DNA of 64,000 nt from Methylocapsa sp. S129. Lineage in GTDB: Bacteria > Pseudomonadota > Alphaproteobacteria > Rhizobiales > Beijerinckiaceae. Location: the NCBI RefSeq assembly GCF_009765995.1, contig NZ_LMUI01000024.1:1-64000 (forward strand), given 5' to 3'. Shown here piece by piece: positions 1-64,000 of this stretch. Numbering within the stretch: the first letter of the stretch is position 1; every line of letters begins with the position of its first letter. The notes beneath the pieces are model-generated. The model searched no databases, had not been told where the DNA came from, and saw only the letters and a list, made by a program, of their open reading frames with translations. The position numbers were made by a program, and so were the translations under genes.

Positions 1-59
1 GACAGGCACGCCCCAGACACCAGCCCGACATAGCCCGTCCCAACCATCGCAATGCGCAT
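1..59 (-). CDS. ugd: UDP-glucose 6-dehydrogenase, 5' end only
   Basis: Only the first 19 codons are in the window; the gene runs off the left edge. They read MRIAMVGTGYVGLVSGACL, the Rossmann-fold start (GxGYVGL) of the UDP-glucose/GDP-mannose dehydrogenase family, which oxidises UDP-glucose to UDP-glucuronate for capsule, exopolysaccharide or lipid A modification. An AAGG Shine-Dalgarno-like motif lies about 8 nt before the ATG. The N-terminal motif is very typical, but GDP-mannose dehydrogenase shares it, so the exact substrate is inferred. Confidence 0.8.
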   Translation of the reverse strand, partial: MRIAMVGTGYVGLVSGACL

Positions 60-268
60 CGATAAACCTTCGCTTCAAGGGATGCGGCTTCTATAGCGCA
101 AACGCCGGGTCCAGCAATGATTCCGACCGAAAGACGGGACCTCGACGCCGCATCCCAGGCTAGGGTCGGCCGATCCAGAATTTCCTTGTCTGACGTCAAG
201 AAGCGCGGCGGCGGCGCAACGCCGCTTTATACGCTACTGAAAAGGCTTGGTAATTTCTGGCGGTATGA

Positions 269-294
269 GACCCTAGACCCTAGACCCTAGACCC
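269..294. repeat. short tandem heptamer repeat (GACCCTA, about 3.7 copies)
   Basis: The heptamer GACCCTA is repeated head to tail nearly four times. The array runs into the stop codon of the neighbouring alpha/beta hydrolase gene, so the last codons and the TAG stop come from repeat sequence. It looks like slipped-strand expansion. Confidence 0.8.
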
Positions 295-1165
295 GCCGGC
301 CCGCGTCAAATTTCCCGAGGTGCGCGATCAGCAATGGCGCCACTTTCCCGGGCGCCTCCTCGGGCAGCCAGTGCGAATAGCCCTCCAGCACCTCAAACTG
401 ATAGGGCCCCGTCACATAGTCGCCCGTCGCCTTGGCGGCGGTGGCGCCGAGCGCGAGGTCGCCACTGCCCCAGATGAACAGCGTCGGCGTCGCGACAGGC
501 AAGCCCAGCAGCTTGTTGTCCATCGCGCGATACCAGTTGAGCGTGGCGGTCAGCGCGCCGGGCTCGCTGAGGCGCGCGACGTTTTCCTCAACCTCGGCGG
601 GCGGACATTTGCCGGCATAGATCGCGCGCAGCTTGCGAGCGCCCTCGCCCAGCAAAGCCCGTTCCGCGCGATGATCGGGCTCCCGGAAGATGCGAATGTA
701 ATCGGACATGCGCTGCTGCTCGGAATCGCTGCGCAGCGCCTCGCGAAACGCTTTCCCGTGCGGGGTCGACAGGACGGTGAGCGAGGCGAGCCGATCCGCG
801 TAATGGCCCGCATAGGCCCAGGCGAGCGCCCCGCCCCAGTCATGGCCGACCAGATGAAAGCGCGCGTCGCCGACGAGCGCCTGCGAAAAGCCTTCGACAT
901 CGGCAAGGAGGTGATCAACCGCGTAATCGGCGATCTCGCTTGGCCGCGCGCCGCGCGAATAGCCGCGCTGGTCGACCGCCACGACGCGAAACCCGGCCGC
1001 GGCGACTGGCGCCATGATGTCGCGCCAGCAATCGGCGAAGGACGGCCAGCCGTGCAGGAAAAGCACAAGCGGCGCTGTTGGGTTTCCGCAGGCGATCGCG
1101 TTGAAACGATAGCCGTTCACATCAAGCTGGCGACGCTCGAAATCAGGCGGCAGGGGAAGGATCAT
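287..1165 (-). CDS. alpha/beta hydrolase, epoxide hydrolase/haloalkane dehalogenase type
   Basis: A 292-residue alpha/beta-fold hydrolase. The oxyanion-hole HGWP motif is at residues 38-41. The nucleophile elbow is GHDWGG with Asp109 as nucleophile, which points to the epoxide hydrolase or dehalogenase branch rather than serine esterases. The C-terminal SHWLPEEAP supplies the catalytic His. The ATG at 1165 is chosen because a GAGGA Shine-Dalgarno lies 6-7 nt before it. The open frame continues upstream to a TTG, but that stretch lacks family similarity. The 3' end is made of the CCCTAGA repeat. Substrate unknown; a cytosolic detoxification role is inference. Confidence 0.85.
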   Translation of the reverse strand: MILPLPPDFERRQLDVNGYRFNAIACGNPTAPLVLFLHGWPSFADCWRDIMAPVAAAGFRVVAVDQRGYSRGARPSEIADYAVDHLLADVEGFSQALVGDARFHLVGHDWGGALAWAYAGHYADRLASLTVLSTPHGKAFREALRSDSEQQRMSDYIRIFREPDHRAERALLGEGARKLRAIYAGKCPPAEVEENVARLSEPGALTATLNWYRAMDNKLLGLPVATPTLFIWGSGDLALGATAAKATGDYVTGPYQFEVLEGYSHWLPEEAPGKVAPLLIAHLGKFDAGRRV

Positions 1166-1283
1166 AGGCCATCCTCGCAAAAGAGATCGCCGCGCGAGAC
1201 TGAGGCAATCGGTCGCTTTACACAACAGCCAGCGATCCCTAGCGTGAGCAAGCACGAGAATACCGATGAACAAGGGGCTTTAG

Positions 1284-2174
1284 ATGCGCTGTATTAAAAT
1301 GTTCGCCGCGGCTTTGCTTTTGCTCCCGATGCTTGAAGCGGCCCATGCTGCGCCCAGTCAAAAAGTCATCTCTTTCCAGGTCGACGGACAGAAGGTCGTC
1401 GGCACTCTGGAGACGCCGGAAGGGGTGAGCGCGCCGCCGGTGGTTTTGCTACTGCACGGCTTCAAGGGCAGCCGCAATGAAATGCAAATTCCTTCGCTGA
1501 AGGAAGGCATTTACTCGCGCGCCGCCGACGCATGGGCGGCCAAGGGCATCGCGAGCTTGCGCATCGACTTTCGCGGCGGCGGCGACAGCGACGGGTCTTT
1601 CGAAGACACCACGATCTCCGGGCAAATCAAGGATGCTCTCGCCGCGGTCGATTTCCTGCAGACGGAGAAGTCTGTCGATCCGACGAAGCTCGCTTTGGTC
1701 GGCTGGAGTCAGGGCGGCGCGGTGGCCGCGACCGTCGCGGGAAGAACGACCCATCCGATCAAGGCGGTCGCGCTATGGAACCCGCTATCGGCGCCCGCGG
1801 CGACGATCGAAACCTTCCTCGGCGTCGATAGGGTGCAGGCGGGGCTCGCCAGCGGCGGCAAACCGATCACGGTGAAACTGCCCTGGGGCGCCGAAGTCGC
1901 GTTGAAGACAGCCTATTTCGAGGACATATTCACGATCGACCCTGTCGCCGAACTCGCCAAATATCCCGGGCCCGTCTTCGTGGCGGTCGGAACCAAGGAC
2001 ACGATCGTCTATCCGCAACCCCAATCGGGTCAATTGCTGCTGACCTATCACAAGGGTCCCGGTGAATTGTGGGTCCGCCCGATGGACCACGGTTTCAACG
2101 TGTTCGACGAAACCAAGACGGTCGATGAGCTGATCGCCGCGACGGGCGCGTTTGTAGCCAAGAACGTCAATTAG
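1284..2174 (+). CDS. secreted alpha/beta hydrolase, dienelactone-hydrolase-like
   Basis: A 296-residue protein with a signal peptide (residues 1-22, ending in AHA) followed by an alpha/beta hydrolase domain. Visible motifs are the oxyanion HGFKGS near residue 59, the nucleophile elbow GWSQGG with Ser142, an acid in VGTKDTIVYP and the catalytic His in MDHGFN. It resembles the periplasmic dienelactone-hydrolase/acyl-peptidase-like esterases. It is divergent from the neighbouring epoxide-hydrolase-like gene, and the two starts share a short promoter region. An AAGGGG motif precedes the ATG; an internal ATG at 1299 is a possible alternative. The substrate cannot be read from sequence. Confidence 0.85.
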   Translation: MRCIKMFAAALLLLPMLEAAHAAPSQKVISFQVDGQKVVGTLETPEGVSAPPVVLLLHGFKGSRNEMQIPSLKEGIYSRAADAWAAKGIASLRIDFRGGGDSDGSFEDTTISGQIKDALAAVDFLQTEKSVDPTKLALVGWSQGGAVAATVAGRTTHPIKAVALWNPLSAPAATIETFLGVDRVQAGLASGGKPITVKLPWGAEVALKTAYFEDIFTIDPVAELAKYPGPVFVAVGTKDTIVYPQPQSGQLLLTYHKGPGELWVRPMDHGFNVFDETKTVDELIAATGAFVAKNVN

Positions 2175-2189
2175 ACACAACGCAAAATT

Positions 2190-2213
2190 CGCCGCCGCAT
2201 CCTTACGGCGGCG
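2190..2213. terminator. GC-rich hairpin, probable terminator
   Basis: A perfect 8-bp stem (CGCCGCCG/CGGCGGCG) with an 8-nt loop lies between two convergent genes. On the minus strand it is followed by an AATTTTG run, so it probably ends the DUF2283 transcript. It may also act on the plus-strand hydrolase transcript. Confidence 0.55.
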
Positions 2214-2388
2214 AGGCGTCGATATTGACGCCGGCGACGCGCCGGCCGGCAAACGTCAGCGGTCAAGAGCCCGCTGCTTGCCTGGGCTACAAGCCCCGTC
2301 TGGAGCGACTGCGCATCGTCGGCGCGGCGGCCGCCTCAGCTCATCGGCCACTTACCGGCGGCGAGTCTTCAGCGCCGCGAGAACACGC

Positions 2389-2610
2389 CTACTCGGCCGC
2401 GTCGACGTTTTCCGTGTTTGGCCGCCGCGCGTTCTTCCAGTCGCCAGGCGCTAGAACCCTACTCGCGGACAGAATTTCGATGCCAATGATCCGACCTTCG
2501 GAATCCATATCGTAAATGAACGGACCCGCCTCCGCTGTGCGATCAAACCTCCCGCCGCCGACGGTGATGTACACGGCGTCGGCCTCGGGATCATGCGTGA
2601 CATCCGTCAT
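2389..2610 (-). CDS. DUF2283 domain protein
   Basis: A 73-residue protein matching the DUF2283 pattern: an N-terminal D-P-EADAVYI strand, a GPFIYDMDSEGRIIGIEIL core and a short C-terminal tail. DUF2283 proteins are small, mostly beta, and often encoded near toxin-antitoxin genes; their function is not established. The ATG at 2610 is preferred because GAGG lies 8 nt upstream. A GTG 39 nt further upstream is also open but has no ribosome-binding site. It stands alone between the hydrolase gene and lepA. Confidence 0.75.
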   Translation of the reverse strand: MTDVTHDPEADAVYITVGGGRFDRTAEAGPFIYDMDSEGRIIGIEILSASRVLAPGDWKNARRPNTENVDAAE

Positions 2611-2681
2611 GGTTCGCGCCTCAAGATTATGGCCTTCGGCATCGCTCACCCCCTACCGCCTTGGTAGACGGGCAGTCTCCC

Positions 2682-4487
2682 TCAGTCATCCATCTTCAGC
2701 GCCGCGATAAACGCCTCTTGCGGAATGTCGACCTTGCCGAACTGGCGCATCTTCTTCTTGCCGGCCTTCTGCTTGTCGAGCAGCTTGCGCTTGCGGGTGG
2801 CGTCGCCGCCGTAGCATTTGGCGGTGACGTCTTTGCGCAGGGCGCGGATCGTCTCGCGCGCGATGATCTTGCCGCCGATCGCCGCCTGGATCGGAATCTG
2901 GAACATATGCTGCGGGATCAGCTCGCGCAGCTTCTCGACCATCGCGCGACCGCGCGATTCGGCACGGTCGCGATGCACCAGCATCGACAGCGCATCGACC
3001 GGTTCGGCATTGACGAGGATCGACATTTTGACAAGATCGCCAGCGCGATAATCGGTCAGCGTGTAGTCGAATGAGGCGTAGCCCTTGGAGATCGATTTCA
3101 GCCGGTCGTAGAAATCGAACACCACTTCGTTGAGCGGCAGATCATAGACGACCATCGCGCGCTTGCCGACATAGTTGAGATCGATCTGCGCGCCGCGCCG
3201 GTCCTGGCAGAGTTTGAGCACCGCGCCGAGATAATCGTCGGGCGTCAGGATCGTCGCCTTGATCCAGGGCTCGCGAATCTCCTCGATCTTGACGACATCG
3301 GGCATGTCGGCCGGATTATGCAATTCGATCGTCGTCTTGTCGGTCAGGCCGATCTGATAGATCACCGACGGGGCGGTGGCGATCAGATCCAGATTGAACT
3401 CGCGCTCCAGCCGCTCCTGGATGATTTCGAGGTGCAGCAGGCCGAGAAAGCCGCAGCGGAAGCCGAAGCCGAGCGCCGCCGAAGTCTCCATCTCATAAGA
3501 AAAGCTCGCATCATTCAGCCTGAGGCGGCCCATCGCGGCGCGCAAATCCTCAAAATCGGCGGCGTCGACCGGAAACAGGCCGCAGAACACCACCGGCTGC
3601 GCCGGCTTGAAGCCGGGCAGCGCTTCGGCCGTCGGACGCTTGTCGTCGGTGATCGTGTCGCCGACGCGGGTGTCGGCGACCTGCTTGATCTGCGCGGTGA
3701 TATAGCCGATCTCGCCCGGACCGAGCTCAGCCGCGTCGGTCATTTTGGGGCGGAATATGCCGATGCGGTCAACTTCGTAATGCGCGTCGGCCCCCATCAT
3801 GCGGATGCGGGTGCCCTTGCGAAGGACGCCGTCGATCACCCGCACGAGCACGACGACGCCGAGATAGGCGTCGTACCAGCTATCGACCAGCAGCGCCTTC
3901 AGCGGCGCCGTCTCATCGCCCTTGGGCGGCGGCAGGCGCTTGACGATGGCTTCAAGAACGAGATCGATGTTGAGGCCGGTCTTGGCCGAAATCGGCACCG
4001 CCTCGGAGGCGTCGAGGCCGATCACATCCTCGATCTGCTGCTTGATGCGCTCGGGCTCGGCGGCGGGCAGGTCGATCTTGTTCAGCACCGGCACGATCTC
4101 ATGGCCGGCGTCCAGCGCATGATAGACATTGGCGAGCGTCTGCGCCTCCACCCCCTGGCTGGCGTCGACGACCAAAAGCGACCCCTCGCAGGCGGCCAGC
4201 GAGCGCGAGACTTCATAGGCGAAGTCGACGTGGCCGGGCGTGTCCATCAGGTTGAGGACATAGGCGCGCCCGTCCTTGGCGACATAATCGAGCCGCACCG
4301 TCTGCGCCTTGATGGTGATGCCGCGCTCGCGCTCGATATCCATGGAATCGAGGATCTGCTCGCTCATGTCGCGCGCCGCTACCGTCCCCGTCTCCTGGAT
4401 CAGCCGGTCGGCGAGCGTCGACTTGCCATGGTCGATATGGGCGACGATGGAGAAATTGCGGATGTTGTCGATCGTGTGGGTGGTCAT
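2682..4487 (-). CDS. lepA: elongation factor 4 (LepA), ribosome back-translocating GTPase
   Basis: A 601-residue translational GTPase, the usual LepA length. The P-loop AHIDHGKST is at residues 16-23, followed by the [12 protein letters not shown] switch I region, DTPGHVDF switch II and NKIDLP. The C-terminal LepA-specific domain ends with [24 protein letters not shown]. LepA binds the ribosome and affects initiation, translocation and quality control under stress. The ATG at 4487 gives the standard N-terminus ([20 protein letters not shown]); the open frame further upstream has no family similarity. Transcribed divergently from the RelE-like toxin gene. Confidence 0.98.
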
Positions 4488-4644
4488 GTCGGTTGATTTG
4501 GCCTTTGCGCAATGGCCGTGAATGAAGCTGGCGCGGGCATAGCAGCGCGGGGCGGGGAAGGGAACCTCAATTGGCGATGAGGCCGGCAGGCACCTTGCGC
4601 GCACCGCAGGCGCGGCGCGCAAGGCGAGATTCCGCTTGTAAACG

Positions 4645-4661
4645 ATTAGCATTATGCTAAT
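4645..4661. promoter_or_regulatory. palindromic operator of the RelE/Xre toxin-antitoxin operon
   Basis: A perfect 17-nt palindrome, ATTAGCATTATGCTAAT, ends 5 nt before the toxin start codon in a locally AT-rich stretch. Type II antitoxins usually repress their own operon through such sites. There is no Shine-Dalgarno motif between the palindrome and the ATG, so the mRNA may be leaderless or nearly so. Confidence 0.65.
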
Positions 4662-4666
4662 TATCT

Positions 4667-4921
4667 ATGGTGAAGAATGTAGCTTATAGCAATTCTGCGA
4701 TCAAATCCTTGCGGCGCCTTCCTGCCAATACGGCGCAGAAAATCATCCGCAAGATCGAGCAATATGCCACGGATCCCGCGTCGCAAGCGAACAATGTCAT
4801 TAGGATGCAGGGCAGTGCGAGCTATCGCCTGAGAGTTGGCGATTGGCGCATCATCTTCGATGAAGACGATGGGGCGATCGCTATTTTGGAAATTGGCCCG
4901 CGCGGCGGAATTTATAAATGA
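4667..4921 (+). CDS. RelE/ParE-family toxin
   Basis: An 84-residue basic protein with the RelE/ParE fold signature: an N-terminal AYSNSAIKSLRRLP helix, a central RMQGSASYRLRVGDWRIIF strand pair and a C-terminal EIGPRGGIYK strand. RelE toxins cleave mRNA in the ribosomal A site, whereas ParE toxins poison gyrase; RLRVGDWRIIF is typical of the RelE branch. The toxin gene comes first and its stop (TGA) overlaps the downstream reading frame, as in HigBA-like or RelE-Xre modules. The ATG is 5 nt after the palindrome and lacks a clear Shine-Dalgarno. Confidence 0.88.
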   Translation: MVKNVAYSNSAIKSLRRLPANTAQKIIRKIEQYATDPASQANNVIRMQGSASYRLRVGDWRIIFDEDDGAIAILEIGPRGGIYK

Positions 4922-4929
4922 GGTCCGAG

Positions 4930-5304
4930 ATGAGCAAGGTGGATATTATCACATCGCCCAGCGGGGATAAATTGGCCGTGGTGCCCATGGCCGAATATGA
5001 GCGTCTTGTGGCCGCCGCCGAGGATGCCGAGGATGTTCGTTTGGCCGATCGCGTCAGACAGCGCCTGGCGTCGGGGGAAGAGGAATTGATCCCATCCGCC
5101 TTCGCCAAGCGCCTGGTCGCTGGCGAAAGCCCCGTCCGCGTCTGGCGCGAATATCGTGGCGTTTCCGGCAAGGATTTGGCGGCGAAAGCCGGCGTCAGCG
5201 CGCCATTTTTGAGCCAAATCGAAACCGGCGCCCGCGAGGGGAGCGTCGGCTTGATCAAGAAGATCGCCGAGGCTCTCGGTGTGACGATCGACGACCTGGT
5301 CTAG
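4930..5304 (+). CDS. Xre-family antitoxin (helix-turn-helix)
   Basis: A 124-residue antitoxin. The N-terminal part (MSKVDIITSPSGDKLAVVPMAEYERL) resembles Phd/RelB-like antitoxin arms, with a charged helical linker. The C-terminal half is a classic Xre helix-turn-helix (REYRGVSGKDLAAKAGVSAP then FLSQIETGAREGS). It should neutralise the RelE-like toxin and repress the operon through the upstream palindrome. The ATG at 4930 has GAGG 6 nt upstream; an ATG at 4918 that overlaps the toxin stop (ATGA) is an alternative. The order toxin then HTH antitoxin is typical of this subclass. Confidence 0.88.
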   Translation: MSKVDIITSPSGDKLAVVPMAEYERLVAAAEDAEDVRLADRVRQRLASGEEELIPSAFAKRLVAGESPVRVWREYRGVSGKDLAAKAGVSAPFLSQIETGAREGSVGLIKKIAEALGVTIDDLV

Positions 5305-5592
5305 CGGCGCCGTCGACCATGCCGCGCGGCCGTTGCGCCCATTGGCGCGGAGAATGGCGGCGGTTGTTCTCGCTGAGAAACCCAAAGCCTTCAGAGCGAA
5401 GCAAGTCTTGAAATAACGCAATGCGCATCATGTCCCTATGACGCCTGTCGAGGCGCCGGATGAATGAAGGGACGTGCGTCCTAGCTTGCCAAGACTGGAT
5501 ATTCCGGGCACATTTTTGTATGGGAGCGACCGCCGTAGCCGGAAGCCGCTCCAAAAGCCGTTCCAAGACAATAATCGCCGGGGGACGCCGTC

Positions 5593-6075
5593 ATGAGATT
5601 TCGAGGCATTGTCCTGACCGCCGCCGCCAGCGCTTGGCTTTCGGGCTGCGCCGGGGGCCTGACGGAGAGTTTCACGCCGGCCGCGGCCCCGCCGCCAGCC
5701 GCCTCGCCCGCGGCCTATCCTGTCGCCCGCCTCGTCGGCAGTTGGGGCGTCGCCTCCTATCGCGAGGAAAAGGACCGGGCGCGCACCGAGGCGCAAGCCC
5801 GCGCCCAATGCAAGCTTCCCTATGTGATCGCCAAAGGACCGACGGACGGCGTGATGATGCATGTCGCCGACGACACGACCATTCACGAACTTACGCTCAA
5901 GGGCGGCCCCGGCGGCAAAACCTATCTGGGCTTTGCCGGGCCGCCTGGCGACGATCAGGATCGCGAAATCCTCGCCCTCAACGAAAAAATGTTCGTGGCG
6001 CGTTACGTCAATCCCGAGACGAATTCGCGCTACGGCACCTTCATCTATGTCCGTTGCAATGCGGCGCGCGGTTGA
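5593..6075 (+). CDS. conserved hypothetical lipoprotein
   Basis: A 160-residue protein with a lipoprotein signal peptide and lipobox LSGC (Cys19), followed by a Pro/Ala-rich linker (residues about 28-42). The C-terminal domain has a WGVASY strand, an Arg/Ala-rich helix and FIYVRC. I do not recognise a named family. It is the first gene of a compact unit with the L,D-transpeptidase (25-nt gap) and an AapJ-like binding protein (11-nt gap), which suggests an envelope role. GGGGGA lies about 8 nt before the ATG. Confidence 0.75.
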   Translation: MRFRGIVLTAAASAWLSGCAGGLTESFTPAAAPPPAASPAAYPVARLVGSWGVASYREEKDRARTEAQARAQCKLPYVIAKGPTDGVMMHVADDTTIHELTLKGGPGGKTYLGFAGPPGDDQDREILALNEKMFVARYVNPETNSRYGTFIYVRCNAARG

Positions 6076-6100
6076 GCGCCCCGGCCATCGAGGAGCGCCT

Positions 6101-6745
6101 ATGCTCGCGAGTTTCACACGCTTTCTCCCGCAATCGCGCCCGGCGCTGATCGCCCTCGCCGCCATCCTCTGGTGCGCGGGAAGCGCGCCGGCCGGCGCCC
6201 AGGCCGCCCCGGAATCGGCGATGCGCGAAACCCTCGCCATCGGCGAAGAACCGGGGCGCGTGTCAACCGACGAGGTCGTCATCGATGACGGCCCCTATAA
6301 GCGCCAACTCGTTTTCTTCCGCACCAATGAGGCGCCCGGCACATTCATCATCCAGACGTCCGAGCACTTTCTCTATGTCGTGCTCGGCAATAATCGCGCG
6401 CTGCGCTACGGCATCGGCGTCGGCCGCCAGGGCTTCCAGTGGTCGGGCCTCGTGAAAATCGTGAAAATGGCGGAATGGCCCGATTGGACTCCGCCGCCCG
6501 AGATGATCCAGCGCCAGCCCTATCTGCCCCGCTTCATGGCTGGCGGACCCGGCAATCCGCTCGGCGCGCGCGCAATGTATCTGGGCGGGACGGTCTATCG
6601 CATTCACGGCACCAACCAGCCCGAAACGATCGGCGAAAACATTTCGTCCGGTTGCTTCCGCCTCGCCAACGGCGATGTCGTGGATCTCTATTCGCATGCC
6701 AGCGTTGGGACCAAAGTCATTATCCGCCAGGCCCCCACCCTTTAG
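6101..6745 (+). CDS. L,D-transpeptidase (YkuD family)
   Basis: A 214-residue periplasmic enzyme with a signal peptide (residues 1-34). The catalytic motif is complete: HGTNQPETIGENISSGCFRL with His169 and Cys185. This family makes 3-3 peptidoglycan cross-links or attaches proteins to the wall. The ATG at 6101 has GAGGAG just upstream; the open frame further upstream overlaps the lipoprotein gene and is not used. Cotranscription with the lipoprotein gene is likely from spacing. Which transpeptidase reaction it performs cannot be told from sequence. Confidence 0.92.
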   Translation: MLASFTRFLPQSRPALIALAAILWCAGSAPAGAQAAPESAMRETLAIGEEPGRVSTDEVVIDDGPYKRQLVFFRTNEAPGTFIIQTSEHFLYVVLGNNRALRYGIGVGRQGFQWSGLVKIVKMAEWPDWTPPPEMIQRQPYLPRFMAGGPGNPLGARAMYLGGTVYRIHGTNQPETIGENISSGCFRLANGDVVDLYSHASVGTKVIIRQAPTL

Positions 6746-6756
6746 GAGCGCCCTCG

Positions 6757-7782
6757 ATGCCCCGACTCGCGAAGCGCCTAACCCTCCATCTTGGCGCCGC
6801 GCTGCTAGCGCTTTTGGCGACCGCCGCCGCCGCTTCGACGCTGGACGTGGTCAAGCAGCGAGGCTCGCTCCTATGCGGCGTCGGGCAAGGTCTGCCGGGA
6901 TTCTCGGATCGCGACGCGGCGGGAAAATGGAGCGGGTTCGATGTCGATTTCTGCCGCGCCGTCGCCGCCGCGATCTTCGACGACCCGAACAAGGTGACCT
7001 ATATCCCGCTGAACGCCGCGGAGCGTTTCGACGCGCTTCATGCGGGCAAGATCGACCTGCTCTCGCGCAACTCCTCCTGGACGTTCGATCGCGAAGCCTC
7101 GCTTGGCCTGCTGTTCGCGGCGGTCACCTATCATGACGGCCAGGGCTTCATGGCGCTGCGCAAGCCCGAAATCACATCGGCGCTGGAACTGGATAAGGCT
7201 TCGATCTGCGTGCAGAAGGGAACCACCAGCGAACTCAATCTGGCCGATTATTTCCGCGCCAATTCGATGACCTACACCCTGCACGCCTACGACACGATCG
7301 CCGAAGTGATCAAGGCGCTGGAAGGCGGCGCGTGCGACGTATTCTCGACCGATCAGTCGGGGCTCTACGCCGAGCGGGGCAATCTTTCCCAACCCAACGC
7401 CGCCATCATCCTTCCCGACATCATTTCCAAGGAGCCTCTGGGCCCCGTCGTCCGCGCCGACGACGTCGCCTGGTTCAATATTGTGAAATGGGTCGCCTTC
7501 GCGCTCATCAACGCCGAGGAGCTCGGGATCAAGTCCAGCAATATCGACGAGGCGCTCGCTTCGACCAAGCCCGACGCGCGCCGCTTCACCGGCGCCGAAG
7601 GCGCCTTTGGCGCCAAGCTCGGCCTCGACAATGCCTGGGCGATCCGAGCGGTCAAAGAGGTCGGCAATTATTCCGAGATTTTCGAGCGCAATATCGGTTC
7701 GGGTTCGAAACTGGCCATTCCGCGCGGGCTGAATCAATTGTGGTCGGCGGGCGGAATACTTTATGCGCCGCCGTTGCGGTGA
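6757..7782 (+). CDS. amino-acid ABC transporter substrate-binding protein, AapJ-like
   Basis: A 341-residue periplasmic binding protein (solute-binding family 3), the same length as rhizobial AapJ. A signal peptide (residues 1-26) is followed by LDVVKQRGSLLCGVGQGLPG, the typical start of the mature protein, and by GFDVDFCRAVAAAIF and STDQSGLYAERG. AapJ binds L-amino acids for the AapQMP permease/ATPase, but no permease or ATPase gene follows. The downstream gene is convergent, so this is an orphan binding protein. It sits 11 nt after the L,D-transpeptidase gene with a good AGGAG site. Confidence 0.9.
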   Translation: MPRLAKRLTLHLGAALLALLATAAAASTLDVVKQRGSLLCGVGQGLPGFSDRDAAGKWSGFDVDFCRAVAAAIFDDPNKVTYIPLNAAERFDALHAGKIDLLSRNSSWTFDREASLGLLFAAVTYHDGQGFMALRKPEITSALELDKASICVQKGTTSELNLADYFRANSMTYTLHAYDTIAEVIKALEGGACDVFSTDQSGLYAERGNLSQPNAAIILPDIISKEPLGPVVRADDVAWFNIVKWVAFALINAEELGIKSSNIDEALASTKPDARRFTGAEGAFGAKLGLDNAWAIRAVKEVGNYSEIFERNIGSGSKLAIPRGLNQLWSAGGILYAPPLR

Positions 7783-7838
7783 GGGCGACGCGGACATGCG
7801 CTATCGCCACAACGTGCATGACTGGCGGAGTGGATTGC

Positions 7839-9263
7839 TCAATCGACCGTCACATCCACATGCCGGATTCGATGTTTTCCGTCGGCATAGGCCTCGTCGA
7901 TTGTGATCGTATCCTCGCCGATGTAACCGGCCGCCGGCGTATATTTGATGACGATCATCGGAATCGTCCGCGCGTTGCACTTCTCGAGCGGGCTGCCGGC
8001 CGGATATGCCGCATGGCGATCGCGCACCTCCATGGACGCGGCTCCATGATCGGGCGGCTTTGAGAACGTCACCGTCGGCGCTAACGATTCGCAGTCCTCC
8101 TCTAGGCTGTAGACAGGCAGCAGCCATGCCGGCTGGTCCTTCATGATGCTTCTGTGAAGGACGGGCTCTGTGTGCACAGCGTCGACCGCCGTCGACGCCG
8201 CCCCCTCGTTGGTCGATATTTGCCTATCGGCCGGCGCTTCGTCGCTCGGAGCGACCTCCGCCATGGTTCCGCCTTTCGCTGGAGCAGCCGTTATGTCCTC
8301 ACCGGCGGGCGGCTCTTTCTCCACGGGATAAGCCAGCGTCGTGGTTGACGCCTTGTCGGCGAGAAACATCCGGCCGTTCCGATAGGAAATCCAGATTTTA
8401 TGGGTCTTCCAGTAATCGAGGCCGAGAAGAGCCGAGCCGACGTAGAAATCAATATCGGCGATCCTCATGACCCGCGCCGGGAACACTTCCTTTCCGATTG
8501 TCACTTTATCAAAAAGAAACATCTGCAGCGCGAAGGCCGACCCGCCGTTCAATGACGTGCCGATCTGAGCCTTCGTGTCGACAAAATGATCGTCAGGCAT
8601 GCCCCAGAGGGCTAGCGATCTTCGCGAGACGACCGAAACATCGGCGCCGGTATCGACGATCGCGCGGGTTCGCTCATCGTTGAGAATGACGTCGATGATG
8701 ATCTTCGTACCGTCATGCACGAAGGGGATCGACGAGTAGCTTCCAGTCCAGGGCGTAAAGGCGCCGTAGCAGCCGAACGCGCGATAAAAGGTCAATTTTT
8801 TCGAGGGAAAATCAAACTCGACCTCATATTGCGACAAGATGTCGTCGCCCAGCAGTCCAGCGGAGGCTTTTTCCGCCGAAGCGCCGTCGTCCATATCGGC
8901 GACGACCGTGCTGCGGTCGCGCAAAACAAGATCGCCAAGCCCCAAAACGGACGGAATGACATTGAGATGGACCTGCGTTGTCGTCTGCCCGATGCCAAAG
9001 ACTGGCTTGACCTCCGCAAGGGAACTATCGGGCGTCAATTTGAGCTCATCGGCGACGCTCGACTTCAGAATGGTTTGCGCCGCGCCGGTATCGACGAGCA
9101 TAGGGCGCGTCACGTCGCCGATCTGAACCATTGCGGCATAATGGTCGCCCAAGACGATCAAGGGCATTTCCGTGACCTTGGTCAGCGTGCAAGCGGCAAG
9201 AGCCGACGTTCCCGAAACCAGCAAAAAACAAAGGCCGGCGAGCGCACGAATCGACAATTTCAC
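7839..9263 (-). CDS. periplasmic double retropepsin-like aspartic protease
   Basis: A 474-residue protein with a signal peptide (residues 1-24). It has two successive retropepsin-like domains, each with an active-site DTGA (residues 58-61 and 204-207) and a following hydrophobic-hydrophobic-Gly motif (AGLLGDDIL near 136, SALLGLDYW later). Retropepsins normally act as homodimers, so two lobes in one chain suggest an intramolecular pepsin-like pseudodimer. The C-terminal part has a Pro/Ala-rich linker and a short Ig-like repeat (YTPAAGYIGEDTITI). The GTG start at 9263 has GGAG 6 nt upstream and is followed directly by the signal peptide. Substrate unknown. Confidence 0.85.
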   Translation of the reverse strand: MKLSIRALAGLCFLLVSGTSALAACTLTKVTEMPLIVLGDHYAAMVQIGDVTRPMLVDTGAAQTILKSSVADELKLTPDSSLAEVKPVFGIGQTTTQVHLNVIPSVLGLGDLVLRDRSTVVADMDDGASAEKASAGLLGDDILSQYEVEFDFPSKKLTFYRAFGCYGAFTPWTGSYSSIPFVHDGTKIIIDVILNDERTRAIVDTGADVSVVSRRSLALWGMPDDHFVDTKAQIGTSLNGGSAFALQMFLFDKVTIGKEVFPARVMRIADIDFYVGSALLGLDYWKTHKIWISYRNGRMFLADKASTTTLAYPVEKEPPAGEDITAAPAKGGTMAEVAPSDEAPADRQISTNEGAASTAVDAVHTEPVLHRSIMKDQPAWLLPVYSLEEDCESLAPTVTFSKPPDHGAASMEVRDRHAAYPAGSPLEKCNARTIPMIVIKYTPAAGYIGEDTITIDEAYADGKHRIRHVDVTVD

Positions 9264-9510
9264 TTTTTGCTCCCGTGAAGGACTCACGTTCGGATCGTTG
9301 AGGGCCGCGGCATCATCCCGGGCCAAGCTGGCTCCAGGCTGTTTCGCAGCGCAAATCTTTGCGGCGCCGGCATGATGGCGACCGGCGATCGTCACGCGGT
9401 CGCAATTGCTTGCCTGGTTAGCCATCGCTCGCCCTTCACGCAGATCGCTGGTAGAGGTTGACAATTCGCCCGACGCCCGCGCCGCGTTGCGACAGGACGA
9501 GGATCGTCGC

Positions 9511-10614
9511 GTGACCGCCAGCCCCGTCCCATCCATCCGCTCCTGGGTCGCCGACGCCATCCAATCGATCGAGGCTGATTTCAACCGCTCCTCAGACGCG
9601 CATCTGCTGCACGTGCCGCTGCCCGGCGTGCGCGGCGTGGCGCTCTACCTCAAGGACGAATCGACCCATCCCACGGGCAGCCTCAAGCATCGGCTGGCGC
9701 GCTCCTTGTTCCTCTACGGCCTTTGCAACGGCTGGATCGGGCCGCGCACGACGATTATCGAGGCGTCGAGCGGCTCGACCGCGGTCTCCGAGGCCTATTT
9801 CGCGCGCATGCTCGGCCTGCGCTTCATCGCCGTCATGCCGCGCGCCACCTCCGCCGAGAAGATTGCTGAGATCGCCTTCTATGGCGGCGAGAGCCATTTC
9901 GTCGACAGCGCCGCCGCGATGTACGAGGAGAGCGCCCGCCTCGCCGCCTCCCTCGGCGGCCATTACATGGATCAGTTCACGTTCGCTGAGCGCGCCACCG
10001 ACTGGCGCGGCAACAACAACATCGCCGAATCGATGTTCAGCCAGATGGCGAGCGAGGAGCATCCGATCCCGGCCTGGATCGTGATCGGAGCGGGAACGGG
10101 CGGAACGTCAGCGACGCTCGGGCGCTATATCCGTTATCGCCGCCTGCCGACGCGGCTTTGCCTCGCCGACCCCGAAGCGTCGGTGTTCCACCGGCATCTG
10201 GCCGACCGAAGCGTGCGCGCCGTCGCCGGGCCGCCTTCGCTGATCGAAGGCATCGGGCGCCCGCGATGCGAGCCATCGTTCATTCCCGAATTGATCGACC
10301 GCGCCTGCACGGCGCCGGACGCGGCGAGCATCGCCAGCGCGCGCGTGCTGTCGCGCCGGATCGGCCGATCCTGCGGCGGATCGACGGGAACGAATCTCTG
10401 GGCGGCGGCTGAGATCATTGCTGAAATGGAAGCCCGTGGCGAGAAAGGGTCGGTGGCGACGCTGCTGTGCGATTCGGGCGAGCGCTATCGCAGCACCCAT
10501 CTCGACGATGCCTGGCTCGCACAGCGCGGGATCGACATCAGCGCCGCGACCGCGATCATGGAGCGGTTTTTCGAGACCGGAATCTTCACGACGCCCGACG
10601 AGAGTCGTGGGTAG
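9511..10614 (+). CDS. PLP-dependent cysteine synthase/cysteine desulfhydrase family enzyme
   Basis: A 367-residue fold-type II PLP enzyme. The PLP lysine lies in HPTGSLKHR (Lys59 from the chosen start), with the substrate loop [13 protein letters not shown] and the phosphate-binding loop [12 protein letters not shown]. The C-terminal region ([20 protein letters not shown]) is the Ser-binding end of cysteine synthases. It is closest in layout to the Cds1-type L-cysteine desulfhydrases, which release H2S from cysteine; cysteine synthase activity is the alternative. The GTG at 9511 has GAGG upstream, while the earlier frame has no family similarity. Divergent from the double retropepsin gene across about 250 nt. 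Confidence 0.85.
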
Positions 10615-10989
10615 CCTTGCGCCTGCGCGGCGACGCTACGGCCGGTTCCCGTTCAGACTAAAATTTATATTAGTTGAGATTACCCGCGCGTCGCAGCACT
10701 CATTGTGCGTCGGCTGACCCGCCAGCTTTGGGTCCATAGGCGACGGAAGGAGCGAAGGTTCATGGCGGGATCGAACGCGTAAACCGTTGCGCCTCGCCAT
10801 GTGGCGACAGTCGCGAACTTCAATTCCCAGCAGCGGTTTGACCTGAACGCGCAACGCAGCGCGAACGCGAGGCTTTGCCCAAATCGTCGCCTCTCGCTCA
10901 GCACAAAACGAGCTTGCGCTGGGAATAAATCGGCTCTGCCCCGAGTCGCCTCATCAGCGCTCTGACAGAGAAACCCGGAAGAGAAAATC
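10615..10989. other. intergenic stretch without a supported gene
   Basis: This 375-nt stretch separates the PLP enzyme gene from a small secreted-protein gene. Short open frames exist on both strands, but none has a ribosome-binding site, a recognisable domain or consistent codon use. No strong hairpin is seen. Confidence 0.5.
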
Positions 10990-11241
10990 ATGAGAAAACT
11001 TCAACTGACCATCATTACGCTTCTAAGTCTTTCCTCCGCGGCGTTCGCCCAAAGCGGCCCTCCGCTTGCAGGCGCGGCCTCGCCAGACAGGAGCCAATAT
11101 TCCGCCATCGTATCAACGGGACCAGGAGGACCCGATCGCATTATCCATAATGCGAACGATTGCGCTCCCGACCGCCCGGCCGCTGTTTGGGGCGCAAATT
11201 CGGCTCTTCTCGGTTACTCCTGCGTCTCGATATTGCGGTGA
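10990..11241 (+). CDS. small secreted hypothetical protein
   Basis: An 83-residue protein with a clear signal peptide (residues 1-20, ending AFA) and a short polar mature part rich in Gly, Pro and Asn with two cysteines (NDCAPD and YSCVSI). The paired cysteines may form a disulfide in the periplasm. GGAAGAG lies about 7 nt before the ATG, which supports translation. I do not recognise the family, and it stands alone. Confidence 0.6.
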   Translation: MRKLQLTIITLLSLSSAAFAQSGPPLAGAASPDRSQYSAIVSTGPGGPDRIIHNANDCAPDRPAAVWGANSALLGYSCVSILR

Positions 11242-11490
11242 TCGCGTAGGCGCCGTTCACGCCATCGCCTCACGCTCTCGCACGCGCGCCCTGACGTAAA
11301 AGTCTGACCAAACGTCCCCTCCGGATCAGGAGGATTGATGAGGAAACCGCTCCTTCGTCGTTACGAGCGCAGGCGGCGCTAGAAATCGTCGAACCCGCCG
11401 GGCGCTTGATATTCTGCGCGACAATGCCCTTATTACGGGGGCCGCCGTCGGACCTTCGGAAGCTCCGGGCGGGCGCGTCCGAGGAGAAGC

Positions 11491-15861
<4,371 letters not shown>

Positions 15862-15905
15862 GCCGCGCGGAATATCCCATCCCGCGTCCCATAGCGGGAG
15901 CGGCC

Positions 15906-16559
15906 CTAAAACTCGACTTCGAGTTCCTCGATCTCCTCATGCTCGGCCGTCGCCGCCTTGCGCCATTCGACCATCGCCGGCAGCGCCCAGATGCGATCGG
16001 CATAGGCCTGGGTCTGAGGATCGAGCGCGACGTCATAGGTGCGAAACCGGCTCACAACCGGCGCATACATCGCATCGGCCATCGAAAGCTCGCCAAACAG
16101 GAACGGGCCGCCATGCGCGTCGAGGCATTCGCGCCACAGGAAGGTGATGCGTTCAATGTCGGCTTTGGCCTTCGACCAGACTTTGAACTTCGGGAAATGC
16201 CCCTTGATGTTCATCGGCAGCGCCTGGCGCAGCGACACGAAGCCCGAGTGCATTTCGCCGCAAATCGAACGGCAATGGGCGCGTTTTGCCCGATCTTTAG
16301 GCAGTAAGCCCGCTTTGGGGGCAATTTCATTGAGAAACTCGCCGATCGCCAGCGTGTCCCAAATCTTGATTCCGTCATAGGTGAGGCAGGGCACGAGGAT
16401 GCTCGGCGACAGCAGCAGAATTTCGGCCCGCGCGTCGGCATCGTCGGGCGCGACGATCGATTCCTCGAATTTGATCCCCGCGAACTTCGCCATCAGCCAA
16501 CCGCGCAGCGACCAGGACGAATAATTCTTGCTGCTGAGGGTGATCGTCGTTTTCGACAT
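15906..16559 (-). CDS. glutathione S-transferase family protein
   Basis: A 217-residue GST. The N-terminal thioredoxin-fold domain starts TLSSKNYSSWSLRGWL, which contains the Ser-rich active-site loop typical of bacterial GSTs that resemble maleylacetoacetate isomerase-type enzymes. CLTYDGIKIWDTLAIGEFLN provides the glutathione-binding SNAIL/TRAIL-like region, and an all-helical C-terminal domain follows (GELSMADAMYAPVVSRF with the N-capping motif). Probable cytosolic glutathione conjugation or thiol chemistry; substrate unknown. It lies convergent to lhr and divergent from the PHA depolymerase gene. Confidence 0.9.
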   Translation of the reverse strand: MSKTTITLSSKNYSSWSLRGWLMAKFAGIKFEESIVAPDDADARAEILLLSPSILVPCLTYDGIKIWDTLAIGEFLNEIAPKAGLLPKDRAKRAHCRSICGEMHSGFVSLRQALPMNIKGHFPKFKVWSKAKADIERITFLWRECLDAHGGPFLFGELSMADAMYAPVVSRFRTYDVALDPQTQAYADRIWALPAMVEWRKAATAEHEEIEELEVEF

Positions 16560-16680
16560 CGGCGACGCCCATGATTGAAGAAAAACCTTTGATTCTCAAA
16601 GCAAATGACGTGCCAGTGGCACGTCGCTTGCTTCATTTGAGCCGCGTCGAAACAAGCGTGCCGGAATCGAGCGGAATGGA

Positions 16681-17895
16681 ATGATGTACGATTCCTATCA
16701 GGCCTTAGCCGACGTCGGCGACGCCGTCCGCCTGCTCGCATTCAACGCCGAGCGCATCCTCACGACCTGGGCGTCCGGCCCTTTCGCTTCGCCATTCCAG
16801 CGAATGGCGGCCTATTACGAAGTGGTCGCCTTGGCCGGCTTCACGCATGAGCGGCCCGCTTTCGATGTCCCCAGCGTCGAAGTGCGCGGTGAGACGATCC
16901 CCGTTGAGGAAGAAGTCGTTCTGTCGACCGATTTCTGCGATCTGCGGCGGTTCCGCAAAACGTCCAGCGCGGGCGAACCGAAGGTTCTGCTGGTCGCGCC
17001 GATGTCGGGCCATTTCGCGACGCTGCTGCGCGGCACGCTCAAGACGATGCTCAGGGACCACGAGGTCTATGTCACCGACTGGATCAACCCGCGCATCATT
17101 CCCCTGGACGCCGGGCCATTCGCCCTCGACGATTATACCCAGCATTTGATCGACTTCGTCCGGCATATGGGGCCGGATTCGCATATCGTCGCCGTCTGTC
17201 AGCCCGCCGTTTCGGCGCTCGCGGCGACGGCGGCGATGGCCCAGGAAGGCGCCAACCATCAACCGGCGAGCCTGACGCTGATGGCGGGGCCGATCGACAC
17301 GCGCATTTCGCCTACCAAGGTCAACGATCTGGCCAATGAAAAGCCGATCGAATGGTTCCGCGACAAGATGATCGGCACCGTCCCGGCGCGCCTGAAGGGC
17401 GGCGGCAGGCGGGTCTATCCCGGATTCCTGCAGCTTTCCGCCTTCATGAGCATGAACGCCGAGCGTCACGCCAAATCCTTCGTGGATTTGTTCAAACATC
17501 GCATCGCGGGCGATTTCGAGAAAGCCGACGCGATCCATGAATTCTACAAGGAATATTTCGCGATCATGGATTTGAGCGCGGATTTCTACCTCGAAACGGT
17601 GGAGCAGGTGTTCCAGAAAAACCTGCTGCCGCTCGGCAAGATGAAATTCAAAGGCAAAACGATCGAACCGCGCGCGATCAAGAAAACATTCCTGCTGACG
17701 GTCGAGGGCGAGAAGGACGACATCTGCGCCATCGGCCAGACGCTCGCGGCGCAGGACCTTTGCGGCGGCCTGCGCCCCTATATGAAAACGCATCACATGC
17801 AGGCCGGCGTCGGTCATTACGGCGTCTTCAACGGCCGCCGCTGGGACAATCAGATTTATCCCGTCGTGCGCAACCACATCCAGTCCAGTCGCTGA
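16681..17895 (+). CDS. phaZ: intracellular polyhydroxyalkanoate depolymerase
   Basis: A 404-residue protein of the intracellular PHB depolymerase family (PhaZ1 type). It degrades native PHB granules to hydroxybutyrate oligomers for carbon mobilisation. The lipase-like box carries a cysteine nucleophile (VAVCQP, Cys173), as in PhaZ of Cupriavidus, and HHMQAGVGHYGVFNGRRW near the C-terminus supplies the catalytic His. No signal peptide is present, which fits the cytosol. Two adjacent ATG codons (16681 and 16684) are possible starts. It stands alone, with no phaC or phasin gene nearby. Confidence 0.92.
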   Translation: MMYDSYQALADVGDAVRLLAFNAERILTTWASGPFASPFQRMAAYYEVVALAGFTHERPAFDVPSVEVRGETIPVEEEVVLSTDFCDLRRFRKTSSAGEPKVLLVAPMSGHFATLLRGTLKTMLRDHEVYVTDWINPRIIPLDAGPFALDDYTQHLIDFVRHMGPDSHIVAVCQPAVSALAATAAMAQEGANHQPASLTLMAGPIDTRISPTKVNDLANEKPIEWFRDKMIGTVPARLKGGGRRVYPGFLQLSAFMSMNAERHAKSFVDLFKHRIAGDFEKADAIHEFYKEYFAIMDLSADFYLETVEQVFQKNLLPLGKMKFKGKTIEPRAIKKTFLLTVEGEKDDICAIGQTLAAQDLCGGLRPYMKTHHMQAGVGHYGVFNGRRWDNQIYPVVRNHIQSSR

Positions 17896-17933
17896 ACGAG
17901 GATGCTCCCGCGCGTGGCCGGACGCTCCGCCCT

Positions 17934-18317
17934 TCAGCTCCGAGGCGTCGAGGTCATCAGGCCGAAAGCCGCGCCGGCGGCGTCTGCGATGATCGCGATG
18001 CGCCCGACATTGGGAATGTTGAACGGCGCCCGCAGCACCTTGCCGCCGTTTTCCTCGACCAGGCTGACGCGGTGATCGACGTCGTCGACCTCGATATAGC
18101 TGAACCAATGCGGCGGCACGCCCGGCGGCGTGACGCCGGTCATGTCCATCATGCCGCAGGCCATCGCCGGGCCGCTATGGGCCAGCGTATAGACGCCGTG
18201 CGCCGGCATCGGCATATCGGTAAAGGTCCAACCTAACGTCGCAGCATAGAAGGCCTTCGCCTTCGCGACATCGTTGGTCATCAGTTCGTTCCAGTTGAAC
18301 GTTCCATGCGCCGCCAT
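17934..18317 (-). CDS. VOC-family (glyoxalase-like) protein
   Basis: A 127-residue protein of the vicinal oxygen chelate superfamily with one beta-alpha-beta-beta-beta module: FNWNELMTNDVAKAKAFYAA then LGWTF at the start, HWFSYIEVDDVDH in the second half, and AIIADAAGAAFGL at the end. Such proteins bind metals and act in resistance, extradiol cleavage or lyase reactions, often as dimers. The specific reaction is unknown. It lies between the convergent phaZ gene and grpE and appears monocistronic. Confidence 0.85.
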   Translation of the reverse strand: MAAHGTFNWNELMTNDVAKAKAFYAATLGWTFTDMPMPAHGVYTLAHSGPAMACGMMDMTGVTPPGVPPHWFSYIEVDDVDHRVSLVEENGGKVLRAPFNIPNVGRIAIIADAAGAAFGLMTSTPRS

Positions 18318-18389
18318 GTCATCCTCCCGGTCAACGATGGTCTATAAAGCCATCGCGCAAAGGGATCGTGACAGGAAAACGCGGGCCCG

Positions 18390-18980
18390 TCACTCCGCCT
18401 TCACTGCCTTCGGGCCGCCCTTGGAAACGCCCACCATGGCGGGCCGCAACACGCGATCACCGATCGTCCATCCGCTCTGGACCACTTTTGTGACCGTGCC
18501 TGAAGGCAGCGTTTCATCCGGCGTCTCGAAAATCGCCTGATGGAAATTGGGATCGAATTTCTCCCCCTGCGGCTCCAGCTTCTTCACGCCATGGCGCCCC
18601 AGCGCGACGCTCAGATCGCGCGCCGTCAATTCCACCCCGTCAATAAGGCTCTTGAGCGCGCCATCGGCGCTAGCGCGCGCGTCGTCGGGCAGGCTCTCCA
18701 GCGCGCGCGTCAGATTGTCGACGACATTGAGCATGTCGCGGGCGAAAGCGCTCACGCCATAGGTCTTGGCGTCCGCGACTTCGCGTTCCGTGCGGCGGCG
18801 CAGGTTTTCCATTTCGGCCAGCGTGCGCAGGACGCGGTCTTTCAACGACGCATTCTCGGCGTTCAGCGCCTCGACGACGGCGAATCCGTCGCGCTCCGCC
18901 TCCGTTTGCGTCGCGATGGTTTCCTCGGACGCAGCCTCATGGGCGGCGTCATTGGCTTGCGCCTTGGTCGTGTCGTTCAT
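18390..18980 (-). CDS. grpE: nucleotide exchange factor GrpE
   Basis: A 196-residue GrpE, the cochaperone that releases ADP from DnaK. An acidic N-terminal region is followed by a long coiled coil ([18 protein letters not shown]), [15 protein letters not shown] and the C-terminal beta domain ([31 protein letters not shown]). The ATG at 18980 has AGGA 6 nt upstream; upstream in-frame codons overlap the end of glnD and are not needed. It is the last gene of the minus-strand run rsmI-yraN-gshB-glnD-grpE. Its placement after glnD rather than next to hrcA or dnaK is unusual. Confidence 0.97.
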
Positions 18981-19033
18981 GATCAATCCTGTTGTGGCGG
19001 GCGGGGCGGATATCAGGGTTTGCGCGCCAAAAA

Positions 19034-21913
19034 TCAAGCGCCGGGGCGATGCGCGGCCGCGGCGCGCTTTTCTTCGGCGGAATCGAAAATCGCCAAAACA
19101 TTGCGCTTTATCGTGGCCTGGCGCGCCGGCGAGACGATTTTCGAACCTGTCAAATCAGTCACATAGAAAGAATCGACCGCTTTTTCGCCAAAAGTGACGA
19201 TATGGGCGGAACCGATATTGAGGTTCAGCCTGGAAAGCACGGCGGTCAGGTCAAAAAGCAGCCCCGGCCGGTCTAGCCCCGACACTTCGAGCACGGTGAA
19301 CCGATTCGACAGATTGTTGCTGATCGTCACGTCGGGCGCCAAGGCGAAGGCTTTGGCGCGGGCGTCGGGGCCGCGCTTGGCGGCGACCATTTCGCCCAGG
19401 CGAATCTCGCCGCGCAGCGCTTTTTCGATGCCCTTGGCGATGCGGTCGGCGCGGCGCAATTCGTCCTGGTCGAGATCGAACGCGCGGGACAGGAAGATCG
19501 TGTCGAGCGCGAGGCCGTCCGTCGTCGTGAAAATCTGCGCATCGACGATATTGCCGCCTGCGCTCGCGCAGACGCCGGCGATGATCGACAGCAGACGCGG
19601 ATGGTCCGGCGCGACGATCGTCAGTTCCGTCACGCCGCGAAAAGCGTCGGTCGCCACTTCGGTCGCGAGCGATCGAACGTCGGAGGCCATGGCATAAAGC
19701 AGCTTGGCCTGGGCGATCTGGCGCGCCAGATCGACCTTGAGCCAATAGGCGGGATAATGGCGCGCGGCGTATGTCTCGAAATCGGGATCGGACCAGCCGG
19801 GCAGCCCGCGGCGCAGCGCTTCTTGCGCCGCGACGACCCGCGATTTGCGATCGATTGACGAATGGCCGCCGCCCAGGACGACCTCCGTCTCCCAGAACAA
19901 AGTGCGCAGGAGCTGACCTTTCCAGCCGTTCCAGACGCCCGGACCAACGGCGCGAATGTCGCAAATCGTCAGCACCAGCAGCATTTTGAGGCGCTCGAGC
20001 GTCTGCACGATGGCGGCGAACGTCTCTGTCGTGCGCGCGTCGGAGAGGTCGCGGCTCTGCGCCGTCATCGACATCGTCAGATGCTGTTCGATCAGCCAGA
20101 CGACCGTCTCGGTCTCGACAGGAGATAGGCCAAAGCGCGGACACAGACGACGCGCCACTTCAGCGCCGGCGAGCGAATGATCAACCCCCCGGCCCTTGGC
20201 GATGTCATGCAGGAAAGCGGCGACGTAGAGCACGGTGCGATTGGCGATCGTCGGCAGAAACTCGCTGGCCAGAGGATGATCTTCGACCAGCCGACCCGCC
20301 TCGATATTCGCGAGCACCCCGATCGTGCGCAGCAAATGTTCGTCGACCGTAAAATGGTGATACATGGTGAATTGCATCATCCCGACGATACGGCCGAAAT
20401 CGGGAATGAAGCGCCCCAGCACGCCGGCTTCGTTCATGTGGCGCAGCACCGTTTCGGGCGAGTGGCGCGAGGTCAGTATTTCGAGGAAAAGACGGTTCGC
20501 CTCCGGGTCGTTGCGCAAGTTCGCGTCAATGCGTTTCAGCGAATGCGTGACGAGACGCGTCGCGTCGGGATGAATGGCCAGGTTGCCGCGGTCGGCCACC
20601 CAGAACAGGCGGATCAGATTGATCGGATCGCGTTCAAAAGCGTCGTCGCGGACGACGCTGATGCGATCGAATTCGATCTTGAAATCCTTGGCGTCGGCGA
20701 CAACGCTCGATCGCCGGCGCAACCGTCCGATAAAGCGATCGAGCACCGGGCGGGGCTTGGCCTGCCGCTCTTCCAAAGCCGCGCAGACGATGGCGGTCAG
20801 ATCGCCGACATCCTTGGCGATCAGGAAATAATGCTTCATGAAACGTTCGGCGTCGGTCAGGCCGGCGCGGGGCGTGTAACCCAGCTTTTGCGCAATCGGG
20901 CGCTGAAAATCGAAGCTCAGGCGCTCCTCAGGCCGTCCCGCCAGAAAATGCAGGTGGCAACGCACCGCCCAAAGGAATTCTTCGCAGCGGCGGAACAAGG
21001 CGAATTCCTTCGCGGTGAACAATCCGGCGCCGACCAATTCGCGGGTATCGCGCACCCGATAGACATATTTGGCGATCCAGAACAGCGTGTTGAGATCGCG
21101 CAGCCCGCCTTTTCCCTCCTTGATATTGGGCTCGACGACATAGCGCGAGGCGCCGATGCGTTTGATGCGGCTGTCTCGTTCGGCTAGTTTGGCGGCGACG
21201 AATTCGCGCGCCGAGCGGGCGACGATTTCCTTGTCGAACCGTTCGCGCAAAGTGTCGAACAGCGCGCGGTCGCCCAGGATGAAGCGTGCTTCGAGCACGG
21301 ACGTGCGGATGGTCATGTCGGCTTTGGCCTGGCGCAGGCATTCGTCGACCGTTCGCGTGGCGTGGCCGACTTTCTGGCGCAGATCCCACAGGACATAGAG
21401 CATCGCCTCGACGATCTTTTCGGCGCCGGGCGTTCGCTTGTCCGGCAGCAGAAACAGGAGGTCGATGTCGGAACCTGGCGCGAGCAAGCCGCGCCCATAG
21501 CCGCCGACCGCCACGATCGTCACGCCGCCGACGGGAGCGGATTTGGCGCCATGGACGGCCCGCAGAGCGAGATCGTGGATGGCGGCGATAATCTCGTCTT
21601 CGAGATCGCTGATGCGGGCAGCGCAAGCAAGGCCCTTGCCGCCCTCTTCAAGCAAGCGCCGCGCCTCGGCGCGCCCTTCCTCAAGCGCGGCGGCGACGAT
21701 GGCGACCGCCCCCTGCCGAAAGCTTTCGTCGTCGGAGATCTGAGCGCGCAAGGTGGCGATTTCGGCGTCAAGGCGCGCGCTCTCGCTGCTCCGTTTGGGA
21801 GCGGCGACCGAGCGGCGCGAACGCGAGACGGGAGCGCTTTGGACCGAGGCAGATTCCATCGGAGTGGCTTTTAGCATGAGGGGGACGGGCAGGCGCAATA
21901 TAGCGCCGGACAT
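19034..21913 (-). CDS. glnD: bifunctional PII uridylyltransferase/uridylyl-removing enzyme
   Basis: A 959-residue GlnD, the glutamine sensor that uridylylates and deuridylylates PII proteins. The nucleotidyltransferase motif [19 protein letters not shown] is at residues 137-155, an HD domain ([16 protein letters not shown]) is in the middle, and two ACT domains are at the C-terminus ([32 protein letters not shown]). The ATG at 21913 directly follows the gshB stop (TGAATG), which suggests coupled translation. Internal Met codons at residues 13 and 19 are alternatives. Adjacent nitrogen-related genes are absent here, but rpoN and ptsN occur 40 kb away. Confidence 0.96.
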
Positions 21914-22867
21914 TCAAGGTCTGGCGGCCCCGCGTTTGGCCTCGATGGCGTCCCAGATCGCGGCGGCGAGGTCCGGGCCGCCCAGGCGCTTGATGATGCG
22001 CAGGCCGGTCGGCGACGTCACGTTGATTTCCGTCAAATGGCCGCCGATCACGTCGATGCCGACAAACAGCAGGCCGCGACGCTTCAACTCCGGCCCAATG
22101 CGCGCGCAAATCTCCTGTTCTCTCGCCGTCAGTTCGGTCGGCTTGGCCGCGCCGCCGCGCACCATATTGGAGCGGATGTCGTCGCCGACCGGCACCCGGT
22201 TGACCGCGCCGAGCGCCTGTCCATCGACGAGAATGATGCGTTTGTCGCCCTGGGCGACCTCCGGCAGGAATTTCTGGATCACCCAGGGTTCGCGGAATGT
22301 CGTGCTGAACATATCGAAAATCGAGCCGAAATTCGGTTCGCCCGGGCCAATCTTGAAGACCGCTGCGCCGCCATGGCCGTAGAGCGGCTTCATGACGACT
22401 TCGCGATGTTCGTTACGGAAATCCTCGATGGCGGCCCGGTCGCGCGAGATCAACGTCGCCGGCATCAGTTCGGGAAAGTCCATGACGAACAGCTTCTCGG
22501 GCGCGTCGCGCACCGCGCGCGGGTCGTTGACGACAAGCGTGCGGGGATGAATGCGCTCGAGCAGATGGGTCGTCGTGACATAGGCGAGATCGAAAGGCGG
22601 GTCTTGTCGCAACAGCACGACATCGACATCGGCCAGATCGACGCCGTGCATTTCGCCGAGCGTCGCATGCTCGCCCTGGATGTCGCGAACGGTCAGGGAC
22701 TGCGCCTGCGTCAGCACGCGGGCGCCGTTCAGGGTCAGGCGGTCGGGCGTATAATAGAGAAGGCGATGCCCCCGCGCCTGCGCCTCCAGCAACAAGGCGA
22801 AGGTCGAATCGCCGGCGATTTTGATGCGCTCGACAGGGTCCATCTGGACCGCGACGGTGAGAGTCAT
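21914..22867 (-). CDS. gshB: glutathione synthetase
   Basis: A 317-residue prokaryotic GshB. It joins gamma-glutamylcysteine and glycine to form glutathione with ATP. Visible elements are the N-terminal [20 protein letters not shown], the [19 protein letters not shown] region, the ATP-grasp core ([16 protein letters not shown]) and the C-terminal [17 protein letters not shown]. The ATG at 22867 gives the standard N-terminus; about 60 upstream in-frame codons are not family-like. Its stop abuts the glnD start. Position between yraN and glnD matches the usual alphaproteobacterial order rsmI-yraN-gshB. Confidence 0.97.
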
Positions 22868-22982
22868 GGGATTTTTGCCTGCGGATGGGAAAGCGTTGGC
22901 GGTTGCGTCAGATTTCGGACTTGTTTGACCACAGAGTTGGAGCGCCGTCGACTTTTTGCCGCCGCGGCCAACATTTCCCGAC

Positions 22983-23366
22983 TCAATCAATGTCCAGGAG
23001 ATAGGCGGCGGGCAGATGGCGCGGCAAGCGCCCCGGCGCGATGAAAACCGCATCGCCGCGCAAGGTCGCGCTCATCGCCCAAGGGTTGCGCGTCAGCCAG
23101 ACGCGGGCCGCCTGCGACATGCGGCGGCGCTTGACCTCGCTGATCGCGATCGCCGCCTCATCGAGGCCCGGGCGCGCCTTCACCTCGACGAAGGCGACGA
23201 CGTCGCCGCGCCGCGCGACAATGTCGATTTCGCCGCCGGCGACCGAAAACCGGCGCGCGAGAATGCGATAGCCCCTGAGCAGCAACCAGGCGGCCGCGAG
23301 CCATTCGGCGCGCAGGCCGAACAGATGGGCGCGCCGCTTCGCGTCAGGCCTTGCGGAGCGGCCCAT
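22983..23366 (-). CDS. YraN family (UPF0102) nuclease-fold protein
   Basis: A 127-residue UPF0102/YraN protein. The conserved core [38 protein letters not shown] carries the D...E-x-K residues of a restriction-endonuclease-like fold. Its role is not firmly known; a nuclease or Holliday-junction function has been suggested for the family. The ATG directly follows the rsmI stop (TAGATG), so translation is probably coupled. A 115-nt gap separates it from gshB. Confidence 0.93.
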
Positions 23367-24290
23367 CTAGCGTTTCGAACCAGCCAAGGTCAGCGCGCGC
23401 GCGTAGACCTGCCGGCGCGGCGCACCCGTTTGCGCGGAGACGGCGGCGGCGGCGTCCTTGACCGACAGGCTTTCGAGCGCGCCCTGCAACAGCCGGTCGA
23501 GCTCCTCTTCCGCGACCGGCGCGGCGGTGTCCGGCGGCCCGACGAGGACGACGATTTCGCCCTTCGGGGGGCCTTCCGCATCAAATTGCGCGGCAAGCGC
23601 GGCAAGGGTTCCGCGCCGCGTAGTCTCGTAAAGCTTGGTGAGTTCGCGCGCGACGGCGGCGGGGCGGTCGCCCAGTTCGGCGGCCAGATCGGTCAGCATT
23701 TCGGCAAGGCGCCGGGGCGATTCGAAGAACACCAATGTCGCGGGCACGAAGGCCAATTCGTTGATGCGCGCGCGCCGGGCCGCGCTTTTGGGCGGCAAAA
23801 AGCCTTCAAAAAAGAAGCGATCGGTCGGCAACCCCGCCACCACCAGCGCCGCCAGCACGGCGGAGGGCCCGGGAACGCTGGTGACGGCGACGCCCGCCGC
23901 CAGCGCCTCGGCGACCAGCTTGTAGCCAGGATCGGAGACGAGCGGCGTGCCGGCGTCGGAGATCAACGCCAGCGCGGCGCCTTCGGCGAGCCGCGCCAGC
24001 AGATGTGGGCGCATCACCGCCGCATTATGCTCGTGATAGGCGACGAGCGGGGTCGTGACGCCATAATGGGCGAGGAGATTATGTGAAACCCGTGTGTCCT
24101 CGGCGATCACCGCATCGGCGGCCGCGAGAGTCGCGATCGCGCGCAAAGTGATGTCGCGCAGATTGCCGATCGGCGTCGCCACGACATGCAGGCCCGGCGC
24201 GATCGGCTCGGCTTCCGCGCGCATGCCCAGCGCTGTGAAGGCGCTTGGCTGGGAAATTTGAGTTTTATCCACATCGTCGCGCCGCGTCAT
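23367..24290 (-). CDS. rsmI: 16S rRNA (cytidine1402-2'-O)-methyltransferase RsmI
   Basis: A 307-residue SAM-dependent methyltransferase of the tetrapyrrole methylase fold. RsmI 2'-O-methylates C1402 in the 16S rRNA decoding centre. Signatures are LHVVATPIGNLRDITLRA, the DAVIAEDTR segment, LISDAGTPLVSDPGYKLV and GFLPPKSAARRARI. The ATG at 24290 has a strong GGAGG 5 nt upstream; an upstream TTG is less likely. It heads the minus-strand operon and is divergent from the penicillin-binding protein activator, a common alphaproteobacterial arrangement. Confidence 0.96.
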   Translation of the reverse strand: MTRRDDVDKTQISQPSAFTALGMRAEAEPIAPGLHVVATPIGNLRDITLRAIATLAAADAVIAEDTRVSHNLLAHYGVTTPLVAYHEHNAAVMRPHLLARLAEGAALALISDAGTPLVSDPGYKLVAEALAAGVAVTSVPGPSAVLAALVVAGLPTDRFFFEGFLPPKSAARRARINELAFVPATLVFFESPRRLAEMLTDLAAELGDRPAAVARELTKLYETTRRGTLAALAAQFDAEGPPKGEIVVLVGPPDTAAPVAEEELDRLLQGALESLSVKDAAAAVSAQTGAPRRQVYARALTLAGSKR

Positions 24291-24490
24291 CGCCGCCTCC
24301 AGAGCCAAAGGGAAACGCCATCGCAGCCGTCGCTCCTTGAGGAACCATTTACCATCAGGGGCTTAAAATGCCATAATTGGCCGCGAAGACCGTAACGGCG
24401 AGGATATCGCCGGGCTCGCGCGGGCCTCGATCGACGGCGCGCCAGCCTGTTGGGGAAACTTCCTTAGGCGTGGCTGATTTGGGGGTCCGA

Positions 24491-25711
24491 ATGTCGGCTT
24501 TTGCCTCATTGTCTAACTTCGGGCGCCTTGTCGCCAGGCCAGCCACGCTCGTTTTTGCCGGTTGCGCGGCCCTGGCCCTGGCGGGCTGCGGCCCGACCGG
24601 CGAGCCCAGTTTCGACAATTCGATGGCCGCGCCGACGACGCCGGTGCAGTCCCAGCCCCTCAACGGCGCAGCCGCGGTCGGAGAGACCTTGGGCACGGGC
24701 CCGGTGCGCATCGGCCTGATCCTGCCGCTCACCCAGGGGAGCAATCCCAGCGCGGTCGGCGCCTCGCTGCGCAACGCCGCCCAATTGGCGGTGGAGGAAT
24801 CGGGAGCGAGCGACGTGACCCTGATGATCCTCGACGACCATTCGACGCCCGAAGGCGCCGCCCAGGCCGCCCAGGCGGCGATCGGGGCGGGCGCGGAACT
24901 GCTCATCGGCCCGCTGTTCTCGCCCAGCGTGCGCGAGGTCGGCAGAATCGCCAAAGCCGCCAACCGCCCGGTCATCGCTTTTTCGACCGACACCAGCGTC
25001 GCCGCGCGCGGCGTCTATCTCCTGTCGTTCCTGATCGAGGGCTATGTCGACCGGATCATGGATTATGCGAAATCGAAGGGAAAGCAGTCCGTCGCCGCCA
25101 TGGCGCCGCAAAGCGATTACGGCAACATCGCCGTCGCGGAATTCCAGCAGGCCGCCTCGCGCCTCAACCTTCGCGTGGTGACGATCGCCCGTTATGCGCC
25201 CGGTCAGGCCGCCGTCGCCGCCAAGGAGATCGCCGCGGTCGGCAATCAGATCGACGCTCTGTTCATTCCCGACCAGGCGGACGGCATGGACGGCATCAAT
25301 GCGGCGCTCGCCTCCAATGGCATAAAGACGCAAATCCTTGGAACGGGAATCTGGAACGACCCGCGCGTCCTGAAACTGCCCGCGCTGCAGGGCGCATGGT
25401 TCGCGGCGCCCGAGAACGCCGGCTTCAACGCTTTCGCCGCGCGCTATCGCGCCAAGTTCAACACTGACCCGACGCGACTGGCGACGCTCGCCTATGACGC
25501 GGTCTCTCTCGTCGCGGCGCTGGCGCGCACGCAGGGGCAGCAACGCTTCACCGAGAAGGTTCTCACCAATGCGTCGGGCTTCAACGGCGCGGACGGCGTC
25601 TTCCGCTTCCACCTCGATGGGCCGGACGAGCGCGGCCTCGCCGTCATGCAGATCGTCAACGGCGCCGCCTCGGTGCTGAGCCCCGCCCCGCGCAGTTTTG
25701 CGGGCGGGTGA
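24491..25711 (+). CDS. penicillin-binding protein activator (LpoA-like lipoprotein)
   Basis: A 406-residue lipoprotein with lipobox LAGC (Cys33) and a type 1 periplasmic binding-protein fold (RIGLILPLTQGSNPSAVG, LLIGPLFSPSVREVGRIAK, VGNQIDALFIPDQ). In gammaproteobacteria LpoA activates PBP1A. Alphaproteobacterial homologues are annotated by similarity and their partner is less well known. The ATG at 24491 is chosen because it directly precedes the signal peptide; the upstream frame is not family-like. Divergent from rsmI, as in related genomes. Confidence 0.88.
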   Translation: MSAFASLSNFGRLVARPATLVFAGCAALALAGCGPTGEPSFDNSMAAPTTPVQSQPLNGAAAVGETLGTGPVRIGLILPLTQGSNPSAVGASLRNAAQLAVEESGASDVTLMILDDHSTPEGAAQAAQAAIGAGAELLIGPLFSPSVREVGRIAKAANRPVIAFSTDTSVAARGVYLLSFLIEGYVDRIMDYAKSKGKQSVAAMAPQSDYGNIAVAEFQQAASRLNLRVVTIARYAPGQAAVAAKEIAAVGNQIDALFIPDQADGMDGINAALASNGIKTQILGTGIWNDPRVLKLPALQGAWFAAPENAGFNAFAARYRAKFNTDPTRLATLAYDAVSLVAALARTQGQQRFTEKVLTNASGFNGADGVFRFHLDGPDERGLAVMQIVNGAASVLSPAPRSFAGG

Positions 25712-25794
25712 GGAGGACGGCGCAGATCAATCGGCCTGCAGGCCGTCGCTGCGATGGGTCGGAGGACGATCATGGCGGACCAGGCGTCCAGAAC

Positions 25795-26053
25795 CAGAAG
25801 ATGAGCCTGGACGGCCAGCACATCATGATGGGACAAGGCAGCAAAGAAAAGCGGATGCTCAGCGCCAGCGAAACGCAGGCCGCGACGCAGGGCGTCTTCG
25901 CATCTCGCCGATGCCGACGCCCATTATCAACGGGCGCACGCGGCGGGCGCCGAGATCGAAAAACCGCCCGAGGACTTGCCCTACGGGCGCAGCTATACCG
26001 CGCGCAATCCCGAAGGCCACCCATGGTTTTTCACGACGCCGCCGGCTGGATAA
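25795..26053 (+). pseudogene. frameshifted VOC/glyoxalase-family relic
   Basis: Two frames carry pieces of one VOC protein. The first reads KMSLDGQHIMMGQGS (from about 25795), like the AEMRLGDS-x-IMLG strand of PhnB/glyoxalase-like proteins. After a frameshift near 25905 the second reads ADADAHYQRAHAAGAEIEKP, then EDLPYGRSYTARNPEGHPWF and a stop at 26051-26053, which is the standard VOC C-terminal half. The N-terminal third is not found. No continuous frame joins the parts, so it is decayed unless the sequence has an error. Confidence 0.75.
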
Positions 26054-26134
26054 CGAATGCGACTCCAAGAGGAAGCGGGACATTATGACAGCATTAGCGA
26101 CCTATATGGCGCCCGCCATCGCGGCGCGTCGCAA

Positions 26135-26302
26135 TTAGGAAAGCAGACGCGCGGACTCGCCGCGCGCCTCCAGTCGCTGCACCGCCCTTTTGTTGAAAGA
26201 GACAAAGGTTTCCGCGCCAAGCCAGGCGATTTCGACGGCGATGACCCCATCGGCGATTAGCGCTCCGTCGGCGTATGCGCCTGCGATCGGCGAAGCTTCC
26301 AT
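26135..26302 (-). pseudogene. 3' relic of a PIN-domain (VapC-like) toxin gene
   Basis: The minus strand reads ADGVIAVEIAWLGAETFVSF and ends EARGESARLLS with a TAA stop at 26135-26137. This closely matches the C-terminus of the intact PIN toxin encoded at 27537-27935 (ADGVIAFEGAWLGAEAFVSF, KARGESARLLS). The similarity is also seen at DNA level over about 125 nt, roughly three quarters identical. The N-terminal two thirds, including the first catalytic Asp, are missing. It is a decayed copy in the same orientation as the intact gene, with the sulfotransferase gene between them. Confidence 0.78.
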
Positions 26303-26395
26303 TTCCGCCGGCGCACCTCGTAGAATTGACGATCGCTCCTAAAGCTATTGAAGTAAAACAAAAACCGGGAGGAGCTCTGTGTTGTTGAAAACAAT

Positions 26396-27355
26396 ATGAC
26401 GCCGAAAGTGATTTTTCATATCGGCCAAACCAAGACCGGAACCACATCGTTCCTAAATTTCTGCTGGCGGCATCGGGACTTGCTCAGGCGCCGCGGAATT
26501 CTTTATCCCGGAAATCAGCTTGGGCGGCATAGAAACCATTCGCCGCTGGTCGCCAGTTATATCGCACACCGGCCGGAAGGTCCTTCGCTCGCGCTGCGAT
26601 GGTCTCATCGAACGGAGGCGGTGCGCGACCTTGCGGGCGAGATCGATGCGACCCAGGCCGGGACCGTTCTCATCAGCTCCGAACATTTCTCCAAGCACTT
26701 CGATCGCCCCGAGGCGCTGCGGCTCGCGACCGATTTCAGCCGTTACGAGCCGCGGATCGTCATAACCTTGCGCAGCCTGCACGGCCGCTTCCTGTCGGCC
26801 TACAACACCCATGTGACGGCCGGCGGCTGGCTCACGATCGAGGAATATGCGCGCAGCGTGCTGATCCCCGTCACCCGCTATATGAGCATGCGCGAAACCC
26901 TGCTGATCTGGCAGGAGGCTTTCGGCGCTGAGCGCATCCACGTCATCGATTATGACGCGCAGATCGATGTGACGCCGGCGATCCTCCGCCATTGCGGGTT
27001 CGATGAAAGCCTGGCTGGAACGGGCCGCCATCGCAACCGCGTTTCGCTCCTCCCCGGCAATATTGAAGCGCTGCGCCGCGCCAATGTCGCGATCAAGCGC
27101 ACCGTCGCGCGAGGCGACAGCTTGGCTGGCTGGGCGGCGCTTTCGCTGCTGTCAATCTTGTGCCGGCAGCCGCTCGCCATGCTTTCATCGATGTCGCGAC
27201 GCAGGACCTGGGCGCTCAGCGCCCCTGCGATAAAGGCGCTCGACGAAATCGCCGCCAGCGATCGCCAGTTCGTGGCGGAGACTTATGGGCTTGCCCTTGT
27301 GGGAGACGCGCAGGCGAGAGAGCGCATCCTCGTCTCGGAGACTCCGCCCGCGTAA
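26396..27355 (+). CDS. sulfotransferase-family protein
   Basis: A 319-residue protein with the 5'-phosphosulfate-binding loop of sulfotransferases at the N-terminus (FHIGQTKTGTTSFLNF, residues 7-22) and a 3'-phosphate-binding-like segment (EPRIVITLRSLHGRFLSAYN) with the conserved Arg and Ser. The family transfers sulfate from PAPS to carbohydrates, lipids or peptides; the substrate is unknown. The ATG at 26396 has no adjacent Shine-Dalgarno. GGAGG instead precedes a six-codon frame (GTG at 26379) whose stop overlaps this ATG, so coupled translation is possible. Flanked by vapC relic and vapBC, in an accessory region. Confidence 0.8.
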   Translation: MTPKVIFHIGQTKTGTTSFLNFCWRHRDLLRRRGILYPGNQLGRHRNHSPLVASYIAHRPEGPSLALRWSHRTEAVRDLAGEIDATQAGTVLISSEHFSKHFDRPEALRLATDFSRYEPRIVITLRSLHGRFLSAYNTHVTAGGWLTIEEYARSVLIPVTRYMSMRETLLIWQEAFGAERIHVIDYDAQIDVTPAILRHCGFDESLAGTGRHRNRVSLLPGNIEALRRANVAIKRTVARGDSLAGWAALSLLSILCRQPLAMLSSMSRRRTWALSAPAIKALDEIAASDRQFVAETYGLALVGDAQARERILVSETPPA

Positions 27356-27413
27356 TCCGCGATGATCGAGCAACGCCGTTTCCCGCGGCGCCCCAATCAA
27401 CGTGAAACACGCG

Positions 27414-27507
27414 CCCGTCATCGCGAGCGACAGCGAAGCGATCCAGACGAAGGCTGCCAGAGCTTAGCCTGGATCGCTTCGTCGCTACGCTCCCTCGCGA
27501 TGACGGG
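27414..27507. repeat. imperfect palindromic repeat element (REP-like)
   Basis: The left arm (27414-27446, from CCCGTCATCGCGAG to AAGCGATCCAG) and the right arm (27469-27507, from CTGGATCGCTT to CTCGCGATGACGGG) are near-complementary around a 22-nt centre. Elements of this form, built on CGTCATxGCGAG...GCGAxCCAG, are widespread intergenic repeats in alphaproteobacteria. It lies between the sulfotransferase gene and the vapC-like gene and could form a strong hairpin in RNA. Confidence 0.85.
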
Positions 27508-27536
27508 GGAGCGTTCGGTCAGGAACAGGCTCCAGG

Positions 27537-27935
27537 CTAAGAAAGCAGACGAGCGGACTCGCCCCTCGCCTTCAGCAGCTTCACCGCCTGCTTATCAAAA
27601 GAGACAAAGGCTTCCGCTCCGAGCCAAGCGCCTTCAAAAGCGATGACTCCATCGGCGAAATCGCCGCCTGCTTCCAGCAGCGCCAACCCAGCCTGCACTG
27701 CAGGGCGATTCACCGCGACGTTGGCGCCATCGATCAGTCGTCGGATCGTCTCCGCAATTTCGCCCGCCGGCGTCTTGTAGCCCCGCGACAACACCCAGGA
27801 GAGCTCACACAATGTCGACAGCGCCAACGCGACCATTTCCGCACGCGCCAACTCTCTCTGAGCAATGCGGCTTTGCCGCTCGTCGTCGCCGGTTATCGCG
27901 CGAACCAGAACATTCGTATCGGCTGTGATCTTCAC
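27537..27935 (-). CDS. PIN-domain ribonuclease toxin, VapC-like
   Basis: A 132-residue PIN-domain protein. The acidic metal-binding residues are visible: Asp6 in ITADTNVLVRAI, Glu44 in LCELSWVL, the aspartates of DFADGVIAF and Asp in VSFDKQAV. VapC toxins cleave tRNA or rRNA. Its start overlaps the stop of the AbrB-type antitoxin gene (4-nt overlap), the usual coupled arrangement. A decayed copy of its 3' end lies 1.4 kb away. Target RNA is unknown. Confidence 0.92.
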   Translation of the reverse strand: MKITADTNVLVRAITGDDERQSRIAQRELARAEMVALALSTLCELSWVLSRGYKTPAGEIAETIRRLIDGANVAVNRPAVQAGLALLEAGGDFADGVIAFEGAWLGAEAFVSFDKQAVKLLKARGESARLLS

Positions 27936-28183
27936 CGTTTGCCGGCCCAGCCGTCGGCGGCCAATTCATTGATCTCTGCGATCGACAGAGGTCGGCCCTT
28001 CTCTTTCTTCAAGAAATTGAAGACATCAGAAATCTTGCCCTTCGAGCGCAGGGCCTTCACTTCGACCCGACCATCGGGAAGCTTTTCCACATTGATTTTC
28101 TCGCCGGGCTGCACGCCAAGATGTTTGAGGACATCCTGGCGCAAAGTGACTTGTCCCTTAGCGGTGACTTTGAGGGTAGACAT
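27932..28183 (-). CDS. AbrB/SpoVT-fold antitoxin
   Basis: An 83-residue antitoxin with an N-terminal swapped-hairpin AbrB domain (MSTLKVTAKGQVTLRQDVLK HLGV) for DNA binding and a C-terminal tail (FNFLKKEKGRPLSIAEIN) that would wrap the toxin. It should neutralise the downstream PIN toxin and repress the operon through the palindrome at 28210-28235. Antitoxin-first order with a 4-nt overlap is typical of VapBC modules. Confidence 0.9.
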   Translation of the reverse strand: MSTLKVTAKGQVTLRQDVLKHLGVQPGEKINVEKLPDGRVEVKALRSKGKISDVFNFLKKEKGRPLSIAEINELAADGWAGKR

Positions 28184-28209
28184 GGGGAAGCCTCGTGTTC
28201 TTGATCAAC

Positions 28210-28235
28210 ATTGTAAGGTAGAAACACCTTACAAT
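28210..28235. promoter_or_regulatory. operator palindrome upstream of the vapBC-type operon
   Basis: Perfect 10-bp inverted repeats, ATTGTAAGGT and ACCTTACAAT, are separated by 6 nt and lie 27-52 nt upstream of the antitoxin start. The stretch is more AT-rich than its surroundings. The position and symmetry suit autorepression by the AbrB-type antitoxin/toxin complex. Confidence 0.75.
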
Positions 28236-28395
28236 CAACGTCGAGGGTTTCCGCGAAATCAGAATTTCACCCGCCCGCAGCATTGCATGCGGCCCCTGCG
28301 CCACCCCTCCGATCACATGCCTCAGCAGGATGACTCCCCCGTCGCGCATGGGTAGAAATACGCTTGGGGCCGTCACACAATTGGCGCGGGGCGGA

Positions 28396-29016
28396 ATGAG
28401 CTATCTCATTCGCGATTATCTCGATGAATTGCAGAATTCCTTCGCGGCGGCGCCGCCGATCGATTCGAGCGTGCTGAAAACCCTCTACGATCGCCAAGAC
28501 TATGCGGCCATGCTGGGCTGGATCAAGAATTCAATGCGGCTCGATCTTCGCGTCGGCCTGCGCATTGTCGACGCACCCGATTCGTCCCCGCCGATGTGGA
28601 TCGAAATTCCGCAGCCGATGCCGCGCCGTGGAACCGCGGAGTTCCGCGAGACGCGCGTGATCGTCAATGCGCGCCGCGACGTGTTGGAAGCCAAATCGTT
28701 CGTGTGCGTCGTCGCCGGATTTTCGCACGAACTCTCGCATGCCGTTCTTTCCGCGATGGACCACAGGCTGCAGCACGAGGAGAAAGCCGTCGACCTCACG
28801 GCGATGCTGCTCGGCTACCAATCTTTCATTGGCGACGCAGAAGTCACCAAAATGGATGGCCTCATCTGGTCGCTCTTGCTGATGGCCGTATTGCTGCCGA
28901 CCGGTTTTCTCTTTTGGCGCAGCACGACGAAAACCTGGCGTCTCGGCTATTTGACCCGCGCGGAAGCCGCTGCCGCGCGGGACCATCTTGCACCAGCCGA
29001 ACGCCTGCGCGCATAG
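28396..29016 (+). CDS. membrane-anchored HExxH metallopeptidase-like protein
   Basis: A 206-residue protein with a zinc-protease motif HELSH (residues 111-115) in GFSHELSHAVL and a downstream HEEKAVDLTAMLLGY that may give the third (Glu) ligand near residue 128. A hydrophobic segment follows (GLIWSLLLMAVLLPTGFLFW, about 155-174), then a basic tail, so the catalytic part is probably cytosolic with a C-terminal anchor. The ATG at 28396 has a GGGGCGGA motif; in-frame ATGs at 28330 and 28348 are alternatives. Overall family not recognised; peptidase activity is inferred from the motif. Confidence 0.7.
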   Translation: MSYLIRDYLDELQNSFAAAPPIDSSVLKTLYDRQDYAAMLGWIKNSMRLDLRVGLRIVDAPDSSPPMWIEIPQPMPRRGTAEFRETRVIVNARRDVLEAKSFVCVVAGFSHELSHAVLSAMDHRLQHEEKAVDLTAMLLGYQSFIGDAEVTKMDGLIWSLLLMAVLLPTGFLFWRSTTKTWRLGYLTRAEAAAARDHLAPAERLRA

Positions 29017-29080
29017 GGAGTGCGGACGATACGGCAAGAACCCACTTGGGAAAGTTCACCGCCGGTCGCCGGCTACCCCC

Positions 29081-29103
29081 TCTTCCCCCGCAAGGGAGGA
29101 AGA
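29081..29103. terminator. hairpin between convergent genes, possible terminator
   Basis: A stem TCTTCC-CCC with a GCAA tetraloop and GGG-A-GGAAGA lies between the HExxH protein gene and the convergent clpB gene. There is no clear T tract, so it is terminator-like rather than a textbook site. Confidence 0.4.
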
Positions 29104-29116
29104 TGAGCCTGCCCCC

Positions 29117-31771
29117 TCACGCCCCCTTGGGGAAGCTCACTACCGTCGTCGCCTTGCCGCCCCTCGACGCCTCAGCTTCGGCGCTGCCGCCGATCGCCTT
29201 GCCGTTGATCATCAGCGCGCCATGCGACGCGCCGATCTTGACCACGGACCCGTCGGCCAGTTCCCCCGCCAGCAGCAATTGCGCGAGCGGGTCCTGCACC
29301 GATTTCTGGATGACGCGTTTCAGCGGCCTGGCGCCGTAGCTCGGGTCATAGCCCTTGTCGGCGAGCCATTGCCGGCCCTTCGCGTCGAGCTCCAGAACGA
29401 TCTTGCGATCCTCCAGCAGTTTGGCCAGCCGCTGGAACTGGATGTCGACGATGGCCGCCATATCCTCGCGCGCCAGGCGGTGGAACAGGATGATCTCGTC
29501 GACGCGGTTGAGGAATTCGGGGCGGAAATGACCGCGCACGACATGCATCACCTCGCCCTCGACCGCCTTGGAATCCTCGCCCTCTTTTTGGGCGACGAGA
29601 TATTCCGAACCGAGATTGGAGGTCATCACGATCAGCACGTTGCGGAAGTCGACCGTGCGGCCCTGGCCATCAGTCAGGCGGCCGTCGTCGAGCACCTGCA
29701 GCAGCACGTTAAAGACGTCGGGATGCGCCTTTTCGATCTCGTCGAACAAAACGACCTGATAGGGGCGCCGGCGCACCGCCTCGGTGAGCGCGCCGCCCTC
29801 GTCATAGCCGACATAGCCGGGCGGCGCCCCGATCAGACGCGAGACCGAGTGCTTCTCCATATATTCGGACATGTCGATGCGCACCATCGCCGTGTCGTCG
29901 TCGAACAGGAACGACGCCAGCGCCTTGGTCAGCTCGGTCTTGCCGACGCCCGTCGGCCCCAGGAACATGAACGAGCCGATCGGGCGATGCGGGTCTTGCA
30001 GGCCCGCGCGCGCGCGGCGCACGGCGGTGGCGACCGCCGTCACCGCCTCGCTCTGGCCGACGACGCGCTTGGCCAGCTCCGCCTCCATCTTAAGAAGCTT
30101 CTCGCGCTCGCCCGACAGCATCTTGTCGACCGGCACGCCGGTCCACCGCGACACAACCTGCGCGATCATGTCGGGCGTCACCGCTTCGTCGACAAGGTTG
30201 TCGGCGCTCGCCTCTTCGCTCTGGGCGAGTTTCTTTTCGAGTTCGGGGATGACGCCATAGGTCAGTTCGCCCGCGCGCTGATAATTGCCTTTGCGATGCA
30301 CCTCGGCGAGTTCGTTGCGCGCCGCTTCGAGCTGCTCCTTGACCTTCTGCGCCGCGCCAAGCTTGTCCTTCTCCGCGCGCCAGCGCGCCGTCAGCGCGGC
30401 CGACTTCTCCTCGAGATCGGCCAGTTCTGTCGACAGCTTCTTCAGGCGATCCTTGGAAGCCGCGTCCGTCTCTTTCTTCAGCGCCTCCTGCTCGATCTTG
30501 AGCTGGATGATGCGCCGGTCGAATTCATCAAGCTCCTCGGGCTTGGAATCGACCTGCATGCGCAGGCGCGACGAGGCCTCGTCGACGAGATCGATCGCCT
30601 TGTCCGGCAGGAAACGGTCGGCGATATAGCGGTTCGACAAAGTCGCCGCCGCGACGATCGCCGCGTCGGTGATATGCACGCCATGGTGCAGCTCGTATTT
30701 GTCCTTGAGGCCGCGCAGGATCGAAATCGTATCCTCGACCGTCGGCTCGGAGACGAACACAGGCTGGAAGCGGCGCGCGAGCGCGGCGTCCTTTTCGACA
30801 TGTTTGCGATATTCGTCGAGCGTGGTCGCGCCGATGCAATGCAATTCGCCGCGCGCCAGAGCGGGTTTGAGCAGGTTCGAGGCGTCCATCGCCCCGTCCG
30901 CTTTGCCCGCGCCGACCAACGTATGCATTTCGTCGATGAACAGAATGATGCCGCCCTCGGCCGCGGTCACCTCGTTGAGCACGGCTTTCAACCGCTCCTC
31001 GAATTCGCCGCGATATTTCGCGCCGGCGATGAGCGAGCCCATATCGAGCGCGAGCAGCTTCTTGTCTTTCAGGGATTCCGGCACGTCGCCATTGACGATG
31101 CGCAGAGCGAGGCCTTCGACGATCGCGGTTTTGCCGACGCCGGGCTCGCCGATCAGCACCGGATTGTTCTTGGTGCGGCGCGACAAAACCTGGATGGTGC
31201 GGCGGATTTCCTCGTCGCGGCCGATCACCGGATCGAGCTTGCCGGCGCGGGCGGCGTCCGTCAGGTTGCGCGCATATTTCTTGAGCGCGTCATAGGCGTT
31301 CTCGGCGCTCGCCGAATCGGCCGAGCGGCCCTTGCGCAGATCTTCGATCGCGGCGTTCAAGGTCTGGGCGGAAACGCCGGCGGCGGCGAGAATCTTGGCG
31401 GCTTCCGCGCCTTTCTCCATCGCGATGGCGAGCAGCAGGCGTTCGACGGTGACGAAGGAATCGCCCGCCTTCTGCGCGATCTTCTCGGCATTGTCGAACA
31501 GGCGCGCCGTGGTCGGCGCGAGATAAAGCTGGCCGGCGCCCGAGCCCTGCACCTTGGGGAGTTTGGCCAAGGCAAGCTCGACCGCGGCGAGCGCGTCGCG
31601 CGAGCGGCCGCCCGCCTTGTCGATCAGCCCGGCCGACAGGCCCTGGTCGTCGTCGAGCAACACCTTGAGCAGGTGCTCGGGGGTGAATTGCTGATGGCCT
31701 TCGCGAAGCGCCAAAGATTGCGCGCTCTGGATGAATCCCCTTGCGCGCTCCGTGTATTTTTCCAAATTCAT
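29117..31771 (-). CDS. clpB: ATP-dependent disaggregase ClpB
   Basis: An 884-residue Hsp100 chaperone that dissolves protein aggregates with DnaK. It has the N-terminal Clp repeat domain ([20 protein letters not shown]), two AAA+ domains with Walker A motifs GEPGVGKT and GPTGVGKT, and a long coiled-coil M domain between them ([20 protein letters not shown]). No ClpP-binding loop is evident, as expected for ClpB. The ATG at 31771 has GAGGAG about 8 nt upstream. The C-terminal tail is somewhat longer than in E. coli. Related in function to GrpE encoded about 10 kb away. Confidence 0.98.
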
Positions 31772-31933
31772 TTCGTTCTCTCCTCGGCTCCGGCCGCGCC
31801 CCGAAGCGACGCCGACCGGCCCAAACGATGATGGATTTGCCGCATGAAGCGGCATGACTGTTATTTAGGCGCATTATCGGCGCGTGGAAGGGGGAAATGT
31901 GGGGAATTTGTATAACTGCCGGCGGGGGCGAAC

Positions 31934-32107
31934 ACCCCTTCTCCCGCCTTCGGCGGGACAAGGTGGCCCGACGAAGTCGGGTCGGATGAGGGCCTATCGG
32001 CGTGATGATGCGAAAATGGACGCGGCAGTTTGGGTCGCACCCGGCTTCACCGCCCTCATCCGGCGCTGCGCGCCGCCTTCTCCCGCCGAAGGCGGAAGGG
32101 AAGAGCG
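31934..32107. repeat. composite inverted-repeat element in the clpB/flavoprotein gap
   Basis: The 402-nt gap between the divergent clpB and flavoprotein genes contains several hairpins: TCCCGCC/GGCGGGA near 31942, CCCGAC/GTCGGG near 31968, and a mirrored block near 32052-32107 that repeats CCCTCATCC and CTCCCGCC in opposite orientation. The outer blocks are inverted copies of one another. This resembles the CCCTCATCCGxCC...CTCCCGCCxxCGGCGGGA elements common between rhizobial genes. No gene is supported here. Confidence 0.75.
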
Positions 32108-32173
32108 CCCCGCTCCTTGGCGCATCCGGTCCGATAGGATACGCCTGCAACACGCCTAACTCTGCGAGGGGCA

Positions 32174-33871
32174 ATGGCTACGACTTTGACGATGGCGGTT
32201 CCTTTCCCGGCGCATGGCCCGCGCTATGACGAGACTTTCCCAGTCCTCACCGGCAAGGAAATCGACCGCCTGCGCCGCTTTGGAACGTTGCGCTGCTATG
32301 CCGACGGCGAAAAGCTGTTCGAGACCGGCAAGCCGGGGCCCGGCATGTTCATCGTCCTGTCCGGCCATGTCGCCATCACGCAACGCGACGGCATCGGCCA
32401 CGTCACGCCGGTGGTCGAGCAGGGGCCCGGCCAGTTCCTCGCCGAGATCGGTCAGCTTTCGGACCGCGCGGCTCTGGTCGACGGCGTCGCGGAAGGCGAA
32501 GTCGAGACCCTGCTGATTCCCTCCGCCGGGGTCCGTTCGCTGCTGGTGGCCGAAGCCGACCTTGGCGAACGCATCATGCGCGCGCTGATCTTGCGCCGCG
32601 TCAGCTTGATCGGCACGGGCGCGGGGGGCCCGGTGCTGATTGGTTCGCCCGCCTCGGCCGATGTCGTCCGGCTGCAGGGGTTTCTCAGCCGCAACGGCTA
32701 TCCCCATCATCTGCTCGACCCGGCGAGCGAGCAGGAGGCGAGCGACCTGATCGCGCGCTACGCTTCCGAGGCGGGCGGCCTGCCGCTTGTCGTCTGTCCC
32801 GACGGCGCGATCCTGCATAATCCGACCGAGGCCGTTCTTGCGCGGCGGCTGGGAATGACCGACGCGCCGCGCCAGGATTTCACCTATGACGTAGCGGTGG
32901 TCGGCGCCGGGCCGGCGGGCCTGGCGACCGCCGTCTATGCGGCCTCGGAGGGCCTGTCGGTGGTCGTGCTCGACGCGCGCGCCTTTGGCGGCCAGGCGGG
33001 CGCCAGCGCGCGCATCGAGAATTATCTCGGCTTTCCCACCGGCATTTCCGGCCAGGCGCTCGCCGGCCGAGCCTATGTCCAGGCGGCGAAATTCGGCGCC
33101 GAAATGCTGATTCCCGCTGTCGTGAAGACGCTCGATTGTTCGCGCGCCAACGGCGCCCTTGGCCTCGAACTTGAGGACGGCGGCCGCGTCCATGCGCGCA
33201 CCGTGGTGGTCGCCAGCGGCGCCCGCTATCGCCGCCCGGCGATCGCCGACCTCGCGCGCTTCGAGGGGCGCGGAATCTGGTATTGGGCTTCGCCGATCGA
33301 GGCGCGGCTCTGCGCGGGCGAAGAGGTGATCCTGGTCGGCGGCGGCAATTCGGCGGGCCAGGGCGCCGTCTTTCTATCCGCCCATGCCGCCAAGGTGCGC
33401 ATGATGGTGCGCGCCGCGGGCCTCGCCGAAAGCATGTCGCGCTATCTGATCGACAGGATCGCCGCGACGCCCAATATCGAATTGATGATTCAGACCGAGA
33501 TCGTCGCCCTCGAAGGCGCGCCGGACGGCGGCCTCGAACAGGTCCGTTGGCGCGATCGCGGCGCCGGCGCCGAGGCGGAGGCGCCGATCCGCAACGTCTT
33601 CCTGTTCGTCGGCGCCGATCCCGCCACCGCCTGGCTTGATGGCTGCGGCGTCGTCGTCGACAAGGCGGGCTTCATCATGACCGGCCCGCATTGCGGCGGC
33701 GCTGGAAATCGTCCGGCGATGCCGCTCGAATCCTCCGTGCCCGGCGTATTCGCCGTCGGCGACGTCCGCTCCGGATCCGTCAAACGCGTCGGCGCCGCGA
33801 TCGGCGAAGGCGCGCAGGTCGTGCAGGCGCTGCACGGCTTTCTCGCCGATTCCAGAAGCCCCAGCCTCTGA
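32174..33871 (+). CDS. cyclic-nucleotide-domain/thioredoxin-reductase-like flavoprotein
   Basis: A 565-residue multidomain flavoprotein. Residues about 20-140 form a cyclic-nucleotide-binding fold (LFETGKPGPGMFIVLSGHVA). Residues about 150-230 resemble a thioredoxin/glutaredoxin-like module without CxxC (LPLVVCPDGAILHNPTEAVL). Residues 237-565 are thioredoxin-reductase-like, with FAD motif VVGAGPAGLATA (244-249 core) and NADPH motif GGGNSAGQGA (389-398). The usual CxxC of thioredoxin reductase is absent: WYWASPIEARLC (369-380) occupies that place. It precedes a UBP-type zinc-finger gene by 15 nt and is probably cotranscribed. Redox role likely; partner and ligand unknown. Confidence 0.88.
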   Translation: MATTLTMAVPFPAHGPRYDETFPVLTGKEIDRLRRFGTLRCYADGEKLFETGKPGPGMFIVLSGHVAITQRDGIGHVTPVVEQGPGQFLAEIGQLSDRAALVDGVAEGEVETLLIPSAGVRSLLVAEADLGERIMRALILRRVSLIGTGAGGPVLIGSPASADVVRLQGFLSRNGYPHHLLDPASEQEASDLIARYASEAGGLPLVVCPDGAILHNPTEAVLARRLGMTDAPRQDFTYDVAVVGAGPAGLATAVYAASEGLSVVVLDARAFGGQAGASARIENYLGFPTGISGQALAGRAYVQAAKFGAEMLIPAVVKTLDCSRANGALGLELEDGGRVHARTVVVASGARYRRPAIADLARFEGRGIWYWASPIEARLCAGEEVILVGGGNSAGQGAVFLSAHAAKVRMMVRAAGLAESMSRYLIDRIAATPNIELMIQTEIVALEGAPDGGLEQVRWRDRGAGAEAEAPIRNVFLFVGADPATAWLDGCGVVVDKAGFIMTGPHCGGAGNRPAMPLESSVPGVFAVGDVRSGSVKRVGAAIGEGAQVVQALHGFLADSRSPSL

Positions 33872-33886
33872 CCAAAGGGAGCCGCC

Positions 33887-34195
33887 ATGGCGAACCATTG
33901 CACCCATCTCAAGACCATTCGCACGGTGACGCCCAGCGCGCTCGGCTGCGAGGAATGCCTGAAGACCGGCGACGCCTGGCTCCATCTTCGCATCTGCCGC
34001 GCGTGCGGCCATGTCGGCTGCTGCGACCAGTCGCCCGGCCAGCACGCGACCAAGCATTTTCATGCGACCCAGCATCCCATCATCGAAGGCTATGATCCGC
34101 CCGAAGGCTGGGGCTGGTGCTACGTAGACGAGCTGATGTTCGACCTGTCGGACCGCATGACTCCGCATAACGGCCCGATCCCGCGCTATTACTGA
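33887..34195 (+). CDS. UBP-type zinc-finger protein
   Basis: A 102-residue protein that is almost entirely one UBP-type (ubiquitin-hydrolase) zinc finger. The spacing of Cys and His is clear: CTHL at the start, CEEC (residues 21-24), CRACGHVGCCD (37-46) and the His cluster HATKHFHATQHP. In eukaryotes this fold binds the free C-terminal Gly-Gly of ubiquitin; bacterial copies have no known ligand. It follows the cNMP/thioredoxin-reductase-like flavoprotein gene, a pairing I recall as recurrent in bacteria. A role as an adaptor or redox-linked zinc sensor is inference. Confidence 0.9.
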   Translation: MANHCTHLKTIRTVTPSALGCEECLKTGDAWLHLRICRACGHVGCCDQSPGQHATKHFHATQHPIIEGYDPPEGWGWCYVDELMFDLSDRMTPHNGPIPRYY

Positions 34196-34205
34196 GGCGC
34201 CGCGC

Positions 34206-36725
34206 TCATCTCCTGCCACGCCTTTGCTTCATCGCCCCGCCGCTCGGCCGCGCTTCGCCGCCGCCCCAATTATGCGGGCCCATATCCGCGTCGGTCGGTT
34301 TATGCGCACGGCTGGCGGGCGTGTTGGCGGCCCTGCCGAATTTGCGCTCGCCCTGATAGCCGCCGGCGATCGCCTCGATCGCCGACTGGCGCGCCAGCGG
34401 ATCGTCGCCGACCGTCAGCTCGACCATTTGCAGGCGCTTGATTTCGTCGCGCAGGCGCGCGGCCTCTTCGAATTCAAGATTGCCCGCCGCCTCCTTCATA
34501 CGCTTTTCGAAATCGGCGATCGTCGCTTTCAGATTGTGCCCGACCAGCACGCCGTCCCTGCCGCCGCCCGCCATCCCCGCGTCGACCGTAACATGATCGG
34601 CTTCATAGACCGAACCGAGAATATCGGCGATGCCGCGCTTGATCGAGGCTGGCGTGATGCCATGCTCGGCATTATACGCCTCCTGCTTTGTGCGCCGCCG
34701 CGTCGTCTCGGCCATCGCGCGCTCCATCGAGCCGGTGATCGAATCGGCGTAGAGCACCACCTTGCCATCGACATTGCGCGCCGCGCGCCCAATCGTCTGC
34801 ACCAGCGACGTCTCCGAGCGCAGAAAACCTTCCTTGTCGGCGTCGAGAATGGCGACGAGCGCGCATTCGGGAATGTCGAGGCCCTCGCGCAACAGATTGA
34901 TGCCGATCAGCACGTCGAAGGCGCCCAGGCGCAAATCCCTGATGATTTCGATGCGCTCGATCGTGTCGATATCCGAATGCATGTAGCGCACGCGCACGCC
35001 ATGCTCATGCAGATATTCCGTAAGATCTTCGGCCATGCGCTTGGTCAGCGTCGTCACCAAAGTGCGATAGCCACGCAACGCCACGGCCTTCACCTCGCCG
35101 AGGAGGTCATCGACCTGGTTGCGCGCCGGGCGCACTTCGACCGGCGGATCGATCAGGCCGGTCGGGCGGATCACCTGCTCGACGAAGATGCCGCCGGTGC
35201 GCTCCATTTCCCATTTGCCGGGAGTCGCCGAGACATGCACGGTCTGCGGGCGCATCGCCTCCCATTCCTCGAAGCGCAGCGGGCGATTGTCCATGCAGGA
35301 CGGCAGGCGGAAGCCATATTCGGCGAGCGTCGCCTTGCGCCGATAATCGCCCTTATACATCGCGCCGATCTGCGGCACGGTGACATGGCTTTCGTCGGTG
35401 AACACCAAAGCGTTATCGGGCAGATATTCGAAGAGAGTCGGCGGCGGCTCGCCGGGCCGGCGCCCCGTGAGATAACGCGAATAATTCTCGATGCCGGCGC
35501 AGGAGCCGGTCGCCTCCAGCATTTCGAGATCGAAAGTGGCGCGCTGCTCCAGCCTTTGCGCCTCCAGCAGGCGTCCGCCGGCATGAAGCTGATCGAGGCG
35601 GGTTTTGAGCTCCTCCTTGATCGCCTTGATCGATTGCAGCAGTGTCGGACGCGGCGTCACATAATGGCTGTTGGCGTAGACTTTGACGAATTCGAGGTCC
35701 TGCGTTTTCTTGCCGGTCAGCGGATCGAATTCGGCGATCGACTCGATCTCATCGCCGAAGAAGCCGATGCGCCAGGCGCGGTCTTCATAATGGGCGGGGA
35801 AGATTTCCATCGTGTCGCCGCGCACGCGGAACACGCCGCGCGTGAAATCGCCGAGCGAGCGCTTGTATTGCAGCGCGACGAGATCGGCGACGAGCTGGCG
35901 CTGGTCGACCTTCTCGCCCAGCTTCAGCGAAAAGGTCATCGCCGTATAGGTTTCGACCGAGCCTATGCCGTAGATGCAGGAGACCGAGGCGACAATGATG
36001 ACGTCGTCGCGCTCCAGCAGCGAGCGCGTCGCGGCATGGCGCATGCGGTCGATCTGCTCGTTGATCGAGGATTCCTTCTCGATATAGGTGTCGGTGCGCG
36101 GCACATAGGCTTCGGGCTGGTAATAATCGTAGTACGAAACGAAATATTCGACGGCATTGTCGGGAAAGAAGCTCTTGAACTCGCCATAGAGCTGGGCGGC
36201 GAGCGTCTTGTTGGGCGCCAGGATCAGCGCCGGACGCTGGGTCTTTTCGATGACCTGCGCCATGGTGAAGGTCTTGCCCGAACCGGTGACGCCGAGCAGC
36301 ACCTGGTCGCGATCATGCGTGGAAATGCCCGCGACCAGTTCCTTGATCGCCTCGGGCTGGTCGCCCTTGGGCTCATATTCGGAAACGATCTTGAACGCGC
36401 GGCCGCCTTCCGACTTGTCGGGCCGGGCCGGGCGATGCGGCGTCCATGGCCGAGCGCCGCGCAGATTGGGATCGCCGAGCTCAAGTAGGCTCTTCAACGA
36501 TTCAACGGTCGCCGCCGCGCCAGTCATGCCGCGCGGATGATCGCCGTCGGCATCGTCGTAAGGCGCCGGTTCGAAGCGCGCCTGCGGCGCCTCAGCGAAG
36601 CCCGGCGGCTTCTCCAGCAACGCGGGATTGAGCAGCGCGGCGAGATGGTCGCCGAGCGGATGAACCTCAGGCTTCGACGCTTTGGGACGCGTCGGACGCG
36701 ACGCCGATTTGGGGGGCTTGGACAT
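34206..36725 (-). CDS. uvrB: excinuclease ABC subunit B
   Basis: An 839-residue UvrB, the damage-verifying helicase of nucleotide excision repair. Walker A GVTGSGKT is at residues 145-152, the beta-hairpin region contains [12 protein letters not shown], the helicase motifs follow ([19 protein letters not shown]) and a UvrC-binding UVR motif lies near the C-terminus ([16 protein letters not shown]). About 110 extra N-terminal residues precede the usual start of the fold ([17 protein letters not shown]), and there is no strong Shine-Dalgarno at 36725, so a shorter start is possible. Tail is basic and longer than in E. coli. Confidence 0.97.
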
Positions 36726-36773
36726 AGCGCCAATATGGGGGCGAAAGGGCGATGTGGGAAGGGCGGGGTGGCT

Positions 36774-36866
36774 TGTAGGCGCGATCGCTGATCGCGCTCT
36801 TCCGCCGCCCGCAAATTATCGGAAATAAGGCGCTTGCGCCGGACGCGATCAACGATCGCGCCTACA
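36774..36866. repeat. dispersed inverted repeat (TGTAGGCGCGATCG family)
   Basis: A 23-nt arm at 36774-36796 (TGTAGGCGCGATCGCTGATC plus GCG) and its complement at 36844-36866 differ at one position and enclose about 47 nt. A related arm, TTGTAGCGCGGTCGATGACC, occurs at 46056 after the aldo/keto reductase gene. The element lies in the uvrB upstream region and could form a long cruciform or RNA hairpin. Confidence 0.8.
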
Positions 36867-36899
36867 GGAGGCCGCTAAATTGGGGCATGCGAATGCGTC

Positions 36900-36929
36900 T
36901 TGACATGTGACCATATAGTCACCTATTCT
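36900..36929 (+). promoter_or_regulatory. promoter with an internal operator for the ArsR-SRPBCC gene
   Basis: A consensus -35 TTGACA (36900-36905) is followed 17-18 nt later by a -10-like TATTCT (36924-36929). The spacer holds a perfect palindrome, GTGACCATATAGTCAC (36907-36922). A bound ArsR dimer there would block RNA polymerase, so autorepression is likely. The start codon is 8 nt past the -10 element and has no Shine-Dalgarno, which suggests a leaderless mRNA. Confidence 0.7.
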
Positions 36930-36936
36930 CACCCCC

Positions 36937-37719
36937 ATGGACGATGTCTTCAAAGCCCTCGCCGACCCGACCCGCCGCAGCCTGCTCGACGAACTGTTCC
37001 GGGAGGATGGGCAAACGCTGGGCGCGCTCGAAGCGCGGCTGCCGATGACGCGCTTTGGCGTCATGAAGCACCTGAAAGTGCTCGAAGAGGCTGGCGTCGT
37101 CGTCACTCGGCGGCGCGGGCGCGAAAAGCTGCATTTCCTCAACGCCGTGCCGATCCGGCTCATCCATGATCGGTGGGTGAGCAAATTCGCCGAGCCCTGG
37201 GTCGCGACGCTGAGCGGCCTGAAACACACATTGGAGAACAGGACGATGGAAAAGATATTCGAAATCTACATCAAAACGACGCCCGAGCGCCTGTGGCATG
37301 CGATCACCGATACCGAGATGCGGCGCCAATATAATTTCGGCGCGGTCGTGACCTCAGACTGGACGTCCGGCTCCCGCTACAAAGGCGCCGGCGGCGGCGC
37401 ATTGATCTTCGATGGCGAAAATCTCGAGGTCGACCCGCCGCGCCGGCTCGTCCAGAGCTACCGGGCTTTGTGGAGCGCGGAAGCCAAGAGCGAGGGAACC
37501 TCGCGGGTGACCTGGGAGATCGAGCCGGTTGGCGATTCCTGCCTGCTGAAAGTCACCCACGATCAATTGCGCGAGGGCGCCAACGCCCAGCTCTATGGCG
37601 GCTGGCCGATGATCCTGTCGGGAATCAAGACGCTGCTCGAGACAGGCGAGATTCTCACCACGCCCGGATCGTTGCGCTGGCTGCAAGGCGTCAAGGAGCA
37701 GATGCCGGGAATCCCCTGA
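36937..37719 (+). CDS. fused ArsR-type regulator and SRPBCC (AHSA1-like) protein
   Basis: A 260-residue fusion. Residues about 1-100 are an ArsR winged helix (FKALADPTRRSLLDELF, MTRFGVMKHLKVLEEAGVVV). Residues about 104-250 are an SRPBCC/AHSA1-like hydrophobic-cavity domain (FEIYIKTTPERLWHAITDTE to YGGWPMILSGIKTLLETGE). The SRPBCC domain may be the ligand sensor for the DNA-binding half. The operator lies inside its promoter. In the same window the two modules also occur as separate genes (47160-47940), which supports a functional link. Ligand unknown. Confidence 0.87.
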   Translation: MDDVFKALADPTRRSLLDELFREDGQTLGALEARLPMTRFGVMKHLKVLEEAGVVVTRRRGREKLHFLNAVPIRLIHDRWVSKFAEPWVATLSGLKHTLENRTMEKIFEIYIKTTPERLWHAITDTEMRRQYNFGAVVTSDWTSGSRYKGAGGGALIFDGENLEVDPPRRLVQSYRALWSAEAKSEGTSRVTWEIEPVGDSCLLKVTHDQLREGANAQLYGGWPMILSGIKTLLETGEILTTPGSLRWLQGVKEQMPGIP

Positions 37720-37828
37720 TCAGAATCCCGATGAACCAACGCTCGCGACACGGTTGATCCAGCATGTCGCTGATACCGAAGCGCCGAAAATACGATTCCT
37801 TAGTCGCATGAATACACGAACCTCGGGA

Positions 37829-37964
37829 CGTCATGGCCGGACTTGTTCCGGCCATCCCCAAGCGAATGCGTAGCATTCGTCTGCACGCGGCGCCGTTGCG
37901 GACAACTTTGGTGATTACTGCTCGCAGCACGGCGTGGATGGCCGGGACGAGCCCGGCCATGACG
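37829..37964. repeat. palindromic repeat (GTCATGGCCGG family)
   Basis: CGTCATGGCCGGACTTGTTC-CGGCCATCC at 37829-37857 and its near-complement GGATGGCCGGGACGAGCCCG-GCCATGACG at the right end enclose about 75 nt. Such elements are common intergenic repeats in Bradyrhizobium-like genomes. It fills much of the 301-nt gap between the ArsR-SRPBCC gene and an alpha/beta hydrolase gene; no coding sequence is supported in that gap. Confidence 0.85.
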
Positions 37965-38020
37965 GTGGGGGCGCACGCCAAGTCGCGCTCGGAGAATCTT
38001 GGTAAAAAGAGGGTCGCGCT

Positions 38021-38965
38021 ATGATTCGTAAGCTCGGCCTGCTCGCTCTCGGCGTCTTCGCCGCTGTGTTCGTCTTGTCGGGTGCGGGACTTTGGTTCGC
38101 CAGCGACCAATTGCTTTTTCCGGTATGGCGCGGCGCGACAAGGGACCTCGCCGACTGCAAGCCGGATCTGGCGAAATATTGGGGCAAGGATTGCGGCAAC
38201 CTGCGCAGCACGCACGAATTCAAATTCGAAGAGGTTCGCGTCCCTTCCTTCAACGGCTATGAACTGCCGGGCTGGCTCATTCGCTCGGCGGAAAACGGCA
38301 GGGGGACGGCAAAAGGCGCGATCCTCTTGGTCCCCGCCGGCGGCAGCGACCGGCGCGAGGAAACGAAATATATTTCCTTCTTCCTTGGCCGGAATCTCGA
38401 CGTTCTCACGCTCGATTTGGGATGCCAGGGCGAAGCGCCCTGTCCCGCGCCCGGGCTGACCTATGGGCAACGGGAATCGAGAGACGTTCTTTCCGCCTAT
38501 CTCTATCTCACGGACAAATACGAGAAACTCTATGCGATGGGCAGCTCTGTGGGCGCCGCGTCGATTTTGATCGCTTTGCCGGAAATGCCCAGGCTCACCG
38601 CCGCGATCGCGGAGAATCCGATGGCGAGCTTTCAGCAGCTCATCAGGGAAGCGCCCCAATCGCAATCCCTGCCGGACTGGGCCGCCGATCTTCTCATCAA
38701 ACTCGCCATGCTGCGCGGCCGGTTTGACGGGTTGAGCAGTGCGGAAAATTCCCTGCCGCTCGCCAGATCGACGCCGATCTATTTCATCCATAGCAAAGCG
38801 GATGAAATCGTTTCCTATCGACAAGCCCAGGCGCTCGTTGAACTCTACACAGGTCCAAAGACCGTCTGGTTTTCCGACAAGGGCGGCCACGCGGCAATCT
38901 GGGACGTTGATCACGCGGACTACGAGAACAGGCTCGCGGCCTTTCTCGACAGCGTGCAAAAATAG
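38021..38965 (+). CDS. membrane-anchored alpha/beta hydrolase
   Basis: A 314-residue protein with an N-terminal signal anchor (residues about 5-27) and an alpha/beta hydrolase domain. The nucleophile elbow is YAMGSSVGAASIL (a GxSxG motif), the acid lies near FIHSKADEIVSY and the His in DKGGHAAIWDVDH. It resembles BEM46/YfhR-like hydrolases of the periplasmic face. Substrate unknown. The start codon follows closely after the palindromic repeat; no strong Shine-Dalgarno is seen. Confidence 0.82.
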   Translation: MIRKLGLLALGVFAAVFVLSGAGLWFASDQLLFPVWRGATRDLADCKPDLAKYWGKDCGNLRSTHEFKFEEVRVPSFNGYELPGWLIRSAENGRGTAKGAILLVPAGGSDRREETKYISFFLGRNLDVLTLDLGCQGEAPCPAPGLTYGQRESRDVLSAYLYLTDKYEKLYAMGSSVGAASILIALPEMPRLTAAIAENPMASFQQLIREAPQSQSLPDWAADLLIKLAMLRGRFDGLSSAENSLPLARSTPIYFIHSKADEIVSYRQAQALVELYTGPKTVWFSDKGGHAAIWDVDHADYENRLAAFLDSVQK

Positions 38966-38995
38966 GAGAAATAAGCGCCTGTCGCCAAATCCGCG

Positions 38996-39589
38996 CTAGC
39001 TTTCGGACGGTGAAACAACGACAGGCCTGCCGGGCTTGGAATGCGTCCACCCGGGCTTGCCCCAATCCTGCGCATTCCTGAGCCGGATGCCGCTCGCATG
39101 GAGCGAGGCGCCCCAAATGTCCTTCAATGGCGTCAGCTTCTCCATCACGCGCAGCTCTATGTTTCGCGCGTCCAATTCCGCCAGCATGTCGACGATGGCC
39201 TCCATGCCATCAGGCTTCACCGCGATGCGCGAAACCCACATCCCCACCTCATCGACGTCCTCAAACGAGAAGACGGGCAATTCGTAACGATAGATGACGC
39301 CAGCTCTGAGCCGTTCGAACCAAACGCGCTCGATGTGAGCGATAGCGCGGCGAGAACCGTCGCCGAACCAGGCCTGCTTTTCCTCGGGGCTCGTTTCAGG
39401 CGTCGGCCAGATCACGATCCTCGGACATTCGCGAGGGAATAGGTACAGCAGCTCAAAGGCCTCGCTTGTCGCCCAGACGAGAGGACCGTTCAGCCACTCC
39501 TGTCCCGCGGGCCTGTCGACTGCGACGCGCACAGGCCGCGGCGTGAATATTTTGATGTTGGGGTCATCGCTGAAATGGAACAGGCGCAT
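38996..39589 (-). CDS. conserved hypothetical protein, DUF6886-like
   Basis: A 197-residue protein that starts MRLFHFSDDPNIKIFTPRPV and contains RPAGQEWLNGPLVWA, LYLFPRECPRIVIWPTP and a C-terminal LHASGIRLRNAQDW. These blocks match my memory of the DUF6886 family, whose function is unknown. No signal peptide or membrane segment is seen, so it is probably cytosolic. The ATG at 39589 is the natural N-terminus; the open frame upstream overlaps the next gene. It is convergent with the hydrolase gene. Confidence 0.72.
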   Translation of the reverse strand: MRLFHFSDDPNIKIFTPRPVRVAVDRPAGQEWLNGPLVWATSEAFELLYLFPRECPRIVIWPTPETSPEEKQAWFGDGSRRAIAHIERVWFERLRAGVIYRYELPVFSFEDVDEVGMWVSRIAVKPDGMEAIVDMLAELDARNIELRVMEKLTPLKDIWGASLHASGIRLRNAQDWGKPGWTHSKPGRPVVVSPSES

Positions 39590-39657
39590 CGCCGTGAATG
39601 CCTTACTCTCGAGTGAGAGCTGACAAAAGCGTCCGTCCCGACAAGTCGCGGCGGCTC

Positions 39658-40062
39658 TCAGACATAGCGCGCCGCCGCCATGCAGATGATCGTCACCGCC
39701 AGCAGCCCGGACGCGATGCGCTGCGCCAGGAGAATGAGCGATCGCGCCGTCGCTTCGTCGATCGCGCGCACAGAGAGTTTGCGTATGGCGCTCCCGACCA
39801 TCGCGCCCTGGACGCCGGCGGCGATAAAAGCGCAAATGATCCCGACGGCCAGCACCTGTTCCGGCCTTTCGAACAGGTCGCGGTGGAGCTGGCTCCAGAG
39901 GTAGGCGCCCGACAGCACCGCAAGAACCGCCGCGCCCATCTGCGGGCGCAACAGCCGCTCGGCGCCGGCACCGTTCGTGCGCGCGAGCGCGACGCTCGTC
40001 CCCGCCCAAAATGTGGCGGTCAGAAGATGGAGCGACACGGCTATCATGAGAGCGATCTGCAT
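39658..40062 (-). CDS. small integral membrane protein
   Basis: A 134-residue protein with four predicted membrane helices (ALMIAVSLHLLTATFWAGTS, MGAAVLAVLSGAYLW, VLAVGIICAFIAAGVQGAMV, IASGLLAVTIICMAAARYV). The length and His in the first helix recall CopD/DUF2269-like membrane proteins, but I cannot assign a family with certainty. It is divergent from the TetR gene with a 65-nt shared control region, so it is a likely target of that regulator. Confidence 0.65.
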   Translation of the reverse strand: MQIALMIAVSLHLLTATFWAGTSVALARTNGAGAERLLRPQMGAAVLAVLSGAYLWSQLHRDLFERPEQVLAVGIICAFIAAGVQGAMVGSAIRKLSVRAIDEATARSLILLAQRIASGLLAVTIICMAAARYV

Positions 40063-40082
40063 GGGGGATTCTCCAGCTGTGA

Positions 40083-40105
40083 TATAATACGATATACAGT
40101 GTGTA
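40083..40105. promoter_or_regulatory. candidate TetR operator/promoter region
   Basis: The AT-rich 65-nt gap between the divergent membrane-protein and TetR genes holds a TATAAT hexamer (40083-40088) and a small inverted repeat TACA-GTG-TGTA (40095-40105). TetR-family regulators usually bind short palindromes in such divergent gaps. Confidence 0.4.
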
Positions 40106-40127
40106 CATTCAAATAGCCAGAGCGATC

Positions 40128-40745
40128 ATGCCGCCGCGTTCCTATGTCAGCCCGCTCCGCGATTCGGTCGCCGCCGAAAAGCGCGCGCGCGTCGTCGCCG
40201 CGGCCGGCCGACTGCTGGGCGAACAGGCCGACGCCGCGTCCTTTTCGCTGGAGGCGGTGGCCAAGGCGGCCGGCGTGACGCGGCTGACCGTCTACAACCA
40301 GTTCGGATCGCGCCGCGGATTGCTGGAGGCGGTGTTCGACGAACGCGCCCGGCTGGGCGGCTTCGCCCGCCTCGCCGAGGCCGCGGCGATGGCCGATCCA
40401 CGCGTGGGCCTCGATCGCGTGATCGAATTCTTCTGCGAATTCTGGGATGCTGATCCCGCCGTCGGCCGGCTGCACGCCGCGGCCGCCGTCGATCCCGAAT
40501 TCGCGCTGGCGATGGCCGAGCGCAACGAGCAGCGACGCAAGCTGCTCGCCGCTCTCGTCGCACGAATAGGCGGCGGCGACCGGCGCAACGCGCCCGGCCG
40601 GCGGGACGCGGTCGATATGATGTTCGCGCTGACCAGCCATGCGATGTTCGCGATGATGGCGCCCGGCCGCTCGCGCGACGCGGTTTGCGCGCTGTTGAAA
40701 GCCGCCTGCGCCGCCGCGCTGGAGCGCGCGGGGACCGCAAGCTGA
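40128..40745 (+). CDS. TetR-family transcriptional regulator
   Basis: A 205-residue regulator. The N-terminal helix-turn-helix is clear (FSLEAVAKAAGVTRLTVYNQ, FGSRRGLLEAVFDERA), and the C-terminal ligand/dimer domain is alpha-helical and Ala-rich (GLDRVIEFFCEFWDADPAVG). The ATG at 40128 is preferred; a GTG 27 nt upstream is also open. It probably represses itself and the divergent small membrane protein. Inducer unknown. Confidence 0.88.
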   Translation: MPPRSYVSPLRDSVAAEKRARVVAAAGRLLGEQADAASFSLEAVAKAAGVTRLTVYNQFGSRRGLLEAVFDERARLGGFARLAEAAAMADPRVGLDRVIEFFCEFWDADPAVGRLHAAAAVDPEFALAMAERNEQRRKLLAALVARIGGGDRRNAPGRRDAVDMMFALTSHAMFAMMAPGRSRDAVCALLKAACAAALERAGTAS

Positions 40746-40897
40746 ACGGACTGGACTAAAGGTTGAGTTCTGCACGAATATACGGTGTGGGCCGCAGTAG
40801 TGGCAGATGACCTTAGCGGTGGCGGGTGGGTCATAGATGATTGCCATCCAAATCTCTCGGATCGATAATTGCTCCTTGGAACCTACGAGCTAGATCA

Positions 40898-41992
40898 ATG
40901 CCGCACCGCCGAGCGTTTCTGCTTGGAGCCCTGGCGACGCTCAGCGGGCGATCTCGTGCTTCCGCTGAGACGCCGTCTGACGATACCATTTACGCGATCC
41001 TGAAGAATCGCGTCGACGTCGGTCAGCACAGCACGGGGATGGTTGCTGGCGTGCTTGACGCCTCCGGCCGCCGGCTTGTCACCGATGGCCGGCCGGACAC
41101 ACCGGATGAGCGACCTATTGACGGCGATACTGTTTTCGAGATCGGTTCGATCACAAAGGTGTTCACGGCCCTGCTGTTGGCCGACATGGTCAATCGGGGC
41201 GAGGTGGCGCTAGAGGATCCGGTAGCGAGATATCTGCCCGCCGAGGTGAAGATGCCAGAGCGCGGCGGCAAGGCGATCACGCTGCTGGACCTCGCCACCT
41301 ACTCATCAGGTTTGCCCAACATGCCGGGCAACCTCCACCCGAAAGACCCGGCCAATCTCTTTGCCGACTACACCCTTGGGCAACTCTACAGTTTCCTATC
41401 GAACTACACGCTGCTTTTCGATCCAGGCTCCCACTACGCATACGCTAATTTGGGCTTCGGCCTACTTGGCCATGCGCTCGCGCGCCGCGCCGATCAAAGC
41501 TACGAAGACCTTGTGATTGCGCGTATATGCGAACCGCTGGGGCTTGAAAGCACGCGCATCACCCTCACGCCGTCCATGCGAGCACGGAAGGCGCAGGGCC
41601 ACGACGATCGCCGCCATCCCACGCCGGATTGGGCTATGCCGACGCTTGCTGGAGCCGGGGCGTTGAATTCCACCGTGAACGACCTCTTCGTATTCCTTGA
41701 GAACTGCCTCGGGCGAAGCAACAGTCCTTTGACGCCCGCGCTGACGATGATGCTGGCTACGCGGCGGCTGGGAGAGCCAGGGATGATGGCGGCGCTGGGT
41801 TGGTTCATCTCCACCCAACATAGCGACGAGATTGTCGCCCATGAAGGCACGACCCAGGGTTTCAGCTCCTTCGCGGCGTTCTCCACGATCAGCCGCCGGG
41901 GCTGCGTTGTGCTCTCGAACGGTCGGGACATAAACAACTTTGGCCAAATCGGTTTTCATCTACTGAATGCCGACTATCCTCTATTTCAATGA
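40898..41992 (+). CDS. serine beta-lactamase/D-alanyl-D-alanine carboxypeptidase-like hydrolase
   Basis: A 364-residue class C-like serine hydrolase with an N-terminal Tat-like signal (PHRRAFLLGALATLSG). The SxxK motif is SITK (Ser84, Lys87) in FEIGSITKVFTALLLADMV, the YxN motif is YAN in HYAYANLGFGLLGHALA, and HEGTTQGFSSF corresponds to the KTG-like box. Members include AmpC, esterase EstB and D-aminopeptidases, so a beta-lactam or peptide substrate cannot be decided. The ATG at 40898 directly precedes the signal; an upstream TTG frame is not needed. Confidence 0.85.
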   Translation: MPHRRAFLLGALATLSGRSRASAETPSDDTIYAILKNRVDVGQHSTGMVAGVLDASGRRLVTDGRPDTPDERPIDGDTVFEIGSITKVFTALLLADMVNRGEVALEDPVARYLPAEVKMPERGGKAITLLDLATYSSGLPNMPGNLHPKDPANLFADYTLGQLYSFLSNYTLLFDPGSHYAYANLGFGLLGHALARRADQSYEDLVIARICEPLGLESTRITLTPSMRARKAQGHDDRRHPTPDWAMPTLAGAGALNSTVNDLFVFLENCLGRSNSPLTPALTMMLATRRLGEPGMMAALGWFISTQHSDEIVAHEGTTQGFSSFAAFSTISRRGCVVLSNGRDINNFGQIGFHLLNADYPLFQ

Positions 41993-42133
41993 TCTTGAAT
42001 TACGAATTACAGCGACAGGCGCGCTGCTCGATCCTGCAGCGGCCGACATGGCGGTCTGAGCGGCCTGTTTCATCCAAGCTTCACATGCGCTTGATGAAAT
42101 GCCGACGAACCATTGATTCCAAAAGGAGACGTC

Positions 42134-43846
42134 ATGACGACGGAGCAACAAGCCAACGGCGTCACGCGCCGCGATGTTCTTCTTGGCGCGGCAGGCGCCG
42201 CGGCGGCGGCTCTGGCGCCGGCCGGAGCGGCGCAGGCGCAGGGCGCCGCGGTTTCGGAGATCATTCACATTGCCGGAACTGTTTTCGAGGACCGAAACGG
42301 ATCCGGCAAGCCCGGCGACGGAAATCCGGCAATCGCGGGCGTTCTCGTCTCCAATGGCGAGGATGTCTCCGTCACCGATTCTGAGGGGCGCTATAGTCTG
42401 TCGTTGCGCGACGACGCGGCCATTTGCGTCATCAAGCCTTCCGGCTACATGCCGCCCGTCGATCCCGCGACCCAATTGCCGCGCTTCTACCGGTTGCATC
42501 AGCCTAAAGGCTCGCCTGCCGAACTCAATCTGACCTTTGCTGGAATCGCGCCAACCGATCCCCTGCCCGCTTCGCTCGATTTTGCACTGAAGCGCCAGGA
42601 CGAGCCGAAAAAATTCGAGGTCGTGCTGTTCACCGACCCGCAGCCCGAATCCGAGGTGGAAGTCGATTTCATCCGCGAGGATGTGATCGAGGCGCTTAAC
42701 GGAACGCCCGCGAAATTCGGCATTACGGCGGGCGATGTGATGTTCGACGATCTGTCGCTCTACGGCCGCTACAATTTCATCATCGGGACGATCGGCATTC
42801 CCTGGTGGAACATCGGCGGCAATCACGACCTGAATTTCGAGGCGCCAGACCGCCACTACAGCCGCGAAACATTCAAGCGCGTATTCGGGCCCAATTATTA
42901 CGCGTTCTCCTACGCCGATGCCTTGTTTCTGATGCTCGACGACGTCGACTATCTCGGCGCGGACCCGACGAAGCCGCATGACGCCGGTAAATACGAGGGA
43001 CGCCTCGATGCGCCGCAACTCGCCTTCATCAAGAACGTCCTCGCGCAAACGCCGGCCGACAAACTCATCGTCATGGTGCTGCATATTCCCTTGCGCAATT
43101 ATCTCGATTCGGAACCCGGCACGAACCTGCAGAATCTGAAGGAATTGTTCGCGCTGTTCGAAGGCCGGCGGTTCACGGTGAGTTTCTCCGGCCACACCCA
43201 TACGACCGAGCATCATTATTTCGACGCGGCCGACGGCTGGACCGGCGCCGAACCGCACCATCATCATGTGATGACGGCAGTGTCGGGCTCCTGGTGGAGC
43301 GGACCTTTCGATCATCGCGGCGTCGCCTGCGCCGACAGCCGCGACGGCAGTCCGAACGGGTTCCATATCCTGTCGATCGACGGCAATAGCTACAAGACGC
43401 GTTTCGTGCCCGCCAAGGAGCCGAACGGGCGCCAGATGCGCCTGTCGATCGACAGCCGGTTCCACAGCGCCCAGAAAGAAGTGCAACGCGAATTCCGACA
43501 GGGACAATTGCTGGGCTCGCCGATCGCGTACGCGGCGGTCGCGGCGACATCGCTCATCGCCAATGTGTTCGACGGCGGCCCAAAGACAAAAGTTGCGATG
43601 CGGATCGGCGATCGCGCGCCCATCGCGATGGCGCGCCAGACTATGCCCGACCCGTTTGTCGAAGAAGTGTTCGCGCGCAACGAGGCGACGAAGAAGTCCT
43701 GGATCAAGGCCGAGCCGTCCTCGCATATGTGGACCGCACGCCTGCCCGCCGATCTTACGCCCGGCACGCACCGGATCATCGTCGAAGCGATCACCGAATA
43801 TGGCGACGCGGTGAATGGGCGCATCGCGCTCGAAATCGTGGGATAG
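42134..43846 (+). CDS. Tat-exported metallophosphoesterase
   Basis: A 570-residue protein with a twin-arginine signal (TRRDVLLGAAGAAAAAL). An SdrD-like beta-sandwich follows (VFEDRNGSGKPGDGNPAIAG VLV). A calcineurin-like phosphoesterase core comes next, with metal ligands in LFTDPQPESEVE, TAGDVMFDD, IGGNHDLNFE, VMVLHIPL and SFSGHTHTTEHHYF, and then a C-terminal beta domain. It likely hydrolyses phosphate esters in the periplasm or outside the cell. AAGGAG lies 5-8 nt before the ATG at 42134. Substrate unknown. It follows the beta-lactamase-like gene by 141 nt. Confidence 0.9.
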   Translation: MTTEQQANGVTRRDVLLGAAGAAAAALAPAGAAQAQGAAVSEIIHIAGTVFEDRNGSGKPGDGNPAIAGVLVSNGEDVSVTDSEGRYSLSLRDDAAICVIKPSGYMPPVDPATQLPRFYRLHQPKGSPAELNLTFAGIAPTDPLPASLDFALKRQDEPKKFEVVLFTDPQPESEVEVDFIREDVIEALNGTPAKFGITAGDVMFDDLSLYGRYNFIIGTIGIPWWNIGGNHDLNFEAPDRHYSRETFKRVFGPNYYAFSYADALFLMLDDVDYLGADPTKPHDAGKYEGRLDAPQLAFIKNVLAQTPADKLIVMVLHIPLRNYLDSEPGTNLQNLKELFALFEGRRFTVSFSGHTHTTEHHYFDAADGWTGAEPHHHHVMTAVSGSWWSGPFDHRGVACADSRDGSPNGFHILSIDGNSYKTRFVPAKEPNGRQMRLSIDSRFHSAQKEVQREFRQGQLLGSPIAYAAVAATSLIANVFDGGPKTKVAMRIGDRAPIAMARQTMPDPFVEEVFARNEATKKSWIKAEPSSHMWTARLPADLTPGTHRIIVEAITEYGDAVNGRIALEIVG

Positions 43847-44021
43847 GCCGCCGGCTCCAGGGATGCGCCGCGGTGGCGCTGACGCGCCGCCCGGTCATAG
43901 CCGCAATAGTGCCGGAATCTCGAGCTCTTGTTCGATTGGTATACTCTCTCGGCGAATAAATCAGCTCGGGCGATGGGGACCGTATCCCTGGCGCAGCCAA
44001 CCAGGACGAGGAGGATCTGAC

Positions 44022-44651
44022 ATGGCCGGCAGTCACGACGATCTTTTCTCCGCGCTCTTTCTCGAAGCCGGCGACATGCCCTTCCCGATGACGCTCTACG
44101 GCGATCTCAGGCTTGGATTCAGCGAACCGGGCGATCAAGCCTATCGCGAGCACGGCGGGCTGAAGGTCGGCATGACGAAATGGGATGGCGGCGAAGGCAG
44201 CCCATTTCAGATGCTCTTCGACATTCGCTGGCTGTTTCCTGACGCGCGATCGGCGACCGCCTATCATCTCGAAACGCTGCAAGCCAAATGCGAAGGCAAA
44301 CCGGAAAACCAGACCGCCGCGCGAATCGGCGGCGACTGCCGCGTCTATAGCTACCCCTCGGGTCAGGCGCTCGGCGCGGCGCGGGGCATTTTCGCGGGCG
44401 CGCTCGGCGAAGGCCATCAGATGACGCGCGGGATCAGTCAAGCGATCGCGGCAATGCCCGACGATGCCTTCATCTATCTCTTCACCAGAGGCCCGGTCGC
44501 GGTCAAATATGTCGCGGTGCTCATCTCCGCCAAAACGGACAAATCCACCGTTCAGGCCGCGGCGGAACGAATCGTTCAAAAAATCGACGCCGCCTTTCCG
44601 GGCGCCGAGGGCAGACAGGCGACATGGTGGCGAAAGCTGTTCTCCCGCTGA
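44022..44651 (+). CDS. hypothetical protein, no recognised family
   Basis: A 209-residue protein with no signal peptide or membrane segment. A mixed alpha/beta composition is suggested, with GGLKVGMTKWDGGEGSPFQM, a Trp/Phe-rich centre (FDIRWLFPDARSATAYHL) and a C-terminal amphipathic helix (STVQAAAERIVQKIDAAFPG). GAGGAG lies about 8 nt before the ATG at 44022, and codon use matches its neighbours. I do not recognise a function; the neighbouring phosphoesterase gene offers no clear link. Confidence 0.7.
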   Translation: MAGSHDDLFSALFLEAGDMPFPMTLYGDLRLGFSEPGDQAYREHGGLKVGMTKWDGGEGSPFQMLFDIRWLFPDARSATAYHLETLQAKCEGKPENQTAARIGGDCRVYSYPSGQALGAARGIFAGALGEGHQMTRGISQAIAAMPDDAFIYLFTRGPVAVKYVAVLISAKTDKSTVQAAAERIVQKIDAAFPGAEGRQATWWRKLFSR

Positions 44652-45050
44652 TAAGCACAACCGCGATTGCCGACGCCGGGAGACCCATCGCTGGCGCGCC
44701 ATCATCCCGGCCCGAAGTTCTGGAAGCGCCGAGCGCCTTGATCTCGGCCTTGGCGGGCTCCCATTCGTCGAGGCCATGCGGGCAATCGCTCACGGCGATT
44801 TTGAAAAAGCGCATGCCCACCCCGGGACCGTCGCCAAGACCAGGATTCATAGGACAATTCTGGCGACATGACGATCACGCCGCCAAGCGACGGAGATGAC
44901 GCAAGGCCCACAGCGGGTGTAAAAGGTGGGATGGCGATCTGATGTCCGGGGACCGGCCGCCATAAGCGCGGCCGCAATAGCCTCTCGGCGCCGTTCAAAT
45001 CGGCGCCAAGACAGGGCGACGGAGACTCTATGCAGCGGGAGGCTGGAATC
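44652..45050. other. intergenic stretch with hairpins and a weak minus-strand frame
   Basis: This 399-nt gap holds an inverted repeat near 44990-45018 (TCTCGGCGCCG and CGGCGCCAAGA). A minus-strand open frame starting MNPGLGDGPGVGMRFFKIAV overlaps the 3' end of the preceding gene. Its codon use is gene-like for a short part, but it has no recognised family, so I do not call it as a gene. Confidence 0.4.
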
Positions 45051-46052
45051 ATGACGATGCCGCAACGCAAACTGGGCGCGAACGGACCGACGGTCGGCGC
45101 GCTGGGTCTCGGCTGCATGGGCATGTCGGACGCCTATGGACCCGCCGACCGCAATGAGAGCCTGCTGACGATCGACGCCGCGCTCGACGCGGGCGTCAAC
45201 CTGGTCGACACCGGCGATTTCTATGGCTCCGGCCATAACGAGATGCTGATCGCCGAAGCCCTGCAGGGCCGGCGGCGCGGGGATGTTATCCTTAGCGTCA
45301 AATTCGGCGCCATGCGCGATCCGGCCGGCGGGTGGGTCAGCTATGACGCGCGTCCCGCCGCGGTGAAGAATTTTCTCGCCTATAGTCTGAAGCGCTTGCG
45401 AACCGACTATATCGACATCTATCGCCCCGCCCGGCTCGATCCGGCCGTGCCGATCGAAGAGACGATCGGAGCGATGGCCGACATGGTCAAGGCGGGTTAC
45501 ATCAAGCATATCGGCCTGTCGGAAGTCGGCGCCGCCACGATCCGTCGCGCCGCCGCGGTTCACCCGATCGCCGATCTGCAGATCGAATATTCCCTGGTCG
45601 TGCGCGGAATCGAAGACGAGATTTTGCCGACGTGCCGCGAACTGGGCATTGGCGTCACCGCCTATGGCGTGCTCGCGCGCGGCCTGATATCGGGCCACTG
45701 GTCGAAGGAGCGCGAAAAGACCGCCGATTTCCGCCGTTTCTCGACGCGCTTTTCCGGCGACAACCTTGATCACAATCTGGCGCTGGTCGAGGCCTTGCGC
45801 GAGGTCGCAACGGCGCGCGGCGCAAGCGTCGCCCAGATCGCGATCGCCTGGGTGCTGGCGCAGGGGCCCGACATCGCGCCGATCATCGGCGCCAGACGGC
45901 GCGCGCAATGGGCGGAATCGGCGGGCGCTCTCGCGCTGACCCTGACGCCAGCCGATCTCCATGCGATCGAACAAGCCGCTCCCAAGGGCGCCGCCAAAGG
46001 CGAGCGCTATCCCGCCGCGGCCATGGCGCATCTCGACAGCGAGAGGCGCTAA
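45051..46052 (+). CDS. aldo/keto reductase
   Basis: A 333-residue NADPH-dependent aldo/keto reductase (TIM barrel). The family start LGLGCMGMSDAYG, catalytic Asp and Tyr in VDTGDFYGSG, Lys in LSVKFG, and the substrate/cofactor motif LSEVGAATIRRAAAVHPIAD are present. The usual catalytic His position (YxxHRxD) reads YRPARLDP here, as in a subset of the family. The ATG at 45051 has GGAGG 8 nt upstream; an ATG at 45030 with GGAG before it is also possible. Substrate unknown; it likely reduces aldehydes or quinones. Confidence 0.92.
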   Translation: MTMPQRKLGANGPTVGALGLGCMGMSDAYGPADRNESLLTIDAALDAGVNLVDTGDFYGSGHNEMLIAEALQGRRRGDVILSVKFGAMRDPAGGWVSYDARPAAVKNFLAYSLKRLRTDYIDIYRPARLDPAVPIEETIGAMADMVKAGYIKHIGLSEVGAATIRRAAAVHPIADLQIEYSLVVRGIEDEILPTCRELGIGVTAYGVLARGLISGHWSKEREKTADFRRFSTRFSGDNLDHNLALVEALREVATARGASVAQIAIAWVLAQGPDIAPIIGARRRAQWAESAGALALTLTPADLHAIEQAAPKGAAKGERYPAAAMAHLDSERR

Positions 46053-46055
46053 CCC

Positions 46056-46078
46056 TTGTAGCGCGGTCGATGACCGCG
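46056..46078. repeat. second copy-like arm of the TGTAGCGCG repeat
   Basis: TTGTAGCGCGGTCGATGACC-GCG resembles the arms at 36774 and 36844 (TGTAGGCGCGATCG-TTGATC-GCG). It lies just after the aldo/keto reductase gene and before the convergent metalloprotease gene, and may serve as a terminator hairpin (GCGGTC/GACCGC). Confidence 0.55.
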
Positions 46079-46146
46079 TTCACCGCCGATGCGCGATCGC
46101 GGCGGGGGACGACGCGGTCAGCAACGCGTCTGCAGGCCGCTGACCT

Positions 46147-47067
46147 CTATTGCGCAAACGTATTGCAAGAATCCACCTGCCCGCTCTTCAGGCCCGTCGT
46201 CAGCCATTGCTGGCGCAACGCCGAACTGCCGTGGGTGAAGCTGTCGGGCACGGCATAGCCTTTGGCGGCGGTCTGCAGGCGGTCGTCGCCGATCGCCGAG
46301 GCGGTCGCCATCGCCTTTTCGACATCGCCAGGATCGAGGATGTGCCATTTCTGATCCGCATTGGCCGCCCAGACGCCGGCCAGGCAATCGGCCATCAGTT
46401 CGATGCGCACCGATACGGCGTTGGCCTGCGTGCGGCTCATATTCTGTTTGGCCGCGTCGGCCTTGTCGAGAATGCCAAGCAGATCCTGAACGTGATGGCC
46501 GATCTCGTGGGCGATCACATAGGCATAGGCGAAATCGCCGCCGCCGCCGTATTTGTCACGCATGTCGTTGAAGAACGCCATGTCGAGATAGACCTTCTTG
46601 TCATTGGGGCAGTAGAACGGCCCCATCGCCGATTGCGCTGTGCCGCAGCCGGACCGCGTCGAGCCGCTATAGAGAACCAGTTTGGGCGCGGTGTAGGCGA
46701 CGCCCTTTTGCGCAGGCAAAACCTGCGACCAGACGTCTTCCGTCTGACCCAGAATGACAGCGACGAAATGGCGCATCAGATCGTTCTGCGCGCTCTGCTG
46801 CGGCTGCATGGCGGTCGGCGTCGGAGCGGGCGCCGGCGCGGAATAAGAGCTGGTGTTGCCGGCGCCATTGCCGACCAGGATCTGGGCGCCGCCGATCAGG
46901 ATGCGCGGATCGATGCCGGTGAAATAGCCGATCAAGGCGAGGATGAGGATCACGCCGATGCCAAGCCCGCCAGTGCCGCCGCCGATCGGGATGCCGAGGC
47001 CGCCGCCGCCAGAGGAACCGCGTTGATCCTCGACATTGGTCGATTCCCGGGAGTTTTCCCACTCCAT
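46147..47067 (-). CDS. neutral zinc metallopeptidase, YpfJ family
   Basis: A 306-residue protein with a Gly-rich N-terminus, one membrane helix (residues about 32-50) and a Pro/Gln-rich linker. The catalytic domain contains HEIGHHVQ (residues 187-194) and the FYCPNDKKVYLDMAFFND block typical of the YpfJ/putative neutral zinc metallopeptidase family. It is probably anchored in the inner membrane with the domain in the periplasm. Physiological substrate unknown. Start ATG at 47067 with GGAGGCG shortly upstream. Confidence 0.92.
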   Translation of the reverse strand: MEWENSRESTNVEDQRGSSGGGGLGIPIGGGTGGLGIGVILILALIGYFTGIDPRILIGGAQILVGNGAGNTSSYSAPAPAPTPTAMQPQQSAQNDLMRHFVAVILGQTEDVWSQVLPAQKGVAYTAPKLVLYSGSTRSGCGTAQSAMGPFYCPNDKKVYLDMAFFNDMRDKYGGGGDFAYAYVIAHEIGHHVQDLLGILDKADAAKQNMSRTQANAVSVRIELMADCLAGVWAANADQKWHILDPGDVEKAMATASAIGDDRLQTAAKGYAVPDSFTHGSSALRQQWLTTGLKSGQVDSCNTFAQ

Positions 47068-47159
47068 AGCCGCCTCCTGACCGCCCGCGCGTCTCCCTTT
47101 GCTCTAAAGCGTTTTCGTGTTTGGTTCAATCGCGGCCGCGCGGCGCAATCGGCCGCGCC

Positions 47160-47507
47160 TCAGGACTCTTCGTCCTCGACGAAGAATTTCAGCCGCGCCA
47201 AGACATCGTCCCATTGGCTCGAAACGCGTTCGAGATAGGACTGGGCCTCTTTGAAAGGCTCCGGCGTGAATGCGAACCGACTCTCGCGTCCGGCGCGCAT
47301 GCCGCGCACGAGTCCGGCGCGTTCCAGCACGCGAAGATGCTTGGCGATCGCCTGCCGCGTCAGCGCCGAACCCTCCGCAAGCCGCGAAATCGACTGCGGC
47401 AGCCCGTTGGACAGTTTTCCAACAAGCAATAGCCGCGTTTCATCGCCGAGAGCCGCAAAGACCGACGCGCGCGCCTCAAGTTCGGCGCGGATTCTAGGCC
47501 GCGACAT
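47160..47507 (-). CDS. ArsR-family transcriptional regulator
   Basis: A 115-residue winged-helix regulator (FAALGDETRLLLVGKLSNGL, EGSALTRQAIAKHLRVLERA, AGLVRGMRAGRESRF). It lacks the Cys-rich metal site of classical ArsR and resembles regulators encoded with SRPBCC/AHSA1 genes. Its start overlaps the end of the SRPBCC gene by 14 nt, so both are one operon. It probably represses the operon, possibly through the repeats at 47954-48010. Confidence 0.9.
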   Translation of the reverse strand: MSRPRIRAELEARASVFAALGDETRLLLVGKLSNGLPQSISRLAEGSALTRQAIAKHLRVLERAGLVRGMRAGRESRFAFTPEPFKEAQSYLERVSSQWDDVLARLKFFVEDEES

Positions 47508-47940
47508 GGCGCGCGATATTCGTCATCTGCTCGCCCCAGCCGCGCTCGTTCATGCGGAACGCTTCGATCCGGCGATCCCTAGGGATCGCGTCGAACCCGG
47601 ATTCGGTGAGGACAAGAACGACGCCGCCCGCCATCGGCTCCAGCCTGAATTCGACGAGGGTCGTCGGCTCGCTCGAATAATCGACTTTGGGATCGACGGC
47701 ATAGGGGTGCCAGGTGAATGAAAAGAGCCGTTCGGGCTCCATTTTCTGTACCGTCGCTTCCCATTTGAGATGCTCATAGCCGGGATAGGCGACGTAGCCC
47801 CGCGAGATCTGCCCCGGCACGAACGGCGCCTCCAGCTTCACCCGAAACCATTCGCCAAACTCGCGATGGTCGGTCAACGCGCGCCAGACGCGCATCGCTG
47901 GCGCCTTGAGTTCGATGCGCTTCTCGATGCTATTGCCCAT
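47494..47940 (-). CDS. SRPBCC/AHSA1-like domain protein
   Basis: A 148-residue START-fold protein (SIEKRIELKAPAMRVWRALT, DHREFGEWFRVKLEAPFVPG, LFSFTWHPYAVDP, GGVVLVLTESGFDAIP). The family resembles the Hsp90 activator Aha1 C-terminal domain and binds hydrophobic ligands. The ATG at 47940 has a strong AGGAGG site. It is the first gene of an operon with the ArsR regulator, to which it may supply ligand sensing or which may control it. The same two modules are fused in the gene at 36937. Confidence 0.9.
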   Translation of the reverse strand: MGNSIEKRIELKAPAMRVWRALTDHREFGEWFRVKLEAPFVPGQISRGYVAYPGYEHLKWEATVQKMEPERLFSFTWHPYAVDPKVDYSSEPTTLVEFRLEPMAGGVVLVLTESGFDAIPRDRRIEAFRMNERGWGEQMTNIARHVAA

Positions 47941-47953
47941 ACGCAACCTCCTG

Positions 47954-48010
47954 GTTGTGTATTGATATACCCAACCCCGCGCAGATAGGCAGCCATTTTG
48001 TTGCGTATTG
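47954..48010. promoter_or_regulatory. candidate ArsR operator repeats
   Basis: GTTGTGTATTG (47954-47964) and GTTGCGTATTG (48000-48010) are near-identical direct repeats upstream of the SRPBCC-ArsR operon. The first forms part of the inverted repeat TTGTGTATTGATATACCCAA. Spacing and AT content fit a regulator site. Confidence 0.45.
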
Positions 48011-48029
48011 TCGAATGAGCAGCCGGCGT

Positions 48030-48419
48030 TTACGCGCCTTGGTCGTCGTACCGGCTCACCTCGATCAGGTTCTCGTCGGGATCGCGGAAATAGACCGAAA
48101 TCATGGGCCCCAGCGCACCGTTGCGCGCCACCGGCCCCAGTTCGATGGCGACGCCACAAGCCTCCAGATGCGCGACCGCTTCGTCGATCGGCCGCTGCGT
48201 GATCAGGCAGAAATCCCCCGAACCCGGCGTCGGACTCGCCGCCTTCGGCTCGAAGGTCCGGTCGCTCTCATGCACATTGATCTTCTGGCGGCCAAACTTG
48301 AGCGAAGCGGGCGCTCCGGGCCGCAGCTCGCGCTTGAATCCCAGCACGCGTTCGTAGAAGCTCAGCATGGCTTCGAGTGAACGCACCGTCAGAACGATAT
48401 GGTCGAACCGGTCGATCAT
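48030..48419 (-). CDS. VOC-family (glyoxalase-like) protein
   Basis: A 129-residue vicinal oxygen chelate protein (DRFDHIVLTVRSLEAMLSFY, ERVLGFKRE, the GSGDFCLITQRPIDEAVAHL region, SVYFRDPDENLIEVSRY). The HxxL...E pattern keeps probable metal ligands: His in FDHIVL and Glu in NLIEVS. The ATG at 48419 overlaps the last base of the MFS stop (TGATG), so it is translated after the transporter. It may modify the transported compound; the reaction is unknown. Confidence 0.88.
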   Translation of the reverse strand: MIDRFDHIVLTVRSLEAMLSFYERVLGFKRELRPGAPASLKFGRQKINVHESDRTFEPKAASPTPGSGDFCLITQRPIDEAVAHLEACGVAIELGPVARNGALGPMISVYFRDPDENLIEVSRYDDQGA

Positions 48420-49645
48420 CACGCCTTGACGGCTTCTGGCGCGGCGTCCTCGCCCATCTTCACGTCATGCGCCTCGACGCCGAAGCCGACCAACAGAGCG
48501 ATCACGATTGCGACCGTGCCGGCGACGCCGGCCAGCGCCCAGGAGTAATTGTGCGGCTCCGTTCGCTCGCCAATGCCCGATTGCAGCGTCGCATTGTAGG
48601 AAGCCAGCAGATTGCCGAGCTGATAGACGACGCCGGGAAAAGTCGCGCGGATGCTCGGCGGCGACAATTCATTGAGATGCGCGGGGATGACGCCCCACGC
48701 GCCCTGCACGCAGATCTGCATCAGGAAGGCGCCGATGCCGAGCGTCAGCGCCGTCGCGCCGAACGCCCAGAGCGGCAGCACCAGCAATGACAGCAGCGCC
48801 GCCAGTACGATCGTGACGCGTCGGCCGATGCGCTGCGACAGCGCGCCAAACGCGATGCCGCCGATCACGGCGCCCGCATTATAGATCAGCGCGATCGTGC
48901 TCACGGTGGAATGGTCGAAGCCGTGCTGCCCGGCGAGGAAGAGGTTGGGATAGATGTCCTGGGTGCCGTGGCTGAAGAAGTTGAACGCCGTCATCAGGAT
49001 CACGGCGTAGATCGTCAGTCCGACATGCTGGCGCAGAACCGCGACGATGGAGGGGCGCGGCGCCGCCTGGCGCGCCGTCCAGTCCGGGCTTTCGGGCACG
49101 TGTCGGCGGATATAGAGCACGAGCAGCGCCGGCAGCACGCCGATCATGAACATGCCGCGCCATCCGACATAGGGATAGGCGACGAAGAACGTCAAAGTGG
49201 CGAGGAAATAGCCGGCGGGATAGCCCGATTGCAGCAGCCCCGAGACCCAGCCGCGCCATTTCGCCGGAATGGTCTCCATGGTCAGCGAACTGCCAATGCC
49301 CCATTCGCCGCCCATCGCGATGCCGAACAAAGCACGCAGCACGAGAAAGCTAATCAGATTAGGAGCAAGGCCCGAGAGCAATTCGAAAACCGAATAGCAT
49401 AAGACGCTCGCCATCAGCAGCGGTCGCCGTCCGAAGCGATCGGCCAGCCGGCCGAAGATGAAGGCGCCGAGCGCCCGCATCGCCAGCGTCAGCGTGACCG
49501 CGACGGTGACCGTCGTGACGGTGACGCCAAATTCCTTGGCGATGTCGCTGAACACGAAAACCATGATGAAGAAATCGAAAGCGTCCAGCGTCCAGCCCAG
49601 GAAGCTGGCGAGCACCACTTTGCGCGCGCGATCGATATCGTCCAT
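48419..49645 (-). CDS. MFS transporter, sialate/aromatic-acid:H+ symporter-like
   Basis: A 408-residue major facilitator with 12 predicted helices. LGWTLDAFDFFIMVFVFSDI with the Asp-rich first helix and GRLADRFGRRPLLM in loop 2-3 are typical of the NanT/SHS and AAHS branches. It likely imports an organic acid with protons. The ATG at 49645 has AGGAGG about 7 nt upstream. It is coupled to the VOC protein gene. Substrate cannot be read from sequence. Confidence 0.9.
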   Translation of the reverse strand: MDDIDRARKVVLASFLGWTLDAFDFFIMVFVFSDIAKEFGVTVTTVTVAVTLTLAMRALGAFIFGRLADRFGRRPLLMASVLCYSVFELLSGLAPNLISFLVLRALFGIAMGGEWGIGSSLTMETIPAKWRGWVSGLLQSGYPAGYFLATLTFFVAYPYVGWRGMFMIGVLPALLVLYIRRHVPESPDWTARQAAPRPSIVAVLRQHVGLTIYAVILMTAFNFFSHGTQDIYPNLFLAGQHGFDHSTVSTIALIYNAGAVIGGIAFGALSQRIGRRVTIVLAALLSLLVLPLWAFGATALTLGIGAFLMQICVQGAWGVIPAHLNELSPPSIRATFPGVVYQLGNLLASYNATLQSGIGERTEPHNYSWALAGVAGTVAIVIALLVGFGVEAHDVKMGEDAAPEAVKA

Positions 49646-49840
49646 CGGGTTTCCTCCTGAACCGCCACGCCATGGGCCGGATTCGCGCAATCATAACGTC
49701 AATTTTCGCACCCGCCCAACCCAAATCGCGCCGATCCCCACAGCCCGCGTCGACCGGGTTCCGCCAGCGCGGACCGTAAGCGCATGCGTGGGCTGGACGC
49801 TGCCGGAGAGGCGGCGGGCCGAAATCTGGAGGATCAATCA

Positions 49841-50992
49841 ATGTCAAAATCATGGATCGGCGCGGCGCTTGGCGCGCTGGCCGTAGGGGCGGCGCTTGTC
49901 GGCCCGACTTCGGCGCTGGCGCAGACAACCCGCGCGACCACCGAAATCCCCGCCGACAAGGCGAAGGTCACGGGCGCGATCATCATCGACTATAATTCCC
50001 GTTCCGAGCGCTCGACCAGCAATGTCGACACCTATGAAATCCAGGATCTGGCCGTCGCCGACCTGATGATCTTAAAAGGCGCCATTCAGCGCATTCCCGA
50101 CCAGCGTATGACCTATTCGGTCCGCATGGACGTGATCAATCCGGCGAACCCGACGCAGATCGCGCGCGACGCAGCGATCCTGCGCGGCGATCTTCTGATC
50201 GACGCGGACGGGCGCTACAATCCCGAGGACGGGAGTCTCAGGCTCGACGTCGTTAAGGGAAACCAGTCGTCGAACAAATTCATCGGCGACATCCAGGGTC
50301 GCGAGGTCGCCCGCTGGTGGCAGATCGGCAAGAAACTCAAGGCGGCGACCAATGAGGCGACGAAAGCCTATTCGCGCCTCGTCAACGGCAAGGTGGTCTC
50401 GATCCAGGTTAAGAATCCCGACCCGCTGCGGTTCGAAGGTCTCGGTCTCGCCGCCGGCCCGTTCTCGTTCATCGCGGCGTCCAAAGTCTCGGGCGTGTTC
50501 GATTACGATTACGAACTGGGCAATTGGCTGACCGATCAGGCCGGATTGCAATTCACTTATAATGTCGGCGACAATGTGATCTCAGACCATGTCACCGGCT
50601 CGATCCGTTATGTCGAGGAAGGCGGCGAGTTCACCGATTCCAAGGCGAAGAAACACGCCTACACGTCCTATTACGACTATAATCTTCGCTTCAACGAACC
50701 GACGGTCAACAAGGACGCTTCATTCTTTGGCGGCGACGCGGCGCAGGCCGATACCGACGCTTTCTTCTCATCGGCCGATCAGACCAAGCCCGGCCTGTAC
50801 GGCCGCGTCTATTACGCCGACACCGACACCGACTGCAAGAAAGCCAAGGACAGCAAGGGCGTGACCAAATGCGTCGGACCGACCCATTCGGAAGTCACCT
50901 ACGACCTGCATGGCATCGGCCTCACCTATCAGCAATTGGCGAACTGGATGAAGGTCGAGCAGCTCGTCATCGGTCCGTTCACCGACGAGTGA
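49841..50992 (+). CDS. secreted hypothetical protein
   Basis: A 383-residue protein with a signal peptide (residues 1-28, ending ALAQ). The mature part is predicted mostly beta, with strands such as AKVTGAIIIDYNSRSERSTS and YTSYYDYNLRFNEPTV and two late cysteines (TDCKKAK...TKCVG) that could form a disulfide. It may be periplasmic or outer-membrane associated. CTGGAGGATC upstream supports the ATG at 49841. No family recognised; it stands alone. Confidence 0.75.
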   Translation: MSKSWIGAALGALAVGAALVGPTSALAQTTRATTEIPADKAKVTGAIIIDYNSRSERSTSNVDTYEIQDLAVADLMILKGAIQRIPDQRMTYSVRMDVINPANPTQIARDAAILRGDLLIDADGRYNPEDGSLRLDVVKGNQSSNKFIGDIQGREVARWWQIGKKLKAATNEATKAYSRLVNGKVVSIQVKNPDPLRFEGLGLAAGPFSFIAASKVSGVFDYDYELGNWLTDQAGLQFTYNVGDNVISDHVTGSIRYVEEGGEFTDSKAKKHAYTSYYDYNLRFNEPTVNKDASFFGGDAAQADTDAFFSSADQTKPGLYGRVYYADTDTDCKKAKDSKGVTKCVGPTHSEVTYDLHGIGLTYQQLANWMKVEQLVIGPFTDE

Positions 50993-51258
50993 GACGGAGG
51001 CGGGGCGTTTGATTGCGTGCGTTGGACAGCTTCCTGATCCGCCGCGCCGCGCTCTCCGGCGCGGCGTTTTGCGCCGCCGCAGCGACGCCGGCGGATCGTC
51101 GGCAAATCCCCAATCCGCCAAGGAAATCCCGATGATACAGCGCGTTAATCATTTCAATTGTCGGCTTTAAACGTTCCTTATCCGTTGTCGGCGAATAACA
51201 GAGCGTTGGCCGTCGAATTTCATTAAATTTAGCGACGCCTCACAGTAGGTTGTCGGTC

Positions 51259-51894
51259 ATGACGCACGGAATCACGGCAACGAACGAAAGCGAGGGCGGA
51301 GCGCACTCCCGGCGGCGACGCACATTGAGCGCTCGCTTCATCGGAGAGCGCTCGGCGGTCGCGGCGATCGAATTTGCGATGGTCTCGCCTGTCCTTATTC
51401 TGCTCATTATCGAAATATTGCAGATCGGTTTCTACTTTTACACTTCCGCGACCTTGAACTACGCGACCAACGCCGCCGCGCGCCAGATCCGGGTCGGCGC
51501 CGTCGCGGCGTCTTCTGAAACCGCCGCCCAATTCAAAGCGAACTTCTGCTCCTACCTGTCGGGGCCGATGCCCTGCGCCAGTGTCATTCAGAATTTGTAC
51601 ACCGTGCCCGAGGGGGTCAGTCCCGCCGGCTTTTACGCGTTTCTAAATACTACTCAGACGGGGCTCGCTCCGCCGCAGACCAATACCGCGATCCCAGCCG
51701 CCTTTTGTCCGGGACAGCCAGGCTCCGTCATCTATGTCCAGAACTATTACGCCATGCCGATCTTCAGTCCGATTTGGTTTGCGGTCGCCTCGCAGAACTT
51801 TAACGGCAGCGTCGTCCATTTCGTGCTCGCCACAGCCGCCTTCAAAAATGAACCATACCAGGGCGCTCAAGGCGACACCGCGGCGGGGTGCTAG
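51259..51894 (+). CDS. TadE-like pseudopilin
   Basis: A 211-residue protein with a TadE-type prepilin-like region: a basic N-terminus, then AVAAIEFAMVSPVLILLIIE and a long hydrophobic helix. TadE-family pseudopilins are parts of the Tad/Flp pilus assembly machine. It is the first of three such genes separated by 3 nt and 11 nt. The mature part is short and has three cysteines (FCSYL, PCASV, FCPG). The ATG at 51259 is chosen over a TTG 9 nt upstream. Confidence 0.85.
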   Translation: MTHGITATNESEGGAHSRRRRTLSARFIGERSAVAAIEFAMVSPVLILLIIEILQIGFYFYTSATLNYATNAAARQIRVGAVAASSETAAQFKANFCSYLSGPMPCASVIQNLYTVPEGVSPAGFYAFLNTTQTGLAPPQTNTAIPAAFCPGQPGSVIYVQNYYAMPIFSPIWFAVASQNFNGSVVHFVLATAAFKNEPYQGAQGDTAAGC

Positions 51895-51897
51895 ACG

Positions 51898-52587
51898 ATG
51901 TTGACCCTTGTTCGCGCGAGGCTCGCCGAATTTTGTCGCGACCACTCGGGGATCGCGGCGACAGAAATGGCTTTCATCGCCCCGATCATGATCCTGCTCG
52001 CGCTGATGGGCGTCGACGTCACCCGATATGCGCTCGCCACCGAGCAGATCGAACAGGTCGCCAACACGATCGGGCAAATGATCGTCACGACGGGGCCAAC
52101 GACGCCGGGCGGCAGCAGCGCCACTGTGAGCGATACCGACCTGCAATTTTATCATGATTCGGCGATGGTGATATTTCCCGATGTGTTGAGCGACGCGGCC
52201 AATCAGGGGGTCCCGTGGAGCAACGATATCGCCATTTCGATGGCGTTCATTCAGTTCACGCAAGTCGCGCCGAGCTGCACCGTGGCGGGTCCCGCCTGTT
52301 ATCACGCGGCGCCGATCTGGACCGCCGGCAACAAATGGCGCTCATGCAACACCAAGCCGATCGGCGCGCTACCGAGCGACGCATCGGTCCCCAGCCCCAC
52401 GGCATTGCCGCCTGACGTATATGGGCCGGGTTCGCTCATCGCGGTCGACGTCCAATACACCTATCATCCCTGGTTCGGCTCTTATTTTGGCATGGCGTTG
52501 CCGATCGCCAGATCGATGTATATCGCGCCGCGTTATGTCCAGACGCTCACCTATCAGGGTAGCGGCATAATCGCTCAAACGTGTTAG
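51898..52587 (+). CDS. TadE-like pseudopilin
   Basis: A 229-residue protein with the TadE motif (SGIAATEMAFIAPIMILLAL) and a C-terminal domain with paired cysteines (SCTVAGPACYH). The ATG lies 3 nt after the upstream TadE-like stop. It is probably cotranscribed and exported with its neighbours as a minor component of a Tad pilus. The main pilus genes (flp, cpaA-F, tadB/C) are not in this window. Confidence 0.87.
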   Translation: MLTLVRARLAEFCRDHSGIAATEMAFIAPIMILLALMGVDVTRYALATEQIEQVANTIGQMIVTTGPTTPGGSSATVSDTDLQFYHDSAMVIFPDVLSDAANQGVPWSNDIAISMAFIQFTQVAPSCTVAGPACYHAAPIWTAGNKWRSCNTKPIGALPSDASVPSPTALPPDVYGPGSLIAVDVQYTYHPWFGSYFGMALPIARSMYIAPRYVQTLTYQGSGIIAQTC

Positions 52588-52598
52588 CGAGAGAAGCC

Positions 52599-54269
52599 AT
52601 GATCACGGAAGGATTTTTTACCAGGCTCGTCAAATTTCTCGGCCGGCGCGCGGGCGCGGCGCGGCGCGACAGACGCGGCAATGTGGCGATAACCTTCGCG
52701 CTGATGGCGATTCCGCTGATCGTGATGATGGGCGTCGGCCTCGATTTTTATAGAAAATTGTCATACAAGGCGCGGCTTGACGCGGCGGCCGACGCGGCGG
52801 CGATTGCTGCGATCAACACGACACAGGCTTTTCTCACCGCCCCTGGCCAGACCCTGACCGGGTCTGCTCTGACCAATGCCGCCTACGCCGCCGGCCAGGC
52901 GCAGGGCGTCAATGTATTTAAAGCGAACGTGGGCGCAGTGGCGACGGATCTGACGCTGGCGTCTCCGCAAGTCACCGTCGCGCTTTCGCCCAGCGACTCG
53001 CTGGTCATCAATGCTACAGTCACCTATTCCGCGCAGGCGCCGACCGTCGTGGGAGGTCTCGTCGGGATCAGTACGCTCCAGATCGCCGGGCAGTCTCAAT
53101 CCAGCTTGTCGCAAGGCGCGTACGAGAATTTCTATCTCATGCTCGACGTATCGGGTTCGATGGGGCTGCCGACTGCCTCGGCCGATCAGGACACGCTTAA
53201 GGCAAACAACCCCGATGATTATGTGAACAGCGGAATTAGCGAAGTCCAAGGCAACTATGTCGCCTATCCCAATAACACTTGTGCGTTTGCTTGCCATTTC
53301 AATGCTGCGTCGGGCGACGGCAATTATGCAATGCGGAGTTTCGCCTACGCTGAAAGCCATGGCCTCAAGCTTCGTGTGGATTCGCTCGCGTCCGCCGTCT
53401 TAAATCTTATAAACTACGCAAACACACCTGGCCTCGCGACGAAGCCAAATCAATATCAATTGGGAATCTATCCATTCATCAACCATGCGGTGCCGGCTGT
53501 GCCGCTGGCGGCGATGCCACAGTCGGGATCCGCGGCGGTGAACATGTTCACCCCCGTCACCACCACCAGCGCCTTCATCAACACCCTCGTTCCCACCGGC
53601 AGCACAATCCCTGCCAACACCACCACCCGCTCCACCACTCCCCTCACCATCACCACCACCACTACCTACACGACGACCACCTCGCCTTTCGCCAGCACTT
53701 ATCTCGACAATGGCGCCGGTTCCGTCCCCGACATTAACGGCAAGATGCTGTCGATCGGCTCCGGCGGCACGCATTTCGAAAATCTGTGGGGCGACATGAA
53801 ACTTCCGAATATCACAGGCGCGCCGGGCACGGCCGCATCGCCGCAAGGGTACATTTTTATCGTCACCGACGGCGCTGACAACGCTCAGACCTACCCGAAC
53901 TTCACCGGGTCCCAGCCGCAATTGCCGAACGCCAACGGCGTTGTCGGCGCCGCCGCGGCTTCGGGGCCGTATGCTCAGCCGTCATTTTGCAGCCAGGCAA
54001 AAGCCTACGGCTATACTGTCGCGGTCCTGCTAATCCCCTATGTGCCGATCACCCCCGCATCAACGAGTTTTGGCAGCGAGTCCATCAACGTGGATGATAT
54101 CGCCACACCGACGACGTTGACGCCGACCGGCGTGTCGCCGATCGAACAGACGATGACGAATTGCGCGAGCCCCGGCTTTTTCGCCAAAGCTGACAGCGAT
54201 GCCGATATCTCGGCCGCGATCGTGCAACTGTTCCAACAATCGGTAGCCTCGGCGCGCCTCACGCAGTGA
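52599..54269 (+). CDS. TadG-like protein with VWA domain
   Basis: A 556-residue protein. The N-terminal TadE/TadG segment is RDRRGNVAITFALMAIPLIV (residues about 24-43), with a Pilin-like helix. A von Willebrand A domain has a MIDAS motif, DVSGS (183-187), and later IVTDGADN. A Thr-rich tract (about 320-365) interrupts the VWA region. TadG proteins in Tad pilus loci often carry VWA domains and may help surface anchoring. The ATG at 52599 has GAGAGAAG upstream; the preceding TTG frame overlaps the upstream gene. Confidence 0.85.
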   Translation: MITEGFFTRLVKFLGRRAGAARRDRRGNVAITFALMAIPLIVMMGVGLDFYRKLSYKARLDAAADAAAIAAINTTQAFLTAPGQTLTGSALTNAAYAAGQAQGVNVFKANVGAVATDLTLASPQVTVALSPSDSLVINATVTYSAQAPTVVGGLVGISTLQIAGQSQSSLSQGAYENFYLMLDVSGSMGLPTASADQDTLKANNPDDYVNSGISEVQGNYVAYPNNTCAFACHFNAASGDGNYAMRSFAYAESHGLKLRVDSLASAVLNLINYANTPGLATKPNQYQLGIYPFINHAVPAVPLAAMPQSGSAAVNMFTPVTTTSAFINTLVPTGSTIPANTTTRSTTPLTITTTTTYTTTTSPFASTYLDNGAGSVPDINGKMLSIGSGGTHFENLWGDMKLPNITGAPGTAASPQGYIFIVTDGADNAQTYPNFTGSQPQLPNANGVVGAAAASGPYAQPSFCSQAKAYGYTVAVLLIPYVPITPASTSFGSESINVDDIATPTTLTPTGVSPIEQTMTNCASPGFFAKADSDADISAAIVQLFQQSVASARLTQ

Positions 54270-54537
54270 CATCGCCTCGAGCGCGCGTTCCGCGTCAGTC
54301 GAATGCGTGGCGCCGTCGGCCCCGATGGGCAGCCGTCGCCCTTGTCACGCATGCGAACCGTCCGCGAGCGGCGCAGGCAAGCTTGAACCTGTTGATGCTC
54401 ACGAAATGACTCAAAAGTGAAACGCCGCCGCCTTCCGTCATCGATTTGAGATGATAAGCTGCTATCGATTTCCGCCCCAAACGACCAGAGGCGGCAAAGG
54501 CAGCCAGCGACGAATAGGCGAATAGTGGAGGCGGCGA

Positions 54538-54780
54538 ATGGAAGAAACCAAAAACCGACTCGCCTATGTCGGGCGGCGCGCCTATGAGCTGGCGCGAAGC
54601 GGCGACTACGCCGACTTTGCTTCAATCCAGCAGGCGATCATCGACGAGGGATACGATGAAACGGTCCCTTGGTTGGAAAGACCCGGCGTCATCGAGGCGC
54701 TTGACGAGATTTGTTTCGTGAGCCGCGAGGCTGCAACGCGCTCATACGACGGCGCCGCCTGGAGCGAGGCGCGTCCATAA
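54538..54780 (+). CDS. small hypothetical protein
   Basis: An 80-residue soluble protein (MEETKNRLAYVGRRAYELAR, DFASIQQAIIDEGYDETVPW). Helical, with no signal peptide. GGAGG lies 6 nt before the ATG, and codon use fits the genome, which support it as a real gene. I do not recognise the family. Followed by a strong hairpin at 54791. Confidence 0.7.
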   Translation: MEETKNRLAYVGRRAYELARSGDYADFASIQQAIIDEGYDETVPWLERPGVIEALDEICFVSREAATRSYDGAAWSEARP

Positions 54781-54790
54781 GGAGATGCGA

Positions 54791-54821
54791 GCCGCCGGGA
54801 GCATGGAGTCTTCCCGGCGGC
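54791..54821 (+). terminator. strong hairpin after the 80-residue protein gene
   Basis: A perfect 10-bp stem GCCGCCGGGA/TCCCGGCGGC with an 11-nt loop lies 10 nt after the stop. There is no T tract, but the position suggests a transcript end. Confidence 0.55.
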
Positions 54822-55142
54822 CCCTCGCCACTCGGGGCATGGGCGGCCCGAATGGCTAATTCATCTTACGGGATGCGCGGCCCGTAGTTTCACCGCAACG
54901 CGCCTCGATGCATCGTCCCTTTCGAGGCGACGATCCAGGCGATCACCGTTTCGGAAAAGCCGTCGACCCGCTTCCAGGGCCCGTTGCCGGCCCCATGCTG
55001 GGTGGACGCCACGTTCACCCTATAGCCCACGTCCTTGGGCGCCAGCGTCTGGTCATGGCTCTGCGCCGATGCGCACGAACGACCATCCCGTAATTTCCCA
55101 TCGCCCGCGCCAAAACCAGCGTCGGCGACGAGGAGAACGGCA
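54822..55142. other. gap with a coding-like minus-strand remnant
   Basis: Between the small protein gene and a small secreted-protein gene the minus strand, from about 55090 to 54908, reads HDQTLAPKDVGYRVNVASTQ and GNGPWKRVDGFSETVIAWIV before a stop. It lacks a start with a Shine-Dalgarno and is not recognised. It may be the 3' remnant of a lost gene. Confidence 0.35.
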
Positions 55143-55397
55143 ATGAAAAATCTGATCGCTGCCGCGGCCGTCGGGGCCGCGATTCTGGCTTCGTCCTCAG
55201 CGGCGCAGGCCTGGGAATTTTGTGCGCGTGAGCACGGTTTTTGCGCCGCGCCCTATGGCGCCGTGATCCATTACGGCCGCTACGGCGTATTCGCCAACCG
55301 CCGCAGCGCGCCGGGCGGACTGCCCTGCAACAATGACGTCTTCGGCGATCCGCTCGTCGGCGCCCACAAGCTGTGCTTCTTCTCGGCCTGGCGCTGA
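55143..55397 (+). CDS. small secreted cysteine-containing protein
   Basis: An 84-residue protein with a signal peptide (residues 1-23, ending AQA) and a 61-residue mature part holding four cysteines (EFCAREHGFCAAPYG, LPCNND, KLCFF) that could form two disulfides. GAGGAG lies about 7 nt before the ATG. Probably periplasmic or secreted. Family not recognised. Confidence 0.72.
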   Translation: MKNLIAAAAVGAAILASSSAAQAWEFCAREHGFCAAPYGAVIHYGRYGVFANRRSAPGGLPCNNDVFGDPLVGAHKLCFFSAWR

Positions 55398-55743
55398 GGG
55401 GCGCGGCGCCTGCGACGAGGCAAGAGGTCGACCAAAGACCGATCGGGAGCGAACCTGTTTTCAGGAACGCTCGAAGAGCCTTCGCCGCCAGCCCCTTACG
55501 GCTTTCTTAAGCCTTTCGCGATTAGCTCGACGCCGCTTCCCTTGAATGCGGGCGACGCCGATAATTGACCGGAGCCACGGGCCTCTGCGCCGGGCGCATC
55601 CTTGCCGAAGCGAAAGACGCCCGCCCCATGTCATCGCCAACGCGGCGGCCTTCGCTATCGAGACGCGCACGATCGAAGCAAAATGTGGATGAATCAGCGA
55701 TGCGGATTTAGGTCAACATGACTGATGGCGGAGCGGAATTGTC
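55398..55743. other. intergenic stretch, nothing recognised
   Basis: The 346 nt between the small secreted-protein gene and the glycosyltransferase gene show no gene with a ribosome-binding site, no clear repeat and no terminator with a T tract. Confidence 0.5.
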
Positions 55744-57264
55744 GTGACCTACGAATCTGCGCTTGAGGCGCCCGGGCGCGTAAATGTCAGCGGATTTCTC
55801 GCGTCCCGCACGTTCTGGCTGCTAGCGGCTGTCGTCCTATTAGCCGCCGCCGTGCAAATTCACTGGGGCGTCAATACCGACACGTCTTGGAACATCACAC
55901 TAGCCGAGAAAGCGCTGGATGGCGCGCGGCCCTACGTTGATTTCATAGAGATCAACCCTCCTTTGTCGTTTCTTATCTATTTGCCGCCGATTCTCGTCGC
56001 CCGCCTGTCGGGGACAGCGCCTGAATTCGTGATCGACCTGTTTTGTTTCGTGGGCGCCGCGCTCAGTCTCTGGCTCTCGGGAATCGTTCTCGCGCGCGGC
56101 GGCGCCGTTACGCCGGCCGCCGGTTCGCGGCTCGCAGCCATTGCATTCGCCGTGCTGTTGCTGCTCCCCATGCGCGCGTTCAGCGAGCGCGAACATATCG
56201 CGCTGATGGCGAGCCTGCCATGCTTAGCCGCGTTGGCCGTTTGGGCGTCGCGCGAACGCGTTGAACCCATCCTCAGCCTCTTAGCTGGCCTGGGAGCTGG
56301 CCTTGCGATCGCGATCAAACCCCATTTCGCATTGTTTTTTTTGCCTAATCTCACCTATCTCGCGTGGCGCACAGGCTGGCGCTCGCTCGTCCCACGTATC
56401 GAACTATGGGCCGCGCTCGCGGCGGTCGCGCTTTATTGGACCGCGGTTGCGCTGTGGTGCCCCGCTTTCTTCGAGCGCGCCGTGCCCATCGCGCGGGATA
56501 TTTACGTACCCTTCCACAAACCGCTCTCGACGCTGCCTCACGATCCCACGATCCATGCCTGGATCGCACTCGGCGCTTTGCTGGCGTTTGCTGCGCGCAA
56601 ACGCTGGGCCGAGCCGCTCGTCGCCGTGCCGGCTCTGGCGTCCGCCGGCGCCATGGCGGCCTATCTGATTCAAAGCAAGCTCTGGGCCTATCAGGCTTAT
56701 CCCGCATTGGCGCTGCTTGTGCTGGCGCTGCTTCGATTGATCCTGGAGAATCCGGCGACGCCTCATGGCGCGAGGATCGCGCCCGGTCGCTTGGCGGTCG
56801 CCGTCCTCTCGGCGCTGATGATATTTTTTGCCGGCGTCAGGCTTTCCTTGGGAGGTCACGATTCCGACCGGCTGGAACGCGCCGTCGCGCAGATCGCGCC
56901 GCATCCAAAGATTCTTACGATAGCTCCAGGTATCGGGGATGGTCACCCGCTCACGCGACGGGTTCAGGGCGTCTGGGTCGGATCGGTGATGAGTCTTTGG
57001 ATCACCGAGATGAGCGACGCCGCTCTCCGGCGAAATCCAACCCCGGAGGACGCCCGCAAATTTGAGGCCTATCGGCGTCTCGACCGACAAACACTTGTCG
57101 CCGACATTGTCGACAAAAAGCCCGACGCCATCCTGATCGTCGGAGACGACTGGCTAGCTTGGGCGCACAACAACGCCGACGTCGCCGCGGCCCTCGCAGA
57201 ATATCATCTGCGCGAGGCCGTGGACGACGTCATGATCTATGCGCGCAACGACGCCGAGCGCTGA
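55744..57264 (+). CDS. polytopic membrane glycosyltransferase-like protein (PMT/ArnT type)
   Basis: A 506-residue membrane protein with about ten predicted helices and a soluble C-terminal part. The first periplasmic loop (GVNTDTSWNITLAEKALDGA RPYVDF) with acidic residues matches GT39/ArnT-like glycosyltransferases that use polyprenyl-phosphate sugars. A DSDRLERAVAQIAP linker and IVDKKPDAILIVGDDW belong to the soluble end. The start is GTG with GGAGCGG upstream. Acceptor unknown. It is convergent with ahcY, only 8 nt apart. Confidence 0.75.
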   Translation: MTYESALEAPGRVNVSGFLASRTFWLLAAVVLLAAAVQIHWGVNTDTSWNITLAEKALDGARPYVDFIEINPPLSFLIYLPPILVARLSGTAPEFVIDLFCFVGAALSLWLSGIVLARGGAVTPAAGSRLAAIAFAVLLLLPMRAFSEREHIALMASLPCLAALAVWASRERVEPILSLLAGLGAGLAIAIKPHFALFFLPNLTYLAWRTGWRSLVPRIELWAALAAVALYWTAVALWCPAFFERAVPIARDIYVPFHKPLSTLPHDPTIHAWIALGALLAFAARKRWAEPLVAVPALASAGAMAAYLIQSKLWAYQAYPALALLVLALLRLILENPATPHGARIAPGRLAVAVLSALMIFFAGVRLSLGGHDSDRLERAVAQIAPHPKILTIAPGIGDGHPLTRRVQGVWVGSVMSLWITEMSDAALRRNPTPEDARKFEAYRRLDRQTLVADIVDKKPDAILIVGDDWLAWAHNNADVAAALAEYHLREAVDDVMIYARNDAER

Positions 57265-57272
57265 CCGAACGC

Positions 57273-58679
57273 TCAATACCGGTAATGATCCGCCTTGAAC
57301 GGACCGCTGGCGGGAACGCCGAGATAGTTCGCCTGCTGTTCGGTCATCTTGGTCAGCTTGACGCCGATCTTGTCGAGGTGAAGCGCGGCGACCTTTTCGT
57401 CGAGGTGCTTGGGCAGCGTGTAGACCTTCTTTTCGTAATGGCCCTGCCGCGTCCAAAGCTCGATCTGCGCGAGCGTCTGGTTGGTGAAGGAGGCCGACAT
57501 CACGAAAGAGGGATGGCCGGTCGCATTGCCCAGATTGACGAGACGGCCTTCCGACAACAGAAGGATTTTCTTGCCGTCGGGAAATTCGATTTCGTCGACC
57601 TGCGGTTTGATGTTGTTCCACTTGTAATTGCGCAGGGCTCCGACCTGAATCTCCGAATCGAAGTGGCCGATGTTGCAAACGATGGCGCGGTCGTGCATCG
57701 CGCGCATATGATCGAGCGTGATGACATCGATATTGCCGGTGGCGGTGACGAAAATATCGGCGCGTGGCGCCGCCTCGTCCATGGTGATGACCTCATAGCC
57801 TTCCATCGCCGCCTGCAAAGCACAGATCGGATCGACTTCGGAGACGACGACGCGGCAGCCGGCGTTGCGCAGCGAAGCGGCCGAACCCTTGCCGACATCG
57901 CCAAAGCCAGCGACCATCGCCACCTTGCCGGCCATCATCACATCGGTGCCGCGGCGGATGCCGTCGACGAGCGATTCGCGGCAGCCGTAGAGATTGTCGA
58001 ACTTGGACTTGGTCACGCTGTCGTTGACGTTGATGGCCGGCCACAACAGCTTGCCTTCCTTGGCCATCACATAAAGACGATGAACGCCGGTGGTGGTCTC
58101 CTCGGTCACGCCCTTGATGGCGGCGGCGTTGGCGCCATACCAGCCCGGATGCGATTTGAGGCGGGCTTTGATCGAGGCGAACAGAACTTCCTCCTCCTCG
58201 TTGGAGGCCTTGTCGAGGAAAGCTGTATCGCCCTGTTCGGCGCGTTGGCCAAGATGAATGAGCGCGGTGGCGTCGCCGCCATCGTCAAGAATCATATTGG
58301 GTTGACCGCCGTCGGCCCATTCGAAGATGCGATGGGTGTAATCCCAATAGTCCTTGAGGCTCTCGCCCTTGATGGCGAAGACAGGCGTGCCGGCGGCCGC
58401 GATCGCGGCGGCGGCGTGGTCCTGCGTCGAATAGATGTTGCAGGAGGCCCAGCGCACGTCCGCGCCGAGCGCTTTGAGCGTCTCGATCAGAACGGCGGTC
58501 TGGATCGTCATATGCAGCGAGCCGGCGACTCGCGCGCCTTTTAGCGGTTGGGCCAGCGCATATTCGGCGCGTGTCGCCATCAATCCGGGCATTTCCGTCT
58601 CGGCTATGGCGATTTCCTTGCGCCCCCAGCCGGCCAGATTGAGGTCGGCGACAACAAAATCCTGCGTTTTCCCAGTCAT
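57273..58679 (-). CDS. ahcY: S-adenosylhomocysteine hydrolase
   Basis: A 468-residue adenosylhomocysteinase. It splits SAH into homocysteine and adenosine and keeps methylation going. Signatures are [52 protein letters not shown], the NAD-binding [13 protein letters not shown] and the C-terminal KADHYRY. The length fits the proteobacterial form with the insertion. AGGG lies about 9 nt before the ATG. An inverted repeat 60-85 nt upstream may be its operator. Confidence 0.98.
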
Positions 58680-58741
58680 TTTTCAAAACCCTGCGTTTAC
58701 CTCCCCGTTCAATAGCAAGTCGCCTGCGATGAAGCAATAAA

Positions 58742-58763
58742 GATATAAGCAAATGTTTATATC
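58742..58763. promoter_or_regulatory. inverted repeat upstream of ahcY, candidate operator
   Basis: GATATAA and TTATATC are perfect 7-bp inverted repeats separated by 8 nt, 63-84 nt upstream of the ahcY start, in an AT-rich island. ArsR-type SAH regulators (SahR) are known to control ahcY genes in several proteobacteria through such palindromes. Regulator assignment is inference. Confidence 0.5.
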
Positions 58764-59036
58764 GAAGACGCGAGCGCTGGCGACATCCGAGATAGCCATG
58801 CGGAGGCCGCGCGCCTGGCGCGCCAGAAGCCAAGAGAAAAGTTGTTGGCAAACATAGGCTTAGCTGGAATTAGGCAGCGCCCGCGGCGCGCCTGAAAGGC
58901 AAATTAACTGAGAGCGGCTTTGACTGGAGCCGGCGCTCGCGCTACGTCGCGTTGCCTAGGAATTATGCTATAAGCAAGAAACGAGCCGCGCCGTGTTGCG
59001 CAAGTCTGTCCCGTCAAGCGTGAGTTTGTAACCATA

Positions 59037-60608
59037 ATGGCTTTGTCCGCAAAACTCGTGATGCGTCAGGGCCAGTCGATGGTGATGACGCCGCAGCTCC
59101 TGCAGGCGATCAAGCTGTTGCAATTGCCCAATATCGAACTGGCCGCCTATATCGAAAATGAGCTTGAGCGCAATCCTCTGTTGGAGCGCGCCGAGGATTT
59201 TAACCCCTCCGAGCCGGGGAACGAGCCTTCCGCTTTGTTCGAGGGGCCCACGCCCCCGGAGGGCGAGGCGGACTGGGCTTCGCAAGAGTTGGAAACCGAT
59301 GTCGCCGGTCTTGCCCAAAATCTCGGCACGGAACTCGGCAATGCATTCGAATCCGACCGCGCGCCCGCGCCGGCCGAGTTTTGTGCGCCGCCCGAGGGCC
59401 ATGGCCTGTCTGCAACATCCTGGAGCGGCGTGGCGAGCGGCGGATCGGATGGCCTGACCCCCGATCTTGAGGCCTATGCGGCGGCGCAAATCAGCCTTGG
59501 CGACCATCTGGCGCGACAGGCGGCGATCGTTCTGGCCGATCCGGCTGATATGATGATCGCACGCGCCTTGATCGACGCATTGGATGAGGCCGGCTATCTC
59601 ACAGGATCGCTCGGCGACCTCGCCGATCGCCTCGGCGCTCCGCTGGCGCGTCTCGAAACGGTGCTGGCGCGCCTCCAGCAGTTGGAGCCGACCGGCGTTT
59701 TCGCGCGTAATCTCGCTGAATGCCTGTCGCTGCAGTTGATCGAGCGTAATCGATTCGATCCAGCAATGCAGGCGCTCGTCGCCAATCTGCCGCTGCTCGC
59801 CAAACGCGATCACGCCGCTCTGCGCCGACTTTGCGGAGTCGACGACGAAGATCTCGCCGACATGATCGCCGAAATCCGCCGCCTGGAGCCCAAGCCGGGG
59901 CGGCCGTTTGGCGCGCCGCCCGAGCAATTGGCGACCGCTGACGTGTTCGTCGCGCTGGCGCCCGACAATTCCTGGCGCATCGAACTCAATAACGAGGCGT
60001 TGCCGCGCGTGCTCGTCAACGAAAGCTACGCCGCGAACGTCAAGCGCGGCCGAACGAGCGAAGCCGATCGCCTTTTCCTGACGACGAACCTCCAGAACGC
60101 CAATTGGCTGACCAAAAGCCTTGAGCAACGCGCGCGCACGATTTTGAAAGTGGCGAGCGAAATCGTGCGCCGGCAGGACGGCTTTTTCCTCGAGGGCGTT
60201 GTCGGTCTGCGCCCGCTCAATCTCAAGACCGTCGCCGACGCGATCGGCATGCATGAATCGACCGTGTCGCGCGTGACCTCGAACAAATATATCCACACGC
60301 CGCGCGGCCTGTTCGAGATGAAATATTTCTTCTCGACCTCGATCGCCTCGAACGGCGTCGGCGAAGCCCATTCGGCCGAATCAGTGCGCTTCAAGATTAA
60401 GCAAATGATTGACGCTGAGGATCCGAGCGACGTGCTTTCGGACGATGTGATCGTCGCGCGTCTTAAGGTCGCCGACATCGTCATCGCGCGCCGTACGGTG
60501 GCGAAATATCGCGACAGTCTGCGCATTCCCTCGTCCGTCGATCGGCGGCGCGAGAAGATGGCGCCGCCGGTCGCCGCCGGGTCATTCAGGAATTCTTTAA
60601 CGCTATGA
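59037..60608 (+). CDS. rpoN: RNA polymerase sigma-54 factor
   Basis: A 523-residue sigma-54. The activator-binding region I (LVMRQGQSMVMTPQLLQAIK LLQL) is at the N-terminus, an acidic region II follows, and the core-binding and helix-turn-helix regions (IGMHESTVSRVTSNKYI) lead to the RpoN box (ARRTVAKYRD) near the C-terminus. It directs transcription of nitrogen and other specialised genes with enhancer proteins. The ATG at 59037 is the canonical start. It is followed by hpf and ptsN, the usual order, but lptA/lptB genes normally upstream are absent and ahcY lies divergently instead. Confidence 0.98.
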   Translation: MALSAKLVMRQGQSMVMTPQLLQAIKLLQLPNIELAAYIENELERNPLLERAEDFNPSEPGNEPSALFEGPTPPEGEADWASQELETDVAGLAQNLGTELGNAFESDRAPAPAEFCAPPEGHGLSATSWSGVASGGSDGLTPDLEAYAAAQISLGDHLARQAAIVLADPADMMIARALIDALDEAGYLTGSLGDLADRLGAPLARLETVLARLQQLEPTGVFARNLAECLSLQLIERNRFDPAMQALVANLPLLAKRDHAALRRLCGVDDEDLADMIAEIRRLEPKPGRPFGAPPEQLATADVFVALAPDNSWRIELNNEALPRVLVNESYAANVKRGRTSEADRLFLTTNLQNANWLTKSLEQRARTILKVASEIVRRQDGFFLEGVVGLRPLNLKTVADAIGMHESTVSRVTSNKYIHTPRGLFEMKYFFSTSIASNGVGEAHSAESVRFKIKQMIDAEDPSDVLSDDVIVARLKVADIVIARRTVAKYRDSLRIPSSVDRRREKMAPPVAAGSFRNSLTL

Positions 60609-60763
60609 TTCTTCTACAGCTTTATTGATTTTCAACAGCCGCGCCGGCTCGTCTCATTTGACATCGGCGCGCCAGACTCCTAACCCTATGATCACTGTCG
60701 GTCGGTGAGCCGCGCCGGCGGTCGTTGGGGCATTTTCGGACGAATTCGATCGGGGTTCGCGGA

Positions 60764-60847
60764 ATGGAAAATGCAGCTCTCCAGATATTCGGAGACAGCG
60801 TGGGCGCGCCGGCGCCGACCGATTTCAAAATAATCAAAAAGGCGTAA
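60764..60847 (+). CDS. possible 27-residue small ORF upstream of hpf
   Basis: A 27-codon frame (MENAALQIFGDSVGAPAPTD, ending FKIIKKA) stops 6 nt before the hpf start. It has a weak GCGGA upstream of its ATG. It could be a translated leader that couples to hpf, or chance. Codon use is only partly gene-like, so it is a low-confidence call. Confidence 0.3.
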   Translation: MENAALQIFGDSVGAPAPTDFKIIKKA

Positions 60848-60853
60848 CGACGA

Positions 60854-61432
60854 ATGACCTTGCGCGTTTCGGGGAAAAACCTCGCGATCGGAGAATCGCT
60901 TCGCCAACATGTGCTCGACAAGGTCGCCGCGGTGATGGGACGTTATTTCGATGGTCAGATCACCGGCCATGTCGTGATCTCGCCGGAAGGATCGTGGTAT
61001 CGGTCCGATTGTTCGCTGCACCTCAGTTCGGGCATGAATCTTCAGGCCGAAGGCAAGGCGCAGGAGCCTTACGCCAGTTTCGACCAAGCCGCCGACCGAA
61101 TCGAGCGTCGGTTGCGGCGCTACAACAAACGCCTTAAAGAGCGGCACGCGCCGCTCAACGGAGGCGTGGCGCCGGGAGACGCGGCGCGGCCGATGGTCGC
61201 CAATTATCTGATCGAGGCGCCTGACGAAGAGGCGGAAGAAGTACAGGATTTCAGCCCTGTGATTGTCGCGGAAGGATCTGCCTTGCTTAAAAGCCTGTCC
61301 GTGGCCTCCGCTGTCGCCGAACTTGACCTAACCGGCGCGCCTGTCGTGGTTTTTCAGCACGCGGGCAGCGCACGATTGAACGTCGTCTACCGGCGTGGCG
61401 ACGGCGCGATTGGCTGGATCGACCCGCATTGA
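60854..61432 (+). CDS. hpf: ribosome hibernation promoting factor (long form)
   Basis: A 192-residue long-form HPF/RaiA protein. The N-terminal domain (MTLRVSGKNLAIGESLRQHV, FDGQITGHVVISPEG) binds the 30S channel, and the C-terminal domain (PVVVFQHAGSARLNVVYRRG DGAIGWIDP) dimerises 70S into 100S ribosomes. It acts in stationary phase. It lies between rpoN and ptsN as usual; expression may be coupled to both. Confidence 0.96.
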   Translation: MTLRVSGKNLAIGESLRQHVLDKVAAVMGRYFDGQITGHVVISPEGSWYRSDCSLHLSSGMNLQAEGKAQEPYASFDQAADRIERRLRRYNKRLKERHAPLNGGVAPGDAARPMVANYLIEAPDEEAEEVQDFSPVIVAEGSALLKSLSVASAVAELDLTGAPVVVFQHAGSARLNVVYRRGDGAIGWIDPH

Positions 61433-61517
61433 GCGCCGCGGCGCCAAAGATGCAGGGAGAGAATTGTCTGTTCCCTTGGGATAACGGCGCTCATCGAGGA
61501 TCAACCGAGAGAGTTTT

Positions 61518-61982
61518 ATGCCTCTGAACGATATTCTTACCCCAGACGCGGTGATGGCGTCTCTGCGGGTCAACAGTAAGAAACAAGCCCTCCAGGAATT
61601 GAGCGAGCGGGCAGCGGTCATATCGGGACTGGCCGCGCGCGAAATTTTCGACGCGCTTCTGCAGCGCGAGAGGCTGGGCTCGACCGGGGTGGGCGACGGC
61701 ATCGCGATACCCCATGGCAAGCTCGCCAAATGCGGACGCATTTTCGGCGTCTTCGGACGTTTGGAGCGGCCAATTGATTTTGACGCGCTTGATGGCCTGC
61801 CGGTCGATATCGCCTTTCTGCTGATCGCGCCCGAAAACGCCGGCGCCGATCATTTGAAAGCCTTGGCGTTGATTTCGCGCGTATTGCGCGGCCCAGGCCT
61901 GATCGCCAAATTGCGGGCGACCCGCGATCCCTCCGCCATTTTCTCTCTTCTGACGCTGACGCCGACATCCAACGCGGCTTGA
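61518..61982 (+). CDS. ptsN: PTS IIA-like nitrogen-regulatory protein
   Basis: A 154-residue EIIA-Ntr. The phosphorylated histidine is His66 in GVGDGIAIPHGKLAK, and the following DGLPVDIAFLLIAPENAGAD HLKAL is typical. It is the output protein of the nitrogen phosphotransferase chain and affects potassium transport and stress responses. GAGAGAG lies about 5 nt before the ATG. Completes the rpoN-hpf-ptsN set. Confidence 0.96.
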   Translation: MPLNDILTPDAVMASLRVNSKKQALQELSERAAVISGLAAREIFDALLQRERLGSTGVGDGIAIPHGKLAKCGRIFGVFGRLERPIDFDALDGLPVDIAFLLIAPENAGADHLKALALISRVLRGPGLIAKLRATRDPSAIFSLLTLTPTSNAA

Positions 61983-62011
61983 AGCTTTTTCGCGACCGGA
62001 ACCCATTGCCC

Positions 62012-62251
62012 ATGAAAGCGCGCGTGATCGTCACTTTGAAGGGCGGCGTCCTCGATCCGCAAGGCAAGGCGATCGAAGGCGCGCTCAAATCGCTCGGCGT
62101 CGACGGCGTCGCGAGCGTACGCCAGGGCAAGGTTTTCGATATCGAGATCGAAGCCGCGGACCGCGAGGCGGCGCAGCATCGCTTGAGCGCCGCTTGCGAA
62201 AAACTGCTCACCAATACGATTGTCGAGAACTACTCGGTGGAGATCGCCTAA
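62012..62251 (+). CDS. purS: phosphoribosylformylglycinamidine synthase subunit PurS
   Basis: A 79-residue PurS (MKARVIVTLKGGVLDPQGKA, IEGALKSLGVDGVASVRQGK, TNTIVENYSVEIA). It is the small bridging subunit of the three-part FGAM synthase. The ATG at 62012 gives the standard length; an in-frame ATG at 61979 overlaps ptsN. It starts 29 nt after ptsN and 5 nt before purQ, so a shared transcript is likely. Confidence 0.96.
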   Translation: MKARVIVTLKGGVLDPQGKAIEGALKSLGVDGVASVRQGKVFDIEIEAADREAAQHRLSAACEKLLTNTIVENYSVEIA

Positions 62252-62256
62252 AAAAC

Positions 62257-62943
62257 ATGCGCGCCGCCGTCATACTTTTCCCGGGCTCCAATCGCGAAGG
62301 CGATGTCGCTCGCGCGCTGCATCAGGCGAGCGGCGTCAGGCCGCCCATCCTGCGCCACGATGAGGTTGACCTTCCTGCCCGCACGGACCTTGTGGTGCTG
62401 CCCGGCGGGTTCGCTTATGGCGATTATCTGCGTTGCGGCGCGATCGCGGCGCGCGCGCCGATCATGGACGCTGTGCGCGCGCACGCCCGCCGCGGCGGGC
62501 TGGTGCTGGGCGTCTGCAACGGTTTCCAGGTTTTATGTGAAGCGGGCCTGCTGCCCGGCATCCTCATGCGCAATGCGGATCTGCGCTTCATCTGCCGGAT
62601 GCAGCATCTGCGCGTGGAGAATAACCGGACGCGCTATTCGAACGCCTATGCGCTCGGCCAGGTCGTCAAGGTCGCCATCGCCCATGGCGAGGGCAATTAC
62701 GTCGCCGATTCCGCGACCATCGAGCGGCTGGAAGATGCGGGGCGCGTCGCCTTCCGCTATTGCGACGCCGCAGGAAAAGTCGGCGGGCTCGCCAATCCCA
62801 ATGGCTCGACCCATGACATTGCGGGAATCTACAGCGAGGGCTTCAATGTGCTCGGCCTGATGCCGCATCCCGAAAACCTGATCGACCCGCTTATCGGCGG
62901 CGTCGACGGGCGCGGGCTCTTTGCGAGCCTGATGGCGGCTTGA
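62257..62943 (+). CDS. purQ: phosphoribosylformylglycinamidine synthase subunit PurQ
   Basis: A 228-residue class I glutamine amidotransferase. The nucleophile is Cys87 in VLGVCNGFQVLCE, and the catalytic His/Glu lie in MPHPENL near the C-terminus. It supplies ammonia to PurL for the fourth step of purine synthesis. It follows purS by 5 nt. purL, which normally follows, is not in the window after the terminator. Confidence 0.97.
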   Translation: MRAAVILFPGSNREGDVARALHQASGVRPPILRHDEVDLPARTDLVVLPGGFAYGDYLRCGAIAARAPIMDAVRAHARRGGLVLGVCNGFQVLCEAGLLPGILMRNADLRFICRMQHLRVENNRTRYSNAYALGQVVKVAIAHGEGNYVADSATIERLEDAGRVAFRYCDAAGKVGGLANPNGSTHDIAGIYSEGFNVLGLMPHPENLIDPLIGGVDGRGLFASLMAA

Positions 62944-63068
62944 GGCGAGAGAAGACCGCCAAGCAAGATTCTGCCGTTGGCGCGGGTTTGAACGTGACGC
63001 ATCCATCCCTTATGCGACGACAGTTTCCTCACCCGCTGCTTACGAACCGTTCCGCCATCCTCCCGTTG

Positions 63069-63104
63069 ACGGCCGCCGGAATTGCGCCGGCGGCCGTTTC
63101 GTTT
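63069..63104. terminator. intrinsic terminator after purQ
   Basis: A perfect 11-bp stem ACGGCCGCCGG/CCGGCGGCCGT with a 7-nt loop is followed by TTCGTTT. It ends the purQ transcript and, because the gene to the right is convergent, may also serve that one. Confidence 0.85.
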
Positions 63105-63121
63105 CAGCACGGGTCTCGAGA

Positions 63122-63361
63122 TCAGGTCTTCGGAGCGTTCGGGTCGGCGGCGGGGGCCGGCGGCGCGCTCGTGTCGTCTTTGTGATGATGATGGCGATGG
63201 CGATGATGGTGGTGGCGGTGATGTTTGACCGGTGCTGGCGCGGCGTCAGCGGCCGGCGTCTCGGCTGCGGGCGCATCCGGGGCCGGCGCGGCGGTCTGGG
63301 CCATCACGGGGACAATCATCAGCGCGGTTGAAAAACCGAGCGCGGCGATAAGTTTCGTCAT
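63122..63361 (-). CDS. histidine-rich secreted protein
   Basis: A 79-residue protein with a signal peptide (residues 1-21, ending VMA), an Ala/Pro-rich spacer and a dense His/Arg tract (KHHRHHHHRHRHHHHK, residues about 46-61) before an Ala/Pro tail. Such tracts bind Ni, Zn or Cu, so a periplasmic metal buffer or chaperone is a fair guess. GGAG lies about 8 nt before the ATG. Metal and partner are unknown. Confidence 0.75.
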   Translation of the reverse strand: MTKLIAALGFSTALMIVPVMAQTAAPAPDAPAAETPAADAAPAPVKHHRHHHHRHRHHHHKDDTSAPPAPAADPNAPKT

Positions 63362-63619
63362 CTATTTTCTCCGATAGGATTGAGACACGCCCCCGCAGCC
63401 CGGCGCTCTCATAGTCTGCCCGTTGATGAACTGTGCATGAACGACCAAAATTCGCGCCGCGTCGCGCGCCGCCGCGAGTAGGAGCAGCCGTCCTCGCAAG
63501 GCGCGCGTTAGGGCGGCGGTCTCCCGATCAAGCGTATTGCCCCGAATTGGCCAGATACTCGTCTCATTTCCGATCCAATCAGGTCGGAGGCTTGTTTTAC
63601 GCAGCGATGGGAGAGACCA
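63362..63619. other. intergenic stretch between divergent small genes
   Basis: The 258 nt between the histidine-rich protein gene and the DUF1488 gene should hold their promoters. No repeat, hairpin with a T tract or credible gene was seen. Confidence 0.45.
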
Positions 63620-63910
63620 ATGCCGCTCAGTCACATCGATCGCCCTGGCTACGAAACTGCGCGAGGCGTGCATTTTCCTATGATGCACAGCGATAGGACT
63701 GTTCGAGTTCTTGTCCCCCGCGACGTACTTCAGAGCATCCAAAGCTTTTCTCGTGAAGGCGGCGGTTGCCTGGCGCGCTTCGAGGCTCACCGCAAGGAAT
63801 TTGAGGCTGTCGCAAGCGATAAGTTTGAAGGTGGCCCTTCGAAAGTAAGAGTCGAAATTACCAGCGACGATCTGCTCAAGTTCCTCGTTGAAAAGCTAAA
63901 CGCCATCTGA
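63620..63910 (+). CDS. DUF1488-family protein
   Basis: A 96-residue protein. The start MPLSHIDRPGYETARGVHFP, the middle DVLQSIQSFSREGGGCLARF and the later EAHRKEFEAVASDKFEGG match the DUF1488 pattern, a small family common in alphaproteobacteria with no known function. GGGAGAG lies about 4-10 nt before the ATG. Transcribed divergently from the histidine-rich protein gene. Confidence 0.75.
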   Translation: MPLSHIDRPGYETARGVHFPMMHSDRTVRVLVPRDVLQSIQSFSREGGGCLARFEAHRKEFEAVASDKFEGGPSKVRVEITSDDLLKFLVEKLNAI

Positions 63911-64000
63911 TTCAGAATGACAGAACCTAGCTCTCGGCAGGCTTGCGGAGGGCGGCCCCGTCGATAGTCTTGTGATTGCGGCGATGGCGCCCGCATCGTC

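Follow-up and report, generated by a model that had tools for sequence, protein, structure and literature searches.

A recurrent bacterial gene pair encoding a thioredoxin-reductase-like flavoprotein that lacks the redox CxxC and a zf-UBP zinc finger, with a possible role in redox stress

The analysed window (64,000 nucleotides of contig NZ_LMUI01000024.1 of Methylocapsa sp. S129) encodes a thioredoxin reductase (TrxR)-like flavoprotein without the redox CxxC, followed on the same strand by a small protein that consists of a single ubiquitin-protease-type zinc finger (zf-UBP, hereafter the finger). The association of these two genes across bacteria is real, and chaperone and thioredoxin genes often adjoin them. 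We put at about even the chance that the pair is a stress redox module, in which a flavoprotein with a dedicated docking finger and a replaceable input domain has a thiol output beside chaperones. The features of the locus are as follows:

29117..31855, minus strand: clpB, the divergent neighbour (true start probably close to 31771), the only ClpB with a full score in this genome
32174..33871, plus strand: CxxC-less TrxR-like flavoprotein with an N-terminal cyclic-nucleotide-binding (CNB) fold, 565 aa (reading frame, Pfam, structure model)
32291..32545, plus strand: CNB domain, residues 40-124, lacking the arginine that canonically binds the phosphate (PF00027, alignment of 103 homologues)
32621..32851, plus strand: glutaredoxin-like domain without CxxC, approximately residues 150-226 (model and Foldseek)
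32882..33856, plus strand: FAD / NAD(P)H TrxR-like core, residues 237-561 (profile and structure matches)
33278..33313, plus strand: WYWASPIEARLC in place of the redox CxxC (homologue alignment)
33887..34195, plus strand: single-domain bacterial zf-UBP protein, 102 aa (PF02148, match to 2IDA)
34019..34027, plus strand: Cys45-Cys46-Asp47, present without exception in 111 bacterial zf-UBP proteins (alignment)

The two reading frames are separated by 15 nt between the flavoprotein stop and the finger start, and both have plausible putative ribosome-binding sites (GAGGGGCA-ATG and AAGGGAG-ATG, respectively). All sequence details in the earlier note on this DNA, which had described the same two frames, are correct, and the domains that it recognized (CNB fold, glutaredoxin-like module and TrxR-like unit both lacking CxxC, and single zf-UBP) are borne out by Pfam, Foldseek and alignment.

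In the flavoprotein, Pfam places cNMP_binding (PF00027) at residues 40-124 with 45.1 bits (cut-off 27.5) and Pyr_redox_2 at residues 238-546 with 96.9 bits. The full-length model has a mean pLDDT of 86 and a pTM of 0.86. A separate AlphaFold model of the middle module (residues 145-236, mean pLDDT 86) resembles Mrx1, NrdH and glutaredoxin folds (Foldseek probability 1.00 and TM 0.70 to 2lqo, with E-values of only ~3e-3), and a glutaredoxin-like fold is thus confirmed at the level of the predicted structure. Inspection of its sequence revealed no CxxC. The FAD- and nucleotide-binding motifs of TrxB are present, with the glycines of GxGxxG and GGGNSA and the GD...R..KR residues invariant. Only R413 is invariant in the HRRxxxR nucleotide motif, from which two of the three arginines are gone, so a preference for NADPH over NADH is not assured.

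The ordinary thioredoxin reductase, encoded elsewhere in the genome (391 bits, above the TIGR01292 cut-off), has SACATCDG at its redox site, where the flavoprotein has WYWASPIEARLC. None of 103 flavoprotein homologues has a CxxC at this position, and an incidental CxxC occurs elsewhere in four of them; the flavoprotein of the window has none. The site follows the pattern Y-[WA]-A-[ST]-x-x-E-A-x-x-C, in which Glu376 is kept in all 103 homologues and Cys380 in 102 of 103 of the main set, while one more distant Paraburkholderia flavoprotein has Ile at the Cys380 position. The model superposes well on the flavin-reducing (FR) TrxR structure 5mh4 (TMt 0.94) and on the TrxR-thioredoxin complex 1f6m (TMt 0.88), and poorly on 5mjk (0.63), the flavin-oxidising (FO) structure of the same enzyme as 5mh4. 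With no dithiol to feed, the flavoprotein probably need not rotate between the two states.

The flavoprotein is distinct from the characterized families that it resembles. It shares the FAD/NAD(P)H core of TrxB (192 bits to TIGR01292), but falls well below the cut-off of 343.45 bits, lacks CxxC and has additional CNB and glutaredoxin-like domains. AhpF, with a thioredoxin-fold N-terminal part and a TrxR core, is the best whole-chain structural match to the model; however, the score to TIGR03140 is 133.7 bits against a cut-off of 502.9, both CxxC centres of AhpF are missing, and a CNB domain stands where AhpF has a second thioredoxin fold. The TrxR-like ferredoxin/flavodoxin-NADP reductases (FNRs; e.g., B. 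cereus FNR2, 6gas) also have a TrxR fold without redox CxxC and use NAD(P)H for the reduction of FAD only. They match less strongly, and the partner indicated by gene context is a zinc finger rather than ferredoxin or flavodoxin. The Methylocapsa genome encodes a CxxC-less FNR of this type as well, with YAVRKMEHF at the comparable site.

The finger matches PF02148 at residues 21-82 (47.3 bits, cut-off 22.7). PDB entry 2IDA, a structure without assigned function that is titled 'Hypothetical protein', is a full-length orthologue (E 2.8e-60), which we take to be RPA1320 of Rhodopseudomonas palustris. Conserved in all 111 aligned fingers are C21, C24, C37, C40, C45/C46, H53, H57 and H63, and C45, C46, D47 and S49 form an invariant C-C-D-x-S signature; the set was partly picked by the pattern CGHVGCCD, and members found by the Pfam profile or tblastn likewise keep CCD. 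The zinc sites, as expected from eukaryotic fingers, are presumably C5/H7/C78/D81, C21/C24/C45 or C46/H53, and C37/C40/H57/H63. By this assignment, one cysteine of the invariant Cys45-Cys46 pair would be surplus to the zinc ligands, a point that bears on the earlier note's idea that the reactive thiols may reside in the finger. The fold and most zinc ligands are shared with the eukaryotic zf-UBP domains of USP5, HDAC6, USP33 and USP49 (E 2.5e-4 to USP49), and the aromatic residues W75/W77/Y79 are retained. In contrast to the eukaryotic domains, the CGRY loop is one residue longer and carries the CC pair (CCDxS), and the arginine that grips the ubiquitin carboxylate is lacking. None of the 111 fingers has an arginine at positions 47-49, where an acid is found instead, and neither possible loop alignment supplies the gripping residue. 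The proteobacterial long form ends in a strongly conserved tail, TPxxGPIPR[YF] (residues 92-102), which is missing from the short forms (88-90 aa) of actinobacteria and Burkholderia. Single zf-UBP genes are also present on three IMG/VR viral contigs (L110:855-1157, L111:5001-5279 and L112:5001-5285, at 73, 51 and 43% identity) and could be phage genes or host DNA.

The gene pair recurs widely, as the earlier note had supposed. Among 190 evenly drawn Alphaproteobacteria genomes (flavoprotein threshold E <= 1e-60), the finger was found in six and the flavoprotein in 12, the six being a subset of the 12 (Fisher p = 1.5e-8; 2.4e-7 when the genome of the window is excluded; both values overstate independence, as the sampled genomes are phylogenetically related). 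At 55 of 80 named finger loci the flavoprotein gene lies within ~3 kb (at 52 within 1 kb). The arrangement varies (upstream, downstream, convergent or divergent, in several gene orders), which argues against simple inherited synteny. The flavoprotein is encoded elsewhere in the genome for 22 of the 25 finger loci lacking a nearby copy, and the remaining three genomes are metagenome-assembled. In a second sample, of 200 genomes, the flavoprotein adjoins the finger in six of six cases. One contig, labelled Actinobacteria bacterium 21-64-8 (L087), gave a Mesorhizobium-type locus in its phylum sample and is likely mislabelled or contaminated. Conversely, 12 of 12 flavoprotein genomes checked for a finger have none. 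Because the flavoprotein occurs without any finger, it must also have a finger-independent activity. In a tree made by a quick method and with some long branches, flavoproteins that are paired with a finger are spread over several deep branches, and a clade with mostly unpaired members stands apart. A fusion of the two proteins, for which the earlier note had proposed a survey along with co-occurrence, was not found among the 80 named loci and the other loci examined.

The sole finger fusion encountered joins a KefB-type Na/H exchanger, TrkA_N and a C-terminal zf-UBP in a Phycisphaerae metagenome-assembled genome (L108:8336-10258), and suggests that a redox-gated antiporter can be under the control of the finger. 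In Rhodococcus, Nocardia and Streptomyces plasmids (Actinomycetota), the gene order is (dnaK)-grpE-dnaJ-cbpM-clpB-trxA-finger-flavoprotein, and the last two reading frames overlap or abut. The trxA product has a WCxPC site (WCAPC or WCGPC) and matches both the Thioredoxin and Trx2-ribbon profiles, identifying it as a Trx2-type thioredoxin; in Rhodomicrobium, 48 nt separate a Trx2 gene from the finger downstream of it. A Paraburkholderia cluster contains PsiE, flavoprotein, finger, Clp ATPase, Hsp20 and HdeD. Genes for a histidine kinase, a FixJ/LuxR-type regulator, Dps and an alpha/beta-hydrolase are repeatedly found close to the pair across several families; in Rhizobium, Caulobacter, Sphingomonas and relatives (L026, L080, L099 and others), the kinase and regulator are accompanied by a stand-alone receiver, and Dps is also found. 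The neighbourhoods share gene kinds with the tLST, namely PsiE, Clp, Hsp20 and HdeD in Paraburkholderia and the KefB and thioredoxin contexts; however, the term 'zinc finger' is absent from one tLST review, and the window has no such island. A link to anti-phage defence was rejected, as the PADLOC hit was weak and meaningless.

In the window itself, the divergent clpB may adjoin the pair by chance, since none of the other alphaproteobacterial loci examined has clpB next to it, and we retain this adjacency as a mere parallel to the actinobacterial operons. The 318 bp between clpB and the pair contain no match to a heat-shock (RpoH-like) promoter. Overall, the neighbourhoods point to proteostasis under thiol-oxidative stress, and the frequent adjacency of chaperone and thioredoxin genes indicates that the pair probably has a role in redox repair under stress. 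The redox setting that the earlier note had suggested is thus supported.

The N-terminal CNB fold raises the question of cyclic nucleotide control, and the earlier note had proposed nucleotide gating. In the canonical phosphate-binding cassette, an arginine (Arg209 of PKA) holds the cAMP phosphate (PMC2246266). The equivalent position 100 is S, A, I or L, and never arginine, in the 103 homologues, provided that the cassette contains no indel. Burkholderia and Paraburkholderia flavoproteins that are paired with a finger have no CNB domain at all and start at the glutaredoxin-like part, and the flavoprotein of Streptomyces fungicidicus carries a receiver domain in its stead. There (L182:1844-5327), the receiver-domain flavoprotein is followed by a gene for a CNB-histidine kinase and then by the finger; a universal stress protein gene is divergent from this run. 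Since CNB, receiver domain and no domain interchange, the constant core of the system consists of the glutaredoxin-like part, the CxxC-less TrxR core and the finger. A signalling scheme in which cAMP or cGMP on the CNB domain switches the flavoprotein and the finger relays the signal would fit the presence of the PF00027 fold, including a 70.5-bit CNB in the Rhodococcus flavoprotein, and the S. fungicidicus locus, where a CNB in trans on the neighbouring kinase links this domain to the finger-flavoprotein system. The cassette residues and the CNB-less flavoproteins count against it, and we consider it rather improbable. Canonical cAMP gating is unlikely from the sequence, so that the earlier proposal is weakened, but input via another ligand or by plain conformational change in the CNB domain is possible.

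Two other explanations concern what the finger does. It could read C-termini or ubiquitin-like tails and so bring proteins that are tagged or damaged to the flavoprotein, as suggested by the fold it shares with USP and HDAC6 fingers, the three retained aromatic residues and the chaperone and disaggregase neighbours. With an acid where the carboxylate-gripping arginine would be, and C-C-D-x-S in its place, the idea, put forward in the earlier note, that the finger docks a protein C-terminus is weakened as far as the eukaryotic mode is concerned, and we regard the tail-reading role as quite unlikely. Alternatively, the flavoprotein alone could be an NAD(P)H oxidase, a diaphorase or a ferredoxin/flavodoxin reductase, with the finger regulating only its expression or stability. 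CxxC-less TrxR-like FNRs do exist, including the one in this genome, and the flavoprotein often occurs without a finger. The reverse is almost never the case, however, and the glutaredoxin-like domain and thioredoxin neighbours suggest thiol chemistry, making this explanation distinctly doubtful too.

More specifically, the pair could be a split thioredoxin reductase, in which the finger supplies the lost cysteines in trans and electrons pass from NAD(P)H via FAD and the zinc-linked Cys45-Cys46 to Trx2 or to the thiols of chaperone-bound clients. We consider this unlikely. In the preferred, broader reading of a stress redox module, for which we infer the flavoprotein-finger complex, the electron path, its direction and the clients, NAD(P)H would reduce the FAD of the TrxR-like core, which has no dithiol of its own. 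The core would probably be held in the flavin-reducing geometry, leaving the old thioredoxin-docking face free, and the finger, as a dedicated partner, may dock at this face. Once docked, it could be the thiol acceptor (through Cys45-Cys46-Asp47) or an adaptor bringing a thiol client; in some lineages, this client may be the Trx2-type thioredoxin. The N-terminal domain, which is a CNB in this flavoprotein and a receiver domain or missing in others, would act as a replaceable input switch, most likely without canonical cAMP sensing. As output, oxidised protein thiols would be repaired or used in signalling alongside ClpB/DnaK-type chaperones.

Burroughs, Iyer and Aravind reportedly predicted in 2011, by computation, that bacterial ZF-UBP domains function in redox signalling that depends on cyclic nucleotides. 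The pairing thus appears to have been predicted already, and the statement in the earlier note that no function had been described is inaccurate in that form. That system reportedly likewise has a zf-UBP gene beside a CNB-TrxR-like gene and a proposed redox role, but dependence on cyclic nucleotides looks unlikely by sequence for the present family. Full-text literature searches aimed at the pair found no functional or experimental paper on it. What is added here is the stress context (chaperone/Trx2 operons and the KefB fusion), the receiver-domain swap and the CCD signature, which may overlap with the 2011 paper.

If the pair acts as proposed, it would constitute a widespread redox branch that operates in parallel with the ordinary thioredoxin system and lacks the cysteines that define the latter, and that is tied to chaperones and to K+/H+ antiporters responsive to thiol oxidation. 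It would also show a bacterial role for the zf-UBP fold, in proteins where the arginine that grips the ubiquitin tail is missing. If the split-reductase reading is true, the finger would be a redox subunit dedicated to proteostasis, and thus a non-ubiquitin function for this fold. The two-protein system is small and tractable, and the dnaK/clpB/Trx2 operon renders the question directly testable.
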